From positions 1 to 64,000 of the forward strand of contig NZ_NFJP01000011.1 of assembly GCF_002159915.1 (NCBI RefSeq): a DNA stretch of 64,000 bases, read 5' to 3'. The notes under the pieces were generated by a model. It saw only the letters and a list, made by a program, of their open reading frames with translations, had not been told where the DNA came from and did no database searches. Within the stretch, counting starts at the first letter, position 1, and each line of letters opens with the position of its first letter. This DNA is from Gordonibacter sp. An230. GTDB taxonomy: Bacteria; Actinomycetota; Coriobacteriia; Coriobacteriales; Eggerthellaceae. Below are positions 1 through 64,000 of the stretch, in pieces. The position numbers and the translations under genes are program-made.

Positions 1-19
1 AGATGTGTATATGTGACAG
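1..19. other. Nextera transposase mosaic-end-like sequence (probable adapter residue)
   Basis: The first 19 bases agree with the Illumina Nextera mosaic end at 17 of 19 positions; the two differences are at positions 12 and 14. A near-match at exactly the first base is best explained as unremoved adapter at a contig end, so base 1 is probably not a genuine chromosomal junction. Confidence 0.75.
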
Positions 20-535
20 TTGTTCGGTTTGATCGGGGCGGGGCTCTGGCTGTCCGTTTCGATCAGAGCGGCGACGGCGACGGCGGGGCGTCCTTCCAAA
101 GCCTCGCTGCGATTCTCGAACGCGCTTTTCTGCGCGCGGCCGAGCCCCGGCCTTCGAGGTGAGGCGCCGGGATCGATGCGCGTTGCGATCCGGATTCTCC
201 TCGTTTCGGTTTGGACGGCCTCATGCAAGGTGCCGGGCGGCTTCGCGATTGGGCCGGCGAACCTCCCGACGCCTCCGCTCCGGGCGATTCGCTCCGAGGG
301 CGTTCGTGCGGGCCTCGTCGGACCGGGTTGCCGAACGGGCTGGACCGCCTGGGCGTCTGCGCCCTCCGCTTTGCCAGGGCCGTCCAGCGCCTTCTCCTCT
401 TCCGATTCATACGACCTCGTCCTGCTCTCGGCTCGTTTGCGCGGCCTTCTTGTAAGCTGGGCGCACGTCTTCGGTTGGCTGGCTTGCCGACTCGCCCGCC
501 TGCCCGGAGATTTGACGCATAGTGTTTCCGGTTCG
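20..535. other. gene-free GC-rich spacer
   Basis: Open frames exist on both strands, but they overlap one another, have very Arg/Pro/Ser-rich translations and show no domain I recognise. None has a convincing ribosome binding site. Nothing else was seen here until the trxB promoter. Confidence 0.6.
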
Positions 536-563
536 ATGACAATTTCGCGCCGTCCCTTATACT
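536..563 (+). promoter_or_regulatory. sigma70-type promoter of trxB
   Basis: A -35 hexamer ATGACA (536-541) and a -10 hexamer TATACT (558-563) are separated by 16 bp. Each differs from consensus at one position. Transcription would begin near 570, giving a leader of about 30 nt before the start at 599. Confidence 0.75.
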
Positions 564-598
564 GATCCGAAAAAACGATGCGATTCGCAGGAGGAGTC

Positions 599-1570
599 AT
601 GAACGAGAAGCAAACGGCCAACGAGACATCCGCGGCGTGCAAGGAGCGTTCCGGCGGCGTCATCGACGTCGCCGTCATCGGGGCGGGTCCGGCGGGGCTC
701 ACGGCGGGGCTGTACGCTGCGCGCGCGGGCCTCGAGGCGGTGCTCTTCGAGCGCATTGCCCCCGGTGGCCAGCTCGCGCAGACCGAGCACATGGAGAACT
801 ACCCCGGCTTCCCGGACGGCTCGAACGGCTTCGAGCTGGCTTTCGCCATGAAGCAGCACGCCGACCGCTTCGGCGTGAACCACGTGGGGGAGGAGGTGAC
901 CTCCGTCGACTTCACGCAGAATCCCAAGGTGCTCAGGACGGCTTTCGGCGAGTATCGGGCCAAAAGCGTGATCATCGCCACGGGAGCGCGTCCGCGCAAG
1001 CTGGGACTCGACCTTGAGGAGGAGCTGCAAGGCCGCGGCGTATCGTACTGCGCCACCTGCGACGGCAGCTTCTTCCGCGGCAAGTCGGTCATGGTGGTGG
1101 GAGGCGGCAACACGGCCGCCGCCGACGCCATCTACCTGTCGCGCATCTGCGAGAAGGTCTACCTCGTGCACCGACGCGACAAGCTGCGTGCCACGGCCAT
1201 CTACCACAAGCGCCTCGAGGATCTTCCGAACGTCGAGTTCGTATGGAACGCCGTTCCCAGAAAGCTCGTGGCCGACGAGGGCGCGCTCGCGGGCGTGCGC
1301 ATCGAAATGCTCGAGACGGGCGAGGAGCGCGACATCGCCGTGAGCGGCCTGTTCGTGGCGGTAGGCACCGAGCCGAACACCGAGTTTTTGGACGACGCGC
1401 TCACGCTCGACGAGACGGGCTACATTGTTGCCGACGAGACGGGCGCCACCGAGGTGCCCGGCGTCTACGCGGCGGGCGACGTGCGCACGAAGGCTCTTCG
1501 CCAGGTGGTCACCGCCGTGTCCGACGGGGCGCTGTGCGCCGAGGAGGCCGCCGAGTACCTGGCCATCTAG
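599..1570 (+). CDS. trxB: thioredoxin reductase (NADPH)
   Basis: Two-dinucleotide-binding flavoprotein of about 323 residues that passes electrons from NADPH through FAD and a redox disulfide to thioredoxin in the cytoplasm. Visible motifs are the FAD-binding GAGPAG near residue 22, the redox-active CATC near residues 151-154, the NADPH-binding GGGNTAAADA, and the C-terminal FAD motif GDVRTKALRQ. The length is normal for the family. The ATG at 599 is chosen over one at 578 because AGGAGG lies 4 nt upstream of it. It stands alone: no thioredoxin gene is adjacent. Confidence 0.95.
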   Translation: MNEKQTANETSAACKERSGGVIDVAVIGAGPAGLTAGLYAARAGLEAVLFERIAPGGQLAQTEHMENYPGFPDGSNGFELAFAMKQHADRFGVNHVGEEVTSVDFTQNPKVLRTAFGEYRAKSVIIATGARPRKLGLDLEEELQGRGVSYCATCDGSFFRGKSVMVVGGGNTAAADAIYLSRICEKVYLVHRRDKLRATAIYHKRLEDLPNVEFVWNAVPRKLVADEGALAGVRIEMLETGEERDIAVSGLFVAVGTEPNTEFLDDALTLDETGYIVADETGATEVPGVYAAGDVRTKALRQVVTAVSDGALCAEEAAEYLAI

Positions 1571-1696
1571 CGCGGCTTTGCGGGCCGGCGTCCGACGGGG
1601 TCGATGCCGCGACGCTCGCGCGTCTGATCACGAGGTGCTCTCCAGGCCCGCGCACCGTCTCTTCGGGGCCGAGGGACGTCGTTGTCGGTGCGGATG

Positions 1697-1730
1697 GGCT
1701 CCCGGGTCCCGCTCGTCGGGAGCCGTCTTT
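1697..1730 (+). terminator. probable rho-independent terminator of trxB
   Basis: An 8-bp GC-rich stem (GGCTCCCG 1697-1704, CGGGAGCC 1717-1724) with a 12-nt loop is followed by GTCTTT. The U-run is short, so the strength is uncertain. Confidence 0.5.
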
Positions 1731-1790
1731 GCGACCCCGTCGGCTTCGGATGCGGGCGTCTTTTCGATGGCGCAGCCGACAATCGTCGCA

Positions 1791-1831
1791 CCCTGTTTCA
1801 CATCACGCCGAGGACAAGGTGCGAAACAGGG
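1791..1831. promoter_or_regulatory. inverted repeat upstream of prfA
   Basis: CCCTGTTTC (1791-1799) is repeated in inverted orientation as GAAACAGGG (1823-1831), 23 bp apart. A TATCAT at 1842-1847 could be a -10 element. The repeat could be a repressor operator or an RNA hairpin. The rest of the 1571-1954 spacer shows only the terminator. Confidence 0.4.
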
Positions 1832-1954
1832 CACGATCTGCTATCATAAGCCGGTTACAGCGAGGAGCTCGCTTCCGCACACGGAGGCGGGCGCTCTCGG
1901 CGCGCGAGGGCGCGTCGAGGTTACCATACTACGTGGCGAAGGGCAGCACACACC

Positions 1955-3028
1955 ATGCAAGAGACCGATATGCGAGAGAAGCTCGAGAAGATCATACAGG
2001 CCTACGAGGATCTGCAGGACCGTATGGGCGACCCGGCCGTCCTCGCCGACCAGAAAGAGTACAACCGGTTGGCTAAGGAGTACGCGAGCCAAGGGCCGCT
2101 CGCGGCGAAGGCGCGCGAGTACGTGCAGGCTTCCGACGACTTGGCCGCAGCCAAGGAGATGCTGGCCGACGCGGACATGAAGGAGTTCGCGCAGGAGGAG
2201 ATCGCCGGCATTGAGGCGCGTCTGCCCCAGCTGGAGGAGGACATCAAGTTCATGCTCATCCCGGCGGACCCCGCCGACGAGAAGGACATCATCGTGGAGA
2301 TCCGCGCGGCGGCCGGCGGCGACGAGGCCGCCATCTTCGCGGGCGACCTGTACAAGATGTACGAGCGCTTCGCGGGCGCGCAAGGCTGGAAGACCGAGAC
2401 CATGGACGTGTCGCCCTCCGAGGCCGGCGGCTTCAAGGAGATCCAGTTCAAGGTCAAGGGCGATCACGTGTACTCGGTCATGAAGTTCGAGAGCGGCGTG
2501 CACCGCGTGCAGCGCGTTCCCAAGACCGAGAGCCAAGGGCGCATCCACACGTCCACGGCCACCGTGGCCGTGCTGCCCGAGGCGGACGAGGTGGAGGTGG
2601 AGATCAACGAGAACGACTTGCGCATCGACGTGTACCGCGCCGGCGGCCCGGGCGGCCAGTGCGTCAACACCACCGACTCGGCCGTGCGCATCACGCACCT
2701 GCCGAGCGGCCTGGTGGTGCAGTCGCAGGACCAGAAGTCGCAGCTGCAGAACAAGATCGCGGCCATGGCCGTGCTCCGCGCACGCCTCTACGAGAAGATG
2801 CTCGCCGAGCAGCAGGCCGCCGAGGGGGCCGAGCGCCTCGCGCAGATTGGCTCGGGCGACCGCTCTGAGAAGATCCGCACCTACAACGGCCCGCAGGATC
2901 GCGTGACCGACCACCGCATCGGCTACAACGGCACCTACAACGGCGTGCTTTTGGGCGACGGCCTGGGCGACGTGATCACCGCCCTGCAGGCCGCCGACCG
3001 CGCGCAGAAGCTGGAAGCCGCAGTGTAG
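1955..3028 (+). CDS. prfA: peptide chain release factor 1
   Basis: Recognises UAA and UAG in the ribosomal A site and triggers peptidyl-tRNA hydrolysis. At 357 residues it has the full RF1 length. The catalytic GGQ is at residues 233-235 within RAGGPGGQCVNTTDSAVR. The stop-codon recognition loop reads RVPKTESQGRIHTS, so the RF1 tripeptide is PKT where E. coli has PAT. The start ATG at 1955 has GAAGGG about 11 nt upstream; an ATG at 1970 is an alternative. The GGQ-methylating enzyme PrmC is the next gene, separated by a 391-bp spacer. Confidence 0.95.
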   Translation: MQETDMREKLEKIIQAYEDLQDRMGDPAVLADQKEYNRLAKEYASQGPLAAKAREYVQASDDLAAAKEMLADADMKEFAQEEIAGIEARLPQLEEDIKFMLIPADPADEKDIIVEIRAAAGGDEAAIFAGDLYKMYERFAGAQGWKTETMDVSPSEAGGFKEIQFKVKGDHVYSVMKFESGVHRVQRVPKTESQGRIHTSTATVAVLPEADEVEVEINENDLRIDVYRAGGPGGQCVNTTDSAVRITHLPSGLVVQSQDQKSQLQNKIAAMAVLRARLYEKMLAEQQAAEGAERLAQIGSGDRSEKIRTYNGPQDRVTDHRIGYNGTYNGVLLGDGLGDVITALQAADRAQKLEAAV

Positions 3029-3076
3029 GCGCGAGGGAAGCCCTCGAATTCGGCTGCCTGCGGCAAACCGGGCGGC

Positions 3077-3255
3077 GAAGTCACCGTTTTGACCGCTGTG
3101 AAGCTTTTTCGCCGTGCGAGAGGCCGCGATTTCGCCCGAGCTCTGGAAATGGCGAGAAGCGCCATGCGCCCGACCTGGCGTTCTTCAAAAAGGATTGTTG
3201 CGCGACGGGCTGACGATCCGGGAATGAGCTTCAGAGCGGCCAAAACGGTGACTTC
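3077..3255. repeat. long imperfect inverted-repeat element between prfA and prmC
   Basis: Two 28-bp arms (3077-3104 and 3228-3255) are reverse complements with 26 of 28 matches and a 123-bp interior. The interior holds a smaller hairpin (TGGCG/CGCCA near 3150). The element fills the middle of the 3029-3419 spacer, in which I see no gene. It could be a MITE-like sequence or a structured RNA. Confidence 0.6.
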
Positions 3256-3419
3256 GGAGCGCGAAAAGTCGAAGGCTCGCTTCAAAGTGGAGCCTCGGCG
3301 AGGTGGTTTCGGCACCTGCAAGATATTCGGCCAAGCGCGGCGAAACCTGGGCAGGCATTATGGCTTACGGGAATGGCGAGCCTGCCGGTATGCGCTGGCG
3401 GTTCGAGAGGGAAACGGCA

Positions 3420-4397
3420 ATGGACAACGATATCTGGACCATCAAGGCCGCGCTCGACTGGACGGTGGGGTACCTTGAGCGCAAGGGGGACGAGAACCCG
3501 CGCATCTCGGCGCAGTGGTTGCTGGCCGAGGCGTGCGGGCTCTCGCGCATCGAGCTGTACACGCGGCTCGACCAGCCGCTGTCGATGGACGAGCGCGACG
3601 TGCTGCGCGGCTACGTGACGCGTCGCGGCCAGGGCGAGCCCCTGCAGTACATCACCGGCGAGGTGGGCTTCCGCCATATATCCGTGCGGGTGCGCCCCGG
3701 CGTGCTCATCCCGCGCCTCGAGACCGAGGTCCTGGTGAGCGAGGCTCTGGCCCTGCTGCCGCCCGCGCCGCGCCCGCGCGCGAAGGACGAGGAGGCGGAG
3801 GCGGCCGCCGAGGGCGAGGCGGGGGAGGCCAGCACCGCAGGCCCCCCTTCCGCCGAGGCGCCCGAGCCCGAGCCGCTGCTCGTTGCGGACCTGTGCACGG
3901 GTTCCGGCTGCATCGCCTGCTCCATCGCCTACGAGCACCCGCTTACGCGCGTTGTCGCCACCGACCTTTCACCCGAGGCCGTCGCGCTCGCGTGCGAGAA
4001 CGTTGCGGAGCTCGGGTTGAACGAGCGCGTCGAGGTTGTGGAGTGCGACCTGGGCCAGGGCGTCGACCCGGCGCTTGTCGGAAGGTTCGACCTCGTTGTA
4101 TCGAACCCTCCTTATGTGCCCGCTTCCGTCCTCGCCGCCATCCCGCGCGAAGTGGCCGATTTCGAGCCTGCGCTTGCGCTCGACGGAGGCGAGGACGGGC
4201 TCGACGTGCTGCGCCGTTTGCTGCCGTGGTGCGCCTGCGCGCTCAAGCCGGGAGGTGGTGCGGCCTTCGAGCTGCACGAGTCATGCCTCGACGAGGCCGC
4301 GTCCCTTGCTCGCGCGGCTGGTTTCGAGCAAGCGCGTATTGTTTCCGACCTCGCAGGACGTCCTCGCGTGCTCACGGTCCGCAAGATGGTTTCGTGA
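3420..4397 (+). CDS. prmC: peptide chain release factor N5-glutamine methyltransferase
   Basis: SAM-dependent enzyme that methylates the glutamine of the GGQ motif of release factors, consistent with its place after prfA. The N-terminal helical domain carries the PLQYITGE motif near residue 75. The methyltransferase domain has the SAM loop LCTGSG near 158 and the catalytic NPPY at 229-232. Residues about 113-152 form an Ala/Glu/Pro-rich linker absent from typical PrmC, which makes the protein (325 aa) longer than usual. The ATG at 3420 is preferred because GAGAGGGA precedes it; an in-frame start at 3303 would add an unrelated N-terminus. Confidence 0.9.
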   Translation: MDNDIWTIKAALDWTVGYLERKGDENPRISAQWLLAEACGLSRIELYTRLDQPLSMDERDVLRGYVTRRGQGEPLQYITGEVGFRHISVRVRPGVLIPRLETEVLVSEALALLPPAPRPRAKDEEAEAAAEGEAGEASTAGPPSAEAPEPEPLLVADLCTGSGCIACSIAYEHPLTRVVATDLSPEAVALACENVAELGLNERVEVVECDLGQGVDPALVGRFDLVVSNPPYVPASVLAAIPREVADFEPALALDGGEDGLDVLRRLLPWCACALKPGGGAAFELHESCLDEAASLARAAGFEQARIVSDLAGRPRVLTVRKMVS

Positions 4398-4485
4398 ATG
4401 CGCGCCTTCGTTTCGGGCGATCGGCCTCCCGCTCGACTTCGGTTATTGTTGGTGAAATACGCCTCGGAGGCGCTAGCGCTGTCGC

Positions 4486-4491
4486 TATAAT
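4486..4491 (+). promoter_or_regulatory. candidate -10 element before the nucleoside phosphorylase gene
   Basis: A perfect TATAAT lies 31 bp before the ATG at 4522. No good -35 hexamer is found at 16-18 bp upstream. Confidence 0.4.
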
Positions 4492-4521
4492 GGACGGCGG
4501 GTCACGAAGAAAGGACACGCC

Positions 4522-5355
4522 ATGCTCGAACGCAACATCCTCGACGACAACCTCACGCTGTCGGCTTATGTGCTGCGCAGACGGCTGGAAGGCCGCGAGC
4601 CGACGGTCGGCCTGGTGCTGGGTTCGGGTTTGAACCCGCTCGCCGACGAGATCGCCGATGCGGCGTCCATCCCTTATGTTGAAGTCCCGCGCATGAAGAC
4701 GTCCACGGCCGAGGGGCACGTGGGCCGCTTCGTATGCGGCACGCTCGGCGGCAAGTGCGTTTTGGCCATGCAGGGCCGTCTGCACGGTTACGAGGGCAAC
4801 GACGCGCAGGAGGTGGCGTACCCGATCTGGCTCATGGAGCGCCTCGGCGTGCGCACGCTCATCACCACGAACGCGGCCGGTGCGCTCAACCCGAACTATG
4901 AAGTGGGCGACTTCTGCATCATGGGCGATCAGATCAACTTCACGGGCCGCAATCCCATCGCCGCTCCCGATCCGGCGAATCTTTCCGACCGCTTCTTCTC
5001 CATGAAAGACGCGTTCGACCCTGAACTGCGCGCCATCGCCCACGACGTGGCCGCGGAGCGCGGCATCCGCGTGCAGGAGGGCGTGTACCTGGGCGCGCTC
5101 GGCCCGAGCTTCGAGACGCCGGCCGAGATCCGGATGTTCCGCTTATGGGGCGCCGACACGGTGGCCATGAGCGTGTGCGAGGAGGTCATCGCCGCGCGGC
5201 ATGTGGGCATGCGGGTGCTCGGCATCTCGCTCGTGTCGAACATGGGCTGCGGCATCGAGGGGGCGAGCCCTACGGGTTCTGAGGTTCTCGACGTGGCGAA
5301 AACCCGCGAGGCGGACTTCGCGAGCTTGGTCACGGGCGTGATAGCGCAGCTGTAG
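4522..5355 (+). CDS. punA: purine nucleoside phosphorylase (PNP/MTAP family)
   Basis: Trimeric-type PNP, which converts purine nucleosides plus phosphate to the free base and (deoxy)ribose-1-phosphate in the cytoplasm for salvage. The 277 residues match the family length. Recognisable blocks are LGSGLNPLAD (phosphate loop), QGRLHGYEGN, TTNAAGALNP, GPSFETPAEIRM and the late SLVSNMGCGIEG. The usual MSTVPE block reads MSVCEE, so substrate preference should not be assumed. The start has AGAAAGGA upstream. The next gene begins 18 bp after the stop, so the two are probably cotranscribed. Confidence 0.88.
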   Translation: MLERNILDDNLTLSAYVLRRRLEGREPTVGLVLGSGLNPLADEIADAASIPYVEVPRMKTSTAEGHVGRFVCGTLGGKCVLAMQGRLHGYEGNDAQEVAYPIWLMERLGVRTLITTNAAGALNPNYEVGDFCIMGDQINFTGRNPIAAPDPANLSDRFFSMKDAFDPELRAIAHDVAAERGIRVQEGVYLGALGPSFETPAEIRMFRLWGADTVAMSVCEEVIAARHVGMRVLGISLVSNMGCGIEGASPTGSEVLDVAKTREADFASLVTGVIAQL

Positions 5356-5373
5356 CGGAACGGAAGGGTTGCC

Positions 5374-6177
5374 ATGGTGCGTCGTTTGGCAGTGCACGTG
5401 CTCGCGAGCGGAAGCGGCGGCAATGCGACCATCGTCGAGGACACGGCCACGGGGGCGGGCGTGCTTGTGGACTGCGGCATCTGCAAGCGCGATTTTCTCG
5501 CGCGCTGCGAGGAGGCCGGATTCGATCCGACGCGGCTTTCGGCCGTCCTCGTGACGCACGAGCATACCGATCACACGAAAGGCCTCGGCGTGGTGATGCG
5601 AGGTCTTTCGAAGCTCGGCGTCGAGCCGGCGGTGTACGCCGACGTCGCCGTGCGCGCGGCCAGCAGGGAGGTTGCAGCGCTCGAAGGGACATGCGATATG
5701 CGCGTGTTTTCCGCAGGGGACGTGCTCTCGATCGAGGGCATGCAGGCTCACGTCTTCCGAACGTCGCACGACGCGGCGGCATCGTGCGGATTCAGGTTCG
5801 AGTGCGCGGGCGATGCGGCAGCGCTCATGACCGATACGGGCGTGGTGACGGGGGAGGCGCACGAGGCGCTTCTCGACGTGAGGTTGCTCGCGCTCGAGAG
5901 CAACCATGACGCGCATATGCTCGAGCGCGGCCCCTATCCGTATTCGGTCAAGCGCCGGGTGGCGTCTGATCGAGGCCACCTCTCGAACGCGCAGGCGGCT
6001 GAGGAGTTGGAGGCTCTGCTGACGCATAGGCTCGAGCACGTGGTTGCCATGCATGTCTCTCAGCGCAACAACACTTATCAGCTGCCGGGCGAGACGCTGG
6101 CTGCCGTGGTCACGCGCGCGGGCCATGGCGCTTGCGTGCAGGTTGCCTGCCAGGACGGTCTCACGAGCATTCGCTAG
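5374..6177 (+). CDS. metallo-beta-lactamase-fold hydrolase, YycJ/WalJ-like
   Basis: Predicted cytoplasmic metal-dependent hydrolase of 267 residues. It opens with VLASGSGGNATIV, typical of the YycJ group. It carries the metal-binding HEHTDH at residues 62-67, followed by later conserved blocks with SHDA, LESNHD and DRGHLSN that supply further ligands. Family members are thought to act as nucleases or in cell-wall/DNA-repair coordination, but the substrate cannot be read from the sequence. GGAACGGAAGGG precedes the ATG. It is convergent with the next gene. Confidence 0.85.
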   Translation: MVRRLAVHVLASGSGGNATIVEDTATGAGVLVDCGICKRDFLARCEEAGFDPTRLSAVLVTHEHTDHTKGLGVVMRGLSKLGVEPAVYADVAVRAASREVAALEGTCDMRVFSAGDVLSIEGMQAHVFRTSHDAAASCGFRFECAGDAAALMTDTGVVTGEAHEALLDVRLLALESNHDAHMLERGPYPYSVKRRVASDRGHLSNAQAAEELEALLTHRLEHVVAMHVSQRNNTYQLPGETLAAVVTRAGHGACVQVACQDGLTSIR

Positions 6178-6225
6178 TCTGCGCGAAAGCCGCGCTCGGT
6201 TTGCGTTGCGTCTGTTGCGGGCGAG

Positions 6226-7128
6226 CTAGTCCGCGCTCGCGTAAGACCACAGCGCGGTCGTTCTGCTGAGCACTTCGTCAAAGGTCCAGTGACGCGAGGA
6301 GCGCTCGTCGCTGAGCGGGTCGTTCATCACGAGCCGTCCGTGCTCGTCGATATCCGAGAGCACCACGTAGGTGATGGAGGGACTGAGCGTTCCCGCATCC
6401 ATGGCGGCGATGACGGGTCGGCCTGCCACGATCTCACGCCTCAGGGCCATCTCGCTTTTATCCACGGCGCTTGCGACGAGGCCGAGCTCTTGCGCGCCGT
6501 CTGTGAGCAGGGCGGTGGCGTCGGGCGAATCGGCGTAGCCGCTGCGCTGGGAGAACGACGCCACGTCGATGGGGCCGGTCTGCACGTCGCCGGTCGCCGA
6601 TACGCGAACCATGGCCAAGCATACGGGCGCCGCGCCGGCGGTCCCGATGGTGCTCGAGCCGTAGGGCCGGTCGGCCCACTGGGGGTCGTCCTGATAGAGC
6701 TCGGGCACGCTTCCCATCTCCCATGTCGATCGCGGGGCGCTCAGGCTTTCCGCGCGAGTCTCGTTGTCTGCGCCGAAGGCGCTTGCGAAGGCCCTCGCGT
6801 CGTCGCCGAGGAGGCTGCTCGCGGCGCGGGCCGCGTACATGCCCAGAAACGTCGACAGGATGACGATGAGCAGCATGGCGAGCACGGCGGCGAGCACGCG
6901 CTTCAAATCGATGATTCCGGGAGGCGGATCTTGCGGTGTGGCGGTTGCGGGCCGCACCGACTCGGAGGGGGCGTAGGTTCTGATGCGCGTCGTTCGGCGC
7001 GGGGACGAGACGTAGGACACCCCGTGTGTGCGGTTGGGGAGGCTCCTCTGCTCGGTTGCGTACGGATCGGCACGCACCTCGTGTGTCTTGCTGCGGGTCA
7101 CGAAGTAGGGAATTCCTCGATACGTCAT
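6226..7128 (-). CDS. membrane-anchored C39-like papain-fold protein, probably catalytically inactive
   Basis: 300-residue protein with a basic, Pro-rich cytoplasmic N-terminus (1-75), one membrane helix (about 77-100) and an extracytoplasmic C39_2-type domain (about 145-300). The block normally reading GCGPTSLAM is GAAPVCLAM here, so the nucleophile Cys is Ala166 and the only nearby Cys (170) sits four residues later. The His that usually precedes the VV strand is also missing (ITYVVLS), while the NDP block is kept. A non-proteolytic role such as peptide binding is an inference. AAAGGAGG lies 8 nt before the ATG. Confidence 0.7.
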   Translation of the reverse strand: MTYRGIPYFVTRSKTHEVRADPYATEQRSLPNRTHGVSYVSSPRRTTRIRTYAPSESVRPATATPQDPPPGIIDLKRVLAAVLAMLLIVILSTFLGMYAARAASSLLGDDARAFASAFGADNETRAESLSAPRSTWEMGSVPELYQDDPQWADRPYGSSTIGTAGAAPVCLAMVRVSATGDVQTGPIDVASFSQRSGYADSPDATALLTDGAQELGLVASAVDKSEMALRREIVAGRPVIAAMDAGTLSPSITYVVLSDIDEHGRLVMNDPLSDERSSRHWTFDEVLSRTTALWSYASAD

Positions 7129-7930
7129 GCGGATGCCTCCTTTCTCGGCTTCAGACGGGATGGACGTTGCGCGAGGTCTCGTGGCGGAAGGCGAGTGTAC
7201 GACGCAGGCGAACCGCAGAGCGCGTCTTCGGACGGTCGTTTCCCCTCCTTGGCCGATCGGTCAGCCGTCCGACATGTTTGCGGATGCAGGGGCGCTAAGC
7301 GGAAGAGCCGTCGCGGCGATAGGGCCTGGGCCATCATGCCGCGCCGGTGTCGATGAGGCTCGTTTTCGCGCGAAGGGGATCCCTTATGCGCGCTATCCAG
7401 ATTGTCGCGCTCGCTTTCTCCGTGCGACCGCAAGGTGCGAACGGGCCTTCCTCGTGCTGTGGTCCTGCGCGCGCAGCATGCGCATCCCGTTTGTCGAAAC
7501 GACCGGAGTCCCGATGGCGGCATGGATGTTTCGCGCCCGGGGGAGCCCTGCGGGTCCGTGAGCGGCCGCATGTTCCGGCCCTCCGCCCGCTTTCTCGCAA
7601 ACGCGGTGTTCTCCGCGCGCTCTTTTTAAGCTTCGCGCGCATCCCCATCATGCATTCGCAGGCGCATGCGCGCGTCTTGGGACTTGCGGACGCGGCGAAG
7701 AGGCGGTCGCGCCGTCGGCAACGTTCGACCGGTTTCGAGGCGAATGCTCCGCAAGCAGGCCGCCTTTCCCTGTCTGAGCGAGGCGTGCGCTTCTCAAGCC
7801 CCATCGGGTACGATTTCGGGCCTTTTTGGAACGCTTCGATTTGTGGCTTTTGTGGAGGGCGCGCAAGAGGCGCGCGGGAAAGGATGGGCGTGGAGGTATA
7901 CTTCCGCTCGAAAAGTTCATAGGCGAAATG
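7129..7930. other. gene-free spacer upstream of the ilv T-box leader
   Basis: About 800 bp of GC-rich sequence without a supportable gene. The only structure seen is a short inverted repeat (TCGGACGG 7228-7235, CCGTCCGA 7265-7272) and a possible -10 element TATACT at 7897-7902, placed to start transcription just before the T-box leader. Confidence 0.5.
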
Positions 7931-8200
7931 CGTTGACGAGGACAGTAGGGACGAACCCATCTTCAGAGAGCCGGCGGATGCTGCGAGCCGGCGGTGGGCG
8001 GCCTGAACGCCACCTCCGAGCAGTTCGGCGCGAACGTCGCGCAACGTATCCGGACGACCTTCGGCTGCGCGCGAGGCAAGTAGGCTGAACCGGCGACCCC
8101 GTTATCGGTCCGATCGAGAGCTGCCCCGGCGCGTGCGTCGGCGGCGCGCGCTCCTTCATTCCATCTGAGGTCCTGGTGCGGTCTGCCTGCAACGGGATTT
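7931..8200 (+). ncRNA. T-box riboswitch leader of the ilv operon
   Basis: T-box leaders sense uncharged tRNA. Stem I hallmarks occur in the expected order. GACGAGGACAGTAGGG lies at 7935-7950 (GA motif and AGTA box). AGAGAGCCGGCGGATGCTG then leads into GCGAGCCGGC for the distal loop (7965-7992). The specifier strand GAACGCCACCTCCGAG spans 8005-8020. A CCCCGTTATCGG block (8097-8108) follows. The codon is read as GCC (8009-8011) or CGC (8008-8010), depending on register. I could not find a canonical AGGGTGGNACCGCG antiterminator; a TGGT at 8174-8177 and a T7 run near 8198 are the only candidates. Control may be translational, as in many actinobacteria. Confidence 0.8.
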
Positions 8201-8260
8201 TTTTATGGGCGGAAACGCCGCGGTCGGCAGGGCGCGGCATCGGGAGAAAGGATCGGACCC

Positions 8261-9934
8261 ATGCAGCTGAGAAGCGATGCCGTGCGATGCGGCACGGCGC
8301 GCGCCCCCCATCGCAGCCTGCTCAAGGCCGATGGGGTCACCGACGAGGAGTTGGAGCGCCCTCTCGTCGCGGTGGTCAACTCGCGCAATGACATCATCCC
8401 CGGCCATAACAACCTCGACAAGATCGCCGAGGCCGTGAAGGCTGGCATCTACATGGCGGGTGGCGTGCCCTTCGAAGTGTCCACCATCGGCGTGTGCGAC
8501 GGCATAGCCATGAACCATGACGGCATGCACTACTCGCTCGTGTCGCGCGAAGTCATCGCCGACAGCGTGGAATGCGCTGTGCAGGGCCACGCTTTCGACG
8601 CGATGGTGTGCATTCCCAATTGCGACAAGATCGTGCCCGGCATGCTCTTGGGCGCGCTGCGCGTGAACGTGCCCACCGTGTTCGTGTCGGGCGGTCCGAT
8701 GCTCGCCGGCAAGCAACCGGGAGGGCGCGGCCCCGCCACCGACCTCAACACGCTCTTTGACGGCGCGGCTCGGGTGCAAGCGGGCACGATGACCGAGGAC
8801 GAGCTGAAGTACCACGAGGACCATGCCTGCCCCACCTGCGGCAGCTGTTCGGGCATGTTCACGGCGAACTCGATGAACTGCCTCTGCGAGGCGCTCGGCA
8901 TCGCGCTTCCCGGCAACGGCACGATTCCCGCGGTGTACTCCGAGCGCATCCGTCTGGCGAAGCGCGCCGGCATGAAGGTGATGGAGCTTCTGGAGCGGGG
9001 CGTCTGCGTCCGCGACATCGTGAACGCGGCGGCTATCCACAACGCCATGGAGTGCGATATGGCCTTCGGCGGCTCCACGAACACGGTGCTGCACCTCACG
9101 GCCATCGCGCGCGAGGCGGGGCATCCCATCACGATGGACGACTGGGATGCGGCGAGCGCGCGCACGCCGCACCTCGTGAAGCTCGCGCCCTCCGGCCCGC
9201 GCCCGCTCTCCGACCTCTACGAGGTGGGCGGCGTGCCAGTGGTCATGCACGAGCTGGCCGAGCTGGAGCTGCTCGACCGCAGCGCGCTCACCTGCATGGG
9301 GCCGCTCGACGAGTACCTGCGCGACTGCGCCCGCCCGGCCGACGGCGAGGTATGCCGCGCGCATGACAATCCATTCTCCCCGGTGGGCGCCTTGCGCGTG
9401 CTGCACGGCAACATCGCGCCCGACGGCGCCATCGTGAAGAAGTCGGCCGTCGACCCCTCGATGCTGACGCACACCGGCCCCGCGCGCGTGTTCGACTCCG
9501 AGGAGGCGGCCTGCGCCGCCATCAACGCCGGCGAGATCAGACCCGGCGACGTGGTGGTCATCCGCTACGAGGGCCCCAAGGGCGGCCCGGGCATGCGCGA
9601 GATGCTCACGCCCACGTCTTCCATCGTGGGGATGGGCCTGTCCACGAGCGTCGCGCTCATCACCGACGGGCGCTTCTCGGGCGCGACGAAGGGCCCGGCC
9701 GTGGGGCACGTGAGCCCCGAGGCGGCTGCGGGCGGTCCCATCGCGCTCATCGAGGAGGGCGACAGCGTCACCGTCGACATCGAAGGCGGCGCGCTCACGC
9801 TGAATGTGGACGACGCCGAGCTGGAACGCCGCCGCGCGGCCTGGGAGCCGCCGGCGCCGAAGCACGACCACGGTGTGCTCGCGAAGTACGCGAAGCTCGT
9901 CTCTTCCGCAGACAAGGGGGCGTACGTGTCATGA
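8261..9934 (+). CDS. ilvD: dihydroxy-acid dehydratase
   Basis: Fe-S enzyme that dehydrates 2,3-dihydroxy-isovalerate and -methylvalerate to the 2-keto acids, the penultimate step to Val and Ile. Its 557 residues are normal. Cluster ligands are seen as PNCDK (Cys121) and [12 protein letters not shown] (Cys190/193), with the Mg-binding [11 protein letters not shown] near residue 79 and [10 protein letters not shown] near the C-terminus. The ATG follows GAGAAAGGA. It is the first gene behind the T-box leader and overlaps ilvB by 4 bp (ATGA). Confidence 0.96.
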
Positions 9935-11844
9935 CGAACTCACGCAAGAAACCAGGCTGCGCCGAGGCTGCGGCGCCCGGGGGCCGCGAGCCGCAAGCGC
10001 CGCGTCCCGGCGCGACGGCCGCTGCGAAGGGCGCGCCGCGCGGCCTCGGAAGCCGCACGGAGAAGCAGGGCCGCACCATGACGGGCGCGCAGGCGGTCGT
10101 CGCCTCGCTCGAGGCCGAGGGCGTGGACCTCGTGTTCGGCTACCCGGGCGGTCAGGCCATCAAGATCTACGACGCGCTCTTCGACTCCATGCAGATCACC
10201 CACGTGCTCTCGCGCCACGAACAGGGCGCGGTGCACGAGGCCGACGGCTACGCGCGCGCCACGGGCAACGTGGGCGTGGCCATCGTCACGAGCGGCCCGG
10301 GCGCCACGAACACCGTCACCGGCATCGCGACGGCCTACATGGACAGCGTGCCGCTCGTGGTCATCACCGGCCAGGTGCCGCGCGGCGTCATCGGCACCGA
10401 CTCGTTCCAGGAGTCCGACATCGTGGGCATCACCATGCCGGTGGTGAAGCACAGCTACCTGCTGCAATCCACCGACGAGCTGACGGCTACGTTCCGCGAG
10501 GCGTTCCACATCGCCAAGACCGGCCGCCCCGGCCCCGTGCTCATCGACGTGCCGAGCGACCTGGCCAGCGAGGAGCTGGTGTTCGAGTACCCCGACGAGG
10601 TGAACCTGCCCTCCTACAAGCCCACTTACCGCGGCAACGCCAAGCAGGTGCGGCAGGCTGTCGCTCGCATCGGGCGGGCGACGCGCCCTGTTTTGTACGT
10701 GGGCGGCGGAGCGGTGTCCTCCGGAGCGTCGCAAGAGCTCGTCGAGCTGTCCGAGGCCATGCGGATACCCGTGGTCACCACGCTCATGGGCAAGGGCGCG
10801 TTTCCCGCATCCCATCCCCTCAATCTCGGCCCCGTGGGCATGCACGGCTCGAAATACGCGAACCTCGCCATGACCGAGAGCGATCTCATCATTGCGGCGG
10901 GAGCGCGCTTCTCCGACCGGGTGACGGGTAAGCTCGACGAGTTCGCACCGCATGCTGACGTCATTCATATCGATATCGACCCGGCCGAGATCGGCAAGGT
11001 GCGCGAAGTCCAGGTGCCCATCGTGGGCGACCTCAAGGGGGTGCTCGAGGGCATTATCGCTCAGATCGCCAAAGAGGGCGTTCGTCCCGACACGGCCGCA
11101 TGGGTGGCTCAGATCGCCGAATGGCGCACGCGTCATCCGTTCTACCATCCTGCTGTCGGCGACAATCCCGGAGAGATCGTGCCGGAAGTGGTCATGGAGA
11201 AGCTTTCCCATGCGCTCGATCCTGAAAAGAGCATCGTCGTGACCGAGGTAGGCCAGCATCAGATGTGGGCGGCGCAGCACATCGACCGCGAGGTGCCGCG
11301 CACGTTCATCACCTCAGGCGGCCTCGGCACGATGGGCTTCGGTTTCCCTGCTGCCATAGGTGCGGTTTTCGGATGCCCGGACAAGACGGTGGTGTGCGTT
11401 GCTGGCGATGGATCGCTGCAGATGAACAGCCAGGAGATGGCCACAGCCGCCATCCACGGCGTGCCGGTGAAGGTGCTCGTCTTGGACAACCGGTGCCTCG
11501 GTATGGTGCACCAATGGCAGAAGCTGTTCTACGGGGAGCGCTACTCTTCCACGCTTCTGGACGCATGCCCTGACTTCGTGAAGCTGGCTGAAGCGTATGG
11601 TTGGCGAGCCGAGCGCGTGGAGCGGCCCGACGAAGTGGACGCTGCGCTTGCGCGCATGTTGGAAAGCGGCGGTCCTTATCTGCTCGATGTGGCTATTTCG
11701 CGTGACCAGAACGTGTATCCCATGGTGGCTCCGGGCCGTGCGCTCGACGATGTGATCGGGGCCATCGACGTGGCCGTGGGGGCCGTGCGCGAGGGAGTGC
11801 CCGAGGCGGAGCCCGCCGCAGGCGTGAAGGAGGGCATGCGATGA
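9931..11844 (+). CDS. ilvB: acetolactate synthase, large catalytic subunit
   Basis: ThDP/FAD enzyme that condenses two pyruvates, or pyruvate and 2-ketobutyrate, as the first committed step of Val/Ile/Leu synthesis. The catalytic ThDP glutamate is in [16 protein letters not shown] (Glu97 counted from 9931). The ThDP/Mg motif starts with [11 protein letters not shown] near residue 492. The first 49 residues are a low-complexity Ala/Arg/Pro tail, and the family homology begins at [11 protein letters not shown]. Translation could therefore start at 10078 instead, although the ATGA overlap with ilvD favours 9931. Confidence 0.95.
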
Positions 11845-12326
11845 GGCATATCCTGTCCGTCCTGGTGGAGAACAAGCCCGGCGTGCTCTCGCGCGTGACG
11901 GGACTCATCTCGCGGCGTGGCTTCAACATCGAGTCGCTGTCCGTGGGTCCCACCGAGGACGCCACCATGTCGCGCGTCACGGCCATCGTGAAGGCCGACG
12001 AGGTGGCTTTCGAGCAGATCACCAAGCAGCTGCACAAGCTGATCAGCGTGCACAAGATCAACGACCTCACCGACGAGGGCGCTATCGAGCGCGAGCTGGT
12101 GCTGTTCAAGGTGAACGCGCAACCCGAGCGCCGCGGCGAGATTATCGAGATCGCGAACGTGTTCCGCGCGAAGATCGTCGACGTGGGCAGAAGCTCGCTC
12201 ACCATCGAGGCGACGGGCGACGAGAGCAAGCTCAAGGGCATGGAGGACCTCTTCCGCGCCTACGGCATCAAGGAGATCACCCGCACCGGCAAGATAGCGA
12301 TGTCGCGCAACAGCAAAGACACATGA
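11841..12326 (+). CDS. ilvN: acetolactate synthase, small regulatory subunit
   Basis: 161-residue partner of IlvB that stimulates the catalytic subunit and mediates valine feedback inhibition. The N-terminal ACT domain is clear ([20 protein letters not shown], then [16 protein letters not shown]), followed by the C-terminal regulatory domain. Its ATG overlaps the ilvB stop by 4 bp, implying translational coupling and matched subunit synthesis. Some genomes call this form ilvH. Confidence 0.95.
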
Positions 12327-12475
12327 GCGTTGCCGGCTTGGTAAGGCCGGCGAAGGGTGCCGAGACGTCCGGGATTGCCGTGAAAGCTCGACGAAGCGCG
12401 CCTTTGGCGCGTGGGGAGGGCTTGCCAAGGGGAGGTTGGGCGCTTCGGCGCCACGCAGCGTCAGCTTCTTCTCCG

Positions 12476-12492
12476 TTCGCCGGAACGGCGAA
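12476..12492 (+). promoter_or_regulatory. hairpin in the ilvC leader
   Basis: A 7-bp stem with a GAA loop (TTCGCCG/CGGCGAA) lies in the 208-bp ilvN-ilvC gap. The gap also holds smaller GC hairpins (GCCGGC repeats near 12333-12350 and GGCGC/GCGCC near 12450). It may be a processing or attenuation region. No second T-box was seen here. Confidence 0.35.
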
Positions 12493-12534
12493 GCGATAAA
12501 GGTAACCGCAGCCAACAAGAAAGGAAGAGAGAAC

Positions 12535-13539
12535 ATGGCTGTCACCATCTACTACGAGCAAGACGTGGATCCGAAGATCATCCAGGAAAGGAAGATCGCC
12601 GTCATCGGATACGGGAGCCAGGGCCACGCCCATGCCCTCAACCTCATGGACTCCGGCTGCGACGTGCGCGTGGGCCTGCGCGAAGGCTCCTCGTCGTGGG
12701 CTGCCGCCGAGGAGGCGGGCTTGAAGGTCTGCACGATGGACGAGGCCGCCGAAGAGGCCGACCTCATCATGATCCTCGTGCCCGACGAGCTGCAGGCCCA
12801 GGTGTACAAGGACCACATCGAGGCGCACCTCAAAGCGGGCGACACGCTCGCGTTCGCCCACGGCTTCAACATCCATTACGGTTACATCGTGCCGCCCGAG
12901 GACGTGAACGTGATCATGTGCGCGCCGAAGGGCCCCGGCCACATCGTGCGCCGTCAGTTCACGGAGGGGTCGGGCGTGCCCGATCTGGCTTGCGTGGCGC
13001 AGGACGCCACCGGCGACGCATGGGACGTGGTGCTGTCGTACTGCTGGGGGGTGGGCGGCGCCCGCTCGGGCATCATCAAGGCCACGTTCAAGGAGGAGAC
13101 GGAGGAGGATCTGTTCGGCGAGCAGGCGGTTCTATGCGGCGGCCTCGTGGAGATGATCAAGGCGGGCTTCGAGACGCTCACCGAGGCGGGCTATCCGCCG
13201 GAGCTGGCGTATTTCGAGGTGTACCACGAGATGAAGATGATCGTCGACCTCATGTACGAGAGCGGCATCCACTTCATGAACTACTCCATCTCAAACACGG
13301 CCGAGTACGGCGAGTACTACGCGGGCCCGAAGGTCATCAACGAGGAGTCTCGCAAGGCGATGCGCGAGATCCTCGCGCGCATCCAGAACGGTGAGTTCGC
13401 GCGCGAGTTCATGGCCGATTGCGAGAACGGCCACAAGTGGCTGCTCGAGCAGCGCGCCTCCATCAACGAGCACGAGATCGAGAAGACGGGCGAGAAGATC
13501 CGCGGTATGTTCAGCTGGATCAAGCGCGGCGACGAATAA
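12535..13539 (+). CDS. ilvC: ketol-acid reductoisomerase, class I
   Basis: Isomerises and reduces acetolactate and acetohydroxybutyrate to the 2,3-dihydroxy acids used by IlvD. The 334 residues correspond to the short class I enzyme. The cofactor-binding [13 protein letters not shown] is near residue 23, followed by the loop [10 protein letters not shown], which resembles NADPH-type loops. The C-terminal knotted domain holds the Mg-binding acidic residues in [12 protein letters not shown]. The ATG at 12535 follows AAAGGAAGAGAG; upstream in-frame codons from 12436 are not supported by homology. Confidence 0.95.
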
Positions 13540-13546
13540 GACCGTG

Positions 13547-13586
13547 CCGGAGCGGTTTCCGTAGGAGGTGCGCGGGACCGCTCCGG
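13547..13586 (+). promoter_or_regulatory. strong hairpin between ilvC and serA
   Basis: A perfect 10-bp stem (CCGGAGCGGT 13547-13556, ACCGCTCCGG 13577-13586) with a 20-nt loop follows the ilvC stop by 7 nt. No U-run follows, so it may act as a 3' stabiliser or partial terminator rather than a full stop. Confidence 0.5.
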
Positions 13587-13747
13587 AACCCTGATCGAGG
13601 GGGATGGTTTCTGAGGTTTTCGCCGAGAGGCGGCTCGAATTCTGGGAATTCGCATTATCATGGACGCGTCGTCTCTTGCTGCGCGATCGCGCCGCTCTCC
13701 GGGACGATCCGAACCAGGCAAAAGTATGCTCGAAGGTGGTTTTCGCT

Positions 13748-15328
13748 ATGACGAAGAAAGTGCTGGTTACCGAGAGGCTGGCCGAGGCGGGCCTATCCAT
13801 GCTGAGGGACAAGGGCATTGAGGTCGATGTCAGGTTGAAGCTGCCTCCCGAGGAGCTTGTCGCGGTCATCCCCGCCTACGACGGGCTCATCGTGCGCTCG
13901 GCCACGAAGGTGACGCGCGAGGTCATCGAGGCGGGCGGGCGCCTGCGCATCATCGGGCGCGCGGGCGTGGGCGTGGACAACGTGGACGTGGAGGTCGCCA
14001 CCGAGCGCGGCGTCATCGTGTGCAACGCTCCCACGTCGAACATCGTGAGCGCCGCCGAGCACACCATGGCCCTCATGCTGGCCTGTGCCCGCAACGTCGC
14101 CCAGGCCAACGCCGTCGTGCATGCTCGCGAATGGGAGCGGGGGCGCTTCATCGGCACTGAATTGTACGAGAAGACGCTCGCCATCTTCGGCCTGGGTCGC
14201 GTGGGCGGGCTCGTGGCCGAGCGCGCGCGGGCGTTCGGCATGAGACTGGTGGGCTACGATCCTTACTGCAGCCCCGAGCGCGCAGAGCAGCTGGGCGTCG
14301 CGCTTTTCGACGACGTGGACACCGTCGTGCCGCTCGCCGACTTCATCACGGTCCACCTTCCCAAGACGAAGGAGACGATCGGCATGTTCGGGCCGGACCA
14401 GTACGCCCGCATGAAGGACGGCGTCATCCTCGTCAACACGGCACGCGGGGGCATCTTCGAGGAGAAGTCGCTCGCCGACTTCTTGGCCGCGGGCAAGATC
14501 GGCGCAGTGGGCATCGACGTGTTCGAGTCCGAGCCGTGCCGGGAGAGCCCCTTGCACGAGTTTGAAAACGCTGTGCTCACGCCGCATCTGGGGGCGAGCA
14601 CGAAAGAGGCGCAGGAGCGTGCCGGCGTGCAGATCGCCGAGTACGTGGCGGCGGGTTTAGAGGGTTCCATCGTTCCCACGGCTCTCAACATGGCGCCCGT
14701 TCCGCCGGAGGTCATGGACGCGGTGGGGCCTTACGTGCCCGCCTGCCAGATGATGGGGAGCATGCTCGCGCAGATACACGGCGAGATCCCCCAGTTCTTG
14801 AAGCTTTCCGCCGACGGGGATCTGGCGACAGCGGATCCGTCCATCCTCGTGGCCGGCACGCTCAAGGGGCTTTTGTCGTACAAGAACACCGCTACGGTCA
14901 CGCCGGTGAACGCCAAGGCGGTGGCGAAGCGCCACGGCATCAAGGTGGAGACGACCTCGGCGCCCGATGCGGGCGGCTACGCCTCCCGGGTATCCGTTGT
15001 GGCCGACGGCACGGAGGTGGCCTGCACGCTGGCGGGGGAGATCCAGGCCGCGCGGCTCGTGTCGCTTCTCGGTTACCAGCTCGATATCGCGCCGACCGGG
15101 CAGTCGCTCGTGTTCGAGTACGTCGATGCGCCGGGGAAGATCGGAGCGATCGGCACCATCCTCGGAGAAGAGGGCATCAACATCACCACGATGCAGATTT
15201 CCGCGTCGCCTGCAAATGGACGAGCGCTCGCCTACGTGAATGTGGAGGGCGAGGTGAGCGATGCGGTGCTCTCGAAGCTGAGGGCCGGAATCGCTGATCT
15301 CGAGAATCTCTGGTGCGTGAGGCTGTGA
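13748..15328 (+). CDS. serA: D-3-phosphoglycerate dehydrogenase
   Basis: First enzyme of serine synthesis, oxidising 3-phosphoglycerate with NAD. The 526-residue long form has a substrate/NAD core (1-310), an intervening ASB-type domain and a C-terminal ACT domain (DAPGKIGAIGTIL). The NAD motif is IFGLGRVGGLV near 147. The catalytic triad residues are Arg233 (NTARGG), Glu262 (VFESEP) and His280 (TPHLGAS). The start at 13748 is set by homology; its ribosome binding site (GAAGGTGG) is mediocre. Its location inside a branched-chain operon suggests coupling of Ser supply to it. Confidence 0.93.
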   Translation: MTKKVLVTERLAEAGLSMLRDKGIEVDVRLKLPPEELVAVIPAYDGLIVRSATKVTREVIEAGGRLRIIGRAGVGVDNVDVEVATERGVIVCNAPTSNIVSAAEHTMALMLACARNVAQANAVVHAREWERGRFIGTELYEKTLAIFGLGRVGGLVAERARAFGMRLVGYDPYCSPERAEQLGVALFDDVDTVVPLADFITVHLPKTKETIGMFGPDQYARMKDGVILVNTARGGIFEEKSLADFLAAGKIGAVGIDVFESEPCRESPLHEFENAVLTPHLGASTKEAQERAGVQIAEYVAAGLEGSIVPTALNMAPVPPEVMDAVGPYVPACQMMGSMLAQIHGEIPQFLKLSADGDLATADPSILVAGTLKGLLSYKNTATVTPVNAKAVAKRHGIKVETTSAPDAGGYASRVSVVADGTEVACTLAGEIQAARLVSLLGYQLDIAPTGQSLVFEYVDAPGKIGAIGTILGEEGINITTMQISASPANGRALAYVNVEGEVSDAVLSKLRAGIADLENLWCVRL

Positions 15329-15466
15329 CGCCTCGCTGCCTAAAACGCCCTCGTCGGTCCGGCCAATCAGGCGGGTTCGGGGCGTCGCTTTGACGGTCGG
15401 CTTTATCGAGCACCGCCCGGCCCGGGGAGGACGCGGGCGGGCAACGAAACGAAAGGACGCACGATT

Positions 15467-16999
15467 ATGACGCGCAAGATCAATATCTTCGACACCACGC
15501 TGCGCGACGGCGAGCAGTCGCCGGGCGCCTCCATGAACACGGAGGAGAAGCTCGTCGTCGCGCGCCAGCTTTTGCGTTTGAACGTGGACGTCATCGAGGC
15601 GGGATTTCCCATCTCGAGCCCCGGCGACTTCGAGTCGGTCCGCCGCATCGCCGATCTGGCGGGCGATATGGCCACGGTGTGCGGCCTCACGCGCGCGGTG
15701 GAGAAGGACATTGACGCGGCGGCCGACGCGCTCAAGTACGCCAAGCGCCCCCGCATCCACACGGGCATCGGCGTGAGCGAAAGCCACCTGCGCGACAAGC
15801 TGCGCATCACCGAGGACGAATGCGTCGAGCGCGCGGTGAAGTGCGTGAAGTACGCGCGCAACTTTGTGGAGGACGTGCAGTTCTACGCCGAGGACGCGGG
15901 TCGCTCCGACTACGACTTCCTCGCGCGCGTCATCGAGGCCGTCATCAAGGCCGGCGCCACGGTGGTGAACATTCCCGACACCACGGGCTACTCGCTGCCC
16001 GAGGAGTTCGGGGCGCGCATCAAGTACCTCATGGACCATGTGGACGGCATCGAGAACGTCACGGTGTCGGTGCACTGCCACAACGACCTCGGCATGGCCA
16101 CGGCGCTGTCGCTGGCCGGCGTGAAGAACGGCGCCACCCAGGTGGAGTGCACCATCAACGGCCTGGGCGAGCGCGCGGGCAACACGGCCATGGAGGAAGT
16201 GGTCATGGGCATCAAGATGCACGGCGAGGAGCTGGACGCCTGCACCGAGATCAACACGCGCGAGTTCATCAAGGCCAGCCGCCTCGTGTCGTCCATCACG
16301 GGCATGAACGTGCAGGCCAACAAGGCCATCGTGGGCGCGAACGCCTTCGCGCACTCCTCCGGCATCCATCAGGACGGCGTGCTAAAAAAGCGCGACACCT
16401 ACGAGATCATCGACCCCGCCGAGGTGGGCGCGGGCCAAAGTCAGATCGTGCTCACGGCGCGCTCGGGCCATGCGGCCCTCAAGCACCGTCTCGAGGAGCT
16501 GGGCTACGAGCTGGAGGGCGAGGCGCTCGACCAGGTGTACGAGGCGTTCCTCAACCTGGCCGACAAGAAGAAGGAAGTGTACGACGAGGATCTCGAGAGC
16601 CTCGTGAACGAGCGCGACCGCAACGAGAGCGCACTGTACTCGCTCGAGGGCGTGCAGATCAGCACCGGCTTCCCGCTGACTCCCACGGCCACGGTCACGC
16701 TGCGCAACGCGGCCGACCAGGTGGTGACAGCGTGCGAGTACGGCACGGGCCCCATCGACGCCATGTGCAAGGCCGTGAACAAGATCGTGCAGGTGGACAA
16801 CGACCTCACCGAGTTCTCGGTGCAGTCCGTCACGCGCGGCATCGACGCGCTCGGCGAGGTCACCATCCGCGTGACCGATCCGAGCGGGGAGGTGTACACG
16901 GGCCGCGGGGCCGACGGCGACATCGTCGTATCGTCCACGAAAGCCTACCTCAATGCCCTCAACCGTCTGCTGAACGACAAGCAGGGGCAGCGTCGATAG
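15467..16999 (+). CDS. leuA: 2-isopropylmalate synthase
   Basis: Condenses acetyl-CoA with 2-ketoisovalerate as the first leucine-specific step. The 510 residues comprise a TIM-barrel catalytic domain with [12 protein letters not shown] (9-20), the metal-binding HCHND near 203 and NGLGERAGN, followed by a C-terminal LeuA allosteric domain (about 390-510) for leucine inhibition. AAAGGACG precedes the ATG. leuB, leuC and leuD do not follow; the operon ends here at a terminator. Confidence 0.95.
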
Positions 17000-17027
17000 A
17001 GGAGGTTTCGTCGCGTTTCGAGAACTG

Positions 17028-17073
17028 AGAGAGGCCGCGCACGCCGCATGCACGGCCTCTCTCGTGGTGTTTT
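17028..17073 (+). terminator. rho-independent terminator of the ilv-serA-leuA operon
   Basis: A 10-bp perfect stem (AGAGAGGCCG 17028-17037, CGGCCTCTCT 17053-17062) is followed by CGTGGTGTTTT. Confidence 0.85.
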
Positions 17074-18275
17074 GCGCGGTCCTTGCACGCTTGTCTCCAT
17101 TTTGTCAAAAGGAGCCATAGTGAGAGCAAAAGAGAGACGCTACCATGTCGTGCACAGTGGCGTTCCCTCCATCAGGCTCATCGGCGATATGCAAAATGAA
17201 GCTCCCAGAGATAGAGACTGTGGAGCGATAAAGGGAGATCTCCATGATAATGAGGGACGCGTTCCCTTGTTGATGCTCATAGATGGCGTGACGTACGAGG
17301 AGCACCTTGCATGCGAGTAGGCCGTGCGAAAGTTGCATAGATAGAGATAGTGGCACCTTGTTTTTCGCAACGGTTTTCATGGCCGGATCAAAACGACGAA
17401 CCGATAGATTTGATCTCCATTGCATCCGATATATCTTGAAAGTCAATGGACCTCAGATTGTTAACGATCTCGATCAAAGCATTGCCTTCTTATTTCACGA
17501 TAAACAGATTTTGTTTATTTGGTGCCTAAGTTGGAAATCGCGTCCGATACGCTCATTCTTTTTGGTGATGACGTTCTTGTGCAGAAAACCCTCACGTCAT
17601 GGATGCATATCTTCCCGAGATCTTATATGCGGCTAAAAGCGGGCCTAAGTCTTCGTCCGCTTGTCCTCAACGGTTGTTGGTGGGCTTTGACATATGAGGC
17701 GGAAAAGCGTCTGGTTACAATGCTTTTCGTAGATTCGTTTCGGAAATCGTAGAATCTGAACGTATGGCCAAGAATCATATATCCCATAAAACTCGTAAGG
17801 GAACCTCGCCATGGCCGCCTTCGTGGTGTTCAAGATGCACTTTGTCGTTCGCATGCATATCCAAAACCGATGCGTGTGTGCGTTCTGAGTGATGTCTTAG
17901 CGGTGATGGTTTGCAAACAACGCTTCGTCAATGAGAGGATGGAAATGGGCAATAGCCTTTTCCTGTCATTGTTGAAATACTATCGAGATCTTCCGTCGAG
18001 CTTACGTTCCTTTATTTCGCACAGCGTCTTTTCTCGAAAGATTCGGCGGTTTTGCGTTTGGGATTGTTCTTTGTCTCGCCGTTTGCTCCTTGGCGCGAAA
18101 TCCAGCCATCCTTCAGCAATAGTGCGTCGTAGCCCGATATGGCCGTTTCGGGATTTCCCTATTCGTGGGCTTGCGATTCCCTATAGTCTCCCCTTAGGTC
18201 TGTCTTGTATTTCTTGAATGATGACGAAACGGATGTTTTCGTGAAGGCATCGGCGATCGCTCAGCTTCGAGACAT
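17074..18275. other. AT-richer, gene-poor region, possibly decayed
   Basis: About 1.2 kb with clearly lower GC than the flanking operons. Open frames of 60-115 codons occur on both strands, but none has a domain I recognise or a good ribosome binding site, and the longer ones overlap each other. It may hold remnants of an old horizontally acquired segment. I see no terminal repeats or transposase motif. Confidence 0.5.
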
Positions 18276-18932
18276 CTAGAGAATGCGGCTGAGCTGCTGC
18301 TCTTTGATCACGTTTTCGAGAGAGGTGTGAACGATGTTCACGAAAGGGCCGATATCGGCGCGCAGGGGTCTGGATGGGGGCTCAAGGGTGCGGCGAAAGA
18401 AATAGGACAAAAATGCTCCTGTGTAGAATTCAGCGAGAAATGCCACGTTCTCCTCTTTGAGATATCGGTTACTCAGGATGAAGTGCACATCGTTCTGCAG
18501 TGCGGGCAAATAGAGTCGGTATAGGTACTCACGCAGCCCGTCGGGGGTTGCGTCGCGAAGCACCTTGGCATAGAACCTCCTGCGGGACTCTATGCAATCT
18601 GCGAATGCTTCAAAGAAGGCCGCATGGTCGAGGGAGCGCACGCCGCGTTTGGCGAAGAGGTAGAACGGATAGGATGAAGCCCCGTCCTTGCTCCTTTCTG
18701 GTTCATATACTAGAAGAGATTCTTTGAATCGGCTGGACAGGATGGTGCCGAGATCTCGGCGAAAAATCCACGCGACGAGAGCGTTCTTGTCTGCAAAATG
18801 ATAGTAGAACGTCTTTCGGTTCTTGCCCGACGCCGAGACGATGTCGGAGATGGTTATTTTCTCGGGAGGTGTCGATTCGGTCAAGGCGATGAACGTTTCC
18901 CCGATAAGTTGCATCGTATTCAGAGAGCTCAC
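18276..18932 (-). CDS. TetR/AcrR-family transcriptional regulator
   Basis: 218-residue regulator with an N-terminal helix-turn-helix around residues 24-52 (ITISDIVSASGKNRKTFYYH, then FADKNALV), the classic TetR signature. The ligand-binding C-terminal part is DhaS-like in character, but no ligand can be assigned. It diverges from the MFS gene at 19218, and a palindrome lies just upstream of that gene, so local repression of the transporter is likely. GC is lower than in housekeeping neighbours. Confidence 0.85.
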   Translation of the reverse strand: MSSLNTMQLIGETFIALTESTPPEKITISDIVSASGKNRKTFYYHFADKNALVAWIFRRDLGTILSSRFKESLLVYEPERSKDGASSYPFYLFAKRGVRSLDHAAFFEAFADCIESRRRFYAKVLRDATPDGLREYLYRLYLPALQNDVHFILSNRYLKEENVAFLAEFYTGAFLSYFFRRTLEPPSRPLRADIGPFVNIVHTSLENVIKEQQLSRIL

Positions 18933-19179
18933 GGCGTTCCCCTTCCAGCGGATGGCGAGTTCTTCGCGTAGCTCGCTCGTTATTTCCGTTACGTCCCCAT
19001 TTCCTTTGCAATTATAGGAAGTCTCTATCGTAATGCCATCAAATAGGCGATTTTGACCATAAAAAAACCAAAAGACTTAGAGGATTATACGTAGTGGGTT
19101 TGTTCTTGGTTGTTTTGCGCTACTCAAGATAGCGCTTCCGCCTATAGAGAATCTGGCGCTCTGGAGGCGAAAGCGCGTA

Positions 19180-19196
19180 TATTCCCGCAGGGAATA
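19180..19196. promoter_or_regulatory. candidate TetR operator
   Basis: The 17-bp palindrome TATTCCC-GCA-GGGAATA lies 21 bp before the TTG start of the MFS gene and in the divergent spacer with the TetR gene. Size and position fit a TetR operator. Binding is inferred. Confidence 0.5.
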
Positions 19197-19217
19197 CGTA
19201 TCGAAGGAGGAAGAGAG

Positions 19218-20483
19218 TTGGGAGAAGCAACCTATACTGACAAGGTGGGCGTGAAGCACATGCTCGTCATCCTCACCGGCATCATGATCACCCTCGGATG
19301 CTCTGCCCTTGTGTTCTCGACGTGGAGCGCGTTCCAGGCGGTCGTTCCCGAGGTGCTCGGCGTCGAAACGGCGACCTGGGCGTTTTACGTCACGGTGCTG
19401 TACTTCGTCGAGGCGCTGTCCGCTCCGTTCATCGGGCGGTTGTTCGCAAAGTACGACATCCGCATCGTCCTGTCGGCGTCGGCGATCCTCGTCGGCGGCG
19501 GATTTCTGCTCATTTCGGTTTTCAAGAGCATGTGGGTGTTCTACCTTGCCGGCGCGATGATGGGCCTCGCCGAGGTCGGATTGCTGTGGCTGGCCGTTCC
19601 GGCGCTGTGCAACAGCTGGTTCAACCAGAAGGCCGGAACCATCCAGGGTCTGTGCATGGCGTTCACCGGCATCGGCGGCGCGCTGTGGCTGCAGGTGTTC
19701 AACGCCCTGTATGCGAGCGGCAACGGCATGGACGTGTGGAGCATCTACATGGTGTGGGGCCTGATCGCCCTTATCACCTCGCTGTCGTTCACCATCTTCT
19801 GCATTCGCAAGACGCCGCAGGAGGCGGGTGTTTTGCCGTACGGGAAGCCCTCTGTGGCGACGGGCGGCAAGGCGGTGGGCATCTCCGCCGCGAAGGCCAT
19901 GAAGTCGCCGGTGTTCTATGCGGTGTTTTTGTTCGCAGGCATCATCAACCTTCTGACCATCGTGGCCCAGCAGTTCCCCAGTTACACGAAGTCGCTGACC
20001 GACGTGACGTTCGATGCTCTTGCCGTGGGCGTCATGATGTCTACGGTCATGATGGTGGCCCAAGCCGTCTGCAAGCTGGCTTTGGGCGTGTCGGCCGACA
20101 AAAGCCCCAAGATCTCGTTTTTCGCTGCGTTCGCGACCGGCGTGATCGGCGTGTTGCTCGTATGGTTTGGGACGGGCAGCGAGATCATGCTGTATGCGGG
20201 TTCTGCGGTGTACGGCTTTTTCTTCGCTTCGTGCGTGGTGCTCGTCCCCATCGTGGTGCGTCAGATATTCGGCACGCGCGAATACACCGATATCTATTCC
20301 CGGATCAGCCTGTTCGTGAATCTGCTCGGCGGCCTCGGATCGACCATCTGGGCGTTCATAGGAGGGTCGTTCGGATATCCTGCGGTGTTCACGGTGGCGC
20401 TCGTCTTGTTGGTCGTCGTGCTCTTGCTCGGCATGTACAGCTTCGCCAACGCGAAATCAGTTCAGAAGGAGTGGACTGAGTAA
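19218..20483 (+). CDS. MFS transporter, OFA-like
   Basis: Predicted 12-helix inner-membrane carrier of about 421 residues, resembling the oxalate/formate antiporter branch of the major facilitator superfamily (LGCSALVFSTWSAF in helix 1, then the long LLWLAVPALCNSWF block). A TTG at 19218 is chosen because AAGGAGGA (19204-19211) sits 6 nt upstream. The in-frame ATG at 19110 would add residues with no membrane-protein character. The substrate is unknown, probably a carboxylate. It is related to the carrier at 37738. Confidence 0.82.
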   Translation: MGEATYTDKVGVKHMLVILTGIMITLGCSALVFSTWSAFQAVVPEVLGVETATWAFYVTVLYFVEALSAPFIGRLFAKYDIRIVLSASAILVGGGFLLISVFKSMWVFYLAGAMMGLAEVGLLWLAVPALCNSWFNQKAGTIQGLCMAFTGIGGALWLQVFNALYASGNGMDVWSIYMVWGLIALITSLSFTIFCIRKTPQEAGVLPYGKPSVATGGKAVGISAAKAMKSPVFYAVFLFAGIINLLTIVAQQFPSYTKSLTDVTFDALAVGVMMSTVMMVAQAVCKLALGVSADKSPKISFFAAFATGVIGVLLVWFGTGSEIMLYAGSAVYGFFFASCVVLVPIVVRQIFGTREYTDIYSRISLFVNLLGGLGSTIWAFIGGSFGYPAVFTVALVLLVVVLLLGMYSFANAKSVQKEWTE

Positions 20484-20502
20484 GAGGAAGGCGAACGTTT
20501 CG

Positions 20503-20541
20503 AAAAAAGGACGGCCCTGCGATGAGGGGCCGTCCTTTTTT
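20503..20541. terminator. bidirectional terminator
   Basis: AAAAAAGGACGGCCC (20503-20517) pairs with GGGCCGTCCTTTTTT (20527-20541) around a 9-nt loop. It is symmetrical, with A- and T-runs, and serves the convergent MFS and LysR genes. Confidence 0.9.
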
Positions 20542-20604
20542 CGATCCGCATGCGATCCGCGGTGTCGGAGCCGAGGGTGGAGGCGTGCGGCTCCACCTTT
20601 TCCT

Positions 20605-21501
20605 TCACGAGTGCGGCCATTCGAACTGGCGGGCGAATTCGATGAAGTTCTCGGTCGCGCGCGTCTTGTACGCGCCGGTCTTGTATGCGAGACACACCTT
20701 GTGGAAACCATCTTCAACTTCCACGAATCGTTTCGTGATAAGCTCACGGAACGGCCTGAGGCCAAGCGTATCGAGTGCGACCCCTACAGCGCCTTCCGTG
20801 CTGTCCACCATGCTGGCGAGTGTGATCTCGTCGTTGCAGACAGGCATCGAGGGGGTTACCCCATGGGTTCTCAAAAGCTCGGACACTTCCTTGCCGATGG
20901 GCGTTGTCTCCGGATAGGTGATAATCGGAGAGGCGTCTTTCAGGTCGGAAAGGCTGAGCTGAGGTCTCCAAGCCAGCTTGTGGTAGCGATGCACGACTGC
21001 CACAAGCCTTTGAGTGAGGACGGGGACGAAGGTGAGGTCGGGCTTGTTGTCGACCTGGGCGCAGAACACGACTTCGTATCGGTCGCTTTCAAGATCCTCT
21101 ATCAACGGAAGCGAGAGCCCTTGGCACACGTTCACGGACGCGCCCTGCCCGTATTGGGTCCGGTAGGCGCTGATGAGCGCGGGGAGATAGTCCCCTTGGA
21201 TGGTGTAGATGGTGCCCACGTCCACGTTTCCGGTGGGCGACCCCGCATGCTCCTTCGCAAGGGCGATGCCTCGCTCGAGGGCGTTGATCGCCTCGAGCGC
21301 ATGCTCGTAGAACTCCTTGCCGTAGCGTGTGAGCCGCACATGGCGTCCTTCGCGTTCGAACAGGGGTATTCCCAACTCCCTTTCCAATGAGGCGATGGAG
21401 TTGGACAGCGTTGGCTGGGTGATGAACAGCTCCTTCGCGGCGTTGGTGTAATGCTGCAACTCGGCGAGCTTGCGAAAGTAATAGAGTTGGGGAAGGTTCA
21501 T
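20605..21501 (-). CDS. LysR-family transcriptional regulator, copy 1
   Basis: 298-residue regulator with an N-terminal winged HTH (MNLPQLYYFRKLAELQ, with TNAAKELFITQPTLSNS as recognition region) and a periplasmic-binding-like effector domain. The start at 21501 follows AGGAGGACGC; the longer in-frame extension is not homologous to the family. The HTH is nearly identical to that of the LysR gene at 23243, suggesting overlapping DNA targets. Acyl-CoA dehydrogenase copy 1 lies upstream on the same strand, so control of that gene or of the MFS is plausible. Confidence 0.9.
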   Translation of the reverse strand: MNLPQLYYFRKLAELQHYTNAAKELFITQPTLSNSIASLERELGIPLFEREGRHVRLTRYGKEFYEHALEAINALERGIALAKEHAGSPTGNVDVGTIYTIQGDYLPALISAYRTQYGQGASVNVCQGLSLPLIEDLESDRYEVVFCAQVDNKPDLTFVPVLTQRLVAVVHRYHKLAWRPQLSLSDLKDASPIITYPETTPIGKEVSELLRTHGVTPSMPVCNDEITLASMVDSTEGAVGVALDTLGLRPFRELITKRFVEVEDGFHKVCLAYKTGAYKTRATENFIEFARQFEWPHS

Positions 21502-21582
21502 GCGTCCTCCTCGATGATCGACAACCGCAGTATAGCGCATGGGAGCCCCGGCATTTCGGAGGGAGGGGCTTTGCAAGCGAAA

Positions 21583-21613
21583 GCCCCGTGTCCTTCGAAA
21601 AGGAGCACGGGGC
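21583..21613 (-). terminator. terminator of the acyl-CoA dehydrogenase gene
   Basis: GCCCCGTG (21583-21590) pairs with CACGGGGC (21606-21613), extended by an inner CCTT/AAGG stem. On the minus strand the stem is followed by TTTCGCTT. Confidence 0.6.
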
Positions 21614-21697
21614 GCGTCTTCGTCCCGAACGGTCGCCAAAGGTGCAAGCAGAGGGAACGCCGGGCACGTCTGAAGGAAAGGGGGAGAAGTCCGGATA

Positions 21698-22894
21698 CTA
21701 GAAGGTGTACTCGATCCTTCCGTCGTGGTTTTGCGTCTCGCGCGCGATGGTGATGCGCTGTACGCAGGGAGCGCCCTCTTCAAGCCACATGGCGCGGCAG
21801 TCGCGATAGAGGCGCTCGGTGGGGCCGTACGGGGAATCCTCGAAGTAGCCGTCGCCGCCGAAGATCTCGAGCATCTCGTCGGAGACGAGTTTGACCGTGT
21901 CGATGGAGAAGAGCTTGCAGATGGCGGCTTTCTCGGTGACGTAGTCGTTGTGCGGGTTCTTGTCGAAGTCGCGCGCGAAGTCGTAGATGGCGCAGCGCAG
22001 CACGTGGATCATCTTCTGCATCTCGGCGATCTTCTGCTTGATCATCTGGCGCGAGGCGATGGGCTTGCCGAACGTCTTGCGGTCGTTGGCGCGCTTGAGG
22101 GAGATCTCGAGCATGCGCTGGGCCATTCCCAGGTTCGACATGGCGATGTGCACGCGGGAGACGGAAAGCGAGTGGATGGCCACCTCCATGCCCTGGCCCT
22201 CCTCGCCGAGCAGGTAGATGGGGTCGAGCTTGACGTTGGTGAACTTCAAGCCCGCATGGCCTGCGCCCTTGCAGCCCATCATGTGGGGCATGGGGACGAT
22301 CTCGAAGCCGGGGGCGTCGTTGGGCACGAAGAACGCGGAGAGGCGGCTCTCCTTGTCGCTGTCGGGGTCGGTGACGGCGATGACGTAGGTGAAGTCGGAG
22401 CAGTCGGTGTGGGAGATCAGCCACTTCTCGCCGTTGAGAATGTAGTTGCCGTCGGCGTCTTTGAGGGCGGTGGTGTGCAGGTCGGCGCCGGTGCCGCCGG
22501 TCTGCTCGGTGATGGCGAAGTTGCAATAGACCGTTTTGTCCTGGAACTTGTCCATGTACTTGGCCTTAAGCTCGGGCTTGCCGTAGTCGTCGAGGATGCG
22601 CCAGTTCATGTCGGCCGCGTGATGCAGGTGCATGCGCATGCCGCCGGGGCCACGGGAGAACTCCTCCTGCACGCGCAGGATCTCAAGCTCGTTGAGGTCC
22701 CATCCGCCGTACTCGGAGGGAAGGTAGAACCGGTAGAGGTCGTTTTTCTTGGCAAGCTCGTAGAACTCTTCGGGGAAGGTGTTGGTCACCTCCACTTCCT
22801 TTTGAATCTCCTCGAACGGACCTTCGGCCAGCTTGCGAATCTGCTTGAGGTACGCCTCAAACTGCTCGTCGGTGATCTTGGCGTTCGGATTCAT
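21698..22894 (-). CDS. acyl-CoA dehydrogenase family protein, copy 1
   Basis: 398-residue FAD enzyme of the acyl-CoA dehydrogenase superfamily, acting on the C2-C3 bond of a CoA thioester; direction and substrate are unknown. It shows the central FAD/substrate block TEQTGGTGADLHTTA and the helical C-terminal domain with RKTFGKPIASRQ. The position equivalent to the usual catalytic Glu is kept (WLEEGAP). The ATG at 22894 is chosen over an upstream TTG because AAGGAGG sits about 7 nt before it. It is closely similar along its length to the gene at 28120 and divergent from the second LysR gene. Confidence 0.88.
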   Translation of the reverse strand: MNPNAKITDEQFEAYLKQIRKLAEGPFEEIQKEVEVTNTFPEEFYELAKKNDLYRFYLPSEYGGWDLNELEILRVQEEFSRGPGGMRMHLHHAADMNWRILDDYGKPELKAKYMDKFQDKTVYCNFAITEQTGGTGADLHTTALKDADGNYILNGEKWLISHTDCSDFTYVIAVTDPDSDKESRLSAFFVPNDAPGFEIVPMPHMMGCKGAGHAGLKFTNVKLDPIYLLGEEGQGMEVAIHSLSVSRVHIAMSNLGMAQRMLEISLKRANDRKTFGKPIASRQMIKQKIAEMQKMIHVLRCAIYDFARDFDKNPHNDYVTEKAAICKLFSIDTVKLVSDEMLEIFGGDGYFEDSPYGPTERLYRDCRAMWLEEGAPCVQRITIARETQNHDGRIEYTF

Positions 22895-23008
22895 GTGCAA
22901 CCTCCTTTTCCGGTGGCGAAGGGGCGCGTCCTAAGGCCCCTCTCTCTGCCATTAGTATGCGCTCCGACCTGGCGAAAATCCAATTCGCAATACCGGCAGA
23001 TACCGGGG

Positions 23009-23026
23009 GTTTCCATTTCTGGAAAC
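23009..23026. promoter_or_regulatory. candidate LysR operator in the divergent spacer
   Basis: The perfect palindrome GTTTCC-ATTTCT-GGAAAC contains a LysR-type T-N11-A box. It lies between acyl-CoA dehydrogenase copy 1 and LysR copy 2 (spacer 22895-23242). The identity of the binding protein is inferred. Confidence 0.45.
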
Positions 23027-23142
23027 TATGGCGGGCCTTGCGTTTTCGGGCGGGGAGGGCCTGCACGCCCGAAGCCGCTTCGCAAGGGCGCGCGAAAGCG
23101 CGGAATCGGCTCGTTGCGGCAAAGGTTGGGCGCAGGATGGGG

Positions 23143-23148
23143 TATAAT
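23143..23148 (+). promoter_or_regulatory. candidate -10 element of LysR copy 2
   Basis: A perfect TATAAT lies 94 bp before the start codon. No good -35 hexamer is at the right distance, as expected for an activator-dependent promoter. Confidence 0.45.
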
Positions 23149-23228
23149 GATGCGAGTCTTTGGACGAAGGGCGAACCTCGTCAGACTCGTCAGACTCGTT
23201 CTGATCGCCACCCGAGGCGCGCAGCATC

Positions 23229-23240
23229 GGGGGGGGGGGG
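23229..23240 (+). repeat. 12-G homopolymer directly before the LysR start codon
   Basis: Twelve consecutive G residues end 2 nt before the ATG at 23243, in the place of a ribosome binding site. The tract may itself act as the Shine-Dalgarno sequence. Slippage would change the leader. Confidence 0.9.
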
Positions 23241-23242
23241 TA

Positions 23243-24169
23243 ATGAATCTCTCACAGCTCTACTACTTCCGCAAGCTCGCCGAGCTGCAGCATTACACCA
23301 ACGCTGCGAAGGAGCTGTTCATCACGCAGCCGGCTCTGTCCGATGCGATCCATTCGCTGGAGAAAGAGCTGGGGGTGCCGTTGTTTCGACGCGAAGGGAG
23401 AAACGTCCGTCTGACGAGGTACGGCTCGGAGTTTGCGTCGTATGTGGACTCGGCTTTGCGCGAGCTTGACAAGGGCGTCTCGGTGATGAAAGAGTATACG
23501 GGCCGCCTGTCGGGGCGCCTGTCGATCGGAGGGCTGTACACCATCACTGGCGATTACCTTCCGGCGCTGATCGGGGCTTACGAGGCGCAGTTCGGCGACG
23601 GCGTGCAGTTCAGCGTGTCCCAAGGGTTCTCGCGCGACCTGGTCAGGGGGCTGAGAGACGATGCGTACGACGTCGTGTTCGCGGCGCGCGACGCCGACGC
23701 TGCGGAATTCGGATGCGAGCCGGTGGTGTCCCACCAGCTAGTGGTGAGCGTGAACGCCAAAAGCCCTCTCGCCTCGCGCAAGGAGATATCGCTCGAGGAT
23801 CTGCGCGGCTTGTGTGTATACACGTATCGGACGGGTACGCCGATTGGCAACGAGGTGGCGCGGATATGCGATCGGTACGACGTGCCCACTCGCCGGGAGT
23901 TCGACGACGAGATCACACTGGGCGGCATGATCTCCCGCGCGACGCGCCCGGAGGTGTGTGCCTTAGTCACCTACACTATCGGCTTGAAGTCGTTCAGGAA
24001 CCTGACGAACATCCCCATCACGGAGCGCGAGGTGCCGCACGATTTCCACCACGTGTACATGATGTACAAGAAAGACGAGTTCCGGGCGCGCGCTCTGGAG
24101 TGCTTCATCGAGTTTGCCGCGGGATTCATTCCTCCGAAGGGGACGATTCCCCGCTGTGGGGAAGAGTAA
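23243..24169 (+). CDS. LysR-family transcriptional regulator, copy 2
   Basis: 308-residue LysR regulator with HTH sequence MNLSQLYYFRKLAELQ and TNAAKELFITQPALSDA, then an effector-binding domain with TRTG-type ligand loops (YTYRTGTPIGNE). It differs from copy 1 mostly in the effector domain, so the two probably bind similar sites but sense different ligands. The start follows a 12-G tract with no ordinary ribosome binding site. It is divergent from acyl-CoA dehydrogenase copy 1, its most likely target. The frame stays open far upstream, but that part is antisense to the dehydrogenase gene. Confidence 0.9.
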   Translation: MNLSQLYYFRKLAELQHYTNAAKELFITQPALSDAIHSLEKELGVPLFRREGRNVRLTRYGSEFASYVDSALRELDKGVSVMKEYTGRLSGRLSIGGLYTITGDYLPALIGAYEAQFGDGVQFSVSQGFSRDLVRGLRDDAYDVVFAARDADAAEFGCEPVVSHQLVVSVNAKSPLASRKEISLEDLRGLCVYTYRTGTPIGNEVARICDRYDVPTRREFDDEITLGGMISRATRPEVCALVTYTIGLKSFRNLTNIPITEREVPHDFHHVYMMYKKDEFRARALECFIEFAAGFIPPKGTIPRCGEE

Positions 24170-24212
24170 GCCCGCCCCTTCCCGAAGATCGCAAGGCGCG
24201 GGGAAGGGGGCT

Positions 24213-24252
24213 GCATGAGAAAAGAAGGGGGCGCCCCCTTCTTCTCTCATGC
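24213..24252. terminator. bidirectional terminator, 40-bp near-perfect palindrome
   Basis: Arms 24213-24232 and 24233-24252 are complementary at 19 of 20 positions, with the loop formed by the central GGGGGCGCCCCC. It lies between the convergent LysR copy 2 and the gene at 24272. A second CCCCTTCCC/GGGGAAGGGG pairing lies just upstream. Confidence 0.7.
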
Positions 24253-24271
24253 GCCTCGCGATGGGGCGGCG

Positions 24272-24859
24272 CTACTTTTTCAGATTGAGGGAGCTTATGC
24301 GGTCGAGCGGGGCGGCGACGATGCCGAGGTTGCGCACGCCCACGTAGAGGACGAAGCCGTTCTTGCAGCGAAACGCGCACTCGTCGCAGGGCTTCTTGTC
24401 GCAATAGGCGAAGGCGTCCTCGTCTCCGAGGGCGAACACGAGGGGCGGGCGCTTTTTCGGCATGACGTACTTCAACTGCATGCCGGTGAACGTCTTGAGG
24501 CACATCCACTCCACCTCGCAGCCGCTTTCCGCAGAGACGGACCACGATGCCACGACGCAGTTGTTGTTGAAGCCGCCGTCTATGCGGTAGTCGATGGACA
24601 CCTCCTCGGGCAGCTGGTCGCAAGGCACGAGCTTTGGGCGCGTAAGCCCCGACGGGGCGGGGCCTTCCAGAAGGCCCAGGTACGGGGGCATCCCCACGAG
24701 GGTGCGCCCCGACCCGGTGTAGGAGGCCGGCTGGTCGCCCGACACCCCCAGAAAGACGTTGCCGTCCCCGTTGGCGAAAAAGGGGAGGTCGCGCGCGTCC
24801 ACGCGCGGCTTCCACGTGGCGCGGGTGCGGGTGATGCTGTACTCTTGTGCGTTGCTCAT
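24272..24859 (-). CDS. uncharacterised protein with a Cys-rich segment
   Basis: 195-residue soluble protein with no family I recognise. Visible traits are a Cys cluster CDKKPCDECAFRC near residue 165 that could bind a metal, an acidic, Gly-rich first half, and no signal peptide or membrane helix. The ATG at 24859 is preferred because GGAG lies 7 nt before it; a TTG at 24877 is also in frame. It sits 86 bp downstream of the CoA ligase gene on the same strand, so a role tied to the ligase/CoA-transferase operon is inferred. Confidence 0.65.
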   Translation of the reverse strand: MSNAQEYSITRTRATWKPRVDARDLPFFANGDGNVFLGVSGDQPASYTGSGRTLVGMPPYLGLLEGPAPSGLTRPKLVPCDQLPEEVSIDYRIDGGFNNNCVVASWSVSAESGCEVEWMCLKTFTGMQLKYVMPKKRPPLVFALGDEDAFAYCDKKPCDECAFRCKNGFVLYVGVRNLGIVAAPLDRISSLNLKK

Positions 24860-24945
24860 GGTCATGCTCCAAACCAAGGGGCTCTCGTCTGCTGTTCTGC
24901 CTCGGCGCGCCTGCGGCGCTTTCGGCGAGGTGCGAAGGGGTCGGA

Positions 24946-26580
24946 TTATTCTTTGCCGAGGCGACGGCCAAGCTCTTCGGCGAGCGCGTAGCGCTTGACC
25001 TTGCCGGTGGCGGTGCGGGGGATGGCCTCGATGCGCTCAAGGCGTTCGGGCCACAGGCGTTTCGCCACTCCCTTCCCCCGAAGGTGCTCTTTCACGTCGT
25101 CGAGCGAAAGGGGCTTTTGGCATCGAGGGTCGGCGACGTAGAAGAGACAGATGCGCTCGCCAAGGCGCTCGTCGGGAACGCCGACGGTTGCGTAGTCCGC
25201 GATGCCGGGGCATCCGAGCACGACGTCGTCCACCTCGCGCATGGAGATGTTCTCGCCCCCTCTGATGATGAGCTCCTTCTTGCGCCCGTTGATGCGGATT
25301 CGGCCTTGCTCGTCCATGCAGCACAGATCTCCGCTGTAGAACCAGCCCTCGTCGTCGAGCGCGCGCCGCGTCTCCTCGGGGGCGTTGAGGTAGCCGACGA
25401 ACTGGTGCGGCCCGCGGCTCGCCTCCTCGCCTTGGACGCCGCGCGGAACCTCGCGACGGTGCTCGTCCACCACGCGCACCTCGATTCCCTCGTACGGAAC
25501 GCCCGAGAAGCGGCCGTTCCACTCAAGGCACTTGTCGAGGGGGACGTGGATGTGCGGGCAGCTTTCCGTGGAGCCGTACAGCTCGCAGAGGAGTATCCCG
25601 TGGCGCGCGGCGTGCTCCACCATCGCGGGCGGGACGGGCGCGCCTCCGCACAGGTAGAAGCGCAGGGTGGGCACGCTCTCGCCCGATTCGTCGAGGTAGC
25701 GCAGGACGTCGTGCATGAACGGCGTCGCCCCGCACGACCAGGTGCAGCGCTTCTCGTTGACGAGGCGCACGGCCTCTTTCGCGTCGAACTTCGTCTGAAG
25801 CACCGCCCGACCGCCCGTCAGCATCGGGGTGATGAGGCCGTGGAACAGCCCCGTCGCGTGGTTGAGCGGGGAGGGCATCCACACCGCGTCGTCTTGCGAG
25901 AGGCCGGCGGCGGAGGAGAAGGATCGCTCCGAGAAGAGGATGGTGTTGTGCGTGCACAAAGCCGCCTTCGGGCGTCCGGTCGTTCCCGAAGTGGACAGGA
26001 TGCACGCCACCTCGTCCGAGGCCGCCGGGGACGGGCGCTTCGCGGGCGCGTGCGTCCTCAGGATGTCGCTGAGAAGCGGGAGGTCCGTCCGGGCCGGCCC
26101 CTCCTTGTCGATGAGCGCCGTCGCCTCGAGGGTGGGAAGCTTTTCGGCGACATCGAGGTACTGCTGCTCGTAGTCGGTTTTGTGGTGGAAGGTGGGGCAG
26201 AGGTAGACCTTCGCTCCCACCTGATTGATGAGGTAGTCGAGGTCGCGGCCGTTGCACCTCGTCGCGATCGGGTGCATGACGGCGCCCGCTTTGAGGCAGG
26301 CGACGTAGACGATACAGAACTCGATCCATTTGGGAATCTGGAACGACACCACGTCGCCGTTTCTCACGCCCACCTCGTCGAACCAAGAGGCCAGCCGCCG
26401 CGCCTGTTCGTCCACCTGCCCGTAGGTGAGCGCCCCTCCGAGGTCGTCTTCTACGTACACGCGATCGCGAAACGCGTCCGCTTGCTCGTCCCATACGTCG
26501 CATAAGGTGCGTTCCGACCAATATCCCAGATCGTAATAGCGTTTTTTGGCGCGTTCGTCGATGGATAGGTTTTCGATCAC
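24946..26580 (-). CDS. acyl-CoA synthetase (AMP-binding, CaiC/FadD type)
   Basis: 544-residue adenylate-forming ligase that activates a carboxylic acid to its CoA thioester with ATP. The P-loop STSGTTGRPK is at 196-205, followed by the A5 motif YGSTESCPH, the A7/A8 region FYSGDL and [13 protein letters not shown], and the catalytic Lys in PRTATGKVKR near the C-terminus. It starts at a GTG (26580) with GGGGA upstream. The CoA-transferase gene ends at 26714 upstream on the same strand. The substrate is unknown; the setting suggests an enoic or aromatic acid. Confidence 0.9.
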   Translation of the reverse strand: MIENLSIDERAKKRYYDLGYWSERTLCDVWDEQADAFRDRVYVEDDLGGALTYGQVDEQARRLASWFDEVGVRNGDVVSFQIPKWIEFCIVYVACLKAGAVMHPIATRCNGRDLDYLINQVGAKVYLCPTFHHKTDYEQQYLDVAEKLPTLEATALIDKEGPARTDLPLLSDILRTHAPAKRPSPAASDEVACILSTSGTTGRPKAALCTHNTILFSERSFSSAAGLSQDDAVWMPSPLNHATGLFHGLITPMLTGGRAVLQTKFDAKEAVRLVNEKRCTWSCGATPFMHDVLRYLDESGESVPTLRFYLCGGAPVPPAMVEHAARHGILLCELYGSTESCPHIHVPLDKCLEWNGRFSGVPYEGIEVRVVDEHRREVPRGVQGEEASRGPHQFVGYLNAPEETRRALDDEGWFYSGDLCCMDEQGRIRINGRKKELIIRGGENISMREVDDVVLGCPGIADYATVGVPDERLGERICLFYVADPRCQKPLSLDDVKEHLRGKGVAKRLWPERLERIEAIPRTATGKVKRYALAEELGRRLGKE

Positions 26581-26713
26581 GTGCTCATCCCCTTTGCGTG
26601 AATTTGAAAACGACCCCGAAAGCCTCTCGAAGGGTGCTGGTCGGGGGTGCCGGTCGGCTGTCGGGGAGGGTGCGGGGCGGCGAGGCGCCCCGCACCGCGA
26701 CGGGAAGGCGGCC

Positions 26714-27955
26714 TTATGCCTTGCCCTGCAGAACCGCCAGGTCGGTCGGGCCTTGAACGGCCCCTTCGCTCAAAGCGGCCTCGATGTCGGCGTCGGTGTA
26801 GCCGAGCTCCTTCATGACGTCGGCCGTCGCAGACCCCAGCTTTCCGGTGGGCTTGAGGTCTTTCGTCTCCTCGAGCTCGAACTGAACCGGGATGGTGGGG
26901 CACCAGCGGCCGCCGGCGGGGTAGGGGACCTGCTTGATATAGCCGTTCACGAGCGCGTTTTGATCTTCGTACACGTCGAGCGGCGTTTGCGCGGGCTCGC
27001 AGGGGAAGTCGTTCTCCTTGAACATCTTCATGAGCTCTTCGCGCGTGAACTGGGCGAAGCCGTCGTCGAGGATTTTGACGACCTCGGGGGCGAGGCCCTT
27101 GTCGTTGACGATCTGGCAGACCGAGTAGTCGGGGTGCTCGGCAAGCTCCTCGCGGCCGATGAGCTTCATGACGCGCGGCCAATCGCGGTCGTACTCGGGC
27201 AGGCACAGAACCACCCATTTGTCGTCCTTCGAGCGGAACACGTTGTTGAGGGGGTTGTTCACCTCGAGGCGGCTCTTCGGGTAGGGGTTGCCGTACTGGG
27301 CCGACACCATGCCGGTCGACAGGGCGTATATGCCGGCATGCTGGAGGGCGCAGGTCACGTAGTCGCCCTCGCCCGTCTTTTCGCGTCCGAGCACCGCGGC
27401 CAGAAGGCCGGCGGCCAGGAACATCGAGCACTGGAAATCGCCGTACCCGTTCGTCGGAATCATGGGGGAGTCGCCGCGGTTGACGGTCGTGCCGAACACG
27501 CCGCCGCGACCCATGTAGCAGGTCACGTCGAAGCCGGCCGCGTCCTTCTCGGGGCCCTTCTTGCCGTAGCCCAGGCCGTGGCCCATGATGAGGCGCGGGA
27601 ACTTGGCGTGCAGGCTTTCCCAGTCAAGCCCCATTTTCGCCAGGGACTTGGTGCGCGTGTTGGTGATGAAGATGTCGGCCTGGGACAGCAGCTTCATCAT
27701 AACCTCGAGGCCCTTTTCGCTCTTGAGGTTGAGCGCGACGAAGCGCTTGTGCATGTTGGCCATGTCGAAGCCAAGGTTCTCCTCGTCGCTCGAGGGCATG
27801 CCGAATACGACCGCCTGGTTCACCCGGCCGGCGTCGCCGCGGAACGCCTCGACTTTGATGACGTCGGCGCCCCACTCTCCTAGCACGCGCCCGGTGGCGG
27901 GGGTGGCGAGAAAGGTGGTCAGGTCGACGACCTTGATTCCCTGCAAAGGCAACAT
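26714..27955 (-). CDS. family III CoA-transferase (CaiB/BaiF; HadA/FldA-like)
   Basis: 413-residue formyl-CoA-transferase-type enzyme that moves CoA between two carboxylates through an aspartyl-CoA anhydride. The N-terminal GIKVVDLTTFLATPATGR and the conserved WGADVIKVE block identify the family. The likely catalytic Asp is 173 in NGYGDFQ. Overall it recalls the 2-hydroxyisocaproate or phenyllactate CoA-transferases of Stickland fermenters more than CaiB, but this is a judgement by eye. AGGAGG lies 10 nt before the ATG. It probably shares a transcript with the CoA ligase. Confidence 0.88.
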   Translation of the reverse strand: MLPLQGIKVVDLTTFLATPATGRVLGEWGADVIKVEAFRGDAGRVNQAVVFGMPSSDEENLGFDMANMHKRFVALNLKSEKGLEVMMKLLSQADIFITNTRTKSLAKMGLDWESLHAKFPRLIMGHGLGYGKKGPEKDAAGFDVTCYMGRGGVFGTTVNRGDSPMIPTNGYGDFQCSMFLAAGLLAAVLGREKTGEGDYVTCALQHAGIYALSTGMVSAQYGNPYPKSRLEVNNPLNNVFRSKDDKWVVLCLPEYDRDWPRVMKLIGREELAEHPDYSVCQIVNDKGLAPEVVKILDDGFAQFTREELMKMFKENDFPCEPAQTPLDVYEDQNALVNGYIKQVPYPAGGRWCPTIPVQFELEETKDLKPTGKLGSATADVMKELGYTDADIEAALSEGAVQGPTDLAVLQGKA

Positions 27956-28025
27956 CGTTACGGTTCCTCCTTCTTCAGCTCGGCGCGGGCCGAGCCTTGC
28001 TATGTGCGTGCAGATCGTTCGAGAG

Positions 28026-28062
28026 AGAAAAGGAGGGCCTGCTTGCGTGCAGCGGCCCTCCT
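28026..28062 (-). terminator. terminator between acyl-CoA dehydrogenase copy 2 and the CoA-transferase
   Basis: AGGAGGGCC (28031-28039) pairs with GGCCCTCCT (28054-28062). On the minus strand the stem runs into CCTTTTCTCTC. It separates the dehydrogenase from the CoA-transferase/ligase genes or attenuates between them. Confidence 0.65.
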
Positions 28063-28119
28063 TCCTCGTTCGTGGGTTTGTTCTCGGTCGATCAGCCTCA
28101 TGCGAGGCGACGCGGTGCT

Positions 28120-29307
28120 TTACAGCTGGTACTCAACCTTGCCGCCGAACTTCTGGCAGTTGCGGGCAATGGTGATGCGCTGTACGTTCGGGGCGCCTTC
28201 CTCGAGCCACATGGCGCGAGCGTCACGGTACAGGCGCTCGACCGGGCCGTAGGGGCAGTCCTCAAAGTAGCCGACGCCGCCGAAGATCTCGAGCATGCCG
28301 TCGGAGACGATGCGCGTGCTGTAGATGGAGAACAGCTTGCACATGGCGGCCTTCTCTTCAATGTACTTGCCGTTGGGGTCGGCGTCGTACTCGCGGCCGA
28401 AGTCGTAGACCATGCAGCGCAGCGCGTGCGTGTAGGTCTGCATCTCGGCGATCTCGCGCTTGATCATCTGGCGGGAAGCGATCGGCTTACCGAAGGTGAT
28501 GCGGTCGTTGGCGCGGGCCAAGCTGATCTCGAGCATGCGCTGGCACATGCCGAGGTTCGAAGCGGCGATGTGGGCGCGGGAGACGGACAGCGAGTGGATG
28601 GCGATCTCCATGCCCTGGCCCTCTTCGCCGAGCAGGTACTTCTTGTCAAGCTTCATGTTGGTGAACTTGAGGCCCGTGTGCGCGGCGCCGCGGCAGCCCA
28701 TCATGTGGGGCATGGGCGTGACCTCGTAGCCGGGGGTGTCGACCGGCACGAAGAAGGCGGACAGGCGCTCGTCGCCCTTCTTCTCGGGGTCGGTCACGGC
28801 GATGACGTAGGCGAACTCGCAGCAGTCCGTGTGGGAGATCAGCCACTTCTCGCCGTTGAGGATGTAGTCGCCGTTCTCGTCCTTTTCGGCCATCGTGTGG
28901 ATGTCGGCGCCGGTGCCGCCGGTCTGCTCGGTCAGGGCGAAGCAGGTGAACACGCTCTTGTCCTGGAACTTGTTCATGTACTCGGCCTTCAGCTCATCCG
29001 AGCCGTAGTCGTCGAGGATGCGCCAGTTCAGGTCGGCAGCGTAGTGCAGGTGCATGCGCATGCCGCCGGGGCCGCGGGAGAACTCCTCCTGCACGCGCAG
29101 GATATCGAGTTCGGAGAGGTCCCATCCGCCGTACTCCGCAGGCAGCGCGAAGCGGTAGAGGTCGTTCTCCTTGGCGATCTCGTAGAACTTCTCTGGGAAG
29201 GTGTTGGTCACCTCGATCTCCGGCTGCATCTCCTCGAGCGGCCCCTCGGCCAGCTCGCGGATCTGCTTGAGATACGCGTCGAACTGCTCAGTGGACAAAG
29301 TGCTCAT
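28120..29307 (-). CDS. acyl-CoA dehydrogenase family protein, copy 2
   Basis: 395-residue acyl-CoA dehydrogenase-superfamily flavoprotein, closely similar along its whole length to the copy at 21698 (TEQTGGTGADIHTMA, RITFGKPIASRQ, IFGGVGYFEDCPYG). The Glu equivalent to the usual catalytic base is present (WLEEGAP). The ATG at 29307 has AAGGAGG 5 nt upstream. It is the first gene of a minus-strand set with the CoA-transferase and CoA ligase, so the three probably process one substrate: activate, transfer CoA, then oxidise or reduce C2-C3. Confidence 0.88.
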   Translation of the reverse strand: MSTLSTEQFDAYLKQIRELAEGPLEEMQPEIEVTNTFPEKFYEIAKENDLYRFALPAEYGGWDLSELDILRVQEEFSRGPGGMRMHLHYAADLNWRILDDYGSDELKAEYMNKFQDKSVFTCFALTEQTGGTGADIHTMAEKDENGDYILNGEKWLISHTDCCEFAYVIAVTDPEKKGDERLSAFFVPVDTPGYEVTPMPHMMGCRGAAHTGLKFTNMKLDKKYLLGEEGQGMEIAIHSLSVSRAHIAASNLGMCQRMLEISLARANDRITFGKPIASRQMIKREIAEMQTYTHALRCMVYDFGREYDADPNGKYIEEKAAMCKLFSIYSTRIVSDGMLEIFGGVGYFEDCPYGPVERLYRDARAMWLEEGAPNVQRITIARNCQKFGGKVEYQL

Positions 29308-29975
29308 GTAATCCTCCTTCAGGTTACCTAAGCGTTCCCTCGACCTGGCCAAACACCGACTTCCTGCGCTTGGCTGGGCCGTGCTTGCAAGCGTATTGTG
29401 CGATGCGACGCGATGCGCGGTCTAATAGAATGAGCTTTTCGGTTCCAAAGAAATCTATAAGCTGAAGTTATCAATTTGGTATTCATATCATCTGATCTGT
29501 GCAAATTTGATGACTATTTTGATTTGGTACGGATAGTTTTTTAAAATTGTTGAAATATTTTTTATACAAAATCGAAAAATTAAGTAAATGTGAAATCGAG
29601 TATGCGGCCCTCTGGCGCTCGGATGGGGAGAGCGTCCTCCGACAAGATTTGCGTAGTGATCGCTCAATTTGAAACATAAGGCTCTTATTGTTGGTATTTA
29701 TAAAATCACATTATTTTGAAGCACTGGCGGATGAATTTTTAAAAACACCATATGAAATGCTATATATAAGCGAAATCTATCATTTTTACGGCTATTCCGA
29801 AGGAGTGCTTATGCGTCAAAATTCTTAGGTCATATTTACTCAAAATTATAAAATTGACCATTAAATCTCACTGTTTGAGCGCCTATGCTGTCAACGACGA
29901 CCAGGGGGTTCCCGATGCCTTTTGGTCGGCAAGAGTTTCAACGCGTGTTTAACGGCTTAAGAACGAGGAGGAGAC
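29308..29975. promoter_or_regulatory. AT-rich divergent regulatory region
   Basis: 668 bp between two divergent acyl-CoA dehydrogenase genes. From about 29430 to 29880 the sequence is strikingly AT-rich with many A/T runs (for instance around 29535-29590 and 29840-29870), in contrast to the GC-rich flanks. Two GCGATGC motifs lie near the minus-strand gene (29400-29415). No gene of credible length was seen. Curved DNA or silencing-protein binding is plausible. Confidence 0.6.
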
Positions 29976-31130
29976 ATGGACTTCGCTTTGACCGACGAGC
30001 AGCAGCTGCTGCTTGAGAGCGTTGACGAGTTCTGCGAGCGCTACTTCACGGAAGACGTCGTGAAGCAGATGTACGAAACGCACTGCATGCCCGACGAGAT
30101 TGTCGAGGCGTACCGGGACGCCGGGTTCGGTCTTATGGGCATCCCCGAGGAGTACGGCGGAATCCCGGCCGACCGCGTGACCATCGGCCTTATGATCGAG
30201 CGCTTGTACCACAAGAGCGGCTGCATGCACATCCTGTACCAGAACTCGCTGTCCATGTTCGACATCATGGAGTTCGGTACGGAGGCCCAGAAGCAAGAGG
30301 CCATGGAGCACTATCTGGAGACGGGCTGGCCCATCGCGTCGCTTTCCATCTCCGAGCCGGGGGCCGGTTCCGACAACCGCTCCATGACCGCCGTCACGAA
30401 AAAGCAGGAGGACGGAACCTACAAGTTGTCGGGGCAGAAGACGTGGGTGACCATGGGCTCGGTGCTGCCCTACACCATCGTCGTGGCCAAGGACGAGGAC
30501 CCCTCTTCGGACAACGGCAGCATGAGCCTGTGGCTCGTAAAGATGGACACACCGGGCGTGTCGACGGCGCCCCTGCACAAGATCGGCCAGCAGTGCATTC
30601 CGTTCTGCGAGGTGTACTTCGACGACGTGGTGCTGACGGAAGAGCAGCGCATGGGCAATTCGGGCGAGGGCTTCATGATGCTCATGAAGAACTTCGAGGT
30701 CGAGCGCGCCTACATCGTGGCCGAGCAGGTGGGACTTGCCCAGGCCGCCCTCGAGGATGCCGCCAAGTACGCCAACCAGCGCATCGCTTTCGGTAAGCCC
30801 ATCACGCGCTTGCAGATGATCCAGGAGCTTCTGTGTGACATGGAGATCAAGGTGCAGAACACGCGCAACATGCTGTATAGGACGCTGTGGATGATGGACG
30901 AAGGCCAGCCTGTGCAGCTGGAGTCGGCGATGCTCAAGCGCTACGGCTGCTCCGAGTGCTTCAACGTCGCCAACGACGCGCTTGAGGTGTACGCGGGCCT
31001 CGGCTACACCACCGAGGTGCGCATCGGGCGCTTGTGGGCCGACATGCGCGGCAACATGTTCGGCGGCGGCACGCACGAGATCATGGCCTACATCGCCGGA
31101 CGCCAGGTTGCCAAGAAGTATGCGGAGTAG
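29976..31130 (+). CDS. CaiA-like acyl-CoA dehydrogenase/enoyl-CoA reductase
   Basis: 384-residue flavoprotein of the acyl-CoA dehydrogenase superfamily. It starts MDFALTDEQQLL, like CaiA, and has the FAD block SISEPGAGSDNRSM. The segment that usually carries the catalytic Glu reads MFGGGTHEIM, so the base is Gly, as in CaiA; this suggests it works as an enoyl-CoA reductase. GAGGAGGAGAC precedes the ATG. fixABCX set 1 follows directly (63-bp gap), giving an enzyme plus electron-donor module. Confidence 0.88.
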   Translation: MDFALTDEQQLLLESVDEFCERYFTEDVVKQMYETHCMPDEIVEAYRDAGFGLMGIPEEYGGIPADRVTIGLMIERLYHKSGCMHILYQNSLSMFDIMEFGTEAQKQEAMEHYLETGWPIASLSISEPGAGSDNRSMTAVTKKQEDGTYKLSGQKTWVTMGSVLPYTIVVAKDEDPSSDNGSMSLWLVKMDTPGVSTAPLHKIGQQCIPFCEVYFDDVVLTEEQRMGNSGEGFMMLMKNFEVERAYIVAEQVGLAQAALEDAAKYANQRIAFGKPITRLQMIQELLCDMEIKVQNTRNMLYRTLWMMDEGQPVQLESAMLKRYGCSECFNVANDALEVYAGLGYTTEVRIGRLWADMRGNMFGGGTHEIMAYIAGRQVAKKYAE

Positions 31131-31193
31131 CGTCTCGGCGCCTCTCCGTTCGCCGACGTTTTCAAAAAGGGCACTGAGGAAAGGAAGGAACCT

Positions 31194-31937
31194 ATGAGAA
31201 TCGCCGTGGCCTTCAAGGCCGTCCCCGACTCCCAGGACGTGCAGGTGGCGGCCGACCGCACCCTGGACTTCTCCAAGGCCAAGCTGGCCATCTCGGAGTA
31301 CGACAAGAACGCCATCGAGCTGGGTGCCCAGCTGGCCGACGAGGCCGTGGCCGTCACGGTGGGCGGCTCCGACATCGACAACTCGAAGCTGAAGAAGGAC
31401 GTGCTCGCGCGCGGCATGGCGCGCCTGTGCATGGCCGCCGATGACGCGCTGGCGGGCCTTGACGCCCATGCGACCGCCGCGGCGCTTGCTGACGTCATCG
31501 CCAAGGCCGGCGACGTGGACATGGTGCTGTGCGGCGACGGCTCGGCCGACGATTACGCGCAGCAGGTGGACGTGCAGCTGGCCGAGAAGCTGGGCTGGCC
31601 GGTGGTGACCGCCGCCGCCAAGGTGGAAGTCAGCGGTTCGACGGCCGTTATCGTGCGCGCCCTCGAGGAGTGCAAGGAAACGGTGGAGGTGGAGCTTCCC
31701 GCCGTTGTGTCCGTGACGCCCGACGCCGCCGAGCCGCGCATTCCCGGCATGAAGGACATCCTCGCCGCCGGCAAGAAGCCGATGGAGGTGTCGGGGGCCG
31801 ACGGCTCGTACGAACGCGTGCTCGACACGGTGGAGTGCTTGGCTCCCGAGCAGGCCGCACGCAAGCAGGAGATCGTCGATGCGGCCGATGACGGGGCCGT
31901 TGAGAAGCTGGCCGCCGCCATCAAGGCCGCGCTGTAG
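31194..31937 (+). CDS. fixA: electron transfer flavoprotein beta subunit, FixA, set 1
   Basis: 247-residue ETF-beta homologue that forms a heterodimer with FixB. The nucleotide-binding signature is LCGDGSADDYAQQVDVQLAEKL around residues 110-130, followed by LPAVVSVTPDAAEPRIPGMKDI. In the FixABCX complex it receives reducing equivalents and passes them towards FixC/FixX. AAGGAAGG lies before the ATG. The gap to fixB is short. Confidence 0.92.
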   Translation: MRIAVAFKAVPDSQDVQVAADRTLDFSKAKLAISEYDKNAIELGAQLADEAVAVTVGGSDIDNSKLKKDVLARGMARLCMAADDALAGLDAHATAAALADVIAKAGDVDMVLCGDGSADDYAQQVDVQLAEKLGWPVVTAAAKVEVSGSTAVIVRALEECKETVEVELPAVVSVTPDAAEPRIPGMKDILAAGKKPMEVSGADGSYERVLDTVECLAPEQAARKQEIVDAADDGAVEKLAAAIKAAL

Positions 31938-31955
31938 GGAAGGAAGGTGCTGAAC

Positions 31956-32837
31956 ATGAAGGTATTGGTTATCGCTGAGCACGCCGACGTCGCCCGCGAG
32001 CTGGCCGGCGGCGCGCGGAGTTTGGGTGCCGACGAGGTGTCGCTGGTCTGCTTCGGTGGGACGGTCGAGGGAGCTGCCGACACGGTTCTGAACATCGCGG
32101 TGCCCGAGGGCGCGCTCGTCGACGATGCGCATGCGACGCTTGCCCCCTTCGCCGAGCAGGCCGACGTGACGTTGGTCGAGGCGACCCGCCGCGGCAAGGT
32201 CATTGCCGGCCGTCTGGCCGCGAAGCTGGGCGCTGCGGCCCCGACCGCGACGGTTGCCCTGACGCAGGACGGTGCGCGCGGCACGTACTTCGGCGGCGTG
32301 GCCGAGCGCGTGCAGAAGCCCGCGACCGGCGCTGCCGTGTACCTCGTGGCGGCAGGCGTATGCGATGCCGCCCAGGCGTCCGGCGCGGGCGAGGCCATCG
32401 AGGTCGCCTGGGTCGCTCCCAAGCGCGCCGCTCAGGTGACCGCGACCGAGCCGCGCGAGCGCACCGCTGCGGATCCGACCAAGTCCGATGTCGTGGTGGC
32501 GTGCGGCCGCGGATTCGCCGCCGAAAAGGACCTGCAGCTTGCTCGCGACTTGGCTGGCAAGCTCGGCGGCGCCATCGCGTGCACGCGTCCGCTCACCGAG
32601 GGCGTGAACTGGCTGCCCACCGAGCTGTATGTGGGCGTGTCGGGCTTGACCGTGACCCCGAAGGTCTACGTGGCCGCCGGCGTCTCGGGCCAGATGCAGC
32701 ACATGGTGGGCTGCAACCGTTCGGGCGTCGTTGTCGCCGTGAACAAGGACAAGAACGCCCCGGTGTTCAAGCAGTGCGACTACGGCATCGTCGGCGACGT
32801 CAAAGAGGTTCTGCCGGCGCTGACCGCGGCCCTGTAG
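31956..32837 (+). CDS. fixB: electron transfer flavoprotein alpha subunit, FixB, set 1
   Basis: 293-residue ETF-alpha homologue with the C-terminal FAD-binding domain intact (GVNWLPTELYVGVSGL, then VSGQMQHMVGCNRSG and CDYGIVGDV). The ATG at 31956 is preferred, with GGAAGG 8 nt upstream; a GTG at 31947 is the alternative. It is the partner of FixA. Confidence 0.92.
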   Translation: MKVLVIAEHADVARELAGGARSLGADEVSLVCFGGTVEGAADTVLNIAVPEGALVDDAHATLAPFAEQADVTLVEATRRGKVIAGRLAAKLGAAAPTATVALTQDGARGTYFGGVAERVQKPATGAAVYLVAAGVCDAAQASGAGEAIEVAWVAPKRAAQVTATEPRERTAADPTKSDVVVACGRGFAAEKDLQLARDLAGKLGGAIACTRPLTEGVNWLPTELYVGVSGLTVTPKVYVAAGVSGQMQHMVGCNRSGVVVAVNKDKNAPVFKQCDYGIVGDVKEVLPALTAAL

Positions 32838-32855
32838 GCGCGCTCCCGCCGCCCT

Positions 32856-32937
32856 CGCCCTCCCTGGGCGGGGGCGAGGTTTGCCGACGCGGCGCGTCGG
32901 CGGCTCCGCACGGCAAGCGCTCTACCCTTGCCGTGCG
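32856..32937 (+). promoter_or_regulatory. tandem GC hairpins between fixB and fixC, set 1
   Basis: Three stems follow each other in the 192-bp gap: CCTCGCCC/GGGCGAGG; CCGACGC-GGC-GCGTCGG; and an 11-bp stem CGCACGGCAAG (32907-32917) with CTTGCCGTGCG (32927-32937). None has a U-run. They may set the fixAB to fixCX expression ratio. Confidence 0.45.
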
Positions 32938-33029
32938 AGGCGGGCGTCGTGCCTCTTGCCTTACGGGCGTCGCCCCTCGCATCCTCTGGCTCCAACCTTT
33001 GCAGCGAAACAGACGAGAAAGGACGAACG

Positions 33030-34331
33030 GTGGCTGAAACAGACTTCGATGTCATCGTTGTGGGATCCGGCTGCGCCGGCGGCGTGGCCGCTTACATGGC
33101 CGCCTCTGCGGGCAAGTCCGTCCTCGTGGTCGAGCGCGGCAACTACGCCGGCGCGAAGAACATGACGGGCGGCCGCATCTACTCCCACAGCTTGAAGGAG
33201 GTGTTCCCGGACTTCGAGTCCGAGGCTCCCCTCGAGCGCAAGATCACCCACGAGCGCATCGCCATGATGGATACCGCGTCGAACATGACGATCGACTTCA
33301 CGAGCGCCGAGCTCGCCGAGGAGGGCAAGGATTCCTACAGCGTGCTTCGCGGGCCCTTCGACCAGTGGCTCGCCGAGAAGGCCGAGGAGGCCGGCGCCGA
33401 GTACATCTGCGGCATCGCCGTGGAGGAACTCGTCAAGGACGAGTCGGGGCGCATCATCGGCGTGCGCGCCGGCGAGGACGAGATCACGTCCCAGGTGGTG
33501 ATCCTCGCCGAGGGTACGAACTCGATGCTCTCCGAGCGCTGCCTGGGCAACCCTCGCCCCAAACCCTCCCAGATGGCTGTCGGGATCAAGCAGGTGTTCG
33601 AGCTGCCCTCCGGCGTCATCGAGGACCGCTTCCTGCTCCCGGAGGGCGAGGGCGCCGCGATGCTGTTCGTCGGCGACTGCACGAAGGGCCGGGTCGGTGG
33701 CGGCTTTTTGTACACCAACAAGGACTCCATCTCGCTCGGCCTCGTGGCCACCATCTCGACGGCCGCCGACGGGGCCAACGAGACGCCGGTCTACCAGATG
33801 CTCGAGGACTTCAAGAGGCACCCGGCCGTGGCCCCCGTCATCAAGGGCGCGAAGCTCGTCGAGCACTCGGGCCACATGGTCCCCGAGGGCGGCTACGACA
33901 TGATTCCGCAATACGTGTTCGACGGCTGCCTGGTCGCCGGCGAGACGGCGGGGCTGTGCATGAACATGGGCTACCAGGTGCGCGGTATGGACTTCGCGGT
34001 GGCGAGCGGCCGCATGGCCGCAGAGGCCGCGTGCGAGGCCATCGACAAGAACGACGTCTCTGCGGCGGGGCTGGCCTCCTACAAGGACAAAATGGAGGGC
34101 TCCTTCGTCATCCAGGACCTGCGGACCTTCTCGAAATGGCCGCACGTCATGGAGGAGTGGGGCAGCATGTTCACTGACTACCCGGTGATGGTGAAGGAGA
34201 TCTTCAACGCGATGTTCAGCGTGGACGGGCAGCCGCAGAAGCCCCTCGTGAAACGCATGATGCCCATTGTGAAGAAGCGCGGCCTGTTCAAGCTGGCGGG
34301 CGAGGTTCGGAAGGCGGTGAAGGCGCTGTGA
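33030..34331 (+). CDS. fixC: FixC-type flavoprotein (ETF-quinone oxidoreductase-like), set 1
   Basis: 433-residue membrane-associated flavoprotein related to ETF:quinone oxidoreductase. The FAD-binding VVGSGCAGGVAAYMAA is followed by VERGNYAGAKNMTGGRIYSH, and later by GLCMNMGYQVRGMDFAVASG. It accepts electrons from FixAB and hands them on with FixX. A GTG start at 33030 with GAGAAAGGA upstream is chosen; the longer in-frame reading is not homologous. The stop overlaps the fixX start by 4 bp (GTGA). Confidence 0.92.
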   Translation: MAETDFDVIVVGSGCAGGVAAYMAASAGKSVLVVERGNYAGAKNMTGGRIYSHSLKEVFPDFESEAPLERKITHERIAMMDTASNMTIDFTSAELAEEGKDSYSVLRGPFDQWLAEKAEEAGAEYICGIAVEELVKDESGRIIGVRAGEDEITSQVVILAEGTNSMLSERCLGNPRPKPSQMAVGIKQVFELPSGVIEDRFLLPEGEGAAMLFVGDCTKGRVGGGFLYTNKDSISLGLVATISTAADGANETPVYQMLEDFKRHPAVAPVIKGAKLVEHSGHMVPEGGYDMIPQYVFDGCLVAGETAGLCMNMGYQVRGMDFAVASGRMAAEAACEAIDKNDVSAAGLASYKDKMEGSFVIQDLRTFSKWPHVMEEWGSMFTDYPVMVKEIFNAMFSVDGQPQKPLVKRMMPIVKKRGLFKLAGEVRKAVKAL

Positions 34332-34627
34332 ACAAGGTTTGCGAGATCACGGTTAACGTCGACGAGGCGCTGTCCGTCAACAAGTACGAGGTCGACGAGG
34401 AGAGCGCCCACATCGAGTTGGCGGAGGACCCCGACGATGAGGAGTTCCTCAAGCTCGTGCGCGTGTGCCCGGCGGCCCTGTACAAGGTCGACGGGGACGG
34501 CAAGAAGTCCTTCGACTACGCCGGCTGCCTCGAGTGCGGCACCTGCCGCATCGCCTGCGAGGGCACGATCGTCAAGAAGTGGGTCAACCCCGGCCCGACC
34601 ATGGGCGTGGAGTACCGGTACGGTTGA
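34328..34627 (+). CDS. fixX: FixX ferredoxin-like protein, set 1
   Basis: 99-residue iron-sulfur partner of FixC. Cys at 47, 67, 70, 73 and 77 (VCPAAL and CLECGTCRIAC) supply the ligands of a single [4Fe-4S] cluster. The GTG start overlaps the fixC stop by 4 bp, implying translational coupling. Confidence 0.93.
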   Translation: MNKVCEITVNVDEALSVNKYEVDEESAHIELAEDPDDEEFLKLVRVCPAALYKVDGDGKKSFDYAGCLECGTCRIACEGTIVKKWVNPGPTMGVEYRYG

Positions 34628-34632
34628 TCGGC

Positions 34633-35130
34633 ATGAAGGACGATTCGGAAAGCCTCCGCGTCGAAGAGGGCGCCCTTCCCCCGTATCTGAGGGAAGGGTG
34701 CCTCAATCATCTGAGCGATCTTGGTGGGTTCGAAGCCCTGCGTAACGACCTGCTGCGTCGCGGCTATGTCCGCAACCGTGTGAAGGTGCCTCAGGATGCG
34801 GCGAACCTATTTCGCCGCGCGCACGGCGGGTTTCTCATGTTCCTCGTCGACGTGACCGCCTGCATGGCGGGCTATTCCATGGGCAAGCACAACGTCACGC
34901 AGCACGTCTCGCTCGATTTCGTGCGAGGGGTCTCTTTGGGGGACGAGCTTGCCATCGAGGCGCGCGTGCTGCACGATGGGCGCACCACCGCGCTTGTGGA
35001 CACGAGGGTGCTCGACTCGGTTGGCCGTCTCTGCGTGAAAGCGAGCTGCACGCTCTTCTACGTGGGAGCGGTCGACTCGAGCGAACCCCCTCCCAAGCCG
35101 TATCTGGGCCGAAACCCCGGCGTGCGCTAG
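34633..35130 (+). CDS. hotdog-fold thioesterase, PaaI-like
   Basis: 165-residue single hotdog-domain protein. The HGGFLMFLVDVTACMAGYSMG stretch is typical of PaaI/YbgC-like acyl-CoA thioesterases, with the strand FVRGVSLGDELAIEARVLHDG following. It would hydrolyse a CoA thioester made by the neighbouring enzymes, releasing CoA. The ATG at 34633 is 5 nt after fixX; a TTG overlapping the fixX stop is also in frame. It converges on a second thioesterase, and their stops share the bases CTAG. Confidence 0.75.
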   Translation: MKDDSESLRVEEGALPPYLREGCLNHLSDLGGFEALRNDLLRRGYVRNRVKVPQDAANLFRRAHGGFLMFLVDVTACMAGYSMGKHNVTQHVSLDFVRGVSLGDELAIEARVLHDGRTTALVDTRVLDSVGRLCVKASCTLFYVGAVDSSEPPPKPYLGRNPGVR

Positions 35131-35549
35131 CTTTGCTGCTCAAGCGGTCCGAAGAGGAACATGGTGTAGGTCGCCTCGGCCACGATCTTTCCCTCTTCGG
35201 TTTCGATGGAGCAGTGCACGACCGCCGTGCTGCGCCCTTTGTGCGAAGTGCTGGCCGACACGTTCAGGCGCTGGACGCCGACCGCCCGGATGAAGTTCGT
35301 CGCGCTGGTGAGCGCCACGTTGCCCACCCCGTACGCGTACGTTGCCATCCCTGCGGCGATCTCCAGAATGAGGGAGATGGCGCCGCCGTGGATAGTTCCT
35401 CGGTAATTCGAAAGGGATTCAGGAACGTCGATCGTGTAGCCCACACTGCCGGGCTCTGAAGTGTGTATCTCGATGCATCCTTCAAGGTCCGGTAGCGGAG
35501 GGACATTGCGCATAAGCTCCTTGGTCACTTCCTGGGAGAGTTCAGTCAC
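35127..35549 (-). CDS. PaaI-family acyl-CoA thioesterase
   Basis: 140-residue hotdog protein with the PaaI signature YRGTIHGGAISLILEIAAGMA (residues 49-69), the Asn/Asp region TSATNFIRAV, and SHKGRSTAVVHCSI. It hydrolyses acyl- or aryl-CoA thioesters, often to rescue CoA from dead-end products. The last 4 bp overlap the previous gene on the opposite strand. It diverges from the acyl-CoA dehydrogenase at 35796 across 246 bp. Confidence 0.85.
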   Translation of the reverse strand: MTELSQEVTKELMRNVPPLPDLEGCIEIHTSEPGSVGYTIDVPESLSNYRGTIHGGAISLILEIAAGMATYAYGVGNVALTSATNFIRAVGVQRLNVSASTSHKGRSTAVVHCSIETEEGKIVAEATYTMFLFGPLEQQS

Positions 35550-35795
35550 GATAGCCTCTCTTTTGTCGGGATAGAAAGGGGCAGCTTAGCTGGCCTCTCT
35601 CTGTCGGATTGTTGCGTCAATGTACGATGATAGGGTTTCCGTAGTTTTCCCGCGCCGTTCGCCATGAAAATCGCAGGGAACATGCCACAATGAAAGATAA
35701 TTGACCGGATGGCGTAGCCATCGCGTTCGTTTGGGATCCACATCGAAGAGACTTGGGCTCATACCGGGCCTCTCGTGATTTGAGGAGGGAGACGG

Positions 35796-36965
35796 ATGGA
35801 TTTCGATTTGACCGACGAGCAGCGACGTGTGGTGTCCGAGGTGCGAGCTTTCGGGCAGCGGCGTCTAGGCTGGCCGGACGTGCGGCAGTGGCAGCGCGAT
35901 TCGGGCGTTCCCGACGAGGTGGTCAAAGAGTTCGTGGGGCTGGACTTTGGCGATTACGGTGTGGTCCATCGACGCAATCACGTCGATTATGACATTTTCG
36001 CCCAAACGCTCGTTCTTGAGGAGCTTGCGCGTTGCGCTGGAGCCGTTCTGCCGTTCTCTAACGATTTTCTTAACCTTCAGATTATGGAGGAGTTTGCCGG
36101 GTCGGATCAGTTCGAGTTTGTACGTGCAGGCTATCAGGAGGAGGGAAGGCTTGCGTTTGCGCTCGCCATATCGGAGCCCGAAGGCGGGTCGGATACTATG
36201 GGCATGCGTACATCGACGCTCACGGTGGACGGGGACATTGTGCTCAATGGTGTGAAGACGTTCGTCAACAACGGTGAATATGCTCCGTACCTACTGGTGG
36301 GGGCCATCGACCGTGATGAGGAGCCGGGTAGGTATCCGGCTCTGTCTTTCTGGCTGGTGCCGCGCGACCTCGAGGGCATTACAGTGTATCCTGTCCAGAA
36401 GATCGGGCAGTCCATCCTGCCGTTTTCTACCTGCCTGTTTGAGAACGTGAGGTTGGACGAGAAGTATCGTCTGCATGGCAAGCACGGAGGGTTTCCTCAG
36501 TTGTTTCATCTATTCGAAATAGGAAGACTGTTCTCGTGCGCTACTGCACTCGGGCTTGCTCAAGCGGCTATGGAGGACGCGGTGGCTTATGCACGCACGA
36601 GGACGGCTTTCGGAACGCAGATAGCAAATTTCCAGCAGATAGAACAGATGCTCACTGATATGGAGGTGAAGCTAGATGCCATGCGTGGCTTTGTATACAG
36701 GTGCGCATGGGGCCAAGAGCGGGGCAGGAGAGATCGTCTGAGTGCGGCCTTGATGAAACGCTTCGTCCCAAACGCTGCGACTGAGGTTGCCAGCGACGCC
36801 ATGCAGATCCTCGGTGGGCGTGGCTACACTCGAGAGGAGCGCGCGTCTTCCATCTGGCAGGATTGTCGAGGGTTCCAGATTGCAGAGGGAACCGACCAGA
36901 TTATGGTTTACATAGCAGCTCCGCTTATCATGAGAAAGTACGAGCAGGGCTATTCCGGCGAGTAA
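35796..36965 (+). CDS. acyl-CoA dehydrogenase family protein, copy 4
   Basis: 389-residue flavoprotein that starts MDFDLTDEQRRVV. It has the FAD block ISEPEGGSDTMGM and the C-terminal QIAEGTDQIM, in which the usual catalytic Glu is kept, unlike the copies at 29976 and 45331. It may therefore work in the oxidising direction or on a different substrate. GAGGAGGGAGACGG precedes the ATG. GC content and codon use are visibly lower than in the fix and cai genes, as in the next two genes. Confidence 0.87.
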   Translation: MDFDLTDEQRRVVSEVRAFGQRRLGWPDVRQWQRDSGVPDEVVKEFVGLDFGDYGVVHRRNHVDYDIFAQTLVLEELARCAGAVLPFSNDFLNLQIMEEFAGSDQFEFVRAGYQEEGRLAFALAISEPEGGSDTMGMRTSTLTVDGDIVLNGVKTFVNNGEYAPYLLVGAIDRDEEPGRYPALSFWLVPRDLEGITVYPVQKIGQSILPFSTCLFENVRLDEKYRLHGKHGGFPQLFHLFEIGRLFSCATALGLAQAAMEDAVAYARTRTAFGTQIANFQQIEQMLTDMEVKLDAMRGFVYRCAWGQERGRRDRLSAALMKRFVPNAATEVASDAMQILGGRGYTREERASSIWQDCRGFQIAEGTDQIMVYIAAPLIMRKYEQGYSGE

Positions 36966-36980
36966 GAGATCTGGTGGTAG

Positions 36981-37460
36981 CTAGGGGACGAGGGTTGGGC
37001 CATCGTCCCCATCGTTTTTGCATTCGAGGGCCGTCCACGATGCCGAATCGGCAAAGTCAAGGAACGTTTGCGGATCGATGCCCATCAACATTCCAATATC
37101 ATCGAAAGTCCCCATGAAGAATTTCTCGAACTTACTCTTCACCGCTTCGTTCACCGGTCGACAGAACCACACCCATGCGCTGTTTGGACCTCCTGCGGTG
37201 TCGAATTCAGCACCGAAACCCGCGTCGACTGGTATGCCCTGCTCGTTTTGGATCATGAAGCCATCTATGGTGAAGCAGCCGATGAATCTCACACGTGTTT
37301 TTCCTTCCGCCGCTTCGCTGTCCGTCCTGTTCTCTTTCTCGTAGAACACGATACGCGTCCCATCGGGTCCGATGGATTCGGACGGTTGGGACGCAGAAGC
37401 GCCAATGCTTGTCAAAAGGGAGAGGGCGTTGAGGCTGTGCTCGGCATTTTGTTTCGGCAC
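36981..37460 (-). CDS. uncharacterised protein
   Basis: 159-residue soluble protein without a recognised domain. It is acidic overall, with a Trp/Phe-rich middle (NSAWVWFCRP) and a C-terminus ending in an Asp/Gly-rich tail. GTG at 37460 is chosen because AAAGGAG sits 5 nt upstream. It ends 15 bp from the convergent acyl-CoA dehydrogenase. Function unknown. Confidence 0.6.
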   Translation of the reverse strand: MPKQNAEHSLNALSLLTSIGASASQPSESIGPDGTRIVFYEKENRTDSEAAEGKTRVRFIGCFTIDGFMIQNEQGIPVDAGFGAEFDTAGGPNSAWVWFCRPVNEAVKSKFEKFFMGTFDDIGMLMGIDPQTFLDFADSASWTALECKNDGDDGPTLVP

Positions 37461-37737
37461 GGCGACTCCTTTCGTGTCGGCGAGCATTTTGGACGCAACC
37501 AGAGGTACGCTTTTCGAGACGCGTTATGCTTTTGGTGCCAATGGAAACAATATAGCTCATTTTGGTGCATCTTTTTGCCTTTCTTTAATCATGTATTCAT
37601 AAATGATTCCTATGATTTGTTCATATTGCGTCAATTTGTAATATCTATCCGGTGACGGGAAAAAAGAGGTGTCGGATACTGATACGCGTTTTCGGAGTGC
37701 CTGGTACTGACGGGCGGGGATTGATCGGGGGTCCGAT

Positions 37738-39048
37738 ATGGAAAGCGCGAAAACTCAGGGGATGACGGCGCGACATTGGGGCGTGCTGGCAACGTGCGTA
37801 TTCTGCACATTTGGCTGCGCAGCGATCGCGTTTAGCACGCCGGGACTTTGTTATCGCCCCGTGTCGCAGTATTTAGGCGTCGAGGTGTTTGATGTCTCCT
37901 TTTACATGACGATTGTATACTTATCGGAAGTGGCGTTTTCTCCTATTGCTGGCAAGCTCATGCAGCGTTTTGATATGAGGATTGTCTGCACCATCGCTGC
38001 GCTGTTCACAAGTTGTGGGTACGCTGCAATGTCATTCTATGTCGAGTTATGGCAGTGGTATATCTCAGGTGTCCTCATAGGGTTCGGAGAGGTTGTACTA
38101 TTGTGGCTTATGGTCGCAGGCCTTTTGAATCGCTGGTTCAAAAGGAGGCTCGGACTTGTGATCGGTCTTTCTTACGCCATGACGGGAGCGGGGGGAGCCG
38201 TTCTCAATCTTGTGGGTCAGTTTCTGCTCGGAAGTGACCTGTCGGGCTGGAGGGAAGTGTATCTTGTGTTGGGCGTCATCGCGTTCGTCTTGAGCGTGCC
38301 CTTCACACTGTTCGCTATTCGGTCACGACCTGAAGAATGCGGCTTGAGGGCTTATGGCGAACCTTTTGCGGCATCTGGCGAGGAAACAGAAAGTACAGAG
38401 GCTTCCGTATCGCCGGGCGTCCCTGCTAAAAAAGCGTTTCGCTGCTGGTATTTTTACGCGCTTGTGTTCGCGGGTTGCATGGCCAATATAGGGGGTATAT
38501 TCCCTCAGCACTTTACAACTTTCTATCAGGGTTTCGTAGCGGTTGACCGTGAAACCATGGAGAGCATTGGTAGTCTCATGGTTATGTCGGGAACGCTCGA
38601 GGCGTTCGTCATGGTGGGAATGGCGGGCGGCAAAGTGCTTATCGGGATGCTCGAGTCCCGTTCCGTTCAGCTGGCTCTTGTTGTTGGGTGTGTTGGAGGC
38701 TTTTTGGGACTTATCGGTATTTGGGTGGGTGGCGAGGCGGTATTTTTGCCCATGCTGTTCGGCGGAGGCTTATTCTACGGATTGGTGTATCCTTTTGTGA
38801 CCACGCTGCTTCCTTACGTAACACGACTCTTGTTCGGCAGCAGAGAATACGACAGAATTTATTCGGTCATTTTAATGCCTGTGAATCTGGTGGGGGCGTT
38901 TGCGGCATCGGGGCTTGCGCTGCTGTATCAAATCGTTGGGTGGAACGTGTTTTTCATTGTTGGATTAGTGAGCATTGCAATCATTTATATAGGGTTTAGT
39001 ATTGCATACAGTGCAGGTAGGAAGAGATACTGCGAGGATCTGAGATAG
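37738..39048 (+). CDS. MFS transporter, OFA-like
   Basis: 436-residue carrier with 12 predicted helices, related to the one at 19218 (FGCAAIAFSTPG at helix 1; LLWLMVAGLLNRWFKRR in the first half). A charged central loop separates two six-helix halves. It probably exchanges carboxylates. The start follows GGGGG in a poor context. Together with 35796-36965 it has lower GC than the surroundings. A 20-bp hairpin begins at the last base of its stop codon region. Confidence 0.8.
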   Translation: MESAKTQGMTARHWGVLATCVFCTFGCAAIAFSTPGLCYRPVSQYLGVEVFDVSFYMTIVYLSEVAFSPIAGKLMQRFDMRIVCTIAALFTSCGYAAMSFYVELWQWYISGVLIGFGEVVLLWLMVAGLLNRWFKRRLGLVIGLSYAMTGAGGAVLNLVGQFLLGSDLSGWREVYLVLGVIAFVLSVPFTLFAIRSRPEECGLRAYGEPFAASGEETESTEASVSPGVPAKKAFRCWYFYALVFAGCMANIGGIFPQHFTTFYQGFVAVDRETMESIGSLMVMSGTLEAFVMVGMAGGKVLIGMLESRSVQLALVVGCVGGFLGLIGIWVGGEAVFLPMLFGGGLFYGLVYPFVTTLLPYVTRLLFGSREYDRIYSVILMPVNLVGAFAASGLALLYQIVGWNVFFIVGLVSIAIIYIGFSIAYSAGRKRYCEDLR

Positions 39049-39091
39049 ATGCGACGAGGAGCCCCGGATTGTCCGGGGCTCCTCGTCGCAT
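39049..39091. terminator. 43-bp perfect hairpin after the MFS gene
   Basis: A 20-bp uninterrupted stem (39049-39068 with 39072-39091) closes on a TTG loop and starts directly after the stop codon. There is no U-run, but the stability would stall polymerase or protect the 3' end. The rest of the spacer to 39369 shows no feature. Confidence 0.7.
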
Positions 39092-39369
39092 ATCGTCTGT
39101 CGTGGGCGTGTCGCCGTTCGCCAATCGTGCCTTCATGTGTATGCGCGGCTTTAATGTTACAAAATTGGCAGCAATCGAGAAAACGACACCGCTCGGATGA
39201 TCGTTTGGAAACGAGGGCCGTGCGCAAAGGAGTTGGGGTGTATGGTGGCTGCACCGGCCCGACAGGTCGGAAGGCGGGCGAAACGCGCGTCTTGCGCGCC
39301 GTCGACACGCGTCGTGAGACGCTGCGGCAGCCATCGCTCGCAGAGCAACCTCATGCGAAAGGACGCATC

Positions 39370-40854
39370 ATGGATAATCCAGCCCAGAAATCCTACCAGC
39401 TCTACATCGACGGACAATGGGTCGACGCCTCGGACGGGGGTACGCTCGACGTGTTCTGCCCGGCCAACGGCGAGCAGCTGTCCACCATCGCCGACGCCAC
39501 CAAAGAAGACGTCGACCGCGCGGTCGATGCGGCGTGGAAGGCGTTCGAGACCTGGGGCAAGACCGACAAGGCCGAACGCGCCATCATCCTGAACAAGGTC
39601 GCAGACATCATCGAGGCCAACGCCGAGAAGCTGGCGCTCTTGGAGTCGCTCGACAACGGCAAGCCCATCCGCGAGACGCGCGCCATCGACGTGGCGTACT
39701 CCGTCGACCACTTCCGCTACTTCGCCGGCGTGCTTCTGGCCGACACGGGCGAGGCCGACCTCCTGCCCGGCAACATGATGTCGCTCGTGCTGCACGAGCC
39801 CATCGGCGTGGTGGGGCAGATCGTGCCGTGGAACTTCCCGTTCCTCATGGCCGCCTGGAAGCTCGCGCCGGTGCTCGCCGCCGGCGACTGCACGGTGTTC
39901 AAGCCGTCGTCCACCACCTCGCTCACGGTGCTGGAGCTGGCCCGTCTCACCCAGGACGTCATCCCGGCCGGCGTGTTCAACGTGGTCACGGGCCGCGGCA
40001 GCAAGTCGGGCCAGTACATCCTCGACAACCCCAAGATCAGCAAGCTCGCGTTCACCGGATCGACCGAGGTGGGCCGCGACGTGGCCCGCGCGGCGGCCGA
40101 GCGCCTCATCCCGGCCACGCTGGAGCTGGGCGGCAAGTCCGCGAACATCATCTTCCCCGACTGCAAGTGGGACATGATGCTGGACGGCGTGCAGCTGGGC
40201 ATCCTGTTCAACCAGGGCCAGGTGTGCTGCGCCGGCAGCCGCATCTTCGTGCACGAGGACGTCTACGACAAGTTCGTCGAGGATGCCTGCCGCGCGTTCG
40301 GCAACGTGAAGATCGGCATGCCGTGGGAGGACGACACCCAGATGGGCAGCCAGATCGACCAAGGCCAGATGAACAAGATCCTCGAGTACGTGGAGATCGC
40401 CAAGCAGGAGGGCGGCCGCGTCCTCTGCGGCGGCGAGCGCGCCACCGAGGGCGACCTGGCCAAGGGAGCGTTCCTGAAGCCGACGCTCATCGAGGTGCCG
40501 AACAACTCGTGCCGCGTGGCGCAGGAGGAGATCTTCGGGCCCGTGGCCGTGGTCATCAAGTTCAAGGACGAGCAGGAGGTCATCGACCTGGCCAACGACT
40601 CGGTCTACGGCCTGGGCGGCGCCGTGTGGACCCGCGACATCAACCGCGCGTTCCGCGTGGCGCAAGGCGTGCGCACCGGCCGCATGTGGGTGAACACCTA
40701 CAACCAGATCCCCTCGGGCGCGCCGTTCGGCGGCTACAAGGAGTCCGGCATCGGCCGCGAGACGCACAAGATCATGCTCGAGCACTACTGCCAGACGAAG
40801 AACATCATGATCAACCTCGGCGAGGAGCCGAGCGGCTTCTACCCCGAGAAGTAG
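39370..40854 (+). CDS. NAD(P)-dependent aldehyde dehydrogenase
   Basis: 494-residue enzyme that oxidises an aldehyde to the acid. Core motifs are VVGQIVPWNFPF, FTGSTEVGRDVA, the general base Glu in LELGGKSANI near 259, and the nucleophile in GQVCCAGSR near 292. The downstream KEEIFGPV-type block reads QEEIFGPVAVV. It resembles betaine or aromatic aldehyde dehydrogenases, but the substrate cannot be fixed. The ATG at 39370 follows GAAAGGACG; the frame is open far upstream without homology. Confidence 0.92.
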   Translation: MDNPAQKSYQLYIDGQWVDASDGGTLDVFCPANGEQLSTIADATKEDVDRAVDAAWKAFETWGKTDKAERAIILNKVADIIEANAEKLALLESLDNGKPIRETRAIDVAYSVDHFRYFAGVLLADTGEADLLPGNMMSLVLHEPIGVVGQIVPWNFPFLMAAWKLAPVLAAGDCTVFKPSSTTSLTVLELARLTQDVIPAGVFNVVTGRGSKSGQYILDNPKISKLAFTGSTEVGRDVARAAAERLIPATLELGGKSANIIFPDCKWDMMLDGVQLGILFNQGQVCCAGSRIFVHEDVYDKFVEDACRAFGNVKIGMPWEDDTQMGSQIDQGQMNKILEYVEIAKQEGGRVLCGGERATEGDLAKGAFLKPTLIEVPNNSCRVAQEEIFGPVAVVIKFKDEQEVIDLANDSVYGLGGAVWTRDINRAFRVAQGVRTGRMWVNTYNQIPSGAPFGGYKESGIGRETHKIMLEHYCQTKNIMINLGEEPSGFYPEK

Positions 40855-40878
40855 GGTTCCGATCGAAAACACGCGTGC

Positions 40879-40903
40879 GAGCGCCCCGGATTCCGGGGCG
40901 CTC
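40879..40903. terminator. terminator hairpin after the aldehyde dehydrogenase
   Basis: GAGCGCCCCGG pairs with CCGGGGCGCTC around a 3-nt loop. It lies between the convergent aldehyde dehydrogenase and LuxR genes. The trailing sequence is CGTCTATG, so there is no strong U-run. Confidence 0.55.
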
Positions 40904-40958
40904 GTCTATGCTTCTCCGGGGAAGCGCCCCGGCGGGGAAGCTCGCAGCACACTGCATT

Positions 40959-42446
40959 CTAAAAGTCGCTGCGCTGCATGTTGAGGTAGTTCAAAAGCTC
41001 GCTCCTCTTGTGGATCTGCATTTTCTCGTAGATGTGGCGGATGTGGGTGTTCACCGTGTAGGGCGAGATGACCAGTTTCTGGGCCATGTTGTTGGTGGTG
41101 TAGCCGCGTGCGATAAGTTCGAGGATCTCGCGTTCGCGCGTCGACAGGCTGAACTCGGATGCCACCTCCGCGCAGATTTCGTCGATCTCGGCTTTCGAAG
41201 GAGGAGCGGCCGTCAGCGCCACGATGTTGAACTCCTGTCTCACGAGCGGCACGAGCAGTGCGGCCAGCGCGCACATGAGCGCCAAGCACGTTTCGGGCGT
41301 GACGAGGTCGGCTAACGAGGGCGCGTGCTCGTATCCTACGGCCCAAGTGTTTCCTATGGCGATGCCGGCGCGCACGAACGCGCCAGAGAAGGCGAAGGCC
41401 GCCGCGGGAGTGACGTAGCCTTTCGATGTGAGGATGCCGAAGTACATGATGAGGAGCATCTCTAGAAGCGACGAGATGCCCGTGGCCATGACGAAGGAGG
41501 GGAGGAAGGCCGACTCGTCGGCAAGGAACAGCGCGAACGCCGCAATCAGGAGCACGATCATCCATGGGAGCATCTTGAAGATGTTCGCCTTGTCCTTCGA
41601 CGCGATGCTGATGCCGGCGATTCCCAGCATGATGGCACCGCCGCCCAGCACGCCGAGCGTAAAACTGAGATCTCGAGTGGGCAGCGCCTGCCAGGGAATG
41701 ATGGCCACGAGGAAGTAGCACGCCGCGCTTGCCAGAAACGTGATGACGCTCACGGTCGTCATGCTCTTCAGGCCGCCTTGCGAGGCGCTCTTGGGGAGCA
41801 GCACGGGAAAGGCGCGAGCGCCGTCGCGCCGAGCGACTGCGAGCAGCGTGCCGGAGGCAATCGGCAAAAGCGAGACGAACGTCGTCGACGCGTACGTGGG
41901 CAGCGACCATGCGACGACGACGGTGGCGAGCAGCGTGAATCCAAACGTCGTGCCGATGTGCCGCAGCGAGAAATTCGCCTTCACGCATGCGTAGCGCTCG
42001 CCCCAGAGGATCCACATGACGGATTCGGTGGCGCCGAGGAAGAAGGCCAGCGCATAGGCGAGGATTGGAACGGCGAACACCTGGGGCGCCAAGCACAGCG
42101 CGAGCGTCGCCGCGCACGTGAGTGCGGGCGCGGCGACGTAGAGAGGACGGTATGTCGAAAGGTGGCGCTTGCGGCCCAGGAAAAGGGCTATCAACAAAAG
42201 GGACACGACGGTCGCTCCCAGGTTCACGAGCCAGGCGGTGGTCACGCGCTCGTCGAGCAGCTCGGTTTGCGCGAACACGTGCGGCACGAACCATAGCGCG
42301 TAATGCCATGCTAGAAGCAGGGCGAAGCCCACGTATTTGAGGGCGGCGCGGTTGACGAACTCGGCCACGCCCCTTTCCTTTCCCTCCGTTTTCGCCGTCC
42401 GAGGCCTTGAAGAGGCGTGCTTTTGGAGCTCCATGAAACCGATCAT
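40959..42446 (-). CDS. membrane-bound LuxR-type transcriptional regulator
   Basis: 495-residue protein with about 12 predicted transmembrane helices (residues about 30-400) and a C-terminal LuxR/GerE HTH (LSTREREILELIARGYTTNN, then VISPYTVNTHIRHIYEKM). This architecture is common in Eggerthellaceae and thought to sense small molecules at the membrane. Start 42446 has GGACGGAAAGG directly upstream; 42434 is an alternative. It diverges from the MFS gene that heads the cai-like operon, so it is the best candidate regulator of that operon. Confidence 0.9.
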   Translation of the reverse strand: MIGFMELQKHASSRPRTAKTEGKERGVAEFVNRAALKYVGFALLLAWHYALWFVPHVFAQTELLDERVTTAWLVNLGATVVSLLLIALFLGRKRHLSTYRPLYVAAPALTCAATLALCLAPQVFAVPILAYALAFFLGATESVMWILWGERYACVKANFSLRHIGTTFGFTLLATVVVAWSLPTYASTTFVSLLPIASGTLLAVARRDGARAFPVLLPKSASQGGLKSMTTVSVITFLASAACYFLVAIIPWQALPTRDLSFTLGVLGGGAIMLGIAGISIASKDKANIFKMLPWMIVLLIAAFALFLADESAFLPSFVMATGISSLLEMLLIMYFGILTSKGYVTPAAAFAFSGAFVRAGIAIGNTWAVGYEHAPSLADLVTPETCLALMCALAALLVPLVRQEFNIVALTAAPPSKAEIDEICAEVASEFSLSTREREILELIARGYTTNNMAQKLVISPYTVNTHIRHIYEKMQIHKRSELLNYLNMQRSDF

Positions 42447-42578
42447 CCTTTCCGTCCCTGTTAGCGATGGATGATGATGCCGTTGAACTGCCCGGATGCG
42501 GAAAACTCTGCGCTGCTCTCGTTTTCGCCGCCCCGTTATCGTCAGAGGGAAAGCTATCACTAATTCAAAGCTAGCGCG

Positions 42579-42625
42579 TCGCAAAAAAGTAAGTATTAGG
42601 CCAATCAGTAGGGTTTTGCGATGCC
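42579..42625. promoter_or_regulatory. inverted motif in the LuxR/MFS divergent spacer
   Basis: TCGCAAAA (42579-42586) and TTTTGCGA (42614-42621) form an inverted pair. The right half extends to TTTTGCGATGCC, a 12-mer found again at 55427-55438 in the caiD/fixA spacer. It is a candidate operator shared by the two transcription units. Confidence 0.5.
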
Positions 42626-42738
42626 AAATCGGTTGCCCGAGGACAAGAATGCGGGCAACGGTCCGGATCTCCGCCGGGCGCATCGCGCGGCACGCGGCCG
42701 GAGGAGGGATGGGCGAGGACAAGGAGAAAGGAAGGAAG

Positions 42739-44049
42739 ATGTCACTGCTTGCCAAGAGCAAGGGCGAGGTCACCTACAAGGAGCTCTCGACGCTCCACAA
42801 GTGGGCGCTCGTCGTGCTCATCTCTATGGGGTCGTCGATCATCTACGCGCCGATGTACCTGAAAGGAGTGTTCTACGATCCGCTCATGCAGGCGCTCGGA
42901 TGCACGAACGCCGACCTCGGCCTCATGGTGTCGGCCTACGCCACGGCGGCCATGATCTGCTATCTGCCCTCGGGCATCGTGGCCGACAAGTTTCGCATGC
43001 GCACGCTCGCATGGGTGGGCTTCATCGCCACTGCGGTGCTCGTGTTCGCTTACGCCATGCTGCCGTCCGTCCAGATCTGCCTCGTCCTGTTCGTGCTCAT
43101 GGGCGTCACCTCCATCCTCATCTGGTGGGGCACGCGCTTCAAGGTCATCCGCCTGTGCTGCGAGGAGAACGAGTACGCCTCCAAGATCGGCATCAGCTAC
43201 TCCATCTACGGTGCGACCGGCCTTGTGGTCGGCCTCATCAACGCCGCCATCATCGCAGCCCTCTCCGGCACCCTCGGCGTGCAGGTTATGATCGGCTTTT
43301 TGGGCGTCATGATCGCCCTGCTCGGCATCGCCTCGTTCTTCCTCATCCCCGACTTTAAAGGCGAGATCAACAAGGACGCGAAGCTGTTCAGCCTCAAAGA
43401 GGCCGTCCAGGCCGTCAAACATCCCGGCGTCATCTGGGCCTGCATCGCCTACTTCTGCGTGTACGCCGTCTACCAGGGTGCCACGTACACCACGCCCTAC
43501 CTCACCCAGTGCTTCAACGCCGACGGCAACCTCGTGAACGTGGTCGGCCTCATCCGCACCTACGGCATCGGCTTGGTGGCCGGCCCGGTGGTGGGCTTCA
43601 TCGCCACGAAGATCAAGAGCCCCTCGAAGGCCATCATGGGCGGCCTCGTCCTGTCGGTGGCCGCGCTTGTCGGGTTCATCCTGTTCCCGCAGGATCCCTC
43701 CGGCGCCATCGTCGCCTCCGTCCTTGTGGTCGTGTTCGGCTTCACCACCTACGGTGCGTTTTCCATCGGCTCGTCGCCTCTGTCCGAGGTGAAGATCCCC
43801 ATGGCCATCTTCGGCACCGCCTCGGGCCTGCTGTCCGTCGTGGGCTTCATGCCCGACGTGTTCATCCACACGTGGTACGGCGCGATGATCGACGCGCAGG
43901 GCGCCCAGGCCTTCAACGCCATCTTCGGCTTCGAGATCATGTTCGCCGTCATCGGGTGCTTCTGCCTCGTCATGGTGCTGCGCACCCTCAAGAGGCACTT
44001 CGCCTCCGAGAAGCGCGCCGAGGCCGACGCCGAGACGGCGAACGCCTGA
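42739..44049 (+). CDS. MFS transporter
   Basis: 436-residue 12-helix carrier (WALVVLISMGSSIIYAPMY in helix 1, a WGTRFK motif after helix 4). It is the first gene of the cai-like run and probably imports the substrate or exchanges it for product, in the place CaiT would occupy in enterobacteria. The ATG at 42739 follows AAAGGAAGGA; an ATG at 42709 behind GGAGGAGGG is also credible. Confidence 0.82.
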   Translation: MSLLAKSKGEVTYKELSTLHKWALVVLISMGSSIIYAPMYLKGVFYDPLMQALGCTNADLGLMVSAYATAAMICYLPSGIVADKFRMRTLAWVGFIATAVLVFAYAMLPSVQICLVLFVLMGVTSILIWWGTRFKVIRLCCEENEYASKIGISYSIYGATGLVVGLINAAIIAALSGTLGVQVMIGFLGVMIALLGIASFFLIPDFKGEINKDAKLFSLKEAVQAVKHPGVIWACIAYFCVYAVYQGATYTTPYLTQCFNADGNLVNVVGLIRTYGIGLVAGPVVGFIATKIKSPSKAIMGGLVLSVAALVGFILFPQDPSGAIVASVLVVVFGFTTYGAFSIGSSPLSEVKIPMAIFGTASGLLSVVGFMPDVFIHTWYGAMIDAQGAQAFNAIFGFEIMFAVIGCFCLVMVLRTLKRHFASEKRAEADAETANA

Positions 44050-44136
44050 CGGCCCATTCGTCCGATGCCCGGGCCGTCGCTGCAAACCGGCCCGGGCCCT
44101 TCCGAAACGACCGGAAAACCGAGAGGAGAGGGCTTC

Positions 44137-45132
44137 GTGAACAAGATCGACGTGCTTTCCAAGATCAACCCGCAGATGAAGGCGGTCCTTGCCAAGGAAG
44201 ACGAGCTGGCAGGGGATGCGAACGACACGAGCGTGGGCTTCGAGCAGATGCGCGAGAACTACGTGGTCGGCCGCGCGCACTGGACCGAGGGCGGCCCCGT
44301 CATGGCCGAGACGGTCGATGCCGAGGTGGACGGCCCCCACGGCCCCGTTCCGGTGCGTCTCTACTATCCGACCGAGGAGGCGGCAGCGGCTCGCGCGGCG
44401 GGGAAGGGCGCGCTGCCGGCCATCGTGTACGTGCACGGCGGCGGCTTCGTGCTGGGCAATCTCGACACGCACGACCGCATCTGCCGCATCCTGGCCGAAC
44501 GGACGCGCGTGCCGGTGGTGGCGGTGGATTACCGCCTGTCGCCCGAGGCGAAGTTCCCGAGCGCGGTCGAGGAGGTCGCGGCTGTGGCAGCGCACCTGCA
44601 CGAGCAGGGAGCCCGGCACGGCATCGACGGCGAGCGCCTGTCGTTCGCCGGCGACTCCGGCGGCGCGCACCTCGGGCTCGCGGCCACGCTGTACCTGCGC
44701 GAGGAGATGGGCGGCAGCGGCTTCGTGAAGTGCTGCCTTTTGTACTACGGCTGGTTCGGCTTGGCCGACTCGTCCTCGATGCGCCTTCTGGGCGGGCCGT
44801 GGGACGGGCTCACCGAGGCCGACTGGCAGTTCTACATGCAGATGTACGCGAACGATCCCGCCGAGCTGGCGACCAACCCGTACGCGAACCTGTTCCTGAA
44901 CGATATGGAGCGCGACATGCCGGCCTGCTACATCGCGGCGGCGGAGTACGACCCGCTGCGCGACGACTCGGCCACGCTGGCGGCCATCTGCGAGCAGTAC
45001 GGCACCCCGTTTCGCTACGAGGTGTTCGAAGGCGTCATCCACGCGTTTCTGCACTACACCAAGATGCTCGATGCGGCCAACGACGCCCTCGAGCACGGCG
45101 CGACCTTCTACCGCGAGCAGCTGGGGCTGTAG
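44137..45132 (+). CDS. alpha/beta hydrolase, hormone-sensitive-lipase-like esterase
   Basis: 331-residue carboxylic-ester hydrolase. It shows the oxyanion HGGGF near 117, the nucleophile elbow GDSGGAHLG, the Asp in AEYDPLRDD and the His in VIHAFLHY, a complete triad. It begins at GTG 44137 with GAGAGGAGAG upstream. In this operon it may release a free acid from an ester before CoA activation. That use is inferred. Confidence 0.88.
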   Translation: MNKIDVLSKINPQMKAVLAKEDELAGDANDTSVGFEQMRENYVVGRAHWTEGGPVMAETVDAEVDGPHGPVPVRLYYPTEEAAAARAAGKGALPAIVYVHGGGFVLGNLDTHDRICRILAERTRVPVVAVDYRLSPEAKFPSAVEEVAAVAAHLHEQGARHGIDGERLSFAGDSGGAHLGLAATLYLREEMGGSGFVKCCLLYYGWFGLADSSSMRLLGGPWDGLTEADWQFYMQMYANDPAELATNPYANLFLNDMERDMPACYIAAAEYDPLRDDSATLAAICEQYGTPFRYEVFEGVIHAFLHYTKMLDAANDALEHGATFYREQLGL

Positions 45133-45330
45133 CGGCGCGCCGCGAAGCGGCCGTGTCGAAGATCGGCGAGGGGCCGCGGCGGAGGAGGAATCTTCTGACG
45201 CATTCGGAAGGGAAGGGCTGTTGCGAGATTGCGCCTCGTGGGGATGCGATAGAGATTCCGCCCCCTGCCACGCAAATACGGTTTCAACGGGGGATCGGCC
45301 CCGTTGCATGAACATCGAAGGAGGATCAGC

Positions 45331-46479
45331 ATGGATTTCAAGTTGACCGACGAGCAGGAGCTCATCGTCGACAGCTACCGCGAGTACATGGAGAGCGAGA
45401 ACTGGGAGACGTACTTCCATGAGTGCGACGAGAAGCACGAATACCCGCTGCGCTGGGTCAAGGGCCTCTGCGAGCTGGGCTTCGACCAGATCATGCTCCC
45501 CGAGAGCCACGGCGGCCTGGGCCTTGAGCAGCCGTGCGTGACGCTCATGGCCGTCTACGAGATCCTCGGCAAGTACGGCGCGCCCACCTACGTGCTCTAC
45601 CAGCTGCCCGGCTTCGAGACCATCATCCGCGAGGGCACCGAGGAGCAGATCGAGGCCGTCATGTCCACGCTCGGCTCAGGCGAGCAGATCTGGAACTCCG
45701 CCTGCACCGAGCCGGGCGCCGGCAGCGACGTGAGCTCGCTCGCCACCACGTACAAGCGCGAGAACGGCAAGATCTACCTCAACGGCACCAAGACCTTCAT
45801 CACGTCGTCGCTCGGCGTGAAGTACCTCGTCATCATGGCGAAGAACGCCGACGACGAATCCGTGTTCACCGAGTTCTTCCTCGATATGAGCAAGCCGGGC
45901 GTGAAGCTGTCTCCGCTCACCAAGCTGGGCCTGCGCATGGACAGCTGCTGCGAGGTGTACATGGACAACGTGGAGCTCGAAGAGAAGGACATCTTCGGCA
46001 AGGAGGGCAACGGTTTCATGCGCGGCGTGTCCGACTTCAACTTCGAGCGCTGGCTGGTGGGCGCTTGCGACTACGGCACCGCCATCAGCGCGTTCGAGGA
46101 CGCCATGAAGCATGCGAACACCCGCATCGCCTTCGGCAAGCCCATCAGCCGCTTCCAGCTCAACCAGATCAAGATCACCGACATGTGCATCAAGCTCACG
46201 AACATGAAGAACATGCTCTACGAGGCCGCATGGAACGCCGACAACAACGGCGGCAACTTCGACCCGGCCGCGGCCGCCATGTGCAAGTACTACTGCGCCA
46301 ACGCCGCCTTCGAGGTGGTCGACGACGCCATGCAGATCATGGGCGGCATCGCCGTGGCCTCCGAGCACCGCATCAACCGCATCTGGCGCGACCTGCGCGT
46401 CGACCGCGTCTCCGGCGGCACCGACGAGATGATGATCCTCGCCACCTCCAAGGGCGCCTCCATCAAGTACCGTCAGTAG
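45331..46479 (+). CDS. caiA: crotonobetainyl-CoA reductase-like flavoprotein
   Basis: 382 residues aligning with E. coli CaiA over the full length: [11 protein letters not shown] at the start, [46 protein letters not shown] and [19 protein letters not shown]. CaiA reduces the double bond of crotonobetainyl-CoA. As in CaiA, the usual dehydrogenase Glu is Gly (RVSGGTDE). GAAGGAGGATCAGC precedes the ATG. caiB and caiC follow. The real substrate could be another enoyl-CoA. Confidence 0.88.
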
Positions 46480-46667
46480 CATGTCTTGCTCGTTCGCCCC
46501 GCAAGGCGGGCGGGCGCTGCGAGGCCGAGGCCCGCGCCCCTGCGCTCCCTTTGGGGCGCGGCGGGCGGCGGGACCTTCGTTCGGTCGTCCGGGCGACCCC
46601 GCCCCGGGGTTCCGAGGCCTCGTGCCGGTTCACCGCGCTTGCGCGAACACATGAAAGGAGATCAGCA

Positions 46668-47888
46668 ATGTCCGCCATTCCCACCGAAAAGCCGTCCTTC
46701 GGCGTACTCGACGACGTGAAGGTCGTCTTCGCCGCCATGGAGGAGGCCATTCCGCGCGCCTGCAACATCATGGCCGACTGGGGCGCCGACGTCACGTGGC
46801 TCGAGAACACCGGCTACGGCGACACCGTGCGCGACGCGAAGAACGCCGCCCAGGCCGAGCGCCGCAACTGCCGTTCCGTCGCGCTCAACCAGTTCACTCC
46901 CGAGGGCAAAGAAGTCCTTCTGCGCATGCTGAAGGACGCCGACATCTTCTTCGAGTCCTCCAAGGGCGGCACCTGGGAGCGCAAGGGCTTCACGGACGAG
47001 GACATGTGGGCCGTGAATCCCAAGCTCGTCATCGTGCACTGCTCCGGCTTCGGCAAGGTGGGCGACCCCGACCGCGTGAAGCGCCCCGCCTATGACGGCA
47101 CCGTGGGCCCCTACGCCGGCTTCACCTGCCAGAACGGCACGCCCGAGCAGCCGATGATCACCATGCCCTACTCCGGCGACTACATAAACTCCTACCTGTT
47201 GATCGCCGCTTCGCTGGCCGCGCTGCGCAAGGCCGAGCGCACCGGCGAGGGAGAGAGCATCGATTGGGCCATGTACGAGGGCATCATGTACATGAGCCAG
47301 TACTATCTCGTCGACTATCTCAACGACGGCATCAACTGGGGCCGCGCCGGCGCCCGCAACCAGAACCTCTGCGGCATCGGCGTGTACAAGTGCGCCGACG
47401 GCTTCATCGCCCTCAACCTGTTCGGCATCCGCCAGAACAAGTGGATCATCGAGGAGCTGGGCCTCGGCGAGCAGTGGGGCACGCCGGAGCTTCCCGAGGA
47501 CACCGCATCGCTGTGGCTGTCCATGCCCATCGCCAAGGAGTTCGAACGCCGCCTCGAGGCGTGGCTTTCCGAGCGCACGAAAGCGGAGCTCGAGGACATC
47601 CTCGCCGAGCACGCCATCGCGGCCCAGAGCGTCCTTGAGTTCGAGGACATGGTGAAAGACGAGCACATGAAGCTGCGCGGCAACTTCGTGGAGTGGCAGA
47701 CCAAGGACGGAGAGACGTTCAAGGGCCTCTCGCCCATGCCCCGCTTCGAGCAGACGCCGGGGCGCATCTGGCGCCCGATGCCGGCCCAAGGAGGCGACAC
47801 GATGGATGTGCTGACAAAGCTCGGCTACACCGAGGACGAGGTGCGCGCGCTCGCCGAGAAGGACGTCGTGAAGGTGGGCGAGAACTAG
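46668..47888 (+). CDS. caiB: CaiB-like CoA-transferase
   Basis: 406 residues that follow E. coli CaiB throughout (FGVLDDVKVVFAAME, ADWGADVTWLEN, NPKLVIVHCSGFG, GLYKCADG as GVYKCADG, and the C-terminal GRIWRPMPAQGGDT). The catalytic Asp, Asp169 in CaiB, is Asp171 here in MPYSGDY. It transfers CoA from product to incoming acid, which saves ATP once the cycle runs. GGAGATCAGCA precedes the ATG. The 188-bp gap before it contains a GC hairpin (46533-46559). Confidence 0.88.
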   Translation: MSAIPTEKPSFGVLDDVKVVFAAMEEAIPRACNIMADWGADVTWLENTGYGDTVRDAKNAAQAERRNCRSVALNQFTPEGKEVLLRMLKDADIFFESSKGGTWERKGFTDEDMWAVNPKLVIVHCSGFGKVGDPDRVKRPAYDGTVGPYAGFTCQNGTPEQPMITMPYSGDYINSYLLIAASLAALRKAERTGEGESIDWAMYEGIMYMSQYYLVDYLNDGINWGRAGARNQNLCGIGVYKCADGFIALNLFGIRQNKWIIEELGLGEQWGTPELPEDTASLWLSMPIAKEFERRLEAWLSERTKAELEDILAEHAIAAQSVLEFEDMVKDEHMKLRGNFVEWQTKDGETFKGLSPMPRFEQTPGRIWRPMPAQGGDTMDVLTKLGYTEDEVRALAEKDVVKVGEN

Positions 47889-48058
47889 TCCGAAGTTCCG
47901 AAAGCTAGGCGAGCGAGACGATGGGATGGCCCCTGCGCCATGGGTAGCGGGGGCCCGCGAAGGGCGCGTTCGGTTCGCCTGCGCGCTCTTCGCGCAAGCA
48001 GGACGCGATGCCGGAGGGCGCAGAGCAAGGCGGATGCGTGGGAAAGCGAGGCGAGGGC

Positions 48059-49654
48059 ATGGGCGGCATCATGGGTGACGGGAACCTCCGCGCCCTCTGG
48101 GAGCGGCTCGCTGCGAACCGCGGCGAGCATGTGTTCATGACGTTCGAAGACCGGCGCGGCTCCGTGCGATCCTACACCTACGCGGAGTTCGACCGCCTTA
48201 TCAATCGGACGGCGAACTGTCTGCTCTCCCTCGGCGTGGAGGCGGGTCAGAACGTTGCGGTGCAGCTGTACAACTGTCCCGAGCACGTGTCCGTTGCGGT
48301 CGCCCTTGCAAAGATCGGAGCCGTGGCGGTGCCGATCAACATGCAGCACAAGCTCGAGGAGTGCGCCTACGTCCTCAAGAAGTGCGGCATCGACGCGGTG
48401 GTATGCGAGCCGGACTGCCAGTACTACTACCTTGAGGAGGCTGCGGGGCCCCGGCGGGAGACATACGGAACGCTCGGCGAAGGGGAGCGTCCCTACTCCT
48501 TGTCCCGCGTGCTTGTAAGCCATGCGAAGGGTCAGGAGCTTTACGGCGAGGCCATCGACTTCGACGCCGCGGTAGCCGCATGCTCGGACGAGCTCGTCGA
48601 GCGACGTCCGCTCGACGAGCTCGACACGTGCATGATCATCTTCACGTCGGGGACGACGTCGTGTCCCAAGGGCGTCGAGCTCACCCATGGCAATTTCCTG
48701 TTCGGCGGCGCCTACGGCGCCTGGCAGTGTGGTCTCGGACCCGACGACCGGTTGCTCACCACCATGCCCGCGTTCCATTCGAACTTTCAGACCGCGGCTC
48801 TCATGCCGGTGCTCTGCGCGGGCGCGACGCTCGTGTTCGTGGAGAAGTACAGCGCGCGTCGCTATTGGGGCCAGGTGCGAAAGCACGGCGCCACGGCCGT
48901 CCAGCTCGTGGCCATGATGGTGCGCACGATGATGATGCAGCCGTGCGATCCCGCCGAGCGAGACCATTGCGTGCGGTCGGCCCAGTACTACTTGGCCATC
49001 TCCGACGAGGAGCACGATGCGTTCGAGGGGCGTTTCGGCGTGCGTTTGCAGAACTGCTACGGCTCCACCGAATCGGTGTGCTGGGTGCTCACGGATCGGC
49101 CCTGCGGCGAGCGCCGCTGGCCGAGCGTGGGGAGGCCGGGCCCCGGGTACGAGGTGGAGATCAGGGAGGGGGGTCGAGCGCTCCCCGTCGGGGAGGTGGG
49201 CGAGATCGCCGTGCGCGGCGAGCGTGGCATAGCTCTCATGAAGGGCTACTACGCCGATGCCGAGGCCACGGCGCGCGCGGTGGACGAGGGCGGTTGGTAC
49301 CTGACAGGCGACAAGGGCTACCGCGACGCCGATGGCTGGTTCTACTTCGTGGATCGCAAGAGCAACATGATAAAGCGCGCAGGCGAGAACATCTCGGCGT
49401 CCGAGGTGGAGGATGTGCTCGCAGAGCATCCTTTCGTTTCCGAAGCGGCTGTCATCGGCGTGCCTGATCCTGTGCGCGACCAGGCCGTCAAGGCCTTTGT
49501 AGTGCTCGAGCGCGGGACAAAGGCGACGGTGGAGGAACTCGTGGGGCACTGCGCTCGCCACCTCGCCGACTACAAGGTGCCCACCATCGTCGAGATCGTG
49601 GAGGATCTGCCCCGCACGAGCGTGGGCAAGGTTGCGAAGAAGCTTTTGGTCTGA
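48059..49654 (+). CDS. caiC: crotonobetaine/carnitine-CoA ligase-like synthetase
   Basis: 531-residue adenylate-forming ligase. The ATP loop FTSGTTSCPKGVELTH resembles that of CaiC, and the late block FVDRKSNMIKRAGENISASE is the CaiC form of the A8 motif; the catalytic Lys is in RTSVGKVAKK at the end. It charges the first acid molecules with CoA before CaiB takes over. The ATG at 48059 follows GCGAGGCGAGGG; 48071 is an alternative. Confidence 0.85.
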   Translation: MGGIMGDGNLRALWERLAANRGEHVFMTFEDRRGSVRSYTYAEFDRLINRTANCLLSLGVEAGQNVAVQLYNCPEHVSVAVALAKIGAVAVPINMQHKLEECAYVLKKCGIDAVVCEPDCQYYYLEEAAGPRRETYGTLGEGERPYSLSRVLVSHAKGQELYGEAIDFDAAVAACSDELVERRPLDELDTCMIIFTSGTTSCPKGVELTHGNFLFGGAYGAWQCGLGPDDRLLTTMPAFHSNFQTAALMPVLCAGATLVFVEKYSARRYWGQVRKHGATAVQLVAMMVRTMMMQPCDPAERDHCVRSAQYYLAISDEEHDAFEGRFGVRLQNCYGSTESVCWVLTDRPCGERRWPSVGRPGPGYEVEIREGGRALPVGEVGEIAVRGERGIALMKGYYADAEATARAVDEGGWYLTGDKGYRDADGWFYFVDRKSNMIKRAGENISASEVEDVLAEHPFVSEAAVIGVPDPVRDQAVKAFVVLERGTKATVEELVGHCARHLADYKVPTIVEIVEDLPRTSVGKVAKKLLV

Positions 49655-49751
49655 GGCGCCTGCACCCCTGGGCGCTGTGTCTCGGTGTCGAGAAGGGTGC
49701 TGTGGCGCTCGGGCGCGCGGCGGTGCGACCGCAGAGAGGGAGGAGGCCCCT

Positions 49752-50618
49752 ATGGCCATCAGCACGGATATCGTCGGCACGACGTTCGGTCCGTTCGTGC
49801 GAGACTACACGTTCAGGGATCTCGAGATATGCGCCCTGGGATGCGGCGCGGGCTGGGACGGCGAAACAGACTTGGAGTACGTGAACGAGCATGACGCGGA
49901 GGATCCAGCGCTCAAACCTTTGCCCGTTTTTGCCGTGCCGCTCACCGTCAACGAGGAGGTGACGCGCACGCTCGATTACGGATTCGACTACTCGGGATCG
50001 CTGCACTACGGCGTCGACGTTCGCTTTCATGCGCCGTTTCGGATGAACGACCGCGTGGAGACCTACGTCACCCAGGAGGCCATCTGGGATCGCGGCGAGG
50101 GCCGTGGATCGCTGTCCAAGCAGGTGGGGAAAACGTACTCCTCGGACGGCACGCACCTGTGCACGGTGGACACCTACGACTGCTGCATCCACGACGGCGG
50201 TTGGGGAGGCCCGCGGCCGCCGAAGGACGCGGTCGATTACCCCGACCGCGCTCCAGACGCCTTCAAGGACGAGCGCTACGGGCTCAACTGGCCGCTCGTG
50301 TACCGCCTCATGGGCGATTGGCATCAACAGCACATCGACTGGGCCTATACGGAGCAGACGGGCCTTGCGCGCCCCATCGCCCATGGCGTGAGCACCGCCG
50401 GCGCGGCCATGCGCCACGTCATCTCGCTTCTGTTCCCAGGCAGTCCCGAGCGCATGACGCGATTCAAATGCCGCTTCACCTCCCCGGTGCTGCCTGGCGC
50501 GGTGCTGCGCACGCAGGTGTGGGCGATGGGCGAGGGGCGCGCGCTCTTTCGCGTCGTGGATGCTTCCGATGAATCGGCCAAGCCGTACTTGAACGCCGGC
50601 ATCGTGGAATGGGCGTAA
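49752..50618 (+). CDS. MaoC/hydratase-2-like hotdog enzyme
   Basis: 288 residues with a double-hotdog layout. The C-terminal half has the hydratase-2 type motif LMGDWHQQHIDWAYTEQTGL, with the Asp and His of the catalytic dyad, followed by PIAHGVSTAGAAMRHV. It may hydrate or dehydrate the same enoyl-CoA as CaiD, with possible opposite stereochemistry. The first half is more diverged. GGGAGGAGGCCCCT precedes the ATG. Cotranscription with caiABC is likely from the 97-bp gap. Confidence 0.75.
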   Translation: MAISTDIVGTTFGPFVRDYTFRDLEICALGCGAGWDGETDLEYVNEHDAEDPALKPLPVFAVPLTVNEEVTRTLDYGFDYSGSLHYGVDVRFHAPFRMNDRVETYVTQEAIWDRGEGRGSLSKQVGKTYSSDGTHLCTVDTYDCCIHDGGWGGPRPPKDAVDYPDRAPDAFKDERYGLNWPLVYRLMGDWHQQHIDWAYTEQTGLARPIAHGVSTAGAAMRHVISLLFPGSPERMTRFKCRFTSPVLPGAVLRTQVWAMGEGRALFRVVDASDESAKPYLNAGIVEWA

Positions 50619-50722
50619 GCCCGACCGTTTGCCATTCGCCGTGGCAGGGTGCCTGCTTCGCCGCCGATGGCGGGCGCCGCGGCCAGCCTCGAAAAGGGAT
50701 CGATGCGGAAGGAGCCGAGGAC

Positions 50723-52183
50723 ATGAACGATGTGAAGCGGATGACGCAGGTGACAAGCCCGCCTTCGTTCGGGTTGGTCGAGCCCGCCGATGCGGCCGAC
50801 GGGACGAAGCGTATCGGCGGGGAGATGGTGGACAAGGTGAGGCGTTCTGCCCGAAAGACCATGGACGACGTGGCCATGACGCCGTTTCTGCGCAAGATAT
50901 CGTTGTTCTCGAGCGGCGGGTCGTTTTTGGACGGCTACGTGCTGTCGCTTATCGGCGTGGCGCTCACGCAGATCACGCCGTTGTTCGATCTCGCATCGGT
51001 CGAGAGCGCGGCCATCGGCGCATCGGTGATGCTCGGCATCTTCTTCGGCACCATCTTCGGAGGCTACCTCACCGACCTCGTCGGGCGCAAGAAGATGTTC
51101 ACTATCGACATCGTGGCCATCGCGGCGTTCTCCCTTTTGAGCGTGTTCGCCTCCACGCCGTGGGAGCTTGTGGTGGCGCGCTTCTTCATCGGCGTGTTCG
51201 TGGGCGCCGACTACCCCATAGCCACGTCGCTCATAGCGGAGTTCACGCCCAAGCGGCATCGTTCGGTGTCCATGGGCATGGTGTCCGCTGCGTGGTACCT
51301 TGGCGCCACCGTGGCGGCGGTGGTCGGCTACGCGCTGTACGAGGTCCCCGATGGTTGGAAGTGGATGCTCGGATCGGCTGTAATTCCCTGCGTCGTGCTT
51401 TTGGTGGGCCGTCATGACATTCCCGAGTCGCCGCTGTGGCTTGCGCAGAAGGGCCGCAAGGAGGAGGCCGACGCCGTCGTGCGACAGGTGTTCGGCGACG
51501 AGGTGGAGCTCGATTTTGCCCCGGTCGAAGGGAGGCCGTCGTTGTCGGCGGTGCTGCGCTCCGGCTATCTCAAGCGCATGGCGTTTCTAGGCGTGTTCAT
51601 CCTATGCCAGGTGGTGCCCATGTATGCCATCTACACCTTTGGCCCCGACATCATGGCTGCCTTCGGGTTGAACGAGGGGCGGGAGGCCATCCTGGGCGAG
51701 AGTGCCGTGAGCTTGTTCTTCCTCGTCGGCTCAGTGCCGGCCATGTTCTGGCTGAACTCCATGGGCCGCCGCAGGCTTCTGCTCGTCAGCCTGTCGTTCA
51801 TGTTCGCAGGGCTTGCCGTGCTCGGCGCGTGGCCCTCTGCTCCCGTGGCGGTGGTCGTGGCGGCGTTCGGCCTGTACGCGTTCTTCAGCGGGGGGCCGGG
51901 CATCCTGCAGTGGCTCTATCCCAACGAGCTGTTTCCCACCGAGGTGCGCGCGAGCGCGGTGGGCATCGCTATCGCCTTCTCGCGCATTGGCACCATCGCG
52001 GCCACCTACGGCACGCCGCTGTTCCTCGATGCGTTCGGCGTGGGGCCGACGATGCTCGTGGCAGCCGGCCTTGTGGCCTGCGGACTCGTCCTGTCGTACT
52101 TCATGGCGCCTGAGACGCGCGGCAAGTCGCTTGCGGAGACGAGCTCGCTCGACCCGGGAGACGCACGTCCGCGCGGCGCGTAG
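50723..52183 (+). CDS. MFS transporter, sugar/aromatic-acid porter type
   Basis: 486-residue carrier with 12 helices and the porter signatures TDLVGRKKMF after helix 2, GVFVGADYPIATSLIAEFTPKRHR (at residues around 165-188) and PETRGKSL at the end. It belongs to the sugar-porter superfamily branch that also includes aromatic acid carriers, not to the BCCT family of CaiT. It is the last gene of the cai-like run. The start follows GGAAGGAGCCGAGGAC. The first 55 residues are a soluble tail. Confidence 0.85.
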   Translation: MNDVKRMTQVTSPPSFGLVEPADAADGTKRIGGEMVDKVRRSARKTMDDVAMTPFLRKISLFSSGGSFLDGYVLSLIGVALTQITPLFDLASVESAAIGASVMLGIFFGTIFGGYLTDLVGRKKMFTIDIVAIAAFSLLSVFASTPWELVVARFFIGVFVGADYPIATSLIAEFTPKRHRSVSMGMVSAAWYLGATVAAVVGYALYEVPDGWKWMLGSAVIPCVVLLVGRHDIPESPLWLAQKGRKEEADAVVRQVFGDEVELDFAPVEGRPSLSAVLRSGYLKRMAFLGVFILCQVVPMYAIYTFGPDIMAAFGLNEGREAILGESAVSLFFLVGSVPAMFWLNSMGRRRLLLVSLSFMFAGLAVLGAWPSAPVAVVVAAFGLYAFFSGGPGILQWLYPNELFPTEVRASAVGIAIAFSRIGTIAATYGTPLFLDAFGVGPTMLVAAGLVACGLVLSYFMAPETRGKSLAETSSLDPGDARPRGA

Positions 52184-52363
52184 GGTGGCACCTGCCTAGC
52201 TCGCCCCGGTTCTCATCCCGGATTCCGAGGCCAGGCGGAAGCGTCCGCCGGGATGGCCTCGGTCTTCCAGCTCGTCCGCACCCTCCGGCTCGGCCCGCAT
52301 CCCTGCCCGATGGGCGCGGTCCGCCTGGATCGCAGGCGCCTGCTTCCTTTTTCGCGTCCAACG

Positions 52364-52502
52364 GTCAAAAAAGAGCCGGTTTGGCAATCTGCAGGGTGGA
52401 TCGGACGCTTCGCTTCGGCCTTCTGGTCGAGAAAAGCCTGGTCACTTTCCCTCCGAATTCGGCAAAGCGTTTTGACGATTGCCAAACCGGCTCTTTTTTG
52501 AC
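52364..52502. repeat. inverted-repeat element, left flank of the DUF559-like gene
   Basis: Two identical 26-bp arms in inverted orientation (52364-52389 and 52477-52502) surround 87 bp. The arm core reads AAAAAAGAGCCGGTTTGGC, so either strand ends in a T6 run after a potential stem. The same arms recur at 53717-53856. The remaining 52184-52522 spacer shows no gene. Confidence 0.85.
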
Positions 52503-52522
52503 AGCCGAAGGCCTTTTCAACG

Positions 52523-53518
52523 TCAGGGGCGCGGCAAGCGCGGGTTTTCCAGGAGCATCCCATGCAAGACGTGTTGCCTCGCGCGCCAGGAAGGCTGCCC
52601 GCTGCGCAAGCGCACTCCGAGTCGCGTTCGCAGGATCTGCGCGATGCGGTCGAGTTCGATGAGGTTCCGGGCGCTCCCCGACGTCACCGACACCACCGTG
52701 AACCCGCGGTTCAGGAGGACGTTGCGTCTTCTCGCATCGTCCGCTGCCTGTCGGGGCCCGTGGAACTCCGAGCTGTCGTATTCCAGGGCGATGCGGGCCT
52801 CGTGCCAGACGAGGTCGCAGAAGCACTGCCGGTCCTCGGCGGCGAACCGGCCGCGCCGCTTGGGCCGGATCTCGCGGTTCATCTGCGGTTTGGGGAGGTT
52901 GTACCCGCCCAAGCGCACTGGAAGGCACAGCAGCATGACCATGCACGTCTCCATGGGCGAGGCAGAGCCGGAGGCGATGAAGCGCAGCGCTTTGCGCGCC
53001 TTGACGGTTCCCGGCATGTCGCCGGCCGCCTCGATGAAGCGGCCGAGCCGCGCAACCGTGGTGAAGGGGCGTTCGAAGCCGTAGTCCGCACGGGCGACCG
53101 TCGGTATGCCGTACGTGCCGCAAAGCTCGAAGCCGAGCCTGACGAGCGCGATGGGCGGCAGCTTGGTTGCCATCTGCACGAAGCAGAGCTCTGGAGAGCT
53201 GACGAGCACGCCCTCTGCAAGGCGGACGAACGATCCCCGCGGATAGGTCGACGAGCTCACGTGGCAGGCCGCGAGCTCGCTTCTGCTGCGGGACGCGGCG
53301 TCGGGCACGAGGACGTGCAGGGGAAGCACCAGGTTGGCGATCTTGAGGCCTGCGATGCCTTGGATGTCGCGCAGGGCGACCTTGCCCTGGGGCAGGGGCC
53401 GGCCCGTCCGCCAGCAGGGGGTCTTGCGCGGGTCGGCGTGCAAGGCGAGCGCAGCCGTTCCCTCCTTCAAGGAGGACCATACTTGGAGGGCCGATATGTG
53501 GCTGACAAATACGCTCAT
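52523..53518 (-). CDS. DUF559/Vsr-like endonuclease-domain protein
   Basis: 331 residues. The C-terminal part (about 240-310) has LVWHEARIALEYDSSEFHG and RRRNVLLNRGFTVVSVT, resembling the PD-(D/E)XK-like DUF559/Vsr fold with an acidic catalytic patch. The N-terminal 200 residues look like the AbiEi-type or transcription-control domain common in coriobacterial paralogues, which is less certain. No methylase or partner is adjacent. It is bracketed on both sides by the same 140-bp inverted-repeat element. The ribosome binding site is weak. Confidence 0.6.
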   Translation of the reverse strand: MSVFVSHISALQVWSSLKEGTAALALHADPRKTPCWRTGRPLPQGKVALRDIQGIAGLKIANLVLPLHVLVPDAASRSRSELAACHVSSSTYPRGSFVRLAEGVLVSSPELCFVQMATKLPPIALVRLGFELCGTYGIPTVARADYGFERPFTTVARLGRFIEAAGDMPGTVKARKALRFIASGSASPMETCMVMLLCLPVRLGGYNLPKPQMNREIRPKRRGRFAAEDRQCFCDLVWHEARIALEYDSSEFHGPRQAADDARRRNVLLNRGFTVVSVTSGSARNLIELDRIAQILRTRLGVRLRSGQPSWRARQHVLHGMLLENPRLPRP

Positions 53519-53627
53519 GCTGCCAACCTAGCATGGCCGCCGTGTGGTTGCCAGCATGTGAAGAGTGCGTTGACCAGGTGTTACCATGAGCAGAATTTCC
53601 GCTGGATCTGCGTCGGGATTCTGCTTG

Positions 53628-53668
53628 ATTCCTGCAAGATCCGTGCAAGGTTTCTGCAAGGTCGACGG
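53628..53668. repeat. short direct repeats upstream of the DUF559-like gene
   Basis: Three near-copies of a TGCAAG-containing unit (CCTGCAAGA, CGTGCAAGG, TCTGCAAGG) follow each other at about 12-bp spacing in the promoter region of the minus-strand gene. They are possible regulator sites. Confidence 0.4.
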
Positions 53669-53716
53669 AGGGGCCGCGAGATGCGGACGCGCATGTCGCG
53701 GTTTTCGCCCTTCCCT

Positions 53717-53856
53717 GCCAAAAAAGAGCCGGTTTGGCAATCGGCGAGAGCATGGTTTGCATAGCGGTTTCACGTGATCTGGGGCGATAGGCTGTCGAAT
53801 GCCGCGCAGGAGGGGCGAGCGACGCTTTTGGATTGCCAAACCGGCTCTTTTTTGGC
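53717..53856. repeat. inverted-repeat element, right flank of the DUF559-like gene
   Basis: Arms 53717-53742 and 53831-53856 are perfect reverse complements and differ from the left-flank arms at one base of 26. The 88-bp interior is unrelated to that of the left copy. The distance from outer edge to outer edge of the two elements is about 1.49 kb. Confidence 0.85.
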
Positions 53857-53964
53857 GGGGAAGGGCATATTCCTCGGCAGGCTGGGTTCTGAAAGGGAAG
53901 CGAGGCTCCGAGGGAGGACGAAAGCATGCTCTCCGAGGGAGAGGGCGGAAACATACTCCTCGAA

Positions 53965-53996
53965 TGAAAACCCCGGGCTGGCGAGGGCCCGGGGTT
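53965..53996 (-). terminator. rho-independent terminator of caiD
   Basis: AACCCCGGGC (53969-53978) pairs with GCCCGGGGTT (53987-53996). On the minus strand the stem ends in a TTTTC run. Confidence 0.75.
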
Positions 53997-54066
53997 CAGC
54001 GCGCCGGCGGGTGGTCCGCAGGCGTCGAATCGGCCCGCCGAAGCGGGAAGGGGAGGGTGAGGGAGG

Positions 54067-54852
54067 CTACTTGCCGATCCAGTTCGGCTCGCGCTTCTCG
54101 ACGAAGGCGGCCGGGCCCTCGATGCCGTCGGCGGTCTTCTCGAGGAAGCGGTAGGCGGCGTCGGAGTAGCGCATGGCGTCCTCCTCGGACATCTGGTCGG
54201 CGGCGTGCACGATGTACTTCGTCCACTTCAGGGCCAAAGGAGCGTTCTTCAGGCAGGCCTCGGCCAGCTCGATGGCCTTGTCCATGACCTCCTCGGCCGG
54301 CACGACGTAGTTGATGAGTCCGAGCGCCTTGGCCTCATCGGCCTTGATCTTCTTGCCGGTGAGCAGAAGCTCCATGCAGTCCTTGCGGTTGATGTCGCGG
54401 GCGAGGCGCACGAGGCCGCCCGTGGAGGCGATGATCCCTAAGCCCACCTCGGTGCAGCCGAACTTGGCGCGCTCGGAGGCCACCACCATGTCGCAGGACA
54501 GCGCGATCTCCATGCCGCCGCCAGCCGCCGATCCGTTGCAGGCCGCGATGACGGGCTTGGAACACAGGCGCGCGGTCAGGCCGCCGAAGCCGTGCTCGGT
54601 CACGGTCTGGCACTCGCCGCCTTCGGAAAGCTCGGAGAGGTCCTCGCCCGCGCAGAACACCTTGCCCGTGCCGGTGACGATGATCGCGCGCACGGCGGGA
54701 TCGGTCTCGGCGTTGTTCATGATGTTCTCCATGGCCTTGGAGGTGACGCCGTTCAAGGCGTTCGCCACCTCGGGGCGGTTGATGCGGATGATCAGCAGGC
54801 CGTCCTCGCGCAGCTCGGATACGACGGTGTCGGTGCCATAGTAATCTGCCAT
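54067..54852 (-). CDS. caiD: crotonobetainyl-CoA hydratase-like enoyl-CoA hydratase
   Basis: 261 residues, the same length as E. coli CaiD, with the crotonase fold. The oxyanion region is GKVFCAGEDLSEL, then NGSAAGGGMEIALSCD, with catalytic Glu candidates in GGGMEIAL and CTEVGLGI. The C-terminal DGIEGPAAFVEKREP closely parallels the CaiD tail. It hydrates the enoyl-CoA (crotonobetainyl-CoA to carnitinyl-CoA in E. coli). GGAGG precedes the ATG. It is separated from caiABC by the DUF559 element and lies on the other strand, divergent from fixABCX set 2. Confidence 0.87.
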   Translation of the reverse strand: MADYYGTDTVVSELREDGLLIIRINRPEVANALNGVTSKAMENIMNNAETDPAVRAIIVTGTGKVFCAGEDLSELSEGGECQTVTEHGFGGLTARLCSKPVIAACNGSAAGGGMEIALSCDMVVASERAKFGCTEVGLGIIASTGGLVRLARDINRKDCMELLLTGKKIKADEAKALGLINYVVPAEEVMDKAIELAEACLKNAPLALKWTKYIVHAADQMSEEDAMRYSDAAYRFLEKTADGIEGPAAFVEKREPNWIGK

Positions 54853-55617
54853 TGTTCCTCCTTGTCTTATCGACGGATGCGGCGTTCGCGTCGAGCGCTT
54901 GCGCGCCTTCGGCGCGTGTTTCCATCTTGCGATGCGCGCCGCGTGCCGCGCATCGCAAGCGGCGCGGTATCTCGGCGATACCGAAAAACCGGTTATCGCA
55001 AGAAACGCAGTAGAGAACGTTGGGACGGCGGAAAAAGGGGCTCGATCGCGAATCTCCTGCGCTCTGACGCGAGGTGCCCTGCTCCAATCTCGGATTCTCG
55101 CGCGACCTTTTCGCGAAGCGGGGTTTGACGCGTCGCGTTGCGGTCCCGCATGAGGGGTCGCGAGGGGCGTGTGCGACTTCGAGGCGGGATGGCCGCCCGT
55201 CGGCGCTCCGAGATGCAGCGTCTCGGGAGCGAGCGCGGCGTCCGTCCCCAGGGGCTTTCTGCGAGCGCGTATCCGTACGTCGCCTCCTTCGAGGCCTCGA
55301 AACGGCGTGACGAGCGCGTCTGCGCGATCCCGGAGCATGGCGCGATATTTTCCGCAGGCTAGTCCGATATCGCAAAATCGCAGGTCGTGCATAGTTAAAA
55401 GGTGAGTAACGAGAGATTCGCAGCCATTTTGCGATGCCTGCGCTATCCGTGCGCGTCATAGTGCGCTCAACGAAACCGTCGCCCCTGGGGTGCGGTCGGC
55501 GCGCTCGGTTCCCGAAGCGCGTGCGCGAAGCGGAAAGCGAGCGCAGGCGGGTTCTCGGACGGGGCGCCGCATCGTAAGCGCATGTTGTGCGAAGAGAACG
55601 AGAAGGGAAAGGTTAGC
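54853..55617. promoter_or_regulatory. divergent caiD/fixA control region with repeated ATCGCAA motifs
   Basis: 765 bp without a credible gene. A 13-bp-arm hairpin (54926-54938 with 54947-54959) includes TTGCGATG. A CGGTAT/ATACCG stem follows at 54965-54983. ATCGCAAAAT (55369-55378) and ATTTTGCGAT (55426-55435) form an inverted pair. Five ATCGCAA/TTGCGAT heptamers occur in about 510 bp, and the right one is part of a 12-mer shared with the LuxR/MFS spacer. Confidence 0.55.
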
Positions 55618-56376
55618 ATGAACATTGTTGCCGCTTTCAAGGTTGTTCCCGACGATCAGGACATCCAGGTGGCCCCCGACCGCAGCCTGGACTACTCCAA
55701 GGCCAAAAACACCGTGTCCGCCTACGACCTGAACGCGATAGAGGCCGCCGCTCAGCTGGCCGCCGCCGAGCCGGGGTCGAAAGTGGTCGCCGTGAGCGCG
55801 GGCCCCGCATCGATCGACGACTCCAAGCTCAAGAAAAACGTGCTCGCCCGCGGCGTGGACGAGCTCTACCTGACCGCCGACGACGCGTGCGCGAACCTCG
55901 ACGCGAATGCGACGGCTGCCGTGCTCGCCGAGCTTCTGTCCAAGGTGGGCGCTTGGGACGTCGTGCTGTGCGGTGACGGCTCGGCTGACAACTACGCGCA
56001 GCAGGTGGACGTGCAGTTGGCTGCCCGCTTGGGGGTTCCCGTGGTGAACGGCGCCACAAGGATCGTCGCCAAGGGCGATGCGCTCGAGGTGGAGCGCACG
56101 CTCGAGGACGTCGTCGAGACGGTGGAGGTTCCGCTGCCGGCCATCGTGTCCGTCGCGCCCGACATCGCCGAGCCGCGCATCCCCGGCATGAAGGACATCC
56201 TCGCCGCCGGCAAGAAGCCCATGAACGTGGCCGGGACGGACGCCTCGTTCGGCGCGAAGGTCGAAGTGGTCTCGTGCCAGGCTCCCGAGCAGGCCGACCG
56301 CAAGCTCGAGATCATCGACGCCTCCGAGGACGGGGCGATCGAGCGCTTCGCCGCCGCCCTCAAGGCCGCGCTGTAA
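55618..56376 (+). CDS. fixA: electron transfer flavoprotein beta subunit, FixA, set 2
   Basis: 252-residue ETF-beta homologue, closely similar to the set 1 protein (LCGDGSADNYAQQVDVQLAARL, EPRIPGMKDILAAGKKPMN). It would feed electrons to CaiA-type reductases through the FixABCX complex. The ATG at 55618 has AAGGGAAAGG upstream. fixB follows after 48 bp. Confidence 0.92.
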   Translation: MNIVAAFKVVPDDQDIQVAPDRSLDYSKAKNTVSAYDLNAIEAAAQLAAAEPGSKVVAVSAGPASIDDSKLKKNVLARGVDELYLTADDACANLDANATAAVLAELLSKVGAWDVVLCGDGSADNYAQQVDVQLAARLGVPVVNGATRIVAKGDALEVERTLEDVVETVEVPLPAIVSVAPDIAEPRIPGMKDILAAGKKPMNVAGTDASFGAKVEVVSCQAPEQADRKLEIIDASEDGAIERFAAALKAAL

Positions 56377-56424
56377 ATTTTGACACCTTCATCCGTCGCA
56401 CAGAGAAAGGCAGGGTTGATACCC

Positions 56425-57306
56425 ATGAAAGCACTCGTTATCGCCGAAAGACAGGATGCCGCGCGCGAGCTTGCCGCCGGCGCCCGCACGATGGCCGACG
56501 AGGTGGTGCTCGTCTCCTTCGGCGAGGCTCCCGAGGGCGTCGCCGACAAGATAGCGCGCATCAGCGTGCCCGAGGGCGCCGTCCTCGACGACGCCGCCGA
56601 CACCGTGATCGCCGTGTTCGACGCCGAGGCCCCCTCCGTCGTGCTCGTCGAGCCCACGCGCCACATGAAGACCATCGCCGGCAAGCTGGCGGCCCATGCA
56701 GGTGCGTCGGTCATCACCGACGTCATGTCCTTCGAGAACGGCGCGAAGAGCCTCTATTTCGGCGGCGTGGCCGAGCGCGTGCAGAAGCCCGCGACAGACG
56801 TGGCCTTCTACACCGTGTCCGCTGGCGCGTTCGCGGGGCTGGAGGCATCCGGGGCGAACGTTGCGGAGGACGTGGCGTGGGTGGCTCCAGCAAACCCTGT
56901 GAGGCTTTTGGCCTCCAAGCCCATCGAGAAGAGCGGCGTTGATCTGTTCAAGGCCGACGCCGTCGTCGCGGCCGGCCGCGGCTTCGCCGAGGAGGCCGAC
57001 CTCGATCTCGCCCGCGCCCTTGCCGAGAAGCTCGGCGGCGGCTTGGCGTGCTCGCGTCCGCTCACCGAGGGCGTGAACTGGCTGCCCACCGAGCTGTACG
57101 TGGGCGTGTCCGGCCTCATGCTGTCGCCGAAGGTCTACGTGGCCGCCGGCATATCGGGCCAGATGCAGCACATGGTTGGCTGCAACCGCTCGGGCAGCGT
57201 GTTCGCCATCAACAAGGATAAGAACGCTCCGGTGTTCAAGCAGTGCGACTACGGGATCGTCGGTGATGTGAAGGACGTGCTGCCGGCCCTCGTGGAGGCG
57301 TTGTAG
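56425..57306 (+). CDS. fixB: electron transfer flavoprotein alpha subunit, FixB, set 2
   Basis: 293-residue ETF-alpha homologue, the same length as set 1. The FAD domain is intact (GVNWLPTELYVGVSGLMLSP, ISGQMQHMVGCNRSG, CDYGIVGDV). The ATG at 56425 is supported by homology; the ribosome binding site (GAAAGGCAGGG) is rather far upstream. Confidence 0.92.
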   Translation: MKALVIAERQDAARELAAGARTMADEVVLVSFGEAPEGVADKIARISVPEGAVLDDAADTVIAVFDAEAPSVVLVEPTRHMKTIAGKLAAHAGASVITDVMSFENGAKSLYFGGVAERVQKPATDVAFYTVSAGAFAGLEASGANVAEDVAWVAPANPVRLLASKPIEKSGVDLFKADAVVAAGRGFAEEADLDLARALAEKLGGGLACSRPLTEGVNWLPTELYVGVSGLMLSPKVYVAAGISGQMQHMVGCNRSGSVFAINKDKNAPVFKQCDYGIVGDVKDVLPALVEAL

Positions 57307-57360
57307 GCAGCACGTATCGAGCGTCCGCGCGCCGGCACATCGCGCTCGGATGCCGACAGG

Positions 57361-57398
57361 CGCCGGCCGTCATCCTGCGCGACGGCGGCCGGCCTTTT
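57361..57398 (+). promoter_or_regulatory. GC hairpin with U-tract between fixB and fixC, set 2
   Basis: GCCGGCCGTC (from 57362) pairs imperfectly with GACGGCGGCCGGC, followed directly by CTTTTC. It looks like a weak terminator/attenuator. Set 1 has GC hairpins in the same gap. Confidence 0.5.
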
Positions 57399-57489
57399 CC
57401 CGCCAAGGGAAGAGACGTGCTTGGAAAGGGACGAGACGGCAAGGTGCGGGCGCTGTCCGGCACGTTGCGACGAGAAAGGAGAGCCCAAG

Positions 57490-58791
57490 GTGGCTGAAGC
57501 TGATTTCGACGCGATCGTCGTCGGCTCCGGGTGCGCGGGCGCCGTGGCGGCCTACGAGCTCGCAAAGGCCGGCAAGAGCGTCCTCGTGGTCGAGCGCGGC
57601 AACTTCGCCGGCGCTAAGAACATGACCGGCGGGCGCATTTACTCGCATTCGCTCAAGAAGGTCTTCCCGGATTTCGAGCAGGAGGCTCCTCTCGAACGAA
57701 AGATCACTCACGAGCGCATGGCGTTCATGGACCCTGAGAGCCAGATGGCCATCGACTTCACGAGTCCCGAGCTTGCCGAGGAGGCCAAGGATTCCTACAG
57801 CGTGCTGCGCGCGCCGTTCGACCAGTGGCTCGCGAGCAAGGCCGAGGATGCCGGTGCCGAGTACATCTACGGCATCGCCGTGGAGGAGCTGCTGAAGGAC
57901 GAGAGGGGCAAGGTCGTCGGCGTGCGCGCCGGCGAAGACGAGATCACCGCCGAGGTGACGATCGTCGCCGAGGGCGTGAACTCGCTTCTGTGCGAGCGTA
58001 GCCTTGGCAATCCCCGTCCGAAACCCAGTCAGATGGCCGTTGGGATCAAGCAAGTGTTCGAGCTGCCGGCCGCCCAGATCGAGGATCGCTTCCTCGTGCC
58101 CGAGGGCGAAGGGGCGGCGATGCTCTTCGTAGGCGACTGCACGCACGGCAACGTGGGCGGCGGCTTTTTGTACACGAACAAGGACTCCATCTCGCTCGGA
58201 CTCGTGGCCACTATCTCGCTGGCCGCCGACGGTGCGAACGAGACGCCGGTCTACCAGATGCTCGAGGATTTCAAGAATCATCCGGCTGTGGCGCCCATCA
58301 TCCGCGGCGCGAAGCTTGTGGAGCACTCCGGTCACATGGTTCCCGAGGGCGGTTACGACATGGTTCCGCGCTACGTCTTCGACGGCGCGCTCGTGGCGGG
58401 CGAGTCGGCGGGCCTGTGCATGAACATGGGATATCAGGTGCGCGGTATGGACTTCGCCGTGGCATCCGGCCAGATGGCTGGGCTTGCGGCCGTGAAAGCC
58501 CTCAACGCGGGCGACACGTCGGCCTCAGGGCTGTCCTCTTACAAGACGGCGATGGAAGACTCCTTCGTCATCAAGGACCTGGAGACGTTCCGCAGATGGC
58601 CCCATGTCATGGAAGGCTGGTCGAACATGTTCACCGACTACCCGGTCATGGCGAGGGAAATATTCAATGCCCTGTTCAGCGTGGACGGCGAGCCGCAAAA
58701 GCCGCTCGCGAGGCGCATGATGCCCATCGTGAAGAAGCGCGGCCTGCTCAAGCTGGCCGGCGAGGTGAGGAAGGCGGTGAAGTCGCTGTGA
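57490..58791 (+). CDS. fixC: FixC-type flavoprotein, set 2
   Basis: 433 residues, the same length as set 1, with the FAD motif VVGSGCAGAVAAYELAKAG and VERGNFAGAKNMTGGRIYSH. GTG 57490 with AAGGAG upstream is the start, as in set 1. It takes electrons from FixAB and passes them with FixX to the quinone pool or the low-potential acceptor. Overlaps fixX by 4 bp. Confidence 0.92.
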   Translation: MAEADFDAIVVGSGCAGAVAAYELAKAGKSVLVVERGNFAGAKNMTGGRIYSHSLKKVFPDFEQEAPLERKITHERMAFMDPESQMAIDFTSPELAEEAKDSYSVLRAPFDQWLASKAEDAGAEYIYGIAVEELLKDERGKVVGVRAGEDEITAEVTIVAEGVNSLLCERSLGNPRPKPSQMAVGIKQVFELPAAQIEDRFLVPEGEGAAMLFVGDCTHGNVGGGFLYTNKDSISLGLVATISLAADGANETPVYQMLEDFKNHPAVAPIIRGAKLVEHSGHMVPEGGYDMVPRYVFDGALVAGESAGLCMNMGYQVRGMDFAVASGQMAGLAAVKALNAGDTSASGLSSYKTAMEDSFVIKDLETFRRWPHVMEGWSNMFTDYPVMAREIFNALFSVDGEPQKPLARRMMPIVKKRGLLKLAGEVRKAVKSL

Positions 58792-59087
58792 GCAAGGTCA
58801 AGGAGATCACGGTCAACGTCGACGAGTTTCTGGCTATCGACAAATACGAGGTGGACGAGGAGAACGCCCATATCGAGCTTGTGGACGATCCTGATACGGA
58901 AGAGTTTCTGAAGCTTGTCCGCGTGTGCCCGGCAGCGCTCTACAAGATCGACGAGAACGGCGCGAAGTCCTTCGACTACGCCGGCTGCCTCGAATGCGGC
59001 ACCTGCCGCATCGCCTGCGAGGGAACCATCGTCAAGAAATGGGAGAATCCTCAGCCCACCATGGGCGTGGAGTACCGGTACGGCTAG
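58788..59087 (+). CDS. fixX: FixX ferredoxin-like protein, set 2
   Basis: 99 residues, the same length and Cys positions (47, 67, 70, 73, 77) as set 1, with the CLECGTCRIAC cluster motif. The GTG start sits in the GTGA overlap with fixC. Confidence 0.93.
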   Translation: MSKVKEITVNVDEFLAIDKYEVDEENAHIELVDDPDTEEFLKLVRVCPAALYKIDENGAKSFDYAGCLECGTCRIACEGTIVKKWENPQPTMGVEYRYG

Positions 59088-60052
59088 GGTTCGGGAAGGG
59101 TTTGCGGGACGGAGCCGAGGCTTCTGCCTTCCCGTTCGGACCCTTGCCGCACAGGGTTCGAAACGACGGTACGATGCGTCCCGCGCCCGTTGCTCGCGAT
59201 CGGCGCGGGCGACGGGCGCTGTTCGTCCGTCCGCCTTCTCGACAGGTTGGAGCCGATGCGGGATCGCCAATGCGGTCGGACGCTTTCTCCGGTCGGGCCC
59301 GTAGAGCGCGACAGTGCTTCCTGCGCCTTTCCCGGGTGGTGCTCGCAGCGGGCTTCTCCCAAAGGTCGCGAGCTTGCGACCGGGCGCCTCCGGCCTGTCG
59401 CGAAGGCCTTTCGATCGCGTGCTTGCGCACGCTGCGCCCCGTTCGGCAAAGTAGGTGCTCGGAATGGCACAGATCGCGTCTTGTGCATAGATATCGCGCT
59501 ATTTTCGCCTCGACTGGCCGTTCTGAGAAAAGCATGGTCGGTAAAACGTCAGGTCGTGAGGGACCGGACGCCGGTCATATGCTGCGAATCTATGCGCAAA
59601 ACGCGATCTGTGCCGCTTAGACTGCGTCGTTCCGTCGAAACGTGGGCCGCGCGACGGCATGCGGCCTTTTGGTCGTCGCGGCGCATTGAGAGTGCGGTGC
59701 CGACTCGGCGAGGCGGGGTCCCCGAGGGCACCTCGGTCGAAATTGCCGCTCTTCGCGATGCGCTCCGTATGGGTTTTGCGGGAAGACGAAGGCGAGACGG
59801 TCGGTCCGGCTTCGATCTTGCCCCGGCGGGCATGCGGGGCCGCCTCCGCCTTTGCGTCTTTCGACGTGCGCGCTCTCGTCGCAGCGCATTGGTGGGAATC
59901 GCACGTCGAGAGAGGCTTGCGACCTTTCCTCTGCAACGCTCTCGAAGCGCTGACGGATCGGTGACGCTCCGGCGGCGAATCCTCCGCCGGAGCGCTGCGC
60001 CTCCTCGCGGAAGTTAGGGTGGGTGCACGCAACCCATCGAAAGGAGTTCCGC
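59088..60052. other. gene-free GC-rich spacer after fixX
   Basis: About 965 bp. Open frames on both strands overlap heavily and have Arg/Ser/Pro-rich translations without a domain. Apart from the long inverted repeat at 59466-59614, nothing could be supported. Confidence 0.55.
59466..59614. repeat. long inverted-repeat element
   Basis: Arms 59466-59497 and 59584-59614 match as reverse complements except for about three positions, one being a 1-nt indel, around an interior of 86 bp. The overall size (149 bp) and layout are like those at 3077-3255, 52364-52502 and 53717-53856, although the arm sequences differ. Confidence 0.65.
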
Positions 60053-60541
60053 ATGAGTACGCTTGTCGTGCTCGGTTATCCGAGCGAGTCCGAGGCGAAG
60101 GCCGCCTACGAGAAGATTCTCGATCTCGACCAAGACCTTATCGTCAGCCTGCAGTCCGTTGCCGTGGTGGCGCGTCGCGCAGGCGGGAAGTACGAGGTGG
60201 TCACACCCGGATCGGAGGTGGGCACAGGCGCGGTATGGGGATTGTTCTGGGGCGTGCTTTTCGGTCTTCTGTTTTTCGTGCCCCTTGTCGGCGCGGCGCT
60301 TGGAGCCGGTATCGGAGCCCTCACGGGCCTCGTCGTGAAACACGGCGTCGACCGAGATTTCCAGGATCGCGTGCGCGACCTGCTGTCCGCCGACGACAGC
60401 GCGGCCGTGTTCATGGTGGTCGGCGGCATGACCACCGATAAGTTCGTCCAGGCCCTCAGGCCCTTCGGCGGAGACGTGCTGCAGACGTCGCTGTCGTTCG
60501 AGGACGAGGAGGAGTTGAAGCACTCCCTGTTCCACGAGTAA
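60053..60541 (+). CDS. DUF1269-like membrane protein
   Basis: 162-residue protein. An N-terminal soluble segment is followed by a Gly-rich hydrophobic stretch (residues about 58-90; GLFWGVLFGLLFFVPL, then GAALGAGIGALTGLV) that forms one or two membrane helices with a glycine-zipper pattern. The C-terminal part is acidic. DUF1269 proteins are of unknown function. GAAAGGAGTTC precedes the ATG. A terminator follows. Confidence 0.7.
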   Translation: MSTLVVLGYPSESEAKAAYEKILDLDQDLIVSLQSVAVVARRAGGKYEVVTPGSEVGTGAVWGLFWGVLFGLLFFVPLVGAALGAGIGALTGLVVKHGVDRDFQDRVRDLLSADDSAAVFMVVGGMTTDKFVQALRPFGGDVLQTSLSFEDEEELKHSLFHE

Positions 60542-60569
60542 TCGTCCAGCGCGCGAGCTCTGTCGCAAA

Positions 60570-60604
60570 GCGAAGCCGCCTCCGGGCGGCTTCGCCGTGT
60601 TTCC
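60570..60604 (+). terminator. rho-independent terminator of the DUF1269-like gene
   Basis: GCGAAGCCGCC (60570-60580) pairs with GGCGGCTTCGC (60585-60595) around a short loop, followed by CGTGTTTCC. Confidence 0.65.
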
Positions 60605-60710
60605 AGCATCGATTGGGCGTTTTCAGCCCGGCGGCGGCTTTCGCGAAAGGATGCCGCCTCTCGTGAGGTAGAATGACGAAAAGGCCGCCTTCGAAGAGGG
60701 GAGATCGGGC

Positions 60711-61283
60711 ATGGATGAGAACAAGCTGGGGAAGAAGATAACCACCCTGCGCGAGGCGCACCGCCTCACGGCGCAGGACCTGGCCGACCGCTGCCAGTGC
60801 GACCTTGCGGTCATCGAAGGCCTCGAGGCGGGGGAGGTGCCGGCCTCGCTCGCGCCGCTCATCAAGATCACGCGCGCGCTGGGCGTGCGCCTCGGCACGC
60901 TCATGGACGACGACGAGAACCTGGGCCCCGCCTACATCGACGCCGGCCAGATGCGCGAGGTCGAGCGCGTGAAGAGCCTCGAGACCACCTCCGGCGGCGA
61001 TCTCAGCTACTTCAGCCTGGCCGCCGGCCGCCCGTCGCGGCACATGGACCCGTTCGTCATCACGGTGGACCCCACCGGCGAGACCGACCATGAGCTGGTG
61101 GGCCACGAGGGCGAGGAATGGCTTTACGGCATGGAAGGCGTGATCGAGATCGAGTACGGCCGCGAGGTCTACGTGCTGCATCCGGGCGAGAGCATCTACT
61201 ACGACTCCATCGTGCCGCACCAGGTGCGCGCCCACGACGGGCAGAAGGCGAAGTTCCTCGCCGTGGTCTACACCCCGATCTGA
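60711..61283 (+). CDS. XRE-family regulator with a C-terminal cupin domain
   Basis: 190 residues. The N-terminal HTH_XRE (ITTLREAHRLTAQDLADRCQ, residues 10-29, then CDLAVIEGLEAG) is joined to a cupin-2 domain (about 115-185; HEGEEWLYGMEGVIEI and VLHPGESIYYDSIVPHQV). Such proteins bind a metabolite in the cupin and control nearby genes. The CoA ligase 133 bp downstream is the obvious target. AGAGGGGAGA precedes the ATG. A TAGAAT at 60669-60674 may be the -10. Confidence 0.88.
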   Translation: MDENKLGKKITTLREAHRLTAQDLADRCQCDLAVIEGLEAGEVPASLAPLIKITRALGVRLGTLMDDDENLGPAYIDAGQMREVERVKSLETTSGGDLSYFSLAAGRPSRHMDPFVITVDPTGETDHELVGHEGEEWLYGMEGVIEIEYGREVYVLHPGESIYYDSIVPHQVRAHDGQKAKFLAVVYTPI

Positions 61284-61296
61284 TCGGGGTGTAGAC
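61266..61296 (+). promoter_or_regulatory. 14-bp hairpin enclosing the stop codon of the XRE-cupin gene
   Basis: GTCTACACCCCGAT (61266-61279) pairs perfectly with ATCGGGGTGTAGAC (61283-61296) around a 3-nt loop in which the stop TGA (61281-61283) lies. No U-run follows, so it may affect readthrough, RNA decay or coupling to the CoA ligase gene. Confidence 0.6.
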
Positions 61297-61415
61297 CCGA
61301 CGCAGCCGCCCTCGCTGACTTGCTACGCCAACCTGTGCGGCCAGCATGCGCCCTCGGGGCGCATGGGCGGGTCGTTCCGCCCCGCCCGGCCGAACCTGCG
61401 AGAAAAGAGGCCCCT

Positions 61416-63113
61416 ATGCCCGAAACCGAAACCCCCGCATCCGCCCCCGTCCCGGGCGATCCCGACTATCCGCTGCACTCCGAGAAGACCATCGGCCGCT
61501 ACTTCCGCGACCAGGTGGCCGCAGACCCCGACCACGAGTTCGTCGTGTACCCCGACCGCATGCTGCGCTGGACGTACCGCGACTTCGACGAGCGCACCGA
61601 CAACCTGGCCCGGGGGCTCCTCGCCATCGGCCTGCGCCCCGGCGACCACCTGGGCGTGTGGGCGCGCAACATCCCCGACTGGCTCACGTTCATGTACGCC
61701 ACCGCCAAGATCGGCGTGGTCATGGTCACGGTGAACCCCATCTACAAGTCCCACGAGCTGGACTACGTGCTCAAGCAGTCCGACATGAAGGCGCTCTGCG
61801 TCATCGACGCCTACCGCGACGTGGACTACCTCCAGATCATCCGCGAGCTCGTTCCCGAGACGCTCACCCAGCAGCGCGGCTACCTGGAGTCGGAGGCCTA
61901 CCCCTGCCTCAAGCACATCATCTACATGGGCCCCGAGAAGCACCGCGGCTGCTACAGCGTGCCCGAGCTCATCCTGCTGGGGCAGCACGTGCCGGCCGAC
62001 GCGCTCGAGGAGGCCGAGACCCACTTCGACAACAACAGCGTGGTCATGATGCAGTACACCTCCGGCACCACGGGCTTCCCGAAGGGCGTCATGCTCACGC
62101 ACCGCAACATCCTGAACAACGGCTTCTACATCGGCGAGGGGCAGAAGCTCACGGCCGACGACCGCGTCACGCTGCCGGTGCCCTTCTTCCACTGCTTCGG
62201 CTGCGTGCTCGGCGTCATGGCCAACCTCACGCACCGCTCCACCATGATCATCGTGGAGGACTTCGACGCGGGGCTCGTGCTGCAGGCCATCCACAAGGAG
62301 CGCGCCACGGCCGTCTACGGCGTGCCCACCATGTTCATCGCCGAGCTCAACCACCCCGACTTCAACATGTTCGACCTGTCCAGCCTGCGCACGGGCATCA
62401 TGGCCGGCAGCCCCTGCCCGCCCGAGACCATGCGCGAGGTCATGGACAAGATGTACATGAAGGAGATCACCATCTGCTACGGCCTCACCGAGACGAGCCC
62501 CGTGTTCACGCAGACGAGCGCCGACGACGACATCGAGCACAAGTGCGAGACGGTGGGCCGGGCGCACCCGCCGGTGGACGTGCGCGTCATCGACCCGGCC
62601 GACGGCCACATCTGCGCGCCCGGCGAGCCGGGGGAGCTGTGCTGCCGTGGCTACAACGTCATGAAGGGCTACTACAAGATGCCCGAGGCCACGGCCGAGG
62701 CCATCGACGCGGACGGCTACCTGCACTCTGGCGACCTGGGCACCGTGGACGAGGACGGCTACTACCGCGTGACCGGGCGCATCAAGGACATGATCATCCG
62801 CGGCGGCGAGAACATCTACCCGCTCGAGGTGGAGAACTTCCTGCTCACCATGCCCGGCGTGCTCGACGCGCAGGTGGTGGGCATTCCCGATGAGCGCCTC
62901 GGCGAGATCGTGGGCGCGTTCATCCGCGTGCGCCCCGGATACGAGGGCATGACCGAGGAGGACGTGCGCGCCTTCGCCATCCCGCGCATCGCGCGCTACA
63001 AGGTGCCCAAGCGCGTGTTCTTCGTGGACGACTTCCCCATGACGCCGTCCATGAAGGTGCAGAAGTACAAGCTCCGCGAGATGGCTGCGAAGCTTGTGGG
63101 CGCCGGGAGGTGA
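61416..63113 (+). CDS. acyl-CoA synthetase (AMP-binding, medium/long-chain type)
   Basis: 565-residue adenylate-forming ligase. The ATP loop [16 protein letters not shown], the FFHCFGC substrate block, the A5 motif [12 protein letters not shown] and the A7/A8 region HSGDLG and [15 protein letters not shown] are present, with the catalytic Lys region [12 protein letters not shown] at the end. It resembles fatty-acid-CoA ligases of the FadD/AcsA-like group. The ATG at 61416 follows GAGAAAAGAGG. It is likely controlled by the XRE-cupin protein upstream. Confidence 0.92.
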
Positions 63114-63302
63114 GGACGTTCAGTTGGCGCACGGACGCCAGCACGCGGCCGCAGGCGCAGGGTCTGCGCGCGAGGATCCTGCGCCTGCGCATGGAAGACG
63201 GGCCGGACTCGTCGCTGCCGATCTCGGATGCGACGAAGCGGTCTCGCTCGAGGCGTTTGGGCGCCGCCGCTGCGTCGCCGACCGCTCCCGCCGAAGAGCC
63301 TC

Positions 63303-63989
63303 TCACAGCATCCTTGCGTTCGCCGGCTCCTTCGGAGCCGTGCGGCGGTAGCGAACGGCGGGGCGCCCCAGCACGAGGGTGGCGACGACGTGCTGGCCGT
63401 GACGAAGGTCCAGCAGTCGCCGAAGGGAAGGGGACAGGCGCGTCGCAACGGTGAAGAAGCCGCTGTAAAGCACGCCCAAGCCGCACGCCTCCGCCATGAG
63501 GGCCATGTTGGCGGCGGCGAGCGAAGCATCCACCCGGTTCTTCGATACCGTCATGATGGCCACCGGCGCGTTCTTGAAGAAGAAGCGCTCGTCGATCTTT
63601 ATATGCGCTATCGAGGGGCGCAGGAGCTTCGCGAGCGGCAGCAGCCGACGAAACAGGCGCACCGCCACGCGCTCGGCCTCGGGGAGCGCGTCCCGAAGCA
63701 CGATGAACTCGACCTCTTGGGCGTTGCTGCCGGTGGGCGTGACGCGGCCGGCTTCCACGATGCGCGCAACCTCATCCTCGTCGACGGGTCGAGAAGCGAA
63801 CCGTCGGATGCTTCGGCGGGCTCGAAGAGCGCGCAGAAGCTCGTCTGCGTCCAAACGCTCGTTCCCGTCAAGCTCCACCGGCTCCTCGTCGAATCCGGTC
63901 ATCGAAACCGCGCCTTCCGGGCAGACGGCCACGCAGTGTCCGCACATGATGCAGCGTTGTGTGGCAACGTGCGCGATGCGCTCCTCCAA
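63303..63989 (-). CDS. ferredoxin-nitroreductase fusion protein (5' end uncertain)
   Basis: At least 228 residues. The N-terminal CIMCGHCVAVCPEGA supplies one four-Cys cluster set, followed by a nitroreductase-family FMN domain (RRSIRRF near 59, TPTGSNAQEVEFIV, then EACGLGVLYSGFF). Similar fusions reduce quinones or nitro compounds. The in-frame start at 63989 is a TTG, and codons stay open to the edge of the window, so the true start may lie beyond 64000. Confidence 0.8.
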   Translation of the reverse strand: MEERIAHVATQRCIMCGHCVAVCPEGAVSMTGFDEEPVELDGNERLDADELLRALRARRSIRRFASRPVDEDEVARIVEAGRVTPTGSNAQEVEFIVLRDALPEAERVAVRLFRRLLPLAKLLRPSIAHIKIDERFFFKNAPVAIMTVSKNRVDASLAAANMALMAEACGLGVLYSGFFTVATRLSPSLRRLLDLRHGQHVVATLVLGRPAVRYRRTAPKEPANARML

Positions 63990-64000
63990 AGCGATGTTGC

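Follow-up and report, generated by a model that had tools for sequence, protein, structure and literature searches.

We report here a nuclease-like protein that is probably paired with its own family of 115- to 185-bp inverted-repeat elements, an arrangement that resembles REPIN/RAYT and is built from unrelated parts. That the protein and the elements make up one functional system is very likely. At the level of sequence, the comparisons establish a coupled protein-element system of Coriobacteriia gut bacteria, with precise DNA geometry, that is spread across an order, and on present evidence it is apparently new in kind; no prior description was found in open-access text, nor was any open-access literature found that joins DUF559 with inverted repeats or with AbiEi. 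The gene under study lies, between two such elements, in the window (the whole stretch of 64,000 nucleotides that was analyzed).

The window protein

The gene (52523 to 53518, minus strand) encodes a protein of 331 amino acids, for which a structure was predicted with a pLDDT of 89 and a pTM of 0.90. The model shows a fusion of two domains, one AbiEi-like and the other an EDxHD/Vsr-type nuclease domain that has catalytic-type residues: residues 1 to 182 resemble the C-terminal domain of AbiEi, and residues 186 to 302 form a predicted nuclease domain of the EDxHD/Vsr/PD-(D/E)XK type. Foldseek on its own matched no PDB entry significantly, and the fold statements rest on VIA-align 2 together with motif conservation. 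Residues 187 to 302 aligned with the EDxHD homing endonuclease I-Bth0305I (3r3p; Z 10.2, 2.3 Å, 95 residues), and the nuclease domain aligned with Vsr (1cw0; Z 8.7) and TnsA (Z 6.1); residues E190, D235, E246, H253, and D261 are invariant in 73 homologs. Folded alone, residues 1 to 182 aligned with AbiEi (6y8q) at a Z score of 7.8, which is below 8 (3.5 Å, 120 residues), and with Rv2827c (1zel; Z 5.4). Both proteins were aligned via their C-terminal domains. The scores are below certainty, but two relatives of one family top the list; no winged helix is among the matches listed for this part.

The first-pass annotation had called the gene DUF559-like. The resemblance is there, but it falls below the Pfam cutoff (13.5 versus 20.6 bits), and the match of the window protein to MTES_1575 is likewise below its own (17.4 bits; cutoff, 38.2). 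Weak matches to DUF559 and MTES_1575 recur in 42 and 54 of the 73 homologs, respectively.

Anatomy and helical geometry of the elements

Four copies of a 26-bp sequence had been described as two head-to-head pairs around the gene, with near-identical arms and differing interiors, and the description holds on both points: the coordinates are correct and each pair is a perfect inverted repeat, 24 bases are identical in all four arms, and the loops are hardly alike. The element downstream of the gene (52364 to 52502; arms at 52364 to 52389 and 52477 to 52502, 87-nt loop) scores 26.0, and the element upstream of the gene (53717 to 53856; arms at 53717 to 53742 and 53831 to 53856, 88-nt loop) scores 33.5, compared with a best inverted-repeat score of 14.0 in block shuffles of the region (n = 300). 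Pairing in the upstream element reaches 53707 to 53742/53831 to 53866 with one mismatch. When the arm was searched against the whole genome (3.88 Mb), the only exact matches were the four window arms; there were five other matches, each with 3 mismatches and unpaired.

Elements of this type consist of inverted arms of 20 to 30 bp around a loop of 57 to 135 nt. The arms vary from gene to gene, match within an element, and usually also match between the two elements of one gene. The sole conserved part of the loop is a central motif of ∼17 bp, yCGACCWGGSRTTTYKC, which expectation maximization recovered in 77 of 84 loops (log-likelihood of 512, versus 58 to 70 in shuffles) and whose orientation relative to the gene is random. 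At ≥18 bits, this core was found 32 times in loops and 4 times beside a gene but not in a scored loop. A further 8 occurrences lay elsewhere, mostly within a weaker inverted repeat; shuffled DNA had none. In the window, the downstream element carries the core at 52429 to 52445 (minus strand; GTGACCAGGCTTTTCTC, 18.6 bits with the PWM), and the upstream element has lost a recognizable core, retaining a degenerate one of 4.1 bits.

Arm-to-arm distances in related elements are near-identical, and where they differ, they do so by about one, two, or more helix turns (∼11 bp). Spacings of 98, 108 to 110, 119 to 121, and 142 were found in the window family (20 pairs, four genomes) and of 104, 112 to 115, 124 to 126, and 136 in a second family, family B; for each of the two, the periodicity was reached by 0 of 5,000 random sets. 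All 17 elements of a family in genome G022 are 127 to 128 bp long with a core offset of 56 to 57, despite diverged loops. The whole-turn differences place both arms on the same side of the duplex. Changes in the arms were confined to one arm in 26 cases and mirrored in 2 in the G022 family, which is the best sampled, and in 10 and 9 cases, respectively, in a further family, family A. The spacing geometry and the pattern of arm changes together suggest protein binding on one face of the duplex, rather than a folded hairpin.

This bears on the proposal that the elements insulate the gene, either as transcription terminators active in both directions, which the first-pass annotation also put forward, or as RNA hairpins. 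Although they are intergenic, lie on both sides of the gene, and in the window have arms ending in A6/T6, the terminator scan calls neither window element, and an intrinsic terminator would have a GC stem, a short loop, and a T tail, whereas the loops here are 57 to 135 nt long. With spacing quantized in DNA turns, a conserved loop motif, arm changes that are mostly unmirrored in the best-sampled family, gene-specific arm sequences, and no Rfam match in the window, we abandon this proposal as extremely improbable.

Some elements have additional structure. At L036, L063, and L080, a third copy of the arm within the element gives nested spacings that are 22 or ∼50 bp apart. In G022 and G057 (L114 to L130 and L216 to L225), a conserved sequence, ATGATGCTGnnAGTCATATATA, lies beside one arm and is common to elements with different arms, and relative to this sequence, the inner segment is found either way round, as though invertible. 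A different dispersed inverted-repeat element with arms of approximately TCTCTGTTAAACCAGGATTG and a length of 173 to 176 bp was seen at L015 (2664 to 2837) and L034 (1149 to 1324 and 2726 to 2898); the core was absent from the one copy that was scored.

Coupling of genes and elements, and dispersed copies

Within the bacterial family to which the window genome belongs, 110 of 138 genomes, representing 39 of 48 genera, encode members of the protein family, mostly in 1 to 14 divergent copies. The protein family is also multicopy in two further families of the order, where inverted repeats often flank the homologs and the core is weaker or different; elsewhere in the phylum, there were weak matches only. 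The window genome encodes nine further paralogs with 34 to 41% identity (ten divergent copies in total), several of which likewise have inverted-repeat elements on either side, similar in size and different in sequence. A scan with a single protein returned one locus.

In ∼1.06 Mb around homologs, 119 long-loop inverted repeats were detected, versus 0.33 in shuffled sequence. Their density is 2.0 per kb at 100 to 250 bp from the homolog, zero at 0.5 to 2 kb, and 0.03 to 0.06 per kb beyond that. A detector combining arms and core found 80 elements (0 in shuffled DNA), with an element within 1 kb of 44 of 49 closely examined homologs, on both sides in 15, and none detected for 5. Upstream elements frequently end just 17 to 45 bp ahead of the start codon, and many elements are located downstream of the gene. 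Across homologs, arm similarity tracks protein identity (Mantel r of 0.29, 0 of 2,000 permutations), a correlation to which shared descent contributes; the arms correlate about equally with the two parts of the protein (partial correlations of 0.145 for the N-terminal part and 0.162 for the C-terminal part).

Elements also occur away from these genes, at a density of ∼31 per Mb, and 14 of 21 sampled solo elements have arms that match those of an element flanking a gene of that genome. Two solo elements lie in the window. One, at 3076 to 3256 (core at 3170 to 3186), belongs to family A, which has eight dispersed copies in the window genome, one of them beside the paralog at L027, in two length classes that are 21 to 22 bp apart. 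The other, at 59466 to 59614 (core at 59541 to 59557, minus strand), belongs to family B, which has ∼20 copies in the window genome; family B arms number 35 there, 13 in its congener G001, and 23 in its congener G002. The likely cognate gene of family B, with flanking elements, was seen in G001 (L035) only, and family B in the window genome (G000) and in G002 constitutes an orphan element population. Window-family arms are likewise present in G069 without a close cognate gene. Coupling is thus not absolute: some element families are orphans, with no cognate gene close by.

Arms beginning with GGACAAAATCGGCC illustrate dispersal within a genome. G022 contains 17 exact pairs, two beside the cognate gene and most far away. 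In G057, which belongs to another genus and encodes a cognate protein 85% identical to that of G022, these arms occur at two gene-flanking elements only, and its congeners G054, G055, and G056, which lack the gene, have no such arms. Five G022 copies at distant loci have loops that are 83 to 93% identical, and at least one copy has unrelated flanks. Some solo elements hold one site across three congeners, indicating slow turnover. No target-site duplication was visible in the 17 G022 and 8 family A copies, and the cross-species junctions are too diverged to define a clean junction. A 22-bp sequence beside the G022 arm was considered as an empty target site and rejected: all its further matches adjoin other elements, so it is part of the element and not a target.

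Short, dispersed, intergenic inverted repeats might also be ordinary MITEs that owe their mobility to an unrelated transposase, the nuclease gene being a passenger. Like MITEs, the elements are small, nonautonomous, and located in intergenic DNA; they differ in having no visible target-site duplication and no parent insertion sequence and in their strict internal geometry and core. A given arm family goes with a particular member of a single protein family, and does so across genera; in an unsystematic look, no other shared gene was noticed between element pairs. We consider the MITE reading very unlikely.

Likenesses to known systems and history of the window locus

REPINs are dispersed intergenic inverted doublets of REP sequences with a variable spacer that also flank their cognate nuclease gene, RAYT (PMC3116915, PMC8266576). 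The elements described here are likewise dispersed intergenic inverted doublets with a variable spacer, copies of which flank a cognate nuclease gene, and their population is tied to a gene family. The protein, however, is an AbiEi-like/EDxHD-Vsr-type fusion, whereas RAYT (TnpA-REP) is a Y1 HUH transposase; no Y1/HUH family is among the Pfam matches of the 73 homologs, and by eye, no HxH is present in the window protein. REPs are imperfect palindromes with a GTAG-type tag, whereas the arms here, also by eye, have no shared GTAG or clear internal palindrome. Further differences are the conserved core between the arms, the helix-phased spacing, copy numbers in the tens instead of hundreds, and the many different element families per genome. 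The system works most like REPIN/RAYT but has neither its protein nor its palindromes.

AbiEi-family antitoxins provide a second comparison, because they are autoregulatory and bind to 23-bp inverted repeats in pairs, with bending of the DNA in the case of AbiEi (PMC7319586). The N-terminal domain of the window protein resembles the C-terminal domain of AbiEi and Rv2827c, and AbiEi, too, binds paired inverted repeats. In contrast to the AbiE type IV toxin-antitoxin system, no winged-helix domain was found here and a nuclease domain is fused instead; the repeats are 60 to 135 bp apart, versus 3 to 13 bp, and also occur downstream of the gene and dispersed. No AbiEii (DUF1814) toxin gene is present beside the window gene, the neighbors being genes for an MFS transporter and an enoyl-CoA hydratase.

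The comparison gives weight to a regulatory reading, in which a self-contained toxin-antitoxin-like nuclease serves regulation or defense, its AbiEi-like part holds looped operators at its own gene, the solo elements are operators or a sponge, and dispersal is a side effect. The repeats bound by AbiEi-family antitoxins are in their own promoters (PMC7319586), upstream elements here are close to the start codon, helical phasing is what looped operators classically show, and there are weak PADLOC matches to the models for methyl-directed restriction enzymes (25 of 73 homologs) and AbiEi (1 of 73). Quantized spacing also fits a looped operator without any mobility. Against this, no winged helix like the DNA-binding domain of AbiEi was detected, the C-terminal domain alone aligning; no toxin partner gene was identified; many elements are downstream of the gene; and the near-identical pairs in G022, mostly far from the gene, exceed the role of an operator. 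We regard this reading as a doubtful alternative.

The preferred reading, a protein that acts on its own dispersing elements, can be put as a series of steps. Protomers of the protein would bind both arms of the double-stranded element, and the bound protein would bend or loop the DNA around the core. The protein might then make a nick or a cut, in the element or in a target, and thereby allow the elements to be copied, or to be excised and inserted again, in intergenic regions, much as RAYT is thought to do for REPINs. The two copies that flank the gene would make it part of this reaction as well, with autoregulation as a possible further role. Dispersal would accordingly follow from binding and processing of the elements by the protein, and we lean slightly towards the view that dispersal is what the protein does. 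The fullest version, to which we give an even chance, is that the fusion protein recognizes, in duplex DNA, a private and helically phased pair of arms with the common core between them, and disperses the elements, with many distinct specificities per genome, and that the system has spread through the order that includes Eggerthella- and Collinsella-type gut bacteria.

If this is correct, the system would join REPIN/RAYT as a second case, of independent construction, in which a nuclease gene coexists with a population of very small repeats. It would also give a large set of unnamed actinobacterial genes of the DUF559-like/AbiEi-like kind a likely biochemical context. Because candidate binding sites accompany every such gene, specificity can be tested immediately, and ten or more protein-site pairs per genome would constitute a natural library for studying the divergence of DNA specificity and sequence-specific DNA-looping proteins.

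The window locus itself had been placed between caiABC and caiD and interpreted as a possible mobile cassette with the element pair as its ends. The right neighbor is indeed a caiD-like enoyl-CoA hydratase gene, but the immediate left neighbor is the MFS transporter gene (50609 to 52183). Empty sites exist: MFS and caiD genes are adjacent without the nuclease gene in 13 genomes, including congeners of gene-bearing genomes: G064 (of G065) and G067 (of G071). DNA identity between the window genome and G071 rises from ∼77% to ∼95% at the left element; since caiD is itself highly conserved, this high-identity tract has no sharp right boundary. Counts of window-family arms are 27 for G071 and 19 for its congener G069, against 4 for the window genome and 0 for the congeners of the latter. 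Judged from this distribution and the identity tract, the gene and its two elements probably came recently by lateral transfer from a G071-like lineage. The cassette interpretation has partial support: the empty sites, the identity jump, and the amplification of arms in G071 and G069 favor it; against it, synteny of the gene with MFS and/or caiD extends to seven genomes from four genera, and no target-site duplication was found. Nor are the two elements simply the ends of one transposon, each ∼140-bp element being a dispersing unit.

Occupied and empty versions of one site in related genomes, and a high-identity tract beginning at the left element, would also be expected of a homing-type selfish gene, whose nuclease cuts element-free alleles so that repair copies in the gene with its elements, and the nuclease fold is closest to a homing endonuclease. 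However, paralogs occupy many unrelated sites, and specificity seemingly resides in the elements and not in the insertion site. The nuclease domain shares its fold and its invariant acidic and histidine residues with I-Bth0305I and Vsr, but there is no intron or mismatch-repair context here and there is a paired element family. Homing is highly improbable as the explanation.

A check for phage or plasmid origin gave no phage match, no match to viral contigs, and three weak and partial plasmid matches. Two of these lie on records labeled Collinsella, the third on a Nonomuraea record of 11.85 Mb. In the MFS-caiD interval of G067 (L192), an apparent HigB/HigA-type toxin-antitoxin gene pair, recognized by eye, replaces the nuclease gene. 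The window further contains two similar electron-transfer/fix-like gene sets (31209 to 34617 and 55597 to 59088), both of which are matched by DNA of the same relatives.
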